A stretch of DNA of 38,890 nucleotides, taken from assembly GCA_023665725.1 (NCBI GenBank), contig JAMPDH010000001.1:67567-106456 (forward strand). Reading direction: 5' to 3'. How positions within the stretch are numbered: position 1 is the stretch's first letter; the number at the start of each line of letters is the position of its first letter. Below, one piece after another: positions 1 through 38,890 of the stretch. Source of the DNA: Clostridium sp. GTDB taxonomy: Bacteria; Bacillota_I; Bacilli_A; RF39; UBA660. The position numbers and the translations under genes were made by a program. The notes under the pieces were generated by a model, which saw only the letters and a program-made list of their open reading frames with translations, had not been told where the DNA came from and ran no database searches.

Positions 1-3000
1 GAAAATATGTAAAAGATAGATATATAACTACAACTTTTTCGCGTAAAGATTTATTAGAAGGTACTCCAAGTTTGATGCAATCACCTTTTGGGAATTTAAC
101 GTATAAAGATGGTTCTAGAATAAGTGATACAGTAGAATCAATGCTTAAGGAAGATCCTAACATATCGTGTGGATTATTACAGAGGGCAGGCTTGGTACCT
201 TCTCTTGAAACTTGTCCTGATGTAGTACAATCTATGAAAGAAGATGTTTTTGCTAAAGTAGAACCAATATATGTTTTCCTATATAATCCACAGCATGTTG
301 ATATTTTGAATGATACTAAAGCTTCTATGGTGAAGGTTAGGGGAACAGCAAAACAAATAGCAGAATATTTTCAAAACTTATATAGTACTAAGGGTACAGC
401 CTTTAATAAAAAAAATGCGGCTTTTTCACAACTATTTATTGAAAACCTTGCAACCAACATGTATGTAAAACAAGAGAATGTAAAAAAAATAGGATATACA
501 GGCACTATTACTTGGGATTATAAATTTGTAAATTTCAAAAATTATGGTGGGAATGATACTATGTATTGGCAGTGCGATCCAAATAAAAAGGGTTCTAGAT
601 ATCCTTATGAATTAGCTCCAGAATATTGTACGGATAAGTATAACTATCAATTAGCGCTTAGTACGTATGTAGGCAGTAACTTGGCTCAAATTAGTAATCT
701 TACCAGTTCAGCCGGATGGAATTTATTTAAAATTACTGATTTGACAGATATTGAAGATCAACCAGTAGATGAAGATATACATATAGAATGTAATTCTGAC
801 TTTAACATGTGCTACGATACTAATGGAAATAGTAGATTAACCAATTATACTGGCGGAAGAATAAAAATGGCAGGAGATAGTAAATTTTTTACTCTAGGAA
901 CAGGAACTAATGGTATAATTTATGGAGATGCTTATTGTATTTTGAATAATAATTTATATAGAATGTCTGATGAAGATAATCCTGTTTACTGTTCAGAAAC
1001 AATTGAAACTATTTTTAATGATTTCACTTCACAATTTGAAAGAGTTACATCTGGTATATTTGTTGGAGTATCTAATTTTCCAAAAGTTAAGGTTACAAGA
1101 CAATGTTACGTTAGTACTGGAAATAGAACAGAAGAAAAAGCTAAAAATTTTTTAAATAGTAAAATTGAAGTTATTAATAAAAACGAAACCACTAAATTGA
1201 ACATGTCTTTTATAGGCACAAATTATATGTTTGGAACGCCAGGAACAACGAGTTCAATTAATAAAGGAAATTATAATAATATTGAACCAGATTACACACC
1301 TTTATCATATCCCCAAGGAATATATGATTATGGACGAACAAGTTCATATAATTCAGGAACATTAATATATAGTGAAGAAGGATATGTAGGAGCAACTTAT
1401 GAAGTGACATATGATTATAGATATAGAACACCATATTTAAATAAATGGATAGATATAAAAACATCAAAAGGCTCAGAAGAATCTGATGAGGACCCATTTA
1501 AAACACATTCATATGAACGAGATGATAATGTTAATTTAAATGTTCCAACAAGTACACCAAATGTTCCAACAAGTACACCTAGTGGGAATTATTCAACATT
1601 ATTAACACTAACTGATATAGGAAATGTAGGAGCTGAAGGTGGAAGATATAAGATTCAAAATTTGCTAGGGAATGCGAAAAATAATGTACTTACATCTACA
1701 CAAATAAAAACAAATGACAAAGTATCTAAGGGAGTATGTACTATGAAATACGAACTTGTAGGCGAAAACTCTAAAAATAAATATATTACTTCAGGTGAAT
1801 GTGAAAATCTTAAAAAAACAGCAGAAAATGCAAGTCAAGATTATACAGCCTCTGATTACCAATACCTAGATTATGGTAGATGTGCAACGTATGAAAAAAA
1901 AGTAACATATGAATGCACACAAACAGGTACAAGCTGTTCGGGTTCGTGGGAACCAGAGGTTAATCCAGACACTGGCATACCTACTGGTGCAACGATATGT
2001 AATGGGACAGAGTATCCTGTTTATAAATATAGAGTTAGTAACATAGAAGAATATGATTTCGATAAACCAGTGAGTGAAAAAGAAAGCATGGAGGTAATCG
2101 GTGATGGGAAATACCAATGCCCTTTTTTGAACACGGAATGGTCAAGTAACCCTGAAATTATGCAAAATACATCATGTAGTGCTGGCGGGAGCTCTGTTAC
2201 TGTTACATATAAGTTATCTAAGTGGGATAGAAATGAAGGGGATCCCGAATGGTCAAAAAGAGATTATTGTACATTTAAAATACAAGAGAAAATGGAGGCA
2301 CCAATTTATTATTCAAATGCAAATGTTCTTTCATCACAAAAAACATGCAATGTATTAACTACGGAGGGTCTTAGTGCCTTTTGTGAATACAAACCTAATG
2401 TCGCAAATGGAGAAAGTGCAGATATATGTAGTGCTAGTGCAAAATTTAATCAAGGTTCTTGGAACGGAAGCTTTGGAGAAAAATATGAGGATATGATCTC
2501 AGTAAAATTTACTAACATTTTAAGAAAAGAAGATGAAAAACCAATAACTGATACATCATGTACAACAACTACTGTAGTTGATAATGACTTAACTAATCCA
2601 GATGATCCTAAAAACTTATTAAATAATCTTGTATATAGACCAATAGATCCAATAGATTCAAAAAAAGCATTCCCAGGTATAAATGGTACAGGAAGAACTA
2701 CTACAGATCCTAATTGGAATGAAGACAATATAAAAAAATATATAACAGATAGAGCTTTAAATGCTATAAATGATGTATATAAGAAAGACCCATTATATTC
2801 AATAACTTTAACACCATCAACAATTAAAAAAATTAGGGCCTATAACAAAAATAATTCATACGATGATTTCACATTATCATGTGGAGAAAATGGTACTAAT
2901 TGTACAAGTAGTTTCTTAAGAGATTCTAATTCTAATTATGTAACTTTAAATACTAACTCTAGATGCCGTGATGGACTAACATCTGCGGAGTGTACAAACT

Positions 3001-3002
3001 AA
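1..3002 (+). CDS. Large Cys-rich secreted/surface protein, 5' end cut off
   Basis: The reading frame is open to the left edge (frame from base 3), so the start and any signal peptide lie outside the window; the TTG/ATG near 72-77 is internal. About 1,000 residues are visible. They are rich in Asn, Thr, Ser, Tyr and Cys, with many spaced cysteines suited to disulfides, and there is no transmembrane segment in the visible part. It ends in TAA followed at once by TGA. A Thr/Pro linker with two copies of NVPTSTP lies near residue 490 of the visible part. It sits 25 bases before the Tad-like genes on the same strand, so a role as exported pilus-associated or adhesin protein is inferred from context only. 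I do not recognise a named family. Confidence 0.75.
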   Translation, partial: KYVKDRYITTTFSRKDLLEGTPSLMQSPFGNLTYKDGSRISDTVESMLKEDPNISCGLLQRAGLVPSLETCPDVVQSMKEDVFAKVEPIYVFLYNPQHVDILNDTKASMVKVRGTAKQIAEYFQNLYSTKGTAFNKKNAAFSQLFIENLATNMYVKQENVKKIGYTGTITWDYKFVNFKNYGGNDTMYWQCDPNKKGSRYPYELAPEYCTDKYNYQLALSTYVGSNLAQISNLTSSAGWNLFKITDLTDIEDQPVDEDIHIECNSDFNMCYDTNGNSRLTNYTGGRIKMAGDSKFFTLGTGTNGIIYGDAYCILNNNLYRMSDEDNPVYCSETIETIFNDFTSQFERVTSGIFVGVSNFPKVKVTRQCYVSTGNRTEEKAKNFLNSKIEVINKNETTKLNMSFIGTNYMFGTPGTTSSINKGNYNNIEPDYTPLSYPQGIYDYGRTSSYNSGTLIYSEEGYVGATYEVTYDYRYRTPYLNKWIDIKTSKGSEESDEDPFKTHSYERDDNVNLNVPTSTPNVPTSTPSGNYSTLLTLTDIGNVGAEGGRYKIQNLLGNAKNNVLTSTQIKTNDKVSKGVCTMKYELVGENSKNKYITSGECENLKKTAENASQDYTASDYQYLDYGRCATYEKKVTYECTQTGTSCSGSWEPEVNPDTGIPTGATICNGTEYPVYKYRVSNIEEYDFDKPVSEKESMEVIGDGKYQCPFLNTEWSSNPEIMQNTSCSAGGSSVTVTYKLSKWDRNEGDPEWSKRDYCTFKIQEKMEAPIYYSNANVLSSQKTCNVLTTEGLSAFCEYKPNVANGESADICSASAKFNQGSWNGSFGEKYEDMISVKFTNILRKEDEKPITDTSCTTTTVVDNDLTNPDDPKNLLNNLVYRPIDPIDSKKAFPGINGTGRTTTDPNWNEDNIKKYITDRALNAINDVYKKDPLYSITLTPSTIKKIRAYNKNNSYDDFTLSCGENGTNCTSSFLRDSNSNYVTLNTNSRCRDGLTSAECTN
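1539..1580 (+). repeat. Two-copy 21-bp in-frame tandem repeat
   Basis: Two adjacent 21-bp units differ only at the last base and encode NVPTSTP twice. This is a short low-complexity Thr/Pro linker inside the large surface protein, and it could change copy number by slippage. Confidence 0.8.
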
Positions 3003-3027
3003 TGATATATTTAAGAGGTGATAACAA

Positions 3028-3438
3028 ATGAGAGAGTCTTTCTGGGGAGTATTTGTTATAACAGTTGGAGTAGTATTAATAGGATTTATATACTTTTTCC
3101 AAAGTATAACTAATACAGATGAACAAAACTATACCCTTATTAAAGAAGTTACAGAAAATGCTATGCTAGATTCATTCGATTTAGCAGCATATAGAAGTGA
3201 TGGTACAATAAAAATTAATACAGAAAAATTTGTTGAGAATTTTGTAAGAAGATTTGCAGAAAATGCGCAACTATCAAATACATATGAGATTAATATTTAC
3301 GATGTGGTTGAAACACCTCCCAAAGTAAGTTTAGAGGTAAAAAGTAAAAAGGGAGGTGTAGTTGCAAATCAAAATGTAGAATTCAACATAATAAATAGAT
3401 TAGATGCAATACTAGAACTAGATAATAGATTAGAATAA
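3028..3438 (+). CDS. Small single-pass membrane protein, pilin-like
   Basis: This 136-residue protein has a hydrophobic N-terminal helix at about residues 7-26 directly after a short MRES lead. A soluble domain follows with alternating helix and strand, including VSLEVKSKKGG. The shape (short polar start, one helix, small extracytoplasmic domain) is that of TadE-like or pseudopilin subunits. A strong Shine-Dalgarno AAGAGGTGAT precedes the ATG. It lies between the big surface protein and the CpaB homologue in the same operon, which supports a part in the Tad-like pilus or its assembly. No catalytic motif is seen. The exact family is not certain; it may belong to an uncharacterised Bacillota family. 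Confidence 0.7.
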   Translation: MRESFWGVFVITVGVVLIGFIYFFQSITNTDEQNYTLIKEVTENAMLDSFDLAAYRSDGTIKINTEKFVENFVRRFAENAQLSNTYEINIYDVVETPPKVSLEVKSKKGGVVANQNVEFNIINRLDAILELDNRLE

Positions 3439-3458
3439 TATGAAAAGGAGAAAAAAAT

Positions 3459-4253
3459 ATGAATAATTTTATGAGAAGCTTAAAAAAATTTTTTAAAAAC
3501 AAAAATACAGTAACCATAATAGGAGTAATTCTAATAGTTGCTTTACTATATTTTGGTTATACATATCAAATAAATACACAAACTAAGCCAACAAGAGTTC
3601 CAGTTGCAGCTGCAACAATTCAACCAAGAACAAAAATAACTGCCGATATGATTAAATATATCGAAGTACCAGGTGCTTCAATAAGTAATAATACAGTTAT
3701 GAATGCTAACGACATAATTGACATGTATGCAAATTACAACACAGTAATTCCAGAAGGAAGTTTATTCTATAAAGAAGCCCTAGCTACAGCTAAAGAAATG
3801 CCAGATTCAGCATTCGTAGACATAAAACAAGGAGATATTCCTTACCAATTTGCTGTTACAATGGAATCAACATATGGTAACTCAATATTCCCTGGAAATC
3901 AAATAGATTTATACATGGAAGCAATGAATGAAAACGGAGAAGTAATAGTAGGTAAATTCATAGAAAACGTAGAAGTATTAGCTGTAAAAGATAGTAGTGG
4001 AAACCATGTTTTCGAAAACACTGCAGAAAATAGAACACCAGCTTACATTATATTTGGTGTAAATGATGAATTAAATATATTACTATTAAAAGCAAAATAT
4101 TTATCAAGCGTTACAGTATTCCCTGTACCACATGGTGCTTGGAAAGGAACAGAAGGACAAATTCAAGTAAGTTCAGAAGAACTAAAAGCATACATTAATG
4201 AACGTACAGTAATGCTATCTGATACAGAATTATTAAGCCAAGAGGTTCAATAA
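3459..4253 (+). CDS. cpaB: CpaB/RcpC-like Flp pilus assembly protein (SAF domain)
   Basis: This 264-residue protein has one N-terminal membrane helix (about residues 17-36) and then an SAF-type domain (about 45-110). That domain shows the usual pattern: VPVAAATIQPRTKITADM, later TVIPEGSLFYKEAL. A second, CpaB-like beta-rich region follows to about residue 230. In Tad systems CpaB/RcpC is an inner-membrane assembly factor that in diderms acts near the secretin; Gram-positive loci keep it without a secretin. The start has a good AAGGAG site. It ends 3 bases before cpaF, so the two genes are probably translated together. The family call rests on the SAF pattern and the position directly before CpaF-TadB-TadC. 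Confidence 0.82.
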   Translation: MNNFMRSLKKFFKNKNTVTIIGVILIVALLYFGYTYQINTQTKPTRVPVAAATIQPRTKITADMIKYIEVPGASISNNTVMNANDIIDMYANYNTVIPEGSLFYKEALATAKEMPDSAFVDIKQGDIPYQFAVTMESTYGNSIFPGNQIDLYMEAMNENGEVIVGKFIENVEVLAVKDSSGNHVFENTAENRTPAYIIFGVNDELNILLLKAKYLSSVTVFPVPHGAWKGTEGQIQVSSEELKAYINERTVMLSDTELLSQEVQ

Positions 4254-4256
4254 TAT

Positions 4257-5462
4257 ATGGATAACAGTGTTTTTTCCCAAATAGATTTTGGTCCAATTAG
4301 AGAATTTTTAGATAATGATGATATAACAGATATAAGCTATTCAAATAATGGACAAATCCATTTAAAAACACTTTCAAAAGGTATATTTAGAATTGAAAGA
4401 CCTGATATAAACAATGCCTTAATTGAAAAGCTCGCCTTTCAGTGTGCCAATGTAATGGGTAAAGCATTCAATGCTGCACACCCATTCTTGGACGCTGAAG
4501 GAGCTGAACTTCGTTTAAACTTTATACACGATTCAATAGCTAAAAATGGAATAGGATGTGTTATACGTAAGACACCTGCTAAAATAAGACTAGAAAAAGA
4601 TAAAATTTTACAGGATAAATATATAACACTAGAAATACATGATTTTCTAATAAAATGTGTAGAGGGACATGCAAACATAATCGTTTGTGGAGAAACAGGT
4701 AGTGGAAAAACAGAATTTGTTAAATACTTAGGTTCAAAAATAAAAGAAAATGAAAAAATAATAACTGTAGAAGATACATTAGAACTACATCTAGATAGAA
4801 TATATCCAACAAGAGATATAGTAGCAATGAAAACAAACAATATTGCCTCATATTCAGATGTACTTGTTGCTTGTATGAGACAAAATCCTAAATGGATACT
4901 ACTATCCGAAGTAAGAAGTGCAGAAGCAGTTATGGCAATACGTAACTCTATATCATCAGGACACTATATTTTATCAACTATACATGCAGATAAAGCAGAA
5001 TCAATACCAAACCGTATGTATAGTTTACTTGAAACAAACCAAGATATAGATCAATTTTTAAAATCAATTTATAGATATGTACAAATAGGTGTATATATTA
5101 GAGGCTATCAAGACAAAGCTACAAAAAGTTTTGTACGTGAAATAGCCGGAGTAACAGAATTTTATGTAGATGAAAATAATAATGCAATATATAATAATAT
5201 TTATTTAAAAGGAATAGATGGAAAAGTATCAAGAAAAAATCCATCAAAATATTTGCTAGATTATTTATCAGCACAAGGCGTAATACTAGATCCATATTGT
5301 ATTTGCCCACCAGATGAATTTAAAGAACAAACAGATGATAACAATATAGATTCAAATATCACACAAGAACAACAAGAAGATTTAAATAATGAAATTGTAA
5401 ATACTCCTTTAAACAATGATACAGTTCAAAAAAATGATGATGTAGAAATTTTATTTGAATAG
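4257..5462 (+). CDS. cpaF: CpaF/TadA-family secretion ATPase
   Basis: This is the hexameric motor ATPase of the VirB11/CpaF family, which powers assembly of the Flp/Tad pilus from the cytoplasmic side. Visible motifs in order are Walker A GETGSGKT at residues 145-152, an Asp box ITVEDTLELHL near 172-182, the Walker B region around RQNPKWILLSEVRSAEA near 210-225, and a His box STIHADKAES near 240-249. At 401 residues it is short: the N-terminal domain is compact and the last 50 residues are an acidic, Asn/Gln-rich tail unlike the family core. The Shine-Dalgarno AGAGG lies in the last codons of cpaB. TadB and TadC homologues follow directly, which makes the CpaF reading preferable to a conjugative VirB11. 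Confidence 0.93.
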   Translation: MDNSVFSQIDFGPIREFLDNDDITDISYSNNGQIHLKTLSKGIFRIERPDINNALIEKLAFQCANVMGKAFNAAHPFLDAEGAELRLNFIHDSIAKNGIGCVIRKTPAKIRLEKDKILQDKYITLEIHDFLIKCVEGHANIIVCGETGSGKTEFVKYLGSKIKENEKIITVEDTLELHLDRIYPTRDIVAMKTNNIASYSDVLVACMRQNPKWILLSEVRSAEAVMAIRNSISSGHYILSTIHADKAESIPNRMYSLLETNQDIDQFLKSIYRYVQIGVYIRGYQDKATKSFVREIAGVTEFYVDENNNAIYNNIYLKGIDGKVSRKNPSKYLLDYLSAQGVILDPYCICPPDEFKEQTDDNNIDSNITQEQQEDLNNEIVNTPLNNDTVQKNDDVEILFE

Positions 5463-5471
5463 GAGGTAAAT

Positions 5472-6374
5472 ATGGAAAAAATAATTTTTATAGTAATATT
5501 AGCAATAGTAATTTTTATAATTATTTATAGAAAAAAAAGTGGGGAAAGTGTATATAAATTTTTTACTACACAAGTAGGAAATGTATACAATAAGTATGCT
5601 CCTTATTCATTTAAAGAAGTAAGACAAAAAGTAAAAGATTTAGGGCAAGAATATACAGTAAGACAATACACAATACAAGTAATAGCCTTTGCAATAGGTG
5701 CGGCAGTACTTACATATCTTTACTTTTACAATATAATTATTTCTATTGTATATGCACTAGTTGCAGTAGCTTTTGTTCCATATCTTGCATATTTAAGATG
5801 TAAAAGACTATATAGTGAATTTATATTTGAACAAGTTCAAATATATGCTACAAACGTAATAATGGAATTTGCCACTACACAAAGTTTTGTAAAAGCACTT
5901 GAAGGAGTATATAATTCAGGAGTATTAGAAGACCCATTTAAAAGTGATGTTAAAATAATGATAGATATGGCTTATGAAAATGGTACTATTGAACAATCAA
6001 TAGAATATTTAAATAATAAATATGATTATTATATGATAAAAAATATGCATCAATTATTTTTACAAATTACTAACGAAGGTTCAAAGGATGCAGGAGAATC
6101 TTTAGAAAATATGTCACAAGATATAGATATGCTTGTTGAAAGTGTTTATAGAGATAGAATAGACAGAGCAAATTTCCATAAAAAGTTTTTACAATTTGGT
6201 GTAATGCTTTATTTAATGGTTAGCTTAGTTCAATTCTTACTTGGAACAGAATCCTATATAGCAATGCTAGATAATATAGTAGTTATTATATTATTACATG
6301 CAATTATAATAATAAATACATTATTTTTGCTAAATGGGGAAAAATATTATAATGAGAATGTAGGTGCTGAATAA
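5472..6374 (+). CDS. tadB: TadB-like pilus platform membrane protein
   Basis: This 300-residue T2SF/GspF-type membrane protein forms, with TadC, the inner-membrane platform on which the CpaF motor acts. It has a membrane helix at 3-19, a helix pair at about 66-106, a cytoplasmic helical T2SF domain at about 110-235 (with DPFKSDVKIM and a glycine/serine turn GSKDAGESLENMS), and a second helix pair at about 241-257 and 268-286. That is the usual TadB layout. An AGGAGG site lies 6 bases upstream of the ATG. The stop codon overlaps the start of tadC (TAATG), so translational coupling is likely. Confidence 0.88.
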   Translation: MEKIIFIVILAIVIFIIIYRKKSGESVYKFFTTQVGNVYNKYAPYSFKEVRQKVKDLGQEYTVRQYTIQVIAFAIGAAVLTYLYFYNIIISIVYALVAVAFVPYLAYLRCKRLYSEFIFEQVQIYATNVIMEFATTQSFVKALEGVYNSGVLEDPFKSDVKIMIDMAYENGTIEQSIEYLNNKYDYYMIKNMHQLFLQITNEGSKDAGESLENMSQDIDMLVESVYRDRIDRANFHKKFLQFGVMLYLMVSLVQFLLGTESYIAMLDNIVVIILLHAIIIINTLFLLNGEKYYNENVGAE

Positions 6375-7156
6375 TGGTTTTTATAGCAATAGGTATAATT
6401 TTAGTAATAATTTTATCAGTAAATAGATTCTTAGATGGTAGAAAATTTATAAACGAAGTAGAACCATATTTTAAATTTTTAATGGAAAGCGATTATGAAT
6501 TTTTACTAAGTGTAAGATATGGAGATAATGTACAACTAGAAAAAAGATTCAATGAAAGAGTAAGACTTGCATTAATAGTCTTCGCAATCTTAATAATATT
6601 ATTTTTATCAAGTCTTAGCTTTTTAACTATATTAGTAGCTTTAGTAATAGCATACCTTATATTTAAAATGCCATATACTCAATTAAAAAGCTATTATAAT
6701 AGACATCTTTATGCAATAGATGCAATGCTACCATATTATTTAAAAAGTCTTGAGATTTTGATACAACATTATACAGTTCCAGTAGCTTTAAGAAAAAGTA
6801 TAACAACAGCGCCAGATGTATTTAAACCTGGACTTGAAAAACTATGTCAAAAAATAGAAGCAGGTGACTCTAGTGTAGATCCATATATGGATTTTGCACA
6901 TGAATATCCAGTTAGAGATTCCATGAGAATGATGCGTTTGCTTTATCGTTTAGGACTAGGTTCTCAAGAGAATAAACAAGAACAACTAATGATGTTTTCT
7001 AGAACAGTTTCTTCACTTCAAAATAAAGCACGTGAACAAAAATATAAGAATCGTCTAGAAACTATGGAAAAGAAAACAATGGTTATGCTATTTTCAACAG
7101 GTGGTGGAATTATTGCATTACTATTATTCTCACTTATGAATATGATGAGTATCTAG
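6374..7156 (+). CDS. tadC: TadC-like pilus platform membrane protein
   Basis: This is the second T2SF-type platform protein, 260 residues. It has an N-terminal helix, a hydrophobic pair at about 55-85, a cytoplasmic helical domain (YYLKSLEILIQHYTVPVA, then a repeat of short helices to about 225) and a C-terminal helix at about 236-256. The start ATG shares a base with the tadB stop. The TadB-TadC pair after CpaF is characteristic of Tad loci. The gene ends in TAG, followed by an 80-base gap that carries a promoter for the pilin candidate. Confidence 0.86.
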   Translation: MVFIAIGIILVIILSVNRFLDGRKFINEVEPYFKFLMESDYEFLLSVRYGDNVQLEKRFNERVRLALIVFAILIILFLSSLSFLTILVALVIAYLIFKMPYTQLKSYYNRHLYAIDAMLPYYLKSLEILIQHYTVPVALRKSITTAPDVFKPGLEKLCQKIEAGDSSVDPYMDFAHEYPVRDSMRMMRLLYRLGLGSQENKQEQLMMFSRTVSSLQNKAREQKYKNRLETMEKKTMVMLFSTGGGIIALLLFSLMNMMSI

Positions 7157-7177
7157 TGTAAAGTAATGTAATAAGTA

Positions 7178-7206
7178 TTGAATAAAAAATAGTAGTATGT
7201 TAAAAT
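7178..7206 (+). promoter_or_regulatory. Sigma-A-type promoter for pilin candidate
   Basis: TTGAAT (7178-7183), a 17-base spacer and TAAAAT (7201-7206) match -35 and -10 boxes at 4/6 and 5/6. The pair sits in the only sizeable gap of the Tad module, just before the short pilin-like gene. A major pilin needs more product than assembly factors, so a separate promoter is plausible. Confidence 0.55.
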
Positions 7207-7236
7207 TAAATTAATAATAAGTAAGGTGGTGATAGT

Positions 7237-7479
7237 ATGAAAGAAGCAGCAGGAGAAGCAAATATGACAGTAATTACAATAGTATTAATAGGTTTAGTTG
7301 CAGCTGCAGGAGCTATATTAATACCAAGACTATTAAATTCTACTGATAAGAGTTCATGTTGTCAAGCTAATGGTGGTATTTGGCGTAATAATCAATGCTA
7401 TGCTACTTGTAGTGAAACGACAGGTACTACAGGATGTTCAGGAAGTATAAGTACAGAGTGTGCAGATTCAAATAAATAA
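7237..7479 (+). CDS. Short Flp-like pilin candidate
   Basis: This 80-residue protein has a short N-terminal lead MKEAAG, a single very hydrophobic Gly/Ala helix (about residues 10-30, VITIVLIGLVAAAGAILIP) and a small C-terminal domain with six cysteines, including a CC pair. Size and helix resemble Flp/TadE-type pilins, and a possible leader cut would follow Gly6. It lacks the clear Glu at +5 and Glu-Tyr pair of classical Flp, so the pilin call is inference from shape, position in a Tad operon, its own promoter, and a strong AGGTGGTGAT ribosome site. The disulfide-rich tail suggests an exposed, oxidising location. Confidence 0.68.
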   Translation: MKEAAGEANMTVITIVLIGLVAAAGAILIPRLLNSTDKSSCCQANGGIWRNNQCYATCSETTGTTGCSGSISTECADSNK

Positions 7480-7528
7480 AATATCAGTTATAAAAAATGT
7501 TTTATCGATGTAGGTGGAGGTATAACTT

Positions 7529-7936
7529 ATGAATCAAAGTATTAGTTACACATTTTTACTTAATATAATAATTACATTTATATTAGTATCTTTTGCAGTT
7601 TTAATGGGTACTATAAGTTATGCCAAAGCTTATAGAGTTAATAGTAAAATTGCAAATGCTATTGAAGTATGTGAAGGTTATAATGAATGTTCTAAACCAG
7701 AAATAGATAGAATTATTAATAACTATGGATATCAAAAATTTAATGTAAACTGCAATAAAGAAAATGCTGAGGATTCATCAACATATGGAATATGTGTATA
7801 TAAAAATGCGAATGATGGTGATAATAAACACTATTCATATGATATATATACTTATATGTATTTTGATTTTCCATTAATTAAATTAATTAAGATTCCAGTA
7901 CATGCTAAAACCGATAGAATTTATAATTTTTCTTAA
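7529..7936 (+). CDS. TadE-like minor pilin / pseudopilin (first of two paralogues)
   Basis: This 135-residue protein starts with a short polar lead and a membrane helix at about residues 8-28, followed by SYAKAYRVNSKI and a small Cys-containing extracytoplasmic domain. It ends with YMYFDFPLIKLIKIPVHAKT. The next gene repeats this layout: SYSKAFKVKTGI and YMYFDFPVIGDTLRIPV. The pair therefore arose by duplication. The shape matches TadE-type minor pilins that may cap or initiate the Flp pilus. GGTGGAGGT is the ribosome site. The role is inferred from shape and operon; no enzyme motif is visible. Confidence 0.72.
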   Translation: MNQSISYTFLLNIIITFILVSFAVLMGTISYAKAYRVNSKIANAIEVCEGYNECSKPEIDRIINNYGYQKFNVNCNKENAEDSSTYGICVYKNANDGDNKHYSYDIYTYMYFDFPLIKLIKIPVHAKTDRIYNFS

Positions 7937-7951
7937 AAAAGAGGTGTTAAA

Positions 7952-8416
7952 ATGAAGGGTGCAATTGGTAATACAATGGTTATGAATATAGTTATAACTT
8001 TTATTGTTTTAACAACCGCTTTTTTAGTTGCTTCAATTTCTTATAGTAAAGCATTTAAAGTTAAGACAGGCATAATCGATATTATTGAAAAATATGACGG
8101 AGATTTTACTTTATTGGCATCTAATGCATCTGGTAATCAAAGTCAAATAATGAAAGAAGTAGAGGAATATCTAGGTAAAATAGGATATAGACGTAATGCA
8201 AATTCTAAATGTCCTGCGGAAGATGGTACTACCATAGCAGAGTCATCTAACTACGAGGTATGTATTTACAAAAAAAATGATGATTCAGAAACATATCGTG
8301 GTAATTATTATAAAGTGAAGGTATATATGTACTTTGATTTCCCTGTAATCGGAGATACATTAAGAATTCCTGTTACAGGAGAATCAAGAACATTTTTTAA
8401 AGAGGTTGACAATTAG
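7952..8416 (+). CDS. TadE-like minor pilin / pseudopilin (second paralogue)
   Basis: This 154-residue paralogue of the preceding gene has the same N-terminal helix (about residues 8-30), the basic SYSKAFKVKTG stretch after it, a middle domain with two cysteines, and a C-terminal beta segment VYMYFDFPVIGDTLRIPV. It starts 15 bases after its twin, with GAGGTG as ribosome site. Two TadE/TadF-like minor pilins are common in Tad loci, which fits. The divergent middle parts suggest different partners or positions in the pilus. Confidence 0.72.
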   Translation: MKGAIGNTMVMNIVITFIVLTTAFLVASISYSKAFKVKTGIIDIIEKYDGDFTLLASNASGNQSQIMKEVEEYLGKIGYRRNANSKCPAEDGTTIAESSNYEVCIYKKNDDSETYRGNYYKVKVYMYFDFPVIGDTLRIPVTGESRTFFKEVDN

Positions 8417-8428
8417 AAAGGTGATACT

Positions 8429-9406
8429 ATGAACGTTATAATATCAAATAATCAAAGAGAAAAAATCAATAGCTTAAATATTGAAGTCATAAAAAGATTA
8501 GATGGCGTTTTTGAAGTAGATGAAATAATATCATCATTTCAAAATATGTTTTACAATAGAATGATTTTAGATATAACAGCTTTAAAGGATGCAACAGATG
8601 TTAACGTATTTCAAAAATTATCTATATCATTAGATATGAGTAAATTAATTTTGTTATTAGAACCAGGTACACCTATGACTTTGCCACCATTTTTATCAAA
8701 ATTAATTTCTGTTGGTATATATAATTTTACTACAACAAGTGAAGGATTATTTTATTTATATAATAATCCTAATACATATCGTGATGTTGCACAGTATCAT
8801 AATATTGTCGCACAAGAAGTACAACAGGCAGCAACACCTATACAATCAAAACCACAATTAGTTGATAATACTAATGAAGTTAATGATATAATAGCTAATT
8901 CATTAAAGATAATAGGATTAAAATCCATTACACCTAATGCAGGAGCTACATCTTTAGCTATTATGATGAAAAAATGCTTAGACAAGAATTTAGATGCATT
9001 ATGTGTAGAAGTTGATAAGAGTGATTTTAAACATTTTAGAGAGAAGGATCTTGTTTCTACAACTAGCGCTGATTTAATTAACGTTATAAAACAAAATAGT
9101 GATAAAAACGTAATCATTGTAGATTTAAATAATAGTACAACAGCGCCTAGTTTATGTAGTGATATCTTATATTTAATAGAACCTTCTACTATTAAATTAA
9201 ATAAATTAGTTACTCTTAAACCAGTCGTATTAAAAGAATTAAAAGGGAAAAAGGTTGTTTTAAATAAAAGCTCATTAAATGAAAAAGATATAAAAGACTT
9301 TTCATATGAAGCAAACTTGGATGTATTTTATAATTTACCTGCATTAGATGAGAGAAAAGTAAATGAAGAAGTAATTTCATTACTTAATAAGCTTAATATA
9401 ATGTAG
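8429..9406 (+). CDS. TadZ/CpaE-like protein with degenerate P-loop
   Basis: This 325-residue soluble protein has two apparent domains. The N-terminal part (about 1-130) looks like the atypical receiver domain of TadZ/CpaE: LILLLEPGTPMTLPPFLSKL, then a Gly-Ile-Tyr-Asn turn. The second part (about 155-320) resembles a MinD/ParA-type fold: IIGLKSITPNAGATSLAIMM stands where the deviant Walker A should be, and NVIIVDLNNS where Walker B lies. The P-loop lysines are missing, so ATP hydrolysis is doubtful. TadZ/CpaE proteins place the Tad machine at a cell site, and this is the last gene of the Tad block. The assignment relies on domain order and context; sequence likeness is weak. Confidence 0.6.
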   Translation: MNVIISNNQREKINSLNIEVIKRLDGVFEVDEIISSFQNMFYNRMILDITALKDATDVNVFQKLSISLDMSKLILLLEPGTPMTLPPFLSKLISVGIYNFTTTSEGLFYLYNNPNTYRDVAQYHNIVAQEVQQAATPIQSKPQLVDNTNEVNDIIANSLKIIGLKSITPNAGATSLAIMMKKCLDKNLDALCVEVDKSDFKHFREKDLVSTTSADLINVIKQNSDKNVIIVDLNNSTTAPSLCSDILYLIEPSTIKLNKLVTLKPVVLKELKGKKVVLNKSSLNEKDIKDFSYEANLDVFYNLPALDERKVNEEVISLLNKLNIM

Positions 9407-9422
9407 TTAACACTTATAAAAG

Positions 9423-9451
9423 TTGACAAGAATTGGAAAATAATGTATTAT
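9423..9451 (+). promoter_or_regulatory. Strong promoter at Tad/T4SS boundary
   Basis: TTGACA (9423-9428, perfect), a 17-base spacer and TATTAT (9446-9451, 5/6) precede the VirB2-like gene, with an AGGAGG ribosome site 15-20 bases further on. Together with the terminator after that gene this makes a one-gene transcription unit. Confidence 0.72.
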
Positions 9452-9474
9452 AAAATTATTAGAGGAGGTAATGT

Positions 9475-9822
9475 ATGGAATTATTAGCAAATATTAGCTG
9501 GTGTATGACAGAAGAGATAGAAGTAATCCAAAATATAATTTCTACAGTAATTTTAATAGTTCAAATTGCAATCCCAATATTATTAATTATATTTGGTATG
9601 ATTGATTTAGGAAAAGCAATAGTAGCTAGTAAAGAAGATGATATTAAAAAAGGTCAAAGTATTTTTATAAAGAGATTAATAACAGCAATAATAGTTTTCT
9701 TAGTAATATGGATTGTAAAAGTTGTTGTTCGTCTTGTTTCATCAAATACTAATACAGAAGCTAACAACGAGAGTATGTGGAATTGTGTTGAAAGATTTAT
9801 TAGCGGTCCAAATTCTAATTAA
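9475..9822 (+). CDS. VirB2/TrbC-like two-TM pilin-type protein
   Basis: This 115-residue protein has two membrane helices (about residues 20-43 and 66-86) joined by a charged loop FGMIDLGKAIVASKEDDIKKG and followed by a short polar tail. Two helices with a short cytoplasmic loop is the plan of VirB2/TrbC pilins, and the Gly-Met-Asp-Lys-Ala pattern with SxFxKRLI recurs in the C-terminal domains of the two secreted proteins near 22-24.6 kb, so all three are paralogues. No signal peptide is visible. It lies between its own promoter and terminator directly before the VirB6 gene, which suggests high separate expression, as expected for a major T4SS subunit. The VirB2 function is inferred. Confidence 0.72.
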   Translation: MELLANISWCMTEEIEVIQNIISTVILIVQIAIPILLIIFGMIDLGKAIVASKEDDIKKGQSIFIKRLITAIIVFLVIWIVKVVVRLVSSNTNTEANNESMWNCVERFISGPNSN

Positions 9823-9834
9823 TTACATATTAAA

Positions 9835-9859
9835 GCTTGAATTTTGTTCAAGTTTTTTT
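9835..9859 (+). terminator. Rho-independent terminator after VirB2-like gene
   Basis: CTTGAA (9836-9841), a five-base loop and TTCAAG (9847-9852) form a hairpin extended by G-U and A-U pairs, followed by seven T (9853-9859). The rest of the gap up to 10054 shows nothing I recognise. Confidence 0.75.
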
Positions 9860-10054
9860 GTGCAACTTTATCAGAATTAATGTAATAACAGTTTAGTGAA
9901 TGAAGAATAAATTTATCACATAAAAATAGCGCACATTCATACGTAATTTTCTATTTAAAGAATTTGTAAATAAACTGTGCATTCTTTTTAAAATAAATCT
10001 CCCCGAATATATTGTTATATTTTATATTTAACTATTTTAAAATAAAAAAATGTA

Positions 10055-10063
10055 TGCTATAAT
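10055..10063 (+). promoter_or_regulatory. Extended -10 promoter of T4SS operon
   Basis: TGCTATAAT is a perfect extended -10 box; the -35 region 17 bases upstream is poor, as is usual for such promoters. It lies 38 bases before the VirB6-like start and after the upstream terminator, so it probably drives 10101-21073. Confidence 0.6.
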
Positions 10064-10100
10064 TATTGTATAGTAGATTAATGAAAATGAGGGAAAATAT

Positions 10101-12887
10101 ATGTGGATTCTTGATATGGTTAGAAAGCTTCTTGCTGGGCTAGATAAAATTATAGTGTGGCTTATTGAAACATTATATAGCTTACTAAATGATATTTCTA
10201 GGGTAAAGATATTTGAAAATGATGCTATAAAAGATTTTGCCGGAAGAATAGCTGTAATTCTTGGAATTTTTATGTTATTCAAATTATCTTTTTCTTTTTT
10301 AACATACATCATAAATCCTGAACAATTAACTGATAAAAGTAAAGGCTTTGGTAAACTAATACAAAATATAGTAGTAGCCCTTGTATTATTAACTTCATAT
10401 CAATTCTTATTTAGTAAGGCAATGGATTTACAACTTGCAATTTTAGATAATAATACGATACCACAACTTATATTTGGTAATAATAAAGAGGCCGTAGCTA
10501 ACCAAAGTGATGGTGGAAAAATTATGGCTTTCTATGCTTTTTCTGCGTTTTTACCTACAAATTCTAATTTAGGGAATTGCAACTATGCTCTTGATGATTT
10601 TGTTTGTAAGGAAATTTTAAATGACGAGTATAAAGATGGAGTAGTTACTGGAACTTATCCAGGAATAAATACTTCTGGTGAGAAAGCTGGAGACCAATTA
10701 GAAAAAATTGTTGAACAAAAAAATGCATATGCTTTACTTGATTTAATGGTTCCAGTAAGAAACGGAAATGTTTTTGCTTTTGATTATAGACTTATAATAT
10801 CTACTGCATGTGGAGTAATAATTGCACTAGTACTTTTATCTTTTTCATTTGATATAGCAGTGCGTTCAATTAAATTAAGCTTTTTAGAACTTATCGCACC
10901 TATTCCAATTATTGGTTATATAGATCCAAATAAGGGAGAAGGAATGTTTAAAAAATACCTTGGATCAGTTGGAAAAACATACGTAGATTTATTTATACGA
11001 TTAGTTGCGATATATTTTGCAATATACATAATTATGCTAATAGGTGATGGTAATATAAAGTTATCTGACGGAAGTTCTCCAAATTTAATGATTATAGTAT
11101 TCATAATAATAGGGGCATTAATGTTTGCTAAACAATTACCAAAACTTATACAAGAAATTACAGGATTGAACTTAGATGGTAAAATGCAACTTAATCCATT
11201 TAAAAAAATTAGTGAAAACGCACTTGGAGGTAAAGCTTTAGTATCAGGTGCGGCAGCACTTGGAGCAGCGGGACTTGCAGCTGGATCTAACTTTGTTCAT
11301 AGAACTGCAGCAGGAATAAATAATGCAAAAAATAGTGGAAAAATATCTGATGCATTTAAGGGTATTGGAAAAGGAGTCGGAAGTGGTATAGCTGGTGGAT
11401 TTTCAGCAGGTCGTAGAGCATTCTCACATGGAATGAAAGGCGAAGGATTTGGTAAATCACTTTGGATGGGTGAGCAAGAAGCTATGTTTGCTAAATTACA
11501 ACGTGAAGATTATCAAAGACAAGGTTCTACTTTAGGTGGAAGAGTACAAGCTGATATGGCAAGATACGCAGGTGTTTTAAATAGAGGTCAACTTGAAACA
11601 TTAAGAGCAAGTCAAATGGATAATGCAATTAAAGCTTCTGATGAGAGAGTAAAATATATGAAATCACAATTAACAAATTTAAAACAAGGAAAATTAGAAC
11701 CACTTACAGATTTGCAAACTACAACAAAAGCAATTGATGGGTTACTAGAAAATGATGGTAGAGTAAAAGGAGCAAAAGCTGCATGGGATGCTGCCAAAGC
11801 AACTGGAGATCCAGTTCGTGCAGAACAAGCTAGATTAGAATATAAGTATACGAAGGGTAAAGTTATGCAAGAAATGACAACTGATCCTAACTCACATATG
11901 TCACAACTTGTTCAACAAGCTAATACTAAAATAGAAAAAATAGGAAATCCTAATATTAAAAAAATAGACACAAAGGTGACAGAGGCTTATTCAAAAACAA
12001 CAGGTGGAGATTATACAAAGACAGCTGATGGCAAATATGTAAAAGTAGAACATGGTAAAGGAAATTATGTTGAACAACAAGTTTCACAATATTCTTCAAG
12101 TGGATCAGGAAGTAAAGATTATGTTGTTGGTTCCGATGGCAAGATGGTAAAAGTAGCACCTGGTACAGGTAAATATTCAAAACAAGTTATTACACAATAT
12201 ACAGAAGTAACTGGTGGAAACTACGATAAAGATTCAAGTGGAAATTATGTTAGAGTTAAAGATGGTACAGGTAAATATAGTATTAATGCCACAAGCGGTG
12301 TAACTGCAATGGGTGCTATTGATGATCAGATATTGCTTGAAAAGACAATGTTTGAATCTAGTGAAGAATATACAACACTTAATGGAAATATCACATTTGA
12401 AGAAAGATTTAAAGAAGCAATCAGTACAGATAATACAACAACATATACTGCTATGGCTATGATGGAACTTCAAAATGAAGAATCAACTGGTAAGAGAGAT
12501 AGAAGTATACCTATAAGTGCTGAATTCCAAAAAGCATATAAGGAATATGAAGAAGCAAGAAGAGAAAATGATTCTGATAAAGTAGAAGAAGCAATGTCTA
12601 AGATGATTGAGGAAGCTAATAAGATTGTTTCAAAAGACAAATATGGTGAATTTAATTATAGTGTTACTCATGATCAGAATTCTTCTGCGAAAATTGATAA
12701 TGCATCAAGGGGAGTTAAGGCACCACAAAGTGAGGGATGGAAACCTAATCCATATAGGGCAGATCCTAGAAACTATATGGGATATGATAGAAATCATAAT
12801 GGCCCATGGAATCCAAATGGTCCTGGAAATCAAGGCGGACCTGGGACACCTGGAGGTCCAGGCAATGGAGGACCATTTTGGCCATAA
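10101..12887 (+). CDS. VirB6/TrbL-like polytopic T4SS channel protein
   Basis: This 928-residue protein has an N-terminal half (to about residue 350) with several membrane helices, including ILGIFMLFKLSFSFLTYII, VVALVLLTSYQFLF, IIALVLLSFSFDIA and IIVFIIIGALMFA. The segment LIAPIPIIGYIDPNKGEG between helices is typical of Gram-positive VirB6-like proteins. The C-terminal half is soluble: an Ala/Gly-rich stretch, a helical region, three short imperfect repeats (about 632-728), an acidic helical region and a Gly/Pro tail ending in GPFWP. VirB6 proteins form the inner-membrane channel of T4SSs; the long soluble extension is much bigger than in the minimal family and could reach the wall or bind partners. 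GAGGG lies before the ATG. PrgI and VirB4 genes follow directly. Confidence 0.82.
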   Translation: MWILDMVRKLLAGLDKIIVWLIETLYSLLNDISRVKIFENDAIKDFAGRIAVILGIFMLFKLSFSFLTYIINPEQLTDKSKGFGKLIQNIVVALVLLTSYQFLFSKAMDLQLAILDNNTIPQLIFGNNKEAVANQSDGGKIMAFYAFSAFLPTNSNLGNCNYALDDFVCKEILNDEYKDGVVTGTYPGINTSGEKAGDQLEKIVEQKNAYALLDLMVPVRNGNVFAFDYRLIISTACGVIIALVLLSFSFDIAVRSIKLSFLELIAPIPIIGYIDPNKGEGMFKKYLGSVGKTYVDLFIRLVAIYFAIYIIMLIGDGNIKLSDGSSPNLMIIVFIIIGALMFAKQLPKLIQEITGLNLDGKMQLNPFKKISENALGGKALVSGAAALGAAGLAAGSNFVHRTAAGINNAKNSGKISDAFKGIGKGVGSGIAGGFSAGRRAFSHGMKGEGFGKSLWMGEQEAMFAKLQREDYQRQGSTLGGRVQADMARYAGVLNRGQLETLRASQMDNAIKASDERVKYMKSQLTNLKQGKLEPLTDLQTTTKAIDGLLENDGRVKGAKAAWDAAKATGDPVRAEQARLEYKYTKGKVMQEMTTDPNSHMSQLVQQANTKIEKIGNPNIKKIDTKVTEAYSKTTGGDYTKTADGKYVKVEHGKGNYVEQQVSQYSSSGSGSKDYVVGSDGKMVKVAPGTGKYSKQVITQYTEVTGGNYDKDSSGNYVRVKDGTGKYSINATSGVTAMGAIDDQILLEKTMFESSEEYTTLNGNITFEERFKEAISTDNTTTYTAMAMMELQNEESTGKRDRSIPISAEFQKAYKEYEEARRENDSDKVEEAMSKMIEEANKIVSKDKYGEFNYSVTHDQNSSAKIDNASRGVKAPQSEGWKPNPYRADPRNYMGYDRNHNGPWNPNGPGNQGGPGTPGGPGNGGPFWP
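11992..12285 (+). repeat. Three imperfect protein repeats in the VirB6-like C-terminus
   Basis: Three units of 30-40 codons each contain a pattern like GGDYTKTADGKYVKVEHGKG, KDYVVGSDGKMVKVAPGTG and GGNYDKDSSGNYVRVKDGTG. The shared core is Y-x(3,6)-G-K/N-Y/M-V-K/R-V-x-x-G-x-G-K/N-Y. The repeats are diverged, so they are old and probably structural. Confidence 0.8.
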
Positions 12888-12919
12888 AATTTAGAGAATA
12901 AAAGGGAGGCTTAAAATTT

Positions 12920-13240
12920 ATGAATGACAATTTGTTCTTAATACCAGCTAACTCAAAAAAATCAATGTTATTATTTGGATTATTTAATAAGTCTGATTTA
13001 ATATTATTTGCTGTAGGTATATCAGCAACTCTATTATTACTATTGATATTACCTGTTGAAAATTTATTATTCGCACTTATTGCACTAGGGCCAGGACTTG
13101 TATGTAGTTTCTTGGTCTTTCCAATTCCAAATTATCATAATATACTTACATTAATTAAATCAGTAATTGAATTTTATTCAACAAGAAGAACATTTATATG
13201 GAAAGGTTGGTGTTGTAGAGATGAAGAAATCAAAAAGTAA
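12920..13240 (+). CDS. prgI: PrgI-family (VirB3-like) T4SS protein
   Basis: This 106-residue protein has two adjacent membrane helices (about 27-43 and 48-68) and ends with the family's typical basic-aromatic tail FYSTRRTFIWKGWC. PrgI/VirB3-like proteins sit in the inner membrane beside VirB4 and are nearly always encoded just before it, as here. The N-terminus reads LFLIPANSKKSMLLFGLF, matching the usual 'IP..' opening. An AAGGGAGG ribosome site precedes the ATG. Its end overlaps the next gene by 20 bases. Confidence 0.85.
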   Translation: MNDNLFLIPANSKKSMLLFGLFNKSDLILFAVGISATLLLLLILPVENLLFALIALGPGLVCSFLVFPIPNYHNILTLIKSVIEFYSTRRTFIWKGWCCRDEEIKK

Positions 13241-13763
13241 ATTTACGGAAGATCAAATACCTGTAAAAAATATTTTAAACGGAATGATAGTTTTAGATAG
13301 CGATGAAAAAGTTACAGGAGTTAAAATTGAACCAAAAAATATATTTATAATGGAGCAAGAATCTCAAAATGCAATAATTTCAAATTTAAAAGATGTTTAT
13401 AATCAAATCGATTATGAATTTTGGATAATAGTAGCAGATAGACCTGTAGATATTAATTTATATTTATCCTCACTTCAATTACAATATAATTCCATTTCAG
13501 ATGTAAAAAGAAGACAATTAATAATAGCTGATATAAATAAAGCTAATATGTTTATGTCAAATAACATTGTTGATACAGAATATTACCTATTATTCAAACA
13601 TAAGGATAATGAAGTGATTCAAAAAAGAATTAGAAACTTAATAGCTTATTTTGCTAATGCGGGTTTAATAACTAGGCAAACAAGTAATGAAGACTTAAGA
13701 ATAATACTTGATAATTTCTTAAACGGTGGTCAAACTACTACATTAGGGACGGTGATTTCATAA
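13221..13763 (+). CDS. VirB4 N-terminal-like protein, encoded separately
   Basis: The ATG at 13221 is chosen: a longer frame back to 13167 uses TTG and gives residues unlike the rest, and ATG gives a clean MKKSKSKFTEDQIP start. The 180-residue product has no membrane helix and no P-loop. IPVKNILNGMIVLDSDEKVTG, then FIMEQESQNAIISNLKDVYN and FWIIVADRPVDI resemble the N-terminal region of VirB4/TraC proteins that precedes their ATPase core. It overlaps prgI by 20 bases and shares one base (TAATG) with the VirB4 gene, so the three are translationally coupled. It may be an N-terminal lobe split off from VirB4 or an independent partner. The likeness is at pattern level only. Confidence 0.62.
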   Translation: MKKSKSKFTEDQIPVKNILNGMIVLDSDEKVTGVKIEPKNIFIMEQESQNAIISNLKDVYNQIDYEFWIIVADRPVDINLYLSSLQLQYNSISDVKRRQLIIADINKANMFMSNNIVDTEYYLLFKHKDNEVIQKRIRNLIAYFANAGLITRQTSNEDLRIILDNFLNGGQTTTLGTVIS

Positions 13764-15547
13764 TGGATATAAGACAACAAATTGCTCCAAAAGGTTTAGA
13801 ATATAGGGCTTCAGACTTTATAATAAGTGATAAATACGCAACAATACTAACAGTAATATCTTATCCAAAGTTTATAAATCCTGGTTTTCTAGCTAATTTA
13901 ACAAGTTTATCTGGTATTAAAGTAGTTATAAAACATATTCCACTTCCATTTAGTGTAATAAGTAAAATGTTGAATAAAGAAATTGCGGATTTAAAAGTTA
14001 GATATCAGCAAGAAAATGATAAAACTTTGCAAGAAAGAATTAGATTAGATTATGAATCACAAGAACAATTTATAACAATGTTAGCGTCTACTCAAGCTAA
14101 AATTTATGACTTTCAAATGCATATAATGGTTACAGCAGATTCAGAAGATGATTTAATAGCTAAAAAATTACAAGTTAAAAACTATATTGAAGCTATGGAG
14201 ATGAGAGCAATACCACTTAGATTTGAACAAGAAAAAGTTCTTAAGTCTATTATTCCTATTTTCCCTGCTCAAGATATTGAAAATAGGGTTGGGACTCCAA
14301 TCCCTTCGCCAACACTTGCTGCAATGTATCCATTTATATTTGATAGTATAAAAGATCCAGGTTTATCAACATTACTTGGTGTAGATTTTTCAGGTGGAGT
14401 AATTTTATTCAATCAATTTTTATATAAAATTAAAAAGGAAAATAATAGAAATAATGCTAATATGATAATACTTGGTACATCAGGTAGTGGTAAAAGTACA
14501 GCTGCAAAGCTTATGATAAGAACACATTTAAGAAATAATAATAAAATTGTAGTAATTGACCCTGAAGGCGAACTAGAAGAAATGACTAAAAAATATGATG
14601 GAGATTTTATCGACTTAGGTAAAGGTGGAGAATTTGGAATGGTAAATCCACTTGAAGTAGTTGTAGATGCAGATGATGAAGAAATTGCTCAAGGGCTTGG
14701 TTATACAGTATTAACAAGAACAATACAAACAATAAAAGCATTTCTTAAATATTATGATCCTAGTATTCAAGAAGATGTAGTAAATATGTTTAGTGAAGTT
14801 TTACAAGAAACATATAAAAGATTTAATATTAATTTTAATTCAGATTTTACTAAGTTTAAAAGTACAGATTTCCCAACTTTCTCTGATGTTTACGCAACAA
14901 TAAGAGGTAGACTTATGTCTATGACTGAAAAGACTCAAGAAAGAAATGTAATGGAAATACTTGAATTAAAAATTAGACCTATAGTAAATGAATTACAATA
15001 TTACTTTAATGGTCATACAACAATTAGTCCAAAAAGTGATTTCATAGTATTTAATATAAAAGAATTAATGAATGCAGATGTAAATATAAGAAATGCATTA
15101 TTCTTTAATATATTAAAATATGCATGGGGATTAACACTAGATAGTAGTGTAGATACAGTATTAGCAGTTGATGAAGCACATGTATTATTAGGTGCGAACA
15201 ATTCATTAGGTGCCGAGTTTTTAGCGCAAATACAAAGACGTGCTAGAAAATATAATACAGGTACAATAATAATTACACAACAACCAAGTGATTTTACAGA
15301 TCCAGCTGTAATAACACAAGGAAAAGCTATATTTGATAATGCCTCTTATTACTTAGTAATGGGACTTAAAAAACAAGCTGTTGAAGATTTATCTAAATTA
15401 ATAGATTTAAATGACAATGAAAAAGATAGTATTAAAAGATATTCACAAGGGGAAGCATTATTTGTTTGTGGAAACAGAAGAATGCGTATAAATGTAGTTG
15501 TTACAGAAGAAGAATTAGATTCATTTGGACAAGGTGGCGGCTTATAG
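13763..15547 (+). CDS. virB4: VirB4-family T4SS ATPase
   Basis: This 594-residue conjugation-type ATPase energises substrate transfer and pilus biogenesis at the inner membrane. Residues 1-220 contain the VirB4 pre-domain (IAPKGLEYRASDFIISDKY; coiled helix near 75-100). The RecA-like core follows: Walker A GTSGSGKST at 238-246, IVVIDPEGELEE after it, Walker B LAVDEAH with Asp470-Glu471, and the glutamine motif IIITQQPSDF soon after. The protein ends shortly after a Gly-rich tail. The start overlaps the preceding gene by one base. The family is certain; that it lacks part of the N-terminal domain of larger Gram-positive VirB4 proteins fits the separate small gene upstream. Confidence 0.94.
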   Translation: MDIRQQIAPKGLEYRASDFIISDKYATILTVISYPKFINPGFLANLTSLSGIKVVIKHIPLPFSVISKMLNKEIADLKVRYQQENDKTLQERIRLDYESQEQFITMLASTQAKIYDFQMHIMVTADSEDDLIAKKLQVKNYIEAMEMRAIPLRFEQEKVLKSIIPIFPAQDIENRVGTPIPSPTLAAMYPFIFDSIKDPGLSTLLGVDFSGGVILFNQFLYKIKKENNRNNANMIILGTSGSGKSTAAKLMIRTHLRNNNKIVVIDPEGELEEMTKKYDGDFIDLGKGGEFGMVNPLEVVVDADDEEIAQGLGYTVLTRTIQTIKAFLKYYDPSIQEDVVNMFSEVLQETYKRFNINFNSDFTKFKSTDFPTFSDVYATIRGRLMSMTEKTQERNVMEILELKIRPIVNELQYYFNGHTTISPKSDFIVFNIKELMNADVNIRNALFFNILKYAWGLTLDSSVDTVLAVDEAHVLLGANNSLGAEFLAQIQRRARKYNTGTIIITQQPSDFTDPAVITQGKAIFDNASYYLVMGLKKQAVEDLSKLIDLNDNEKDSIKRYSQGEALFVCGNRRMRINVVVTEEELDSFGQGGGL

Positions 15548-15569
15548 GAATTATACGGGGTGAGGTAAT

Positions 15570-18287
15570 ATGAACGATAAAGATGAAATAATTGAATTTG
15601 AAAGTAATGATATAAGTAACCAAAATGGTTCGGCTTTAAATACAAATGGAAATAATGCATCTGAAAGTCAAAAATCATTAGCTAAAGGTGATCAACTAGC
15701 AGAATCTGTAGAAGAAAAACTTTTTGAATCTATAAATATTCCCAAACCTATAGCGCATATGGCTACTAAGGTAGATACCGCAAAATCTCATATAAATCCT
15801 ATAAATCGTTCAGCTAGAAAAAAATTAGGAAAAGCAGTTAATAAAATAGAAGATGATCCAGCTGTTCAAAAATTATCTCAATTGGCTAATAAAAGAGGAT
15901 TAAATAAAGTAGGTAATTCTTTAAATAAAGGCTCAAATACCCCATCCTCAGGAAACAGTGATGATTCATCTAATGATAAGACAAGTTCATCGAAAAGTGC
16001 ATTGAGTAATCTTTTTAGTAAGAAATCAGAACAAAATAAATCAGGGCAAACTGAAGAATCAGATGGATCTATATTTAAAAATATAAAAAGTTATTTTAAA
16101 AAGCATCCTCAAACTTTAGCCGGTATATTGTTTATGGCTTTTCAAATAATTGGTATCTTTTTTGTGATTTTTGTAATAATTTGCTCTATTATGTATGCTT
16201 TTCAAGGAATTGCTAATTTGGTTACAGCAGCAGCTGATTATAAGGTAAGATTTGAGGATGCAGTAGCAAATGGTAAGAGTGGTAAAGGTTTTAAAACTAG
16301 TGATGAAGTATATGATACTAACATAGAAGTAATAGGTAATCTATTTTTAGAATATCTAACAGATGCTGAAGAAACAAATGAAAAAACGTTAAAAAAAATA
16401 AAATATTATGTTGATGCAGCAGCTTTCTATTCAAATAAAGTAAATTATGAAATAGTTGAAGATCCAAATGTAGATTATGATCTTACATTAAAAAATGAAC
16501 TTGCTGAGGAAGAAAAAAAATATAATGAACAACTTGCTGAAAAAGAAGATGGAGAAAATGATGATAAACCTTCAGGTATTAATCCGGATTCTAGTATGTT
16601 TATAAATGCTGAAATTGCAACAGCAAATGAATTATTAAAAAAATATGATAGAGTAGAAGATGATCCTCATGTATTAATTCCTAATATGATTGCATGTAAT
16701 TTTGATTATGAAATTGATGCAACCCGTACTTTACACATTAACGATGATTCTTATTATGAAAGCGAAGATATGAAAAAAGGGTATTATTCACCACCACCTG
16801 TTATAACAGAAGAAATTAAAGCACAAGAAGGAAAGGCATGTGAAGTAAGTACTGATTGTCCAACTGATTATGATTTTAGTTGTATAGATAATGAAGAATG
16901 TGAAGATGAAGAGTCTTGCGAAAAACCAAAAGTATGTCACTATGATCCTAAACCAAAATGTACATTTTCACCAGAAAAGTATAGAGATTATTTAATGTAT
17001 GGTGATGTTAATTCTGATGGATTAAATAATTTAAAGGGACTGGAAGAAAGTGATCCAGAAAATTATGAAGAACTATATTCTGAAAATCAGGGATATGTAG
17101 CTTTTTCTTATATTGAGTGTAAAACGCTTAATTGGTCTTCATTTCAGGCTCAAAGAAAAGAAGAAGAATGTGGATTTAAAGAAGCAACTCAAGCTCAAAA
17201 GGCAAATGCTGTAAGAAAAATATCACTTGAAATAGTAGATCAAGCTAAACAATTCTATGAGGCATTAGGCGCAAATGAAAATGAGGATATTACTTCAGGT
17301 TCTGCTTCTATATCTGGAATTACTGTAAAAAATTCTGATGGAGAAGTTATTGGAACTTATAGTGTTAATGATTATGTTGCCGCACTCGTTGAACGTGACG
17401 CATCAGAATATAGTGATGATGTTAAAAAAGCTTATGCAATATATTTATTATCTAAAATATATTCTAATCCTAATATCGTTGAGTATACAGAAGATGATTT
17501 AAATATGGACTTAATATCTTCAGGTTCTAAATCTTTAGTTGATGATGTTTCTGACTTTAGAATAATTAAAAATGATAGAATACAATCATATCCAAATTTC
17601 GATTTTTCAGTTGCCTCTAATACAACAGGTACATATAAAGATATATTAAGTGAATTATATGGCTCATCTGGGGAAATAGAAGTAGAAAAACAAGTTTCTA
17701 AAGATGGATTAACGTTAGATACACAAACTGGATTTTGGATGAGATTAGGGCCTCCTTCAATTGATAGTGATGAGTATTATAATTCCAATAATGCATCACC
17801 AAATTATATAGGTGAATGTGCTTGGTATGCTGCAAATAGGGCGCAGGAAATAACTAGGTCTTTAGGTTTACCAGTATGGTATGGAGCACCAAATGGAGGT
17901 AGCTTTTGCCAAACTGCTGCTGCAAAAATGTATAAAACTTGTTCTGGAAAAAATTGTACTCCAAAGCAAGGTGCAATTATTTCTTGGAATATATCATGGG
18001 AGCCGGCTGGTCATGTTGCTATTATTGAAAAAGTAGAACCAGATGGGTCAATATGGATAAGTCATGCATCAGTAGGTAAAGGTGGCTATGCAAAAAAGAA
18101 TGGATATGCTTATTCTGAAATGTGGAATCAATTTAGTGCTAACCGTGTTTCAAGACGTGAAAATTGCACAGGTTTTGGTAATACGGGATGTATGGAGTCT
18201 ATGAAAGTCGGTTCTAAAGAAAAATTGGAAAAACTTAGTAGTGGATATTCTCTTAATTGTTATATATATCTTACAGAACCTAAATAG
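15570..18287 (+). CDS. Membrane-anchored CHAP-domain peptidoglycan hydrolase of the T4SS
   Basis: This 905-residue protein has a Ser/Asn/Lys-rich cytoplasmic N-terminus (about 1-180), one strong membrane helix (about 187-212), a long extracytoplasmic region of unknown fold and a C-terminal CHAP domain (about 735-880). The CHAP domain shows the catalytic Cys750 in GECAWYAANRA and His815 in AGHVAIIEKV, the expected Cys-His pair for a wall amidase or endopeptidase. The middle has a dense cysteine cluster (about residues 425-470). In Gram-positive T4SSs a VirB1-like hydrolase opens the wall for the channel; here CHAP takes that job. I do not see a second lysozyme-like domain, though one may hide in the middle. 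GGTGAGG is the ribosome site. Confidence 0.85.
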   Translation: MNDKDEIIEFESNDISNQNGSALNTNGNNASESQKSLAKGDQLAESVEEKLFESINIPKPIAHMATKVDTAKSHINPINRSARKKLGKAVNKIEDDPAVQKLSQLANKRGLNKVGNSLNKGSNTPSSGNSDDSSNDKTSSSKSALSNLFSKKSEQNKSGQTEESDGSIFKNIKSYFKKHPQTLAGILFMAFQIIGIFFVIFVIICSIMYAFQGIANLVTAAADYKVRFEDAVANGKSGKGFKTSDEVYDTNIEVIGNLFLEYLTDAEETNEKTLKKIKYYVDAAAFYSNKVNYEIVEDPNVDYDLTLKNELAEEEKKYNEQLAEKEDGENDDKPSGINPDSSMFINAEIATANELLKKYDRVEDDPHVLIPNMIACNFDYEIDATRTLHINDDSYYESEDMKKGYYSPPPVITEEIKAQEGKACEVSTDCPTDYDFSCIDNEECEDEESCEKPKVCHYDPKPKCTFSPEKYRDYLMYGDVNSDGLNNLKGLEESDPENYEELYSENQGYVAFSYIECKTLNWSSFQAQRKEEECGFKEATQAQKANAVRKISLEIVDQAKQFYEALGANENEDITSGSASISGITVKNSDGEVIGTYSVNDYVAALVERDASEYSDDVKKAYAIYLLSKIYSNPNIVEYTEDDLNMDLISSGSKSLVDDVSDFRIIKNDRIQSYPNFDFSVASNTTGTYKDILSELYGSSGEIEVEKQVSKDGLTLDTQTGFWMRLGPPSIDSDEYYNSNNASPNYIGECAWYAANRAQEITRSLGLPVWYGAPNGGSFCQTAAAKMYKTCSGKNCTPKQGAIISWNISWEPAGHVAIIEKVEPDGSIWISHASVGKGGYAKKNGYAYSEMWNQFSANRVSRRENCTGFGNTGCMESMKVGSKEKLEKLSSGYSLNCYIYLTEPK

Positions 18288-18295
18288 GAGGAAAA

Positions 18296-18985
18296 ATGAA
18301 AAAGTTTTTAATAGTTTTATCATTATTATTATTTACTGGATGTACTGCTGAATATAATATAAATATTAATGATAGTATTAAAGAAAGTATAATTTTAAAT
18401 AATATTCCTATTGATTTATATTCTGATTATAATAAAAGGACCTTTTTAGCTTTTCAATCAGATATTAAGAATATACCAGATTATGCAACACAAGAGGATT
18501 ATAAAAAATTTGAATTATATAATATAGAGGATACATCTAAGGGTAATATAAAGTCTTTAAAATTAATGTATGATTTTAATTTAGAAAATTTTAATGATTC
18601 AGGTGCTGTAAATACTTGTTATGATACAGTTAATATATTAACTAATGATAATGTTGTAACTATATCTACTACTAATAATTTTAATTGTTTTAATTATTAT
18701 GATGAATTGGATAGTATTAAAATAAATATAACAACTGATTATAAAGTTATTCAAACAAATTCGGATAAAAAAAGTGGTAAAACATATACTTGGGAAATAG
18801 ACAAAATAAGTGCGAAAAATAAACCTATTATATTTGTATATAATCAAGATGAAAAAGTATTTTCGCTATTTGATTATTTAAAAAATAATATTACTTTGAC
18901 AATATTTATTTCAGCATTTATATTAGTTACTGCAGTAACTATTATTATATTAAGAATAAGATCTAATAGAGTTAATAAAATTTAA
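18296..18985 (+). CDS. Lipoprotein with an additional C-terminal membrane helix
   Basis: This 229-residue protein has a signal peptide ending in a clear lipobox (LLFTGC, Cys16), a beta-rich domain starting AEYNININDSIKES, and a second hydrophobic helix near 197-217 followed by a basic tail. A protein fixed both by lipid and by a C-terminal helix resembles LppM-type lipoproteins. It starts 8 bases after the CHAP gene and precedes VirD4, so it is probably part of the T4SS envelope complex; a VirB7-like role is only an analogy. AGGAGG gives a strong ribosome site. Confidence 0.75.
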   Translation: MKKFLIVLSLLLFTGCTAEYNININDSIKESIILNNIPIDLYSDYNKRTFLAFQSDIKNIPDYATQEDYKKFELYNIEDTSKGNIKSLKLMYDFNLENFNDSGAVNTCYDTVNILTNDNVVTISTTNNFNCFNYYDELDSIKINITTDYKVIQTNSDKKSGKTYTWEIDKISAKNKPIIFVYNQDEKVFSLFDYLKNNITLTIFISAFILVTAVTIIILRIRSNRVNKI

Positions 18986-19039
18986 CTAGAAAATCATTAA
19001 AATATGTGTTAATATATAATCTACTAATGGAGGTACATT

Positions 19040-21073
19040 ATGAAATTAAAAATAAGAGTTGAAGCAAAAGATTTAAAAATATTTTTACTATTTAGTATAG
19101 TTGCTTTGTATATAGTAGCTATAATAGTTTTAAATATTTCATCATTTGCAAATGAAGGAACATTTCATGGATTTAATCCGTTACCAGCATTTCAAACTGA
19201 GTATTTATTAGCAACAATACTTGGATATATTGGAATTATGGTAATAATAATTACAGGCGTTTCTTCTAAGATATTTGAAAGAGATAAAGGTGTTGGTATT
19301 TCAACAGAAAAGAAAAAGGAATCTGGATATGCTAGATGGCTAACTGATAAAGAAATGAAAAAAGAATTAAAAATGGTATCTCCTCTATCACAAGTATCTG
19401 AATATGCGGGAATTCCTCTTATAAATAATGGTAAAGAGTTATGGGTAGATGATGGAGAATATCATAACTTGATTTTAGGATCAACTGGTTCTGGAAAAAC
19501 AGAAATGCTTGTTCAACCAATGGTTAAAATTTTAGCTAAGCGCGGAGAATCAATGATTATAACTGATCCTAAAGGAGAAATATATGAAAGAAATGCCGTT
19601 GAATTAAAAGAAAAAGGATATAATATTGTATTACTTAATTTTCGTGATCCACAAAAGGGGAATTCATGGAATCCATTATCTTTACCATATTCTCTTTATA
19701 AACAAGGAAATCCTGATAAAGCTAGTGAATTATTAGATGATTTAGCACTTAATATACTATATGATGAAAAGTCACAATCTCAAGATCCCTTTTGGGAGAA
19801 GACTTCTGCAGATTATTTTTCTGGACTTTCTTTAGGGTTATTTGAAGATGCTAAAGAAGAGGAAATAAACTTAAATAGTATAAATTTAATGACAACAGTA
19901 GGAGAGGAAAAAATTGCACCAAATGGAACATATATTAAGGAATATTTTTCTTATAAGGATCCTGCAAGTCCTGCATATATAAATGCATCTTCTACTATTA
20001 TGGCACCAAATGAAACAAAGGGAAGTATATTATCTGTATTTAAGCAAAAAATAAAACTATTTTCATCAAAAGAAAATTTATCTGAAATGTTATCTAAAAG
20101 TGACTTTAATATGAAGGATATTGGTACTAAGAAAACTGCTGTTTTTTTAGTAATTCAAGATGAAAAGAAGACATATCATCCATTAGTAACTATATTTATT
20201 AAACAGTGTTATGAAACTTTAATAGATGTTGCTCAAGAATGTGGTGGAAAGCTTCCTTTTAGAACGAATTTTATTCTTGATGAGTTTGCCAATATGCCAC
20301 CACTTAAGGATGTAACAACAATGGTAACAGCAGCACGTAGTCGTAAAATAAGATTTAGTTTTATAATTCAAAACTTTGCACAGTTAACTCAAGTATATGG
20401 AAAAGAAAATGGAGATACTATAAAAGGAAACTGTGGAAATATAATTTATTTAATTAGTAGTGAACTTGCTGCTTTAGAAGAAATAAGTAAAATGTGTGGG
20501 GAAGTGAAGTCTAAAGATAAAGATAAAACTGCTTCTACACCACTTGTAACAGTAAGTGATTTACAAAGATTAAAACAATGGACTATAATAGTTTTAAGAA
20601 CTAGAATGATGCCTTTTAGAACTACTTTAACACCAAATTTTAAGATGAAATGGGAAAAGGATTATCCAACAGCAACTTACCCATTAAGAGAAAAACAACC
20701 TATACAATTATTTGATATAAAGAAGTTTGTTCAAGATAAAAAGAATGAAAAAATTGATAAAATGATGCAAGGAATGGATCAAAAACCATTCATGCCACCT
20801 TTTATGGAACCGAAACTTCCAGGAATGGATTTTAATCAAAAAAAGCCTTCTCTTAATATTGATGATTTAGTAAAGAAAATAGATGCTAAAATAGCTGAAA
20901 TTGAGGAACAAGAAAAGTTAGAAAAAGAAAAATTACAAAAAGGAACTATTAGATCAAAATCTTCTGTTATAGAACAGTTTGATGATCCAATTGAAAGAGA
21001 TATAGATGTTAGTAAATCAAATAATGAAATAACTGATGATCAGTTTTTCGATGATTTCTTTAATGATGAATAA
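19040..21073 (+). CDS. virD4: VirD4/TraG-family type IV coupling ATPase
   Basis: This 677-residue coupling protein selects substrates and delivers them to the T4SS channel. Two N-terminal membrane helices (about 10-33 and 55-76) are followed by the ATPase core. Walker A GSTGSGKT is at 147-154, then SMIITDPKGEIYERN. Walker B is ILDEFANMPP with Asp414-Glu415, and TAARSRKIRFSFIIQNFAQL is the TraG-type motif after it. The C-terminus (about 560-677) is charged, with Met/Pro-rich and coiled stretches, and may bind substrates. GGAGG precedes the ATG. A coupling protein implies real cargo (DNA-protein or protein), yet no relaxase is encoded nearby in this window. Confidence 0.94.
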   Translation: MKLKIRVEAKDLKIFLLFSIVALYIVAIIVLNISSFANEGTFHGFNPLPAFQTEYLLATILGYIGIMVIIITGVSSKIFERDKGVGISTEKKKESGYARWLTDKEMKKELKMVSPLSQVSEYAGIPLINNGKELWVDDGEYHNLILGSTGSGKTEMLVQPMVKILAKRGESMIITDPKGEIYERNAVELKEKGYNIVLLNFRDPQKGNSWNPLSLPYSLYKQGNPDKASELLDDLALNILYDEKSQSQDPFWEKTSADYFSGLSLGLFEDAKEEEINLNSINLMTTVGEEKIAPNGTYIKEYFSYKDPASPAYINASSTIMAPNETKGSILSVFKQKIKLFSSKENLSEMLSKSDFNMKDIGTKKTAVFLVIQDEKKTYHPLVTIFIKQCYETLIDVAQECGGKLPFRTNFILDEFANMPPLKDVTTMVTAARSRKIRFSFIIQNFAQLTQVYGKENGDTIKGNCGNIIYLISSELAALEEISKMCGEVKSKDKDKTASTPLVTVSDLQRLKQWTIIVLRTRMMPFRTTLTPNFKMKWEKDYPTATYPLREKQPIQLFDIKKFVQDKKNEKIDKMMQGMDQKPFMPPFMEPKLPGMDFNQKKPSLNIDDLVKKIDAKIAEIEEQEKLEKEKLQKGTIRSKSSVIEQFDDPIERDIDVSKSNNEITDDQFFDDFFNDE

Positions 21074-21103
21074 AGCTTGGACTTTTGTTTATAGCTTTTT
21101 TTT
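21072..21103 (+). terminator. Terminator of the T4SS operon
   Basis: AAAGCT (21072-21077) and AGCTTT (21093-21098) pair around a 15-base loop and run into eight T. The first arm overlaps the virD4 stop codon. Confidence 0.6.
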
Positions 21104-21133
21104 ATTAACAATTATTAATTTTGTTAGTAATAT

Positions 21134-21155
21134 AAAAAAGACTTTACAAGTCTTT
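21134..21155 (-). terminator. Terminator of the type III toxin gene
   Basis: On the minus strand AAAGACTT, loop GTA and AAGTCTTT (21137-21155) form a tight 8-bp hairpin followed by a T-rich run. It lies 7 bases after the toxin stop codon and may also act on the plus strand. Confidence 0.8.
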
Positions 21156-21161
21156 CAATAT

Positions 21162-21632
21162 TTAATTGTTAATTTCTTCTAGCATTTGTTCTTTAATTTT
21201 ATCTATATCGGTAAAGAATAGATTGTTACCATGATTTTTCATAGATATTAAGTATTTAAAATTAGTTAATATTTCATCTTTTAAACTATCTATAACTTTT
21301 AAGGGTTTCCCATCAACAATATGTGGATGATCTATATATTTTTCTAAAGTAGGAAAAGCATTTTGAATTAGAATCACTTGCTTTTTACCTCCAATTGCCT
21401 CAATTAATATTGATTTACAATCACCATATTTTTTAATTTTTTTATCTATAATTGGCTGATATTTTGAAATTTTACTACTTAATGGTATGAACCATAAAAT
21501 ATCTTTATCTTTGATAGTAAAATAAGTAGGTCTAGCATGTCCATTTTCATGATTTATCATAAGACTTTTGTTATTAATCTTGTCGAAAAATTCATCCTTA
21601 ATATGGTAAATATAACCAGTTTTTATTTTCAT
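21162..21632 (-). CDS. Type III toxin, ToxN/CptN/TenpN-like endoribonuclease
   Basis: The ATG at 21632 is chosen (156 residues), since GGGAG lies 8 bases upstream; the TTG at 21647 would put that ribosome site inside the gene. The protein is soluble, basic and opens KIKTGYIYHIKDEFFDKIN, with ENGHARPTYFTIKD and LWFIPLSSKISKYQ after it. This pattern fits the ToxN/AbiQ superfamily, in particular the CptN-like proteins of gut Bacillota, which cleave mRNA and are held inactive by a repeat RNA. The decisive support is upstream: a promoter, 50-nt RNA repeats and a hairpin terminator immediately before the toxin, the classic type III order. Type III systems act in phage defence and plasmid maintenance. 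Catalytic residues cannot be assigned from sequence alone. Confidence 0.82.
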   Translation of the reverse strand: MKIKTGYIYHIKDEFFDKINNKSLMINHENGHARPTYFTIKDKDILWFIPLSSKISKYQPIIDKKIKKYGDCKSILIEAIGGKKQVILIQNAFPTLEKYIDHPHIVDGKPLKVIDSLKDEILTNFKYLISMKNHGNNLFFTDIDKIKEQMLEEINN

Positions 21633-21665
21633 TTTATCAACTCCCAATAAAATTGTATTAGAGAT

Positions 21666-21692
21666 AAAAAGAAAACTCTATCAGTTGATAGA
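21666..21692 (-). terminator. Attenuating terminator between antitoxin RNA and toxin gene
   Basis: On the minus strand TCTATCA (21692-21686) and TGATAGA (21683-21677) pair, followed by an interrupted T run (TTTTCTTTTT). In type III systems such a leaky terminator makes antitoxin RNA exceed toxin mRNA. Confidence 0.75.
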
Positions 21693-21810
21693 AGTTTCCA
21701 ACATTTACAACCAGAATATTTTATATCCCGCACCATCTGGGAGCGGTTAACATTTCGCGTCTGGAATAATTTATAGCCCGCACCATCCAGGAGCGGTTAA
21801 CATTTACATA
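21691..21810 (-). repeat. 50-bp tandem repeats (2 full, 1 partial) of the antitoxin RNA
   Basis: Units at 21761-21810 and 21711-21760 match at 39 of 50 positions, and 21691-21710 continues as a degenerate 20-base piece. The central CCGCACCAT and GAGCGGTTAACATTT stretches (plus-strand reading) are invariant, while paired bases change together. Confidence 0.9.
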
Positions 21811-21838
21811 ATAATGCATTTATTTCAAATGCATTATT
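21810..21838. promoter_or_regulatory. Perfect 11-bp inverted repeat at the antitoxin transcription start
   Basis: AATAATGCATT (21810-21820) and its exact complement (21828-21838) flank seven bases, directly downstream of the -10 box. It may be an operator. In RNA, only part of it would be transcribed as a 5' hairpin. Confidence 0.6.
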
Positions 21839-21867
21839 AATATACTATATTTTATCCAAAAAGTCAA
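21839..21867 (-). promoter_or_regulatory. Promoter of the type III toxin-antitoxin locus
   Basis: On the minus strand TTGACT (21867-21862), a 17-base spacer and TATATT (21844-21839) each match consensus at 5/6. The predicted start is near 21832, just before the repeats. The stretch 21868-21979 behind it holds a 7-bp inverted repeat (GTAAGAT/ATCTTAC, 21892-21917) and otherwise nothing I recognise. Confidence 0.75.
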
Positions 21868-21979
21868 TTATTTCAGATAAAAATAGTTTGTGTAAGATAA
21901 TTTTAAATTAATCTTACTTTATTAGTATATTCAAAAAAATATGAATAATGAGAGCAAAATAAATTTAAGTCTTTTCTTT

Positions 21980-22021
21980 ATATTAAAAGTTATTTCGGTA
22001 AAGAGAAATAACTTTTAATAT
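21980..22021 (-). terminator. Long 17-bp hairpin after the minus-strand VirB2-fusion gene
   Basis: Perfect arms 21980-21996 and 22005-22021 flank an 8-base loop, 7 bases after the stop codon of the minus-strand gene. It lacks a clear T run, so it may be a terminator of poor type or an mRNA-protecting stem. Confidence 0.55.
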
Positions 22022-22028
22022 TTAAATA

Positions 22029-23201
22029 TTATTTATAAGCAACTTTTTCTATAACATCAGATCCATTTGCATTATTAACTATATCTATTAATATATTTAC
22101 TATGAATGGTAATATAAATAATACTACACAAGCTATTAATCTTTTTACAAAACTTGATTTAGCTTTACTTACTTGTTCTTCATTTCCTGCTGCTGTTGCT
22201 TTTATAAAATCTAACATTCCTAGAACTATCATTAATATTATTCCAACTATTCTTATGAGATTTAATGCCCAATCTATTATTTCTTGTGTTTTATCATCTA
22301 TTAATTTTCCACTAAAATTAGTTGTAGTATTGGTATTATTTTCGGTACTAGAATTTGGTCCTTGTTTTATAGCACAAGTTCCAACTAAACTTTTGTATTC
22401 ATCATATACTATATCTGCATCCTTAGTACTATATGTAGAAGGTAATTTACTTTTTAGTTCCCTATATTTATCTAATTGGTTATTACTAGAATGCATATTT
22501 TTTCCAAAGTAATTAGTTCTATTACAATCACTATTATAAGTTTCATTCCATTTTCCACTTTTATATTTTTCAATATATGATTTCATAACGTTAACTTGCT
22601 GTTTAAATAATGTTTCTTTATTTTCATCTGGTGTTATTCCATCTTCCAAAAAACCTACATATCCATTTTTTTCGAATATATCCATAGTGTTTTTGATTTC
22701 TTTATTAGAAAATATGAAAGCTGCTTTTTTATTATTAGAACTTTTAGGACTTGCTCCTGCATATACAAAGTTAGGACATTTATTATTTGTTCCTATTTCA
22801 CTTTGTACTTGAGCTATAGTCATTCCACCATTTTCACTTCCAATAATATCAAAATACGGTTCATTACTTATGTTAACTAATTTACCAATTGCACTTACAG
22901 AATGATAAGCGCAATCTGAAGATGAATCACAAATTGTGGTAGGACTCATGTTAATAATATATATATAATCATCTTTGTTATAATCTCCAACCTTCGTTTT
23001 CATTTTAAATATTGAAAAATTCCAATTTGAAGCAGCACCTTGTGTTCCAGTATTATTGTATAACCCTTTTGCACAAATTTCTTCAGAATTAGCAAGAATT
23101 TTCGGTAGTTCAGCTTTAACAATACTATCAGCAGAGACATTACTAATAAATACTGTCAAAAAAAATGTTGTGATAAAAAAATATACTATTCTCTTTTTCA
23201 T
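22029..23201 (-). CDS. Secreted protein with VirB2-like C-terminal domain (variant 1)
   Basis: This 390-residue protein has a signal peptide ending FISNVSA, a unique ectodomain with seven cysteines (about 25-290), and a C-terminal VirB2-like domain (295-390). The C-terminal domain has two membrane helices around GMLDFIKATAAGNEEQVSKA and SSFVKRLIA. Those 96 residues are almost identical to the end of the divergent gene at 23519, while the ectodomains are unrelated. The small VirB2-like protein at 9475 is a third, older relative. The protein should be a membrane-anchored, pilin-like subunit carrying an exposed domain. AGAAGG lies 8 bases before the ATG. Upstream I see no good promoter in the current DNA orientation; one palindromic site of the proposed switch lies 64 bases ahead. 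Confidence 0.85.
   Translation of the reverse strand: MKKRIVYFFITTFFLTVFISNVSADSIVKAELPKILANSEEICAKGLYNNTGTQGAASNWNFSIFKMKTKVGDYNKDDYIYIINMSPTTICDSSSDCAYHSVSAIGKLVNISNEPYFDIIGSENGGMTIAQVQSEIGTNNKCPNFVYAGASPKSSNNKKAAFIFSNKEIKNTMDIFEKNGYVGFLEDGITPDENKETLFKQQVNVMKSYIEKYKSGKWNETYNSDCNRTNYFGKNMHSSNNQLDKYRELKSKLPSTYSTKDADIVYDEYKSLVGTCAIKQGPNSSTENNTNTTTNFSGKLIDDKTQEIIDWALNLIRIVGIILMIVLGMLDFIKATAAGNEEQVSKAKSSFVKRLIACVVLFILPFIVNILIDIVNNANGSDVIEKVAYK
22141..22323 (-). repeat. 183-bp perfect inverted repeat, copy 1
   Basis: This part of the VirB2-like domain is base-for-base the reverse complement of 24310-24492. The similarity continues with scattered changes to both gene ends. Synonymous sites are also identical, which indicates recent duplication or gene conversion. 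Confidence 0.9.
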
Positions 23202-23259
23202 AAAATTTACCTTCTTTAATTTATATATTTTATTGTTTTTAATATTCTAAATTTAAATA

Positions 23260-23288
23260 TATCTTAGAACAATATGTTCTATGATATT
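23260..23288. promoter_or_regulatory. Palindromic site 1 of a putative invertible switch
   Basis: AGAACA and TGTTCT flank the centre ATA (23266-23280). Read on the minus strand, 22 bases of the site match the plus-strand sequence of site 2 exactly, and the match continues with GATA after one mismatch. The asymmetric centre (ATA here, TAT there) shows the two sites in opposite orientation. It could also be an operator. Confidence 0.7.
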
Positions 23289-23343
23289 TTTTTTAATAAT
23301 TTATATATTTTTTAATTATATTTACACTATTTTTAATATATTT

Positions 23344-23374
23344 TTGTTTATTTTATAATAAAACATGTTATAAT
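23344..23374 (+). promoter_or_regulatory. Extended -10 promoter between the two palindromes
   Basis: TGTTATAAT (23366-23374) is a perfect extended -10 element; TTGTTT (23344-23349) is a weak -35. Transcription would start near 23381, just before site 2, and read the plus-strand gene at 23519. If the segment between the palindromes were inverted, it would face the minus-strand gene instead. Confidence 0.65.
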
Positions 23375-23384
23375 TTATATAGGA

Positions 23385-23415
23385 GTTATCATAGAACATA
23401 TTGTTCTATGATAAC
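23385..23415. promoter_or_regulatory. Palindromic site 2 of the putative switch
   Basis: This is a perfect palindrome with 14-bp arms (starting GTTATCATAGAACA) around the centre TAT. The DNA between it and site 1 is only about 96 bp. Transcribed, it would form a strong hairpin at the 5' end of the downstream mRNA. Confidence 0.75.
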
Positions 23416-23518
23416 TTTGATGGTTCTTATCAAAAGTATAAATATAATTATTAGATACATTAATTTAAAAATAAATTTTTATATCTATTTAATTAATTAG
23501 GAGGACGTAAAAAAATAT

Positions 23519-24604
23519 ATGAAAAAATTAAAATATTTTATATTTACAATAGCATTATTGCTAATAGGAAGTGTATTTGGTTGCAATGAAGTAAAAGCAG
23601 AAGTAAAGAGATGTTTTTATAAATCTTCTCTTGGAAATGGGACATATGCTGGTAATGTTGCAGTAGCAACACTTGATATTGATACAGAAAAAAAATCAGC
23701 TGATATTTCTATTTCAATTTCATATGATAATGGAAATTCATTATACTGTGGTGGTAGTGAATACACAGGTAATAATGGTGATTGTAGTAAAACATATAAG
23801 GCTACAATTGATTTAAAAAATACAAATGAATGCCCTAGTACACTTTATTATCATCATCTTAGTTTGAATGATGAAAGGAAATACGAAATAAGATATGATA
23901 TATGTCCAAATACATGGAATACTAATTCTACACCACCTAATAATAATGGTAATTGCTTATATACTTGGAATGGTCAAACTGATTCTTATTATAACACGGA
24001 AAAATTTACTATAACTTCTCAATCATATGTTAATGAATCAATCTGCATATATAAATGGGATTCCAGTAATACTAAGTTAGTTAAAGATTCAAATGGTTCA
24101 ATATCAGTAACATTAAAAGCAGAAGGTCCTGTATTTAATGCTTGGCCAGGATGCGATGGTCAAACAAATAATCCTAATGATATTTTTTCAAATTCTACAT
24201 GTCCACAGCAAATTTATTGTAACACATCTAATAATTGTAAAAATCCAGGTTGGTCATTAACATCATGTGATAAAACAAATCAAAGTACCGAAAATAATGC
24301 AAATACTGAAACTAATTTTAGTGGAAAATTAATAGATGATAAAACACAAGAAATAATAGATTGGGCATTAAATCTCATAAGAATAGTTGGAATAATATTA
24401 ATGATAGTTCTAGGAATGTTAGATTTTATAAAAGCAACAGCAGCAGGAAATGAAGAACAAGTAAGTAAAGCTAAATCAAGTTTTGTAAAAAGGTTAATAG
24501 CTTGCGTAATATTATTTATATTACCATTCATAGTAAATTTATTAATAGATATAGTTAATGATGCAAATGGATCTAATGTTATAGAAAAAGTTGCTTATAA
24601 ATAA
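23519..24604 (+). CDS. Secreted protein with VirB2-like C-terminal domain (variant 2)
   Basis: This 361-residue protein has a signal peptide (MKKLKYFIFTIALLLIGSVF, cut probably after KA near residue 28), a Cys-rich ectodomain (about 30-262) of beta character and a VirB2-like C-terminus (266-361). The VirB2-like part differs from that of the divergent gene by only a few conservative changes; the ectodomain shares no evident similarity with it. AGGAGG lies 14 bases before the ATG, a long spacing. The 5' leader of about 140 bases includes a palindrome. In the present orientation the only clear promoter of the intergenic region faces this gene, so this variant should be the expressed one. The function is inferred: an alternate surface-exposed subunit of the T4SS or a related fibre. 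Confidence 0.85.
   Translation: MKKLKYFIFTIALLLIGSVFGCNEVKAEVKRCFYKSSLGNGTYAGNVAVATLDIDTEKKSADISISISYDNGNSLYCGGSEYTGNNGDCSKTYKATIDLKNTNECPSTLYYHHLSLNDERKYEIRYDICPNTWNTNSTPPNNNGNCLYTWNGQTDSYYNTEKFTITSQSYVNESICIYKWDSSNTKLVKDSNGSISVTLKAEGPVFNAWPGCDGQTNNPNDIFSNSTCPQQIYCNTSNNCKNPGWSLTSCDKTNQSTENNANTETNFSGKLIDDKTQEIIDWALNLIRIVGIILMIVLGMLDFIKATAAGNEEQVSKAKSSFVKRLIACVILFILPFIVNLLIDIVNDANGSNVIEKVAYK
24310..24492 (+). repeat. 183-bp perfect inverted repeat, copy 2
   Basis: Exact reverse complement of 22141-22323. Recombination between the copies would invert about 2.3 kb, including both ectodomains and the promoter segment. Confidence 0.9.
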
Positions 24605-24610
24605 TATTTA

Positions 24611-24650
24611 AAAAAGGGTTTTAATGAAATCATTTCATTGAACCCTTTTT
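24611..24650. terminator. Strong bidirectional terminator
   Basis: AAAAAGGGTT and AACCCTTTTT (24611-24620, 24641-24650) enclose a second paired set AATGAAAT/ATTTCATT. It lies between the convergent genes ending at 24604 and 24669 and has A and T runs suited to both strands. Confidence 0.88.
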
Positions 24651-24668
24651 AAAATTATCTAAATATTT

Positions 24669-25127
24669 TTATTTTTTATGTATTATTTCATAAGTTTTTG
24701 CTTTTTTATCTAAAGTTTTAACCATATCTGTATTACTTATAAAATAAATTTTAACTAAATCATTTAAAGACTCTTTAATAAGTTTATTAAAAAAATCATC
24801 AAAACCCGAAACTATTAATATATCACTTTTTACTTCATCTCTAATTTTATTTATATTAGTTTTATAACTTATAAAATTTATATTAAAACCATATATTTGT
24901 GATAATACATTAATTAATATAGAAGTAATATTTGTGTCTGAATTAGACATTATACAATCGATTTTATATCCTTTTAGATCTTGATTTGGTAAAATGCTTA
25001 ATATTTTTTCACATATATTTTCAATTTCAAGTTTATTAAATTTCATATTATTTCTATTTATTTTTGATATATTTTCTATAAGTTTGTTTTTTTGAATCTG
25101 CTTTATTTCAGTATTATTTTCTTCCAT
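24669..25127 (-). CDS. Unrecognised 152-residue cytoplasmic protein
   Basis: This Lys/Asn/Ile-rich soluble protein has no signal peptide or membrane helix. An N-terminal helical stretch (about 1-45) is followed by what looks like an alpha/beta domain: YKIDCIMSNSDTNITSIL, then DILIVSGFDDFFNKLI and KIYFISNTDM, strand-helix patterns reminiscent of small nucleotide- or sugar-phosphate-binding folds, though no motif is diagnostic. AGAGGG precedes the ATG. It lies between the proposed switch region and the tyrosine recombinase, back to back with the latter, so a link to control of recombination is possible but unproven. Confidence 0.65.
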   Translation of the reverse strand: MEENNTEIKQIQKNKLIENISKINRNNMKFNKLEIENICEKILSILPNQDLKGYKIDCIMSNSDTNITSILINVLSQIYGFNINFISYKTNINKIRDEVKSDILIVSGFDDFFNKLIKESLNDLVKIYFISNTDMVKTLDKKAKTYEIIHKK

Positions 25128-25275
25128 ATTATTTTACCCTCTTTAAATAATATTTTACATGTTTAATTATAATAAATTTTTTATAAAATTGCAAAGTATC
25201 AAAAATTATCTCTAAGTTAACTTTTTTTCTTTAATTATAATATTTACCATTTAAAATATGAATGAAGGAGGTTAT

Positions 25276-26214
25276 ATGATTTTAGAAAAGAAAAATATTA
25301 AGATAGTTAATGATATTATAGACGTATGGATTAATTCTAAATCTCAAATTAAGGTTCAATCTTATCAAAGATATGAAAGGTTAATTACTGTACATATTGA
25401 GAAAACAATGGGTAAATATAAATTAAAGAAGTTAACAGGAATAGATATAAAAAAATATTTTAATGAATTAGAGTTAAAAAAAGTTTCTACATCTGTTCAA
25501 AAAACAATTTTTTATATTTTACATTCTTCATTACAAATAGCAATGGAAAAAAGGCTTTGTAATCCAATTAATTTTAAAGAAGTTAATTTTAAATATAAGC
25601 AGATAGAAATTAATATTTTAAGCAAAAAAGAACAGATAAGATTAGAATATGAACTAATGAAGAACGATAATATTAGAAAGATATGTTTATTACTTACACT
25701 TTATACTGGTTTAAGAATAGGAGAACTTAGTGGCTTAAAATGGAGTGATATAGATTTTTTAGATCAGTGCTTATACGTGAAAAGAACAGTTAGTAGAATA
25801 AAATATAGTAATGGAATTATAAAAACAAAATTAGTAGTTGGAACACCTAAGAGTAATACCTCTAGTAGATGTATTCCAATACCAAAATTTTTAATAGAAT
25901 TGTTAAAAAAATATAGAAGTCACCCTAATTATTTTATATTATCTAATTCTACTAATATATATGATCCAAGACTTATGGAATATTTTTATGTTAGAATTAT
26001 GAAAAAATGTGGTATTAAATATACTAATTTTCATACCATGAGACATACTTTTGCGACTCGTTCAATAGAATCAGGAATGGATATTAAAGCATTAAGTGAA
26101 ATATTAGGTCATTCATCTGTTCAAATAACTCTAAAAATTTATGTTCATCCTACAAAGGAATATAAAAGAAAATCTTTAGAAAATTTAGTTAAATTCATGT
26201 CTATAAAAAAATAA
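25276..26214 (+). CDS. Tyrosine recombinase / integrase
   Basis: The ATG at 25276 is preferred (312 residues): AAGGAGGT stands just before it, while the earlier ATG at 25258 has no ribosome site. Residues 1-100 form an integrase-type DNA-binding SAM-like domain (NSKSQIKVQSYQRYERL). The catalytic domain shows the full active site: Arg147 in TGLRIGELSG, a Lys in the KTK...TPKS beta turn, His253-x-x-Arg256 in HTMRHTFATR, His279 in LGHSS and nucleophile Tyr289 in KIYVHP. It cuts and rejoins DNA through a phosphotyrosine. It could belong to a mobile element, or act as the invertase of the palindrome-bounded segment 2 kb upstream, as tyrosine recombinases do in several phase-variable loci. Its target is not shown by sequence. 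Confidence 0.9.
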   Translation: MILEKKNIKIVNDIIDVWINSKSQIKVQSYQRYERLITVHIEKTMGKYKLKKLTGIDIKKYFNELELKKVSTSVQKTIFYILHSSLQIAMEKRLCNPINFKEVNFKYKQIEINILSKKEQIRLEYELMKNDNIRKICLLLTLYTGLRIGELSGLKWSDIDFLDQCLYVKRTVSRIKYSNGIIKTKLVVGTPKSNTSSRCIPIPKFLIELLKKYRSHPNYFILSNSTNIYDPRLMEYFYVRIMKKCGIKYTNFHTMRHTFATRSIESGMDIKALSEILGHSSVQITLKIYVHPTKEYKRKSLENLVKFMSIKK

Positions 26215-26238
26215 TAGTTACCATAAATGGTAAAATAG

Positions 26239-26277
26239 AATGTAGGATTCTATAAATAAAAAAGTTCCTACATTTTT
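26239..26277 (+). terminator. Terminator after the recombinase gene
   Basis: AATGTAGGA (26239-26247) and TCCTACATT (26266-26274) pair over an 18-base loop and run into T residues. Between here and 26525 I see only a short hairpin AGAAGT/ACTTCT (26340-26359) and no gene. Confidence 0.7.
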
Positions 26278-26525
26278 ATTTACTAGTTACAATTGTTAAT
26301 TTAAGGAGTTTAAAAATCAGTTCAATCTATCAATATTATAAGAAGTGATTATAACTTCTATCTTGATTCTAGTATAAAAAAACTTATAAGCTTTAAAAGG
26401 TCACCAGTTCTAGAGAATTAACATTGTACACTATTTAAAATAAATTTTAAGTTTAACTTTTTTATGGATGTAGTAAACTAAGTGTGGGAATAATATATAA
26501 ATATCTAGTTTAAAGATTTTTTAAC

Positions 26526-26554
26526 TTGCAAAAACCATGTTTTTTCTGTATACT
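26526..26554 (+). promoter_or_regulatory. Promoter of the giant prepilin gene
   Basis: TTGCAA (26526-26531), a 17-base spacer and TATACT (26549-26554) match at 4/6 and 5/6. The leader is very short and contains TAGGTGAGT twice in tandem, giving two Shine-Dalgarno-like sites before the ATG. Confidence 0.55.
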
Positions 26555-26583
26555 TATCTATAATAGGTGAGTTAGGTGAGTAT

Positions 26584-29500
26584 ATGAATAAACGGGGCTT
26601 TACATTAGTAGAATTACTCGCAATAATAGTAGTATTAGCAATTATCGCTCTTATTACAATTCCGGTATTTACTAATATTATAGAAAATTCTAACAAGAGT
26701 GCATTTTTAAGATCAGTAGATGGATATGTTAGGGCAATACAAACAGAACATTTAACAGAATTTTTATATGGAGAAAACACTAAAGATTTTGTAATAATAA
26801 AAGGTCATGTAAATGGTAAATCTTTAGTAACAAATGATAGAGAAATATATAGTGGGATATTAAATTTTAATTCAATGGGAGGATATTTTTTAATACTTAC
26901 TAATGGAAAATATTGTGCTTATAAAAACTATAGCGATAAAAAACCAGAAATAGTAGATAATATATATTGTGAAATTGATTTAACTGAAGGAATATACGAA
27001 CCTATAATAGAAGTACAAGAGGAAAATGTACTAACAGAAAATAAAGATATAACAGTTAATTTTATAAATAATACAAATACAAATCAGTATTGTATAGGAG
27101 AATATACAACAGATATGACTATAGTAAATTGTGATGACTGGGTAACAGTAAATGACAGCATGGCAAACTTTAATATTAGTGAAAAATCAACTATATATGC
27201 TAAAGTATTTAATGATGAAAAGGAATACTTAGTATCTAAATCTATCACTAATATAGGAGAGGTTGTTGTCGATAAAACACCAACAATAGATAGTTTAACA
27301 TTATCTGCAGGAGATGATTATATAACTGTAACTGTTACAGCAAGTGCATATAAGGATAATGAAATTGCAAAATATTATTATAGTATTAATGGTGAAGATT
27401 ATATTGAAAGTGGTAATGCGTATTATACTTTTGAAAACTTAGAAAAAGATGTTGAATATGAAATAAAAGTATATGTAGAAGATGATGAGGAACGTATTTC
27501 AGATATAAGTAGTAGTTCATTGATAATTTCAGATGAAGAAAAAATACCTACAATATCTCTTACTACAACAAGTGAAGAAAATGCTATAACGGTAACAACA
27601 ACCGCAACAGCATATAATGGAGCAACAATAGAAAAATATTACTATAAAATAGATGATGGGGAATATATAGAAAGTAATCTTATATATCACACATTTGATG
27701 ATTTAGAACCAATAGTAGATCATAAAATAACAGTATATGTAAAAGATAGTAATAGTTTAGAATCAAAAGAAGAAGAAATAAGTACGAAAACAACTTTTGT
27801 AGATAAGACACCAATAATAGAAAGTTTAACATTATCTGCAGGAGATGATTATATAAGTGCGACTGTTTCTGCTAAGGCATATAAAGATAATGAAATCGTA
27901 AAATATTATTATAGTATTAATGATGAAGATTATATTGAAAAAACTGAATTATATCACATTTTTGAAAACTTAGAAAAAGATGTTGAATATGAAATAAGAG
28001 TATATGTAGAAGATAATGAAGGAAATATATCTGAAGTAAAAAATAATAAAATAACAATAGAAATAGAATCAGAAGAAAAAAATCCAACAATTACATCTTT
28101 AACAACAACAAGTGGAGAAGATATAGTAATAGCGTTAGTTAGTGCGAAGGCATATGGTGGTAGTAAAATAGTAAATTATTACTATGAAATAGATGAAGAA
28201 GGATATGAACAAAGTACAGAAAAATATTATCAATTTAAAGGTTTGGAACCATTTGTTGAACATATAATAAATGTATATGTAGAAGATAGTGAAGGAAGAA
28301 TATCAGAAGTTTCTAGTATAATAGTAACTACAGTGCCTCAACAGGATCCACCAGTGATTGAATCATTAACAACAACAAGTGGAGAAACTAGTATAACAGT
28401 AACTGTATCAGCAACAGCATATAAAAATGCATCTATAACAAATTATTATTACAGTATAAATGGTGAAGAATATATAGAGAGTACAAAAAATTATTATAAT
28501 TTTGAAGACTTGAAACCAAATAAAGATTATTTATTTAGAGTATATGTAAAAGATAGTAACGATTCTGTTTCAGAAATAAGAAGTATAAAAGCAATAACAA
28601 ATGCGGATGTACCATATTTAACAATAGTGGTAAATAATGAGGGATATGAATATAATAATGAATTATGGTATCCATATGGAACTTCAATAACATTAAATTT
28701 CGCACCAGATATGAAAGATTCAACTGGATATTATCAAAATGTAAATGAAAGCAGTAAAACTGAGAGTATTTGGGTATCAAATGGTACAGCTAACAAAAAA
28801 AATATAACATTAAATGAATCATATACATATAGAATAAAACTTGTAAATAAAGATGGTACAGAAAGTAGTATAGTAGAAGAAAAAATAAATATTATGCCAA
28901 AAACAACAGGATCAATACAACAAAATTATTTTAAATACAATATGGGAGGAATATATCCTGTATATATTCCAATTAAAACTAATACAACAGGGACACTTTA
29001 TGGAACAGATTATTATGGAAGAAATCACCAAATAACAAAATCAGCTGCGCATATGGGATTAATAAGTTATAGTGGAAGTTATACAACAGAAGAAAAGTTA
29101 TTATATGTAAAATTAATACCATGTCCAGAAGGTGGATATATAAAAAGTACAAGAAATGGAAAAACAACAAGTAAAAGTAGTTGTAGCAGTAGTTATAATG
29201 GATATGTATTTGTAACAGAAGACGGAACAGAAATTATAGGTCCAAAAATAACAGGACTTACAACGTCTGAAACTGAAGAAGATATATCAGTTACTGTGAC
29301 AACAGAAGCATATAATGGAGCAACAATAGAAAAATATTATTATCAAATTGATAAAGAAGAAATAATAGAGAGTACAGAACCATATTATACATTTGGAAAT
29401 GTAGTTCAAAATGTAGTACACAAAATAACGGTATATGTAAAAGATAATAATGGTGCGGTTTCAGAAATAAAAAGTATAACAGCAGTAACTAGTAATGATA

Positions 29501-32500
29501 TTCCGCTTCCAGTAATAACATTAAATCAAACTGGATATGAATATAATGGAGAGTTATGGTATCCATCAGGGACAAAGGTAACAATAACATATCAAGAAGA
29601 TATGACAAACTTGAAAGGATACTATCAAACTGTAAATGCAAGTAGTAATGAAATAAGTAGATGGACTGCAGCAACAAGTTCTTCATATACTACAGCATTA
29701 ACAGAAAGTATGATATATAAAGTTCAAATAAAAGATAGTGCAGGAAGAGAAGGAAATATAGTAGAAGAAAAAATAAATATAATGCCAAGCCCAACAGGTA
29801 CAATAAAAGCAAATTACTTTAAATATAATATGGAAGGCATATATCCAGTATATATTCCAAATGAAACTAATACAACAGGAACACTTTATGGAACAGATTA
29901 TTATAGAGATAGTAATATAGCAAAAGCTGCAACACATATGGGATTAATGAGTTATAGTGGAAGTTATACAACAGAGGAAAAACTACTATATATAAAATTA
30001 GTACCGTGTCCAAGTGTTGGATATATAAAAAGTACAAGAAATGGAAAAACAACAAGTAATAGTAGCTGCGGTAATGGTAATAATGGATATGTATTTGTAA
30101 CAGAAGACGGAACAGAAATTATAGGTCCAAAAATAACAGGACTTACAACGTCTGAAACTGAAGAAGATATATCAGTTACTGTGACAACAGAAGCATATAA
30201 TGGAGCAACAATAGAAAAATATTATTATCAAATAGATAATGAAGAAATAAAAGAAAGTACAGATTTATATTATACATTTGAAAATGCAGTTCAAAATGTA
30301 GTACATACAATACATGTATATGTAAAAGATAGTAATGGCGCAGTTTCAGAAATAAAGAGTATAACAGCAGTAACTAGTAATGATATTCCACTTCCAGTAA
30401 TAACAATAAATGGAACTGGATATGAATATAATAGTGAATTATGGTATCCATATGGAACAAAAATAACAATAGAATATCAAGCTGATATGACAAACTTGAA
30501 GGGGTACTATCAAACTATAAATGCAAGTAGTGATGAAGAGGGAAAATGGAATTCAACAACAAGTTCTTCATATACTGTAACGTTAAATGAAAGTATGATA
30601 TATAGAGCTCAAATAAAAGATAGTGCAGGAAGAGAAGGAAATATAGTAGAAGAAAAAATAAATATAATGCCAAGCCCAACAGGTACAATAAAAGCAAATT
30701 ACTTTAAATATAATATGGAAGGCATATATCCAGTATATATTCCAAGTGGAACTAGTACAACAGCAACGATTTATGGAACAGATTATTATAGAGATAATAG
30801 TTCTATATCATCAACAGCAGTACATATGGGATTAATGAATTCTGTTAGTTCAGAAACAACAGAATCAAAATTACTATATATAAAATTAGTACCATGCCCA
30901 GAGGGTGGATATGTAAAAAGTACAAAGAACGGAAAAACATCAAGCTCAACTAGTTGTGGTAGTACTAATGCATATGTTTTTGCAAAAAAAGATGGAACAG
31001 AAATAATCGCACCAAAAATAACAGGTCTTACAACAACAGAATATGAAGATGATATAACGGTTTCTGTAACAACAGAAGAATATAATGGAGAGGTAATAGA
31101 AAGGTATTATTATCAAATAGATAATGGAGAAGTAATAGAAAGTGTGATTCCATATTATACATTTGAAAATCTTGCCCCATATGTAATACATACAATAAAT
31201 GTATATGTAAAAGATAGTAATGGTTCTATATCAGAAATAGCAACTATAACATCAAAAACAGAAAGAGAAATGGCGATTCCTATAATAACAATAAATGGAA
31301 CCGGATATGAATATAATAATGAATTATGGTATCCATATGGAACAAAAATAACAATAGAATATCAAGCTGATATGACAAGTATAAAAGGATACTATCAAAC
31401 TCAAAATGTAAGTAGTGGTGAAGAGGGAAAATGGAATTCAACAACAAGTTCTTCATATACTGCAACGTTAAATGAAAGTATGATATATAGAGCAAAAATA
31501 ATAGATAGTGCAGAAAGAGAAGGAAATGTAGTAGAAGAAAAAATAAATATAATGCCAAGTCCAACAGGGACAATAAAGGATAACTACTATACATATAATA
31601 TGGAAGGTATATATCCAGTATATGTTCCAAGTGGAACTAGTACAACAGCAACGATTTATGGAACAGATTATTATAGAGATAGTAGTTCTATATCAGCAAC
31701 AGCAGTAAATATGGGATTAATGAGCGCTGTTAGTGGAAAAACAACAGAATCAAAACTACTATATATAAAATTAAAACCATGTCCAAGTAGTGGATATGTA
31801 AAAAGTACAAGGAACGGAAAAACATCAACTGCAACTAGTTGTGGTAGTACTAATGCATATGTTTTTGTAACTAAGGATGGAAAAGAAATGATAGGTCCAA
31901 AGGTAACAGGACTTTCAACAACAAAATATAGTGATGATATAGCAGTAACAACAACCGCAACAGCATATAATGGAGCAACAATAGAAAAGTATTATTATCA
32001 ACTAGATAAAGGGGAAGTAGTAGAAAGTACAGAGCAACATTATACATTTAAAAAAGTAATATTAGATGAGGAACACACAATAAATGTATATGTAAGAGAT
32101 AGTAATGGTGTAGTTTCAGAAATAAGTAGTACAACAGCAACTATTAACTCTACTGTTCCATATTTATCAATAAGAATTAATGATAAAGGATATGAATATA
32201 ATGGAGAGTTATGGTATCCATCAGGAACAACAATTACTTTAAATTATTCATCAAGTATGACAAATTTAAAAGGATATTATCAAACTGTAAATGTAAGTAG
32301 TAGTAAAGAAAGTTCATGGAGCTCAACAACAAGTTCGACCAAAACTGTAACATTGACTGAATCTATGATTTATAGAATAAAAATTGTAAATAGTAATGGC
32401 ACAGAAAGTAATATAGTAGAAGAAAAAATAAACATTATGCCAAAAGAAAATTCATCAACTAGTTCTGTTCCATCAAATTATTATACATATAATATGGGAG

Positions 32501-34608
32501 GAATATATCCAGTATATATATCTGGAGGTGTAAGTTTTGGAACAAATGTAGGGGTACATGGAAAAGATTATTATAGTAAGAATTCAAATATATCAAGAGC
32601 AGCTGCTCATGTAGGATTAATAAGTTATGAAGGTTCAACTATAAAAGAATCAAAATTAGTATATATAAAATTAATATCATGTCCAGAAGGGGGCTATATA
32701 AAAAGTACAAGAAATGGTATATCAGCAACTGCAACTAGTTGTAGTAGTAGTTCTAATGCATTTGTATTTGTAACAGAAGATGGGACAGAAATACTTGGCC
32801 CAACAATAACAAGTCTTACAACGACAGAGTATGATGAAAGTATAACAGTTACTACGACAACTGAAAGTTATAATGGTCAGAAAGTTTCAAAATATTACTA
32901 TCAAATAGATGATGAAGAGATAAAAGAAAGTGAAAAATCATATTATACTTTTGAAAATGTAACACCTTATGAAACACATACAATAAATGTATATGTAAAA
33001 AATGGTGATGGTACAGTATCAGAAATAATGAGTGTTACAGCAATAACAGAAAAAGAAATACCAATTCCAGAAATAACAATAAGTGGAACTGGATATGAAT
33101 ATAATGGAGAATTATGGTATCCATCAGGAACGAAGATAGCAATAACATATCAAGCAAATATGATAAACTTAAAGGGATATCATCAAACTGTAAATGTAAG
33201 TAGTGGTAAAGAAAATTCATGGACTTCAACAACGAGTTCAAAGTATACTACAACATTAACAGAAAGTATGATATATAGAGCTAAAATAATAGATAATGCT
33301 TCAAATGAAAGTGATATGGTAGAAAAGAAAATAAATATTATGCCAAAGGTAAATACATCAAATAGTCCTATTCCAACAAATTATTATACATATAATATGG
33401 GAGGAATATATCCAGTATATATTGCAGGAGGTTCAAGTTTTGGAACAAATGTATCAGTACACGGTACAGATTATTATAATAAAGATTCAAATATATCAAA
33501 ATCTGCTGCACATGCAGGATTAATAAGGTATAGTGGATCAAAATTAGAAGAATCAAAATTACTATATATAAAATTAATACCAACTCCAACTAATGGATAT
33601 ACAGCAAGTACAAGGAATGGAATAACATCAACTATATCTAGTTCTACTAATGCTTCTAATGGATTTATATTTGTAACGGAAAATGGAACAGAAATAATAG
33701 GTCCAAAAATAATAGCTCTTACAAAAACAGAAAAAGAAAATAGTATAGCGGTAGCAGTAACAACAGAAACTCATAATAATCAAGAAATTTCTAAATACTA
33801 TTACCAAATGGATAATGGACAAATAATGGAAAGTGAAATTCCGTATTATGTATTTGAAGATGCAACATCATATGTGTCACATACAATAAATGTATATGTA
33901 AAAACTAATGATGGTACGGTATCTGCAATAAGTTCAATAACAACAAAAACAACAAAAGAAGTACCAACTCCAGAAATAACAATAGATGGGGTCGGATATG
34001 AATACAATGGAGAATTATGGTATCCATATGGAACAAAAATAACAGTAACTTATCAAACAAATATGGCGAACTTAAAAGGATATTATCAAAATATAAATGT
34101 AAGTAGTGGTAAAGAAAGTTCATGGAGTTCAACATCAAGTAGTTCATATACAACAACTTTAAGTCAAAGTATGATATATAAAGCAAAAATAGCAGATAGT
34201 ATGGGAAGAGAAAGTAATATAGTAGAAGAAAAGATAAATATAATGCCAAAGATAAATGCAACAACAAATTCTATTCCAACAAATTATTATACATATAATA
34301 TGGGAGGAATATATCCGGTATATATAGCAGCAAATTCAAACTTTGGATCAACTGTAGCAGTACAAGGAACGGATTATTATAGCAGTAATACAAATATATC
34401 AAGAGCAGCCGCTCATATGGGATTAATAAGCTATGAAGGTTCAACAATAAAAGAATCAAAATTACTATATATAAAATTAATGCCAAAGCCAAGTAGTGGA
34501 TATATAGCAAGTACAAGAAATGGAATAACATCTGGTTCAAATGGTAATTCTAATGGATTTATATTTGTAACAGAAACAGGACAACAAATAACAGGAAAAG
34601 AATTATAA
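26584..34608 (+). CDS. Giant type IV prepilin-like protein with Fn3 and LCCL repeats
   Basis: This 2,674-residue protein opens MNKRGFTLVELLAIIVV, a textbook type IV prepilin leader: cleavage after Gly5, Phe at +1, Glu10 at +5, then one hydrophobic helix. After a pilin-like head (to about 230) come five Fn3-like units (about 232-675; each with KYYYSING or similar and a VYVKDSNG end). Seven composite units of about 295-301 residues follow. Each has a GYEYNGELWYPSGT module and an LCCL-like domain opening YNMGGIYPVYI (residues 785, 1081, 1376, 1671, 1969, 2270, 2571). The LCCL-like part shows YGTDYY, AAAHMGLI and GY-x-x-STRNG. A further Fn3-like unit stands between successive LCCL domains, 11 Fn3 in all. 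No C-terminal anchor is seen; attachment should be through the pilin helix. Probably a very long adhesin. Confidence 0.9.
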   Translation: MNKRGFTLVELLAIIVVLAIIALITIPVFTNIIENSNKSAFLRSVDGYVRAIQTEHLTEFLYGENTKDFVIIKGHVNGKSLVTNDREIYSGILNFNSMGGYFLILTNGKYCAYKNYSDKKPEIVDNIYCEIDLTEGIYEPIIEVQEENVLTENKDITVNFINNTNTNQYCIGEYTTDMTIVNCDDWVTVNDSMANFNISEKSTIYAKVFNDEKEYLVSKSITNIGEVVVDKTPTIDSLTLSAGDDYITVTVTASAYKDNEIAKYYYSINGEDYIESGNAYYTFENLEKDVEYEIKVYVEDDEERISDISSSSLIISDEEKIPTISLTTTSEENAITVTTTATAYNGATIEKYYYKIDDGEYIESNLIYHTFDDLEPIVDHKITVYVKDSNSLESKEEEISTKTTFVDKTPIIESLTLSAGDDYISATVSAKAYKDNEIVKYYYSINDEDYIEKTELYHIFENLEKDVEYEIRVYVEDNEGNISEVKNNKITIEIESEEKNPTITSLTTTSGEDIVIALVSAKAYGGSKIVNYYYEIDEEGYEQSTEKYYQFKGLEPFVEHIINVYVEDSEGRISEVSSIIVTTVPQQDPPVIESLTTTSGETSITVTVSATAYKNASITNYYYSINGEEYIESTKNYYNFEDLKPNKDYLFRVYVKDSNDSVSEIRSIKAITNADVPYLTIVVNNEGYEYNNELWYPYGTSITLNFAPDMKDSTGYYQNVNESSKTESIWVSNGTANKKNITLNESYTYRIKLVNKDGTESSIVEEKINIMPKTTGSIQQNYFKYNMGGIYPVYIPIKTNTTGTLYGTDYYGRNHQITKSAAHMGLISYSGSYTTEEKLLYVKLIPCPEGGYIKSTRNGKTTSKSSCSSSYNGYVFVTEDGTEIIGPKITGLTTSETEEDISVTVTTEAYNGATIEKYYYQIDKEEIIESTEPYYTFGNVVQNVVHKITVYVKDNNGAVSEIKSITAVTSNDIPLPVITLNQTGYEYNGELWYPSGTKVTITYQEDMTNLKGYYQTVNASSNEISRWTAATSSSYTTALTESMIYKVQIKDSAGREGNIVEEKINIMPSPTGTIKANYFKYNMEGIYPVYIPNETNTTGTLYGTDYYRDSNIAKAATHMGLMSYSGSYTTEEKLLYIKLVPCPSVGYIKSTRNGKTTSNSSCGNGNNGYVFVTEDGTEIIGPKITGLTTSETEEDISVTVTTEAYNGATIEKYYYQIDNEEIKESTDLYYTFENAVQNVVHTIHVYVKDSNGAVSEIKSITAVTSNDIPLPVITINGTGYEYNSELWYPYGTKITIEYQADMTNLKGYYQTINASSDEEGKWNSTTSSSYTVTLNESMIYRAQIKDSAGREGNIVEEKINIMPSPTGTIKANYFKYNMEGIYPVYIPSGTSTTATIYGTDYYRDNSSISSTAVHMGLMNSVSSETTESKLLYIKLVPCPEGGYVKSTKNGKTSSSTSCGSTNAYVFAKKDGTEIIAPKITGLTTTEYEDDITVSVTTEEYNGEVIERYYYQIDNGEVIESVIPYYTFENLAPYVIHTINVYVKDSNGSISEIATITSKTEREMAIPIITINGTGYEYNNELWYPYGTKITIEYQADMTSIKGYYQTQNVSSGEEGKWNSTTSSSYTATLNESMIYRAKIIDSAEREGNVVEEKINIMPSPTGTIKDNYYTYNMEGIYPVYVPSGTSTTATIYGTDYYRDSSSISATAVNMGLMSAVSGKTTESKLLYIKLKPCPSSGYVKSTRNGKTSTATSCGSTNAYVFVTKDGKEMIGPKVTGLSTTKYSDDIAVTTTATAYNGATIEKYYYQLDKGEVVESTEQHYTFKKVILDEEHTINVYVRDSNGVVSEISSTTATINSTVPYLSIRINDKGYEYNGELWYPSGTTITLNYSSSMTNLKGYYQTVNVSSSKESSWSSTTSSTKTVTLTESMIYRIKIVNSNGTESNIVEEKINIMPKENSSTSSVPSNYYTYNMGGIYPVYISGGVSFGTNVGVHGKDYYSKNSNISRAAAHVGLISYEGSTIKESKLVYIKLISCPEGGYIKSTRNGISATATSCSSSSNAFVFVTEDGTEILGPTITSLTTTEYDESITVTTTTESYNGQKVSKYYYQIDDEEIKESEKSYYTFENVTPYETHTINVYVKNGDGTVSEIMSVTAITEKEIPIPEITISGTGYEYNGELWYPSGTKIAITYQANMINLKGYHQTVNVSSGKENSWTSTTSSKYTTTLTESMIYRAKIIDNASNESDMVEKKINIMPKVNTSNSPIPTNYYTYNMGGIYPVYIAGGSSFGTNVSVHGTDYYNKDSNISKSAAHAGLIRYSGSKLEESKLLYIKLIPTPTNGYTASTRNGITSTISSSTNASNGFIFVTENGTEIIGPKIIALTKTEKENSIAVAVTTETHNNQEISKYYYQMDNGQIMESEIPYYVFEDATSYVSHTINVYVKTNDGTVSAISSITTKTTKEVPTPEITIDGVGYEYNGELWYPYGTKITVTYQTNMANLKGYYQNINVSSGKESSWSSTSSSSYTTTLSQSMIYKAKIADSMGRESNIVEEKINIMPKINATTNSIPTNYYTYNMGGIYPVYIAANSNFGSTVAVQGTDYYSSNTNISRAAAHMGLISYEGSTIKESKLLYIKLMPKPSSGYIASTRNGITSGSNGNSNGFIFVTETGQQITGKEL
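28615..34605 (+). repeat. Seven-fold long tandem repeat (about 885-905 bp period)
   Basis: LCCL starts fall at 28936, 29824, 30709, 31594, 32488, 33391 and 34294. Units 1 to 4 are closest to each other and units 5 to 7 form a second group lacking the Cys pair in the last two. 29195-29348 and 30080-30233 are identical over 154 bp, so unit number can change by recombination. Confidence 0.92.
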
Positions 34609-34623
34609 TAGAAGGAGAAAAAA

Positions 34624-35040
34624 ATGAAGAAATTAATAGTATTAATGATGATACCTGCAATCTGTCTAACAATGACAGGTTGCGGATGTGATAATAAAGA
34701 AAAAAATGAAACAAATACACAAACAGAAGAAAATGGAGAAAAAGTAAATAATAGTGAAGAATTAAATAAGGATAAAACATTTAATGGCTATAAGATAAGT
34801 GGAATTAGTTTAAAAACAGAAAATGGTTCTAATATTTTAACAGCAACAATAGAAAACGTATCAGGATCGAATACAGAAGCAGGAGTATATAATATAGTTT
34901 TTGTAGATAAAAGCGGTAAAGAAATATCAAAGATAGCATTATTTATAAATGCCCTAAAACCAAATGAAACAGTAGAAATAAAATCTTCAATAAATTTAGA
35001 TGTTATAGATTCTTATGATTTAAAACTAGAAAAAGCTTAA
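34624..35040 (+). CDS. Small lipoprotein
   Basis: This 138-residue protein has a lipoprotein signal peptide with lipobox LTMTGC (Cys20), a charged Asn/Glu/Lys linker (to about 55) and a beta-rich C-terminal domain (ILTATIENVSG, VYNIVFVDKSGKEIS) of the immunoglobulin-like FxLYD type that is common in Bacillota lipoproteins. It starts 15 bases after the giant prepilin with an AGAAGGAG site and no promoter between, so the two are co-transcribed. It may help anchor or fold the giant protein; that is inference. Confidence 0.82.
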   Translation: MKKLIVLMMIPAICLTMTGCGCDNKEKNETNTQTEENGEKVNNSEELNKDKTFNGYKISGISLKTENGSNILTATIENVSGSNTEAGVYNIVFVDKSGKEISKIALFINALKPNETVEIKSSINLDVIDSYDLKLEKA

Positions 35041-35073
35041 AATAATATAAAATAAACAGTAATTAATTTTATA

Positions 35074-35105
35074 AAAAAGCTGTTAAAATAAATACAGCTT
35101 TTTTT
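35074..35105 (+). terminator. Terminator of the giant prepilin operon
   Basis: AAAAAGCTGT (35074-35083) and ACAGCTTTTT (35094-35103) pair around a 10-base loop and end in a T run. Confidence 0.88.
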
Positions 35106-35198
35106 GTTAATAAAATTTTTTTACTTAAATATCTGTAAATAGTATTTTTGACATATTCATCACCATCTTTCTTATATTTTATCATTTATGCACATAAA

Positions 35199-35240
35199 AA
35201 CCTATAAGGTTTCTCTTTTTTAAAGTCAACCTTATAGGTT
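35199..35240 (-). terminator. Terminator of the recU-ponA operon
   Basis: On the minus strand AACCTATAAGG and CCTTATAGGTT form an 11-bp stem over a 20-base loop, followed by TTT after the stem. It lies 27 bases past the ponA stop codon. Confidence 0.7.
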
Positions 35241-35267
35241 ACATTTTATTTTACTTGTTCTTTTATT

Positions 35268-37919
35268 TTATTCTATTGTAGGATTTTGTATAGGAGTATC
35301 TGGGATTCCATTATCTGGTCCTGAAATAATCGGATCTGTAACTATATTAATAGTTGTTTGAACACCATCACTCATGTTATCCTTAAAAATAGTGTATCCA
35401 GTCTTAATTACATATGTTGTAGTTGAATTTATTGGTAAAGTTACAGTATTTTCATTAGTAGAAGTCAGGTATATTAGATTTCCACTACTATCTTTAGAAT
35501 ATACATAATAAACAATAGTACCAATATTTTGTGCATTATATGATAATCTTGAATTAACATAATTGTTATTATATTTTTCATTTTCGAATAGAGAATCAGC
35601 AAGTGATTGAATCCATTCTTGATTAATAGCATCAGGAGTATTGATAGGAGTCCAACTTAAGGTAACATTATTTCCATTAACACTAGATGTTACATTAGTT
35701 ACATTGTTTAATTTAGAATATCTTGTAGATACTTCAGTTGGCTCAGTTCCAACTTTAAATAATTCAGTTACTTTCATAGTCTCTGGAGTGTACTCGCTAG
35801 GAAGCATAGCTGGATTTGTTTCTTTTTCAACAGTAACTTTTACTACACTATCTGGCATTGTAAATGTTTTAGTATCCTTATTAGAAGTCATTCCATTTAT
35901 TATTGCTTTAAATAATCTTATGTTTTGACCTGAACCTAATTTATTAGTATATTGTGAATTTATATAGTCATATCCATACCATAAAGCTATAGAATAATCT
36001 GGCGTAACACCTGCTGTCCAGATATCTTTAACAGAACCACTTTTTAATTTATATTGCTTTTTTATTGCAGGTGGATAATCTGTAGTTCCTGTTTTTATTC
36101 CAAAGGTTACTCCGTTTGATTTAGAAGTACCTGCCCAATATTCAGCACCTGTAACAAGTAAACTAGATACCATATATGCTGTATCTTCACCCATAACCTT
36201 AACTGGCGCTGGGTTTACAGTAATTTCTTCATTTGTTTCTCTATATATTATCTTTGTTACAGAATGAGGTTCAATGTAATATCCTCCATTAGAAAATGCT
36301 TGATAAGCACCTGCAACCGTAAGAGGTGATTCACCTGTATAACCTCCTATTGAGTGTGTTTCATAAAGAGTACCACTAGATGTATCTGGGCTAAGTCCAA
36401 GTGATGTTGTAAATTTAATAATATCATTTTTATCTAATGACTGGAATGCTTTTAATGCAGGAATATTTCTAGATAATTTTAGGGAATCTCTCATTGTAAG
36501 TAATCCTCTATATCCTCCATCACTGTTACTTACATTACCACCTCCTGTGTAAGAGTGTGGTTCATCTGCAAATAATTGATATGTTGACCAATTGTTATAT
36601 TCAATTCCAGGACCATAATCAAATAATGGTTTAGATGTAGAACCTATTTGGTTTTTAATCATAGTAGCATAATTAAATGTACTAACACCATTTCTATTTC
36701 TACCTGTACCAATGGCAACAATTTCTCCTGTTTCTGATTTAATTACAACTGCTCCAGATTGAACAACATCATTTTCCCATTTGTAATTTTCGCCTGAGAA
36801 TATTTTATTAACATGTTCTTGTTTATTTCTATCCATTGTAGTGTATATTAACATAGGAGTTGAATATGGATTTAAGCCAGTTCTATTTTTTACTTCAGCA
36901 ACAACGGTATCTATAAATCCTTGATATTGACTAGAGGATGTCGTAGATGGTCTAAGCATTTCTTTAACAGTTATTTTAGCAGCAATTTCTTTTTCTTCGT
37001 GTGTTATATATCCATGTCTTTCCATTAAATATAATACTCTTTGTCTTCTTGTTTCTGTTTTTTCTGGATTTTTATATGGATCATATTCATCAGGAGATTG
37101 ATATAACCCAGCAAGCATAGCCGCTTCTGCTATATTAATCTCTGAAACTGGTTTATTAAAGTATGTTAAACTTGCTTGTTGAACTCCCCATGCACCTGAT
37201 CCCATATAATATGAGTTTACATAAAACTCTAGTATTTTCTCTTTTGTGTATACTTCTTCTATTTCAAATACTGATAAGTAAATATCGGTAAATTTTCTTT
37301 TAATTCCAGCGAATCCACTAGATTCAGTACTTGTAAATGCATTTTTAGATACTTGCATAGTAATAGTAGAAGCTCCACCACCACCTTGACCAAGCACTTG
37401 AGATATAGATGCCTTTAAAAACCTTGCTGCATCAAATCCTCTATGTTGAAAAAATCTTGAATCTTCTGTTGCAACTATTGCATCAATTAAAATCTGTGGT
37501 AGATCATCATATTCAACTTCTTCTCTTTTTTGAGCACCTAGTTTTGCAATGATTTCACCATCTTTATCATATAGAATAGTTGATTCTTTATTTAGTAACT
37601 TATCTGGGTCAAATGTTCCTTTAGCTTCTTTAGCAATTATTGACATAAATATTATACCAGCAATTATACTAGCAATTATCATAAATAATATTACTATTAA
37701 AATTATTTTTAAGGCTTTTTTTATCTTCTTTTTATTATACTTTCTTTTCTTTCCAAAAAAACTAGGAAGAATAAATAATATTATGTCTATAATACCTACT
37801 ATTAGTAGTGTTTTAATAATACCAAGTGAAAGTATTCCAAATATAATGCAAAGTATATTTATTACTATAGCAGCTATTGTATAAAGCTTACTATTGACAA
37901 ATTTTTTGAATTTTTTCAT
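35268..37919 (-). CDS. ponA: Class A penicillin-binding protein (PBP1A type)
   Basis: This 883-residue bifunctional peptidoglycan synthase polymerises glycan strands and cross-links them outside the membrane. Two hydrophobic hairpin regions (about 12-50) and a signal anchor (about 67-95) come first. The glycosyltransferase domain follows (about 125-300), with EDSRFFQHRGFD, GGASTITMQVSKN and AAMLAGLYQSPDEYDP. The transpeptidase domain (about 385-690) has Ser427 in STSK (SxxK), SRN and KTGTTD at 609-614. A C-terminal Fn3-like segment and an acidic Pro-rich tail end the protein. The extra N-terminal hydrophobic stretch is more than the single anchor usual in the family. It starts just after recU, whose last codons supply its GGAGAT ribosome site. 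This gene pair is a conserved Bacillota arrangement. Confidence 0.95.
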   Translation of the reverse strand: MKKFKKFVNSKLYTIAAIVINILCIIFGILSLGIIKTLLIVGIIDIILFILPSFFGKKRKYNKKKIKKALKIILIVILFMIIASIIAGIIFMSIIAKEAKGTFDPDKLLNKESTILYDKDGEIIAKLGAQKREEVEYDDLPQILIDAIVATEDSRFFQHRGFDAARFLKASISQVLGQGGGGASTITMQVSKNAFTSTESSGFAGIKRKFTDIYLSVFEIEEVYTKEKILEFYVNSYYMGSGAWGVQQASLTYFNKPVSEINIAEAAMLAGLYQSPDEYDPYKNPEKTETRRQRVLYLMERHGYITHEEKEIAAKITVKEMLRPSTTSSSQYQGFIDTVVAEVKNRTGLNPYSTPMLIYTTMDRNKQEHVNKIFSGENYKWENDVVQSGAVVIKSETGEIVAIGTGRNRNGVSTFNYATMIKNQIGSTSKPLFDYGPGIEYNNWSTYQLFADEPHSYTGGGNVSNSDGGYRGLLTMRDSLKLSRNIPALKAFQSLDKNDIIKFTTSLGLSPDTSSGTLYETHSIGGYTGESPLTVAGAYQAFSNGGYYIEPHSVTKIIYRETNEEITVNPAPVKVMGEDTAYMVSSLLVTGAEYWAGTSKSNGVTFGIKTGTTDYPPAIKKQYKLKSGSVKDIWTAGVTPDYSIALWYGYDYINSQYTNKLGSGQNIRLFKAIINGMTSNKDTKTFTMPDSVVKVTVEKETNPAMLPSEYTPETMKVTELFKVGTEPTEVSTRYSKLNNVTNVTSSVNGNNVTLSWTPINTPDAINQEWIQSLADSLFENEKYNNNYVNSRLSYNAQNIGTIVYYVYSKDSSGNLIYLTSTNENTVTLPINSTTTYVIKTGYTIFKDNMSDGVQTTINIVTDPIISGPDNGIPDTPIQNPTIE

Positions 37920-37921
37920 AA

Positions 37922-38488
37922 CTAATCTCCTTTAAAATAAATTTTATTTAATACTTCTATATAATCTACTCTGGGACAGTATTTATCTTTTATTATATGA
38001 CCGTATTTTTCAAAATAACTTATTGGTATTGATTTACGTGTATTATCCTTTAAAAAGTTTAATAAATTGTCTATTGATAATAAAAATGTTTTATTTTGCT
38101 TTGTAAATCTAACTATTAGGAACGCTATCGCACCATGTTTATAAACTCTTTCTAGATGCAGAATTTGGTGTTTATGTATATTATTAATAGGGAAACTCTG
38201 ATTATGTGTTTCTTTTGCTTCAAAATCTATATATTTTCCTCTATATATACCATTATAATCTGTAGTTGAAGGTGTAGAAAATCTTGCATCAGTTATTACA
38301 GCATTATATCTACTTTTATAATCAACTTTATGTATAGTAATTGGTGTAGGTTTTTTATATATAACTGCTATATCATTTATTAAGTAGTAATTATTTGTTT
38401 CATTTAACTCTGCTTCCAGATTCATTCCTCTATTTGCATAGTTGATATTATTATGATTTTTAGGTTTACTTCCACTTGGATAAAGCAT
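37922..38488 (-). CDS. recU: Holliday junction resolvase RecU
   Basis: The ATG at 38488 is chosen (188 residues): GGTGAG lies just upstream and MLYPSG matches the usual RecU opening; the ATG at 38500 adds only MVSF. Motifs are ANRGMNLEAELNETNNYYL, AVIYKKPTPI, the nuclease core TTDYNGIYRGKYIDFEAKET with its acidic and lysine residues, and CPRVDYIEVLNKIYF at the end. RecU resolves Holliday junctions in recombination and chromosome segregation. It overlaps nothing but shares its terminal codons with the ponA ribosome site. This is chromosomal core, which fixes the right edge of the variable region. Confidence 0.95.
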   Translation of the reverse strand: MLYPSGSKPKNHNNINYANRGMNLEAELNETNNYYLINDIAVIYKKPTPITIHKVDYKSRYNAVITDARFSTPSTTDYNGIYRGKYIDFEAKETHNQSFPINNIHKHQILHLERVYKHGAIAFLIVRFTKQNKTFLLSIDNLLNFLKDNTRKSIPISYFEKYGHIIKDKYCPRVDYIEVLNKIYFKGD

Positions 38489-38504
38489 AAAACTCACCAT
38501 AATA

Positions 38505-38534
38505 ATTATACTATAAAATGTGATTTTTTTACAA
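38505..38534 (-). promoter_or_regulatory. Promoter of recU-ponA
   Basis: On the minus strand TTGTAA (38534-38529), an 18-base spacer and TATAAT (38510-38505, perfect). The leader would be very short. Confidence 0.6.
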
Positions 38535-38569
38535 CTTTTATTTTTGTATTTAAAAAGTTAAATAAATTA

Positions 38570-38598
38570 TTGACACCATACATATGTTCATATATAAT
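38570..38598 (+). promoter_or_regulatory. Perfect-consensus sigma-A promoter
   Basis: TTGACA (38570-38575), a 17-base spacer and TATAAT (38593-38598) are full matches with ideal spacing, the best promoter in the window. The start would be near 38605. It drives a transcript whose only plausible reading frame is the 25-codon one below. Confidence 0.85.
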
Positions 38599-38621
38599 GA
38601 GGGTGGATAAATTTGAAAAAG

Positions 38622-38814
38622 TCAGATGTTTTCCCTTTTATCTATTTTATAGTAGAAGGGTGGTGGTTCATTATGACAAAAAGAGAATACTCTCTATTTA
38701 TTATAATACTGCTATTATTCTTTATAGTAATTACAATGCTATTTAAATAATAAAAACATCTGATTTCAACTAATGTTGATTTCAGATGCTATTCCATATG
38801 GGGATTACATCTGA
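38622..38814 (+). repeat. Four alternating copies of a 7-mer able to form competing RNA stems
   Basis: TCAGATG occurs at 38622 and 38782, and its complement CATCTGA at 38757 and 38808. TCAGATGTTTT (38622-38632) is fully complementary to 38753-38763 across the small gene, and 38757-38763 can instead pair with 38782-38788 together with CAAC/GTTG inside. Beyond 38820 only a 6-bp inverted repeat (ATGAGA/TCTCAT, 38847-38862) is seen. Confidence 0.7.
38673..38750 (+). CDS. 25-residue hydrophobic membrane peptide (type I toxin-like)
   Basis: The frame encodes MTKREYSLF followed by a nearly unbroken Ile/Leu/Phe helix to the end, a single membrane span with a charged head. GGGTGGTGG stands before the ATG as a ribosome site. 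Size, charge and a leader of about 68 bases under a very strong promoter resemble holin-like type I toxins and small membrane peptides. A 49-codon overlapping frame starts inside the -10 box and so cannot be made from this promoter. The call is inference; a peptide this short could also be chance, although promoter, ribosome site and flanking complementarity argue for it. Confidence 0.5.
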   Translation: MTKREYSLFIIILLLFFIVITMLFK

Positions 38815-38890
38815 TTCGTACTTCAAATGTATCCTTTTTTTATTTTATGAGATTTCTCTCATCTATATACATGTTATCATAAAGTTAAAT

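Follow-up and report, generated by a model that had tools for sequence, protein, structure and literature searches.

The 100-bp segment between two divergent pilin genes in the window, the whole stretch of 38,890 nucleotides analysed here, is probably an invertible promoter that selects which of two ectodomain-bearing pilins is expressed. We put at about 0.83 the probability that a tyrosine recombinase acting in trans runs a network of four invertible-promoter loci, the one in the window being an on/on switch that selects between two ectodomain pilins. The evidence comprises the anatomy of the sites, the placement of the promoter, the repeated cassettes, the complementarity of the cores, one sister locus found both ways round and orthologs most of which have sites of this kind on either side. 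In the proposed mechanism, the recombinase would bind two 11-bp inverted arms per site and exchange strands across the central 5–7 bp; inversion of the segment is the product expected, because the cores at a locus are reverse complements. In the assembled state, the single outward extended -10 promoter would drive pilin B on the plus strand. Inversion would bring the promoter end next to the left site, from where it would drive pilin A on the minus strand. The population would then be a mix of cells that carry either one ectodomain or the other on the shared T4SS pilin anchor, and the predicted phenotype is display at the T4SS pilus or the surface. Three more promoters in the genome would be turned by this enzyme: those ahead of two giant prepilins, as on/off switches, and one located between a GNAT gene and hpf. 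The coordinates are collected in Table 1.

Table 1. Features of the switch locus and its recombinase, in window coordinates.
Feature	Position	Strand	Description
Pilin A	22029..23201	-	ORF; secreted, 390 aa; unique ectodomain and C-terminal T4SS pilin domain (PF18895 E=3.4e-06)
Left recombination site	23260..23286	.	11-bp arms, core AATAT; TATCTTAGAAC-AATAT-GTTCTATGATA
Invertible segment (putative)	23287..23386	+	100 bp, single strong promoter; homologous to cassettes at C13 and C22
Extended -10 promoter	23366..23374	+	TGTTATAAT; 12 bp from right site, facing pilin B
Site-formed hairpin	23382..23418	+	near predicted 5' end of pilin B transcript; fold z-score -4.8
Right recombination site	23387..23413	.	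core ATATT, reverse complement of left core; TATCATAGAAC-ATATT-GTTCTATGATA
Pilin B	23519..24604	+	ORF; secreted, 361 aa; different ectodomain and C-terminal T4SS pilin domain (PF18895 E=5.8e-06); RBS AGGAGG upstream
Tyrosine recombinase	25258..26214	+	inferred trans-acting invertase; Phage_integrase E=1.7e-26, Phage_int_SAM_3

The two sites in the window are 27 bp each and are identical at 26/27 positions when aligned as inverted copies. The cores match at 5/5 positions as inverted copies and at 2/5 as direct copies. The first-pass annotation had described a 22-base inverted identity (23260-23288 and 23385-23415) around an interior of about 96 bp; the inverted pair is real, but its extent and the length of the interior are revised to the values given here. 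The opposite orientation that it had judged from the asymmetric centres is borne out, the cores AATAT and ATATT being exact reverse complements. Inverted arms surround an overlap that is identical between the partners (5/5), as in the core sites of tyrosine recombinases. The segment is short, intergenic and bounded by inverted repeats, with an outward promoter inside (the promoter on sequence evidence alone), as in invertons. When the window was randomised 30 times by a first-order Markov model that kept its dinucleotide make-up, no inverted palindrome pair like the observed one arose, and lone palindromes arose at a mean of 1.3 per window. The assembly contains a single orientation of the window locus, and inversion of this segment is what its anatomy predicts. 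An Rfam search gave no match. Transcripts from the switch would start near the long hairpin formed by the site.

The promoter in the segment has a weak -35 element (TTGTTT, 19-bp spacer), and because of this a simple sigma-70 scan of the window did not list it. No equivalent promoter toward pilin A was found at the window locus, in agreement with the original reading of one convincing extended -10 facing the plus-strand gene and none facing the minus-strand gene. The assembled orientation is predicted to have pilin B ON and pilin A OFF; the 'off' pilin could still be expressed from a weak promoter outside the segment.

The two pilins lie downstream of the VirB4/VirD4 cluster. As first proposed, they are divergent secreted proteins with unrelated ectodomains and near-identical VirB2-like domains: the shared C-terminal T4SS_pilin domains are 93.5% identical in protein sequence, and comparison of the ectodomains gave no significant similarity. 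Neither ectodomain has relatives from which an alignment could be built. At the DNA level, the two genes are 96% identical in a 329-bp stretch that runs up to the stop codons. The PF18895 two-helix domain at the C-terminus scores 27.5 and 26.7 bits against a gathering score of 26.6, a narrow pass in both pilins. In the congeners G001 and G002, there is one ectodomain pilin each, immediately after virD4 in the T4SS cluster. The order in the window is virD4, a CptIN type III toxin-antitoxin and then the two divergent pilins, a layout that could be explained by duplication with ectodomain replacement and capture of a promoter cassette. Proteins with the T4SS pilin domain occur in 257/291 genomes of the family, many of them with long N-terminal parts. 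Several such genes of varied length stand in tandem at G179:C17, G046:C6 and G281:C13, which suggests repertoires of ectodomain pilins.

The surroundings of the pilins are as follows. The region 1-21073 holds genes for a Tad/VirB11-like ATPase and TadB/C-like proteins together with VirB4, VirD4, VirB6-like and VirB2-like genes, apparently a hybrid cluster; the ATPases and the coupling protein were assigned by profile match and the rest by eye. Inserted between virD4 and the pilins is the CptIN-type toxin gene (21162-21810, minus strand; NCBIfam NF047359, 154 bits, cut-off 90), preceded by two tandem repeats of ~50 nt that look like an RNA antitoxin. A 152-aa ORF (24669-25127, minus strand) between pilin B and the recombinase has no Pfam, NCBIfam or PADLOC match. 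Right after the recombinase, 26584-34608 encodes a giant prepilin-like protein of 2674 aa with an N_methyl motif and many repeated Ig/fn3-like units; no recombination site was found upstream of this gene.

The whole assembly of the same genome (G000) was searched with the arms only, leaving the core free and using the reversed pattern as a control. Nine sites were found, against none for the control, with pairs 127–150 bp apart. They make up four loci: the window, C13:17237/17366 with C17:34, C22:92621/92771 and C11:28796/28924. Relaxing the site pattern added just two matches in G000, both unpaired, and a DNA search of the genus gave, outside G000, AT-rich chance matches alone. Protein and exact-pattern scans of the genome_contigs and viral_contigs sets gave no match. 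The C13 and C22 cassettes lie immediately upstream of near-identical giant type IV prepilin-like genes (paralogs), and the C11 cassette sits between a GNAT acetyltransferase gene and hpf. The target of the C11 cassette (G000:C11:28796-28950, equivalent to L024 6797-6951), next to the gene for the ribosome hibernation factor, is unusual in not being a surface protein. Contigs C22 and C26 both end inside prepilin-paralog genes (C22 in the 5' part, C26 in a later part) and may be the two ends of one broken gene.

All four segments in G000 have interiors of 100–123 bp and carry TGNTATAAT pointing outward, 12–13 bp from one site. Over the promoter-size segments, this motif points outward 12–15 bp from a site in 6/7, where ~0.04 would be expected per segment. 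The C13 and C22 promoters have TTGAAA ahead of TGNTATAAT at 16-bp spacing and look strong by eye. The cores are reverse complementary at 5/5 positions in 3/4 of the G000 loci and also at G104 C21 and in G099 (chance ~0.0026 per pair). Most loci within one genome differ in their cores, and these differences may keep the loci from recombining with each other; C13 and C22 have their core in common and could recombine with each other.

The C13 locus is found both ways round. The last 35 nt of C13 are repeated at C17:48-82 and represent the common outer flank of the distal site. On C13, the cassette is oriented with its promoter end toward the prepilin gene. On C17, the promoter end is fused to the distal flank, with 33/33 positions identical to C13 and one mismatch to C22. 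The site itself is the point at which the two arrangements diverge, to the base, and its inner arm moves with the segment. The promoter end is joined to opposite flanks, and therefore both orientations are present in the assembled population; this is the pattern that a mixed ON/OFF cell population yields in assembly. The core of the distal site for the same flank reads ATATA on C13 (L009 7367-7393), a 3/5 match to its partner, versus the matching AAGTA on C17 (L025 34-60). This discrepancy may be an assembly error, or mismatched cores may have exchanged strands and then segregated. Synteny with G001 and G002 did not reveal the C13–C17 junction, these congeners being without a cassette at that place.

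The recombinase had been described as a tyrosine recombinase with an intact active site 2 kb from the segment, which holds. It matches PF00589, and the catalytic R, K, HxxR, H and Y were located by eye in the motifs TGLRIGE, TPKS, HTMRHTF, LGHSS and YVHP. Translation probably starts at 25276, behind AAGGAGG. The enzyme belongs to the broad XerC/D-integrase group. The NCBIfam models for tyrosine-type DNA invertases match it weakly (E=1.4e-05), and its 25 bits, against a cut-off of 221, place it outside the FimB/FimE type.

The enzyme is tied to the sites by orthology. A survey of 291 genomes of the family gave orthologs with 44–55% identity at 17 loci in 16 other genomes. In 13/17 loci, inverted sites surround the recombinase gene, with scores of 43–54 and cores matched at 5/5; the maximum at 271 control positions was 40. 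L085 scores 40, no better than the controls, and a 14th flanking pair, at L077, was recognised by eye (cores ATAGT/ACTAT). The cores of the flanking sites match within a locus and vary between loci, and several of the ortholog cassettes carry an outward TGNTATAAT near a site. In the tree, the window recombinase falls inside a clade with 99/97 support that contains nine flanked enzymes. G104 has a self-flanked recombinase and, elsewhere, three promoter-size pairs (cores ATAGT/ACTAT, ATACT/AGTAT and AAGTA/TACTT); its C5 segment is without an extended -10. The cassettes in L093 and in L080/L087 point in opposite directions; this was not retained as comparative proof that inversion occurs, the flanks being not clearly homologous.

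A search around the window recombinase revealed no site pair, not even a degenerate one. Because this copy shows no flanking sites, it appears to have lost its own and now to act purely in trans. The genome encodes four other tyrosine recombinases (C18, C23, C25 and C28), so that one of these could be the enzyme that inverts the segment, the more so as no sites flank the window enzyme. We regard this as very unlikely. They are only 27–38% identical to it over part of the length, whereas the window enzyme lies 2 kb from the segment and alone groups with the clade flanked by this site type. Catalysis by the window recombinase is the reading we prefer.

The same results bear on the main alternative named in the first-pass annotation, that the palindromes are paired operators of one dimeric regulator serving divergent promoters, with no inversion. 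Palindromes between divergent genes are classic for operators and the arms are symmetrical, yet we give this explanation hardly any credence. It offers no reason why the core should be kept asymmetric, with reverse complements at each locus and differences from one locus to the next, and it accounts neither for the sister cassettes, nor for the C13/C17 arrangement, nor for the sites that flank recombinase genes in relatives. The invertible promoter first proposed, by comparison, gains support from the three further cassettes, the two orientations at C13/C17, the site-flanked orthologs and the placement of TGNTATAAT.

Whether inversion at the window locus switches between two genes or one gene on and off depends on the flanks. 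At C13 and C22, the cassettes would be on/off switches because, when inverted, they point into terminal or non-coding flanks. At the window locus, the switch would be on/on because the inverted promoter would face pilin A with an RBS between. The start codon of pilin A is 58 bp from the left site, a Shine-Dalgarno sequence is present and the gene has no better promoter of its own. A parallel is found at G240:C18 (L077 8480-10400), where a recombinase cassette lies between two divergent exopolysaccharide (EPS) operons; their first genes encode near-identical sugar transferases, and the promoter TGTTATAAT faces the right operon. From its layout, the G240 cassette follows the same on/on logic as the window locus. 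It is unlikely, though less so than the two alternatives above, that the segment inverts and is effectively an on/off switch for pilin B, with pilin A expressed from elsewhere or poorly. The sister cassettes at C13/C17 and C22 are of the on/off kind, and the leader of pilin A is shorter than, and different from, that of pilin B; the position and ribosome-binding sequence of pilin A, the arrangement of two divergent genes that have a domain in common and the EPS analogue favour on/on. The anatomy of the locus and the G240 parallel thus back the earlier proposal of a choice between two variants rather than simple on/off switching.

In Salmonella Hin/fljBA, the invertible segment contains the gene for Hin, a serine recombinase, together with an outward promoter. 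The relatives of the window recombinase resemble this arrangement, with recombinase gene and outward promoter inside the segment; the window copy differs from Hin in lying outside and acting, as we propose, in trans. In Campylobacter fetus sapA, inversion of a several-kb segment points a single promoter at either of two divergent surface-protein genes, which makes an on/on choice, and the products are S-layer proteins. The window locus would share the on/on choice and differs in segment size, recombination route and type of protein. Inversion of small promoter segments by tyrosine recombinases, the precedent named at the outset, is well known, from fim (PMC6083910) and RecV (PMC7446863), and choice of pilus domains is known through shufflons. 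At fimS, the short promoter segment that FimB/FimE flip is bounded by inverted repeats (PMC6083910); that switch is on/off for a single operon, unlike the window locus, and the window enzyme is far below the cut-offs for FimB-like invertases. In Clostridioides difficile, a single tyrosine recombinase, RecV, works in trans and inverts several small segments (flg, cwpV, cmrRST) that control surface functions (PMC7446863, PMC2784873). That mode of action is the likeness to the window enzyme. As far as described there, the RecV switches are on/off, as opposed to the proposed on/on at the window locus, and the window-type sites differ in being strong palindromes with locus-specific 5-nt cores and in belonging to a recombinase clade that is mostly self-flanked. 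The R64/TP114 shufflon (Rci, PilV) uses a tyrosine recombinase to change the adhesive domain joined to a constant pilin part in a conjugation-linked pilus, and that of TP114 confers recipient specificity (PMC9045228). The shufflon rearranges coding segments and its anchor is a type IV pilin; at the window locus, it is a promoter that would flip, the genes on either side being complete, and a VirB2-like domain serves as the anchor. Among the gut invertons that have been catalogued, inverton group 139 with tyrosine invertase group 35 is an example in which a short invertible promoter has a tyrosine recombinase close by, mostly in Clostridia, and the main text makes no link to pilins (PMC11892184); the likeness to the window locus lies in this general layout. 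A promoter choosing between two ectodomain T4SS pilins by an enzyme with self-inverting relatives was a combination not found described in the open-licence literature.

A wider view is offered tentatively, at slightly less than even odds: the recombinase clade would be an undescribed, ancestrally Hin-like one that repeatedly seeded promoter-only cassettes flipped in trans, with the 5-nt core as an address that insulates each locus from the rest, and the network in this genome would select the ectodomain of a T4SS pilus. The evolution of recombinase and site type, with a self-inverting cassette giving rise to a network run in trans, would be traceable across genera, and the locus-specific cores make it testable how switches of one enzyme avoid cross-recombination. 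Inversion also accounts for some of the contig breaks in this genome. The window locus would be a clear case of phase-variable choice between T4SS pilin ectodomains in a family of bacteria with small genomes. If this is true, the choice of ectodomain possibly alters the mating partner, adhesion or phage sensitivity.
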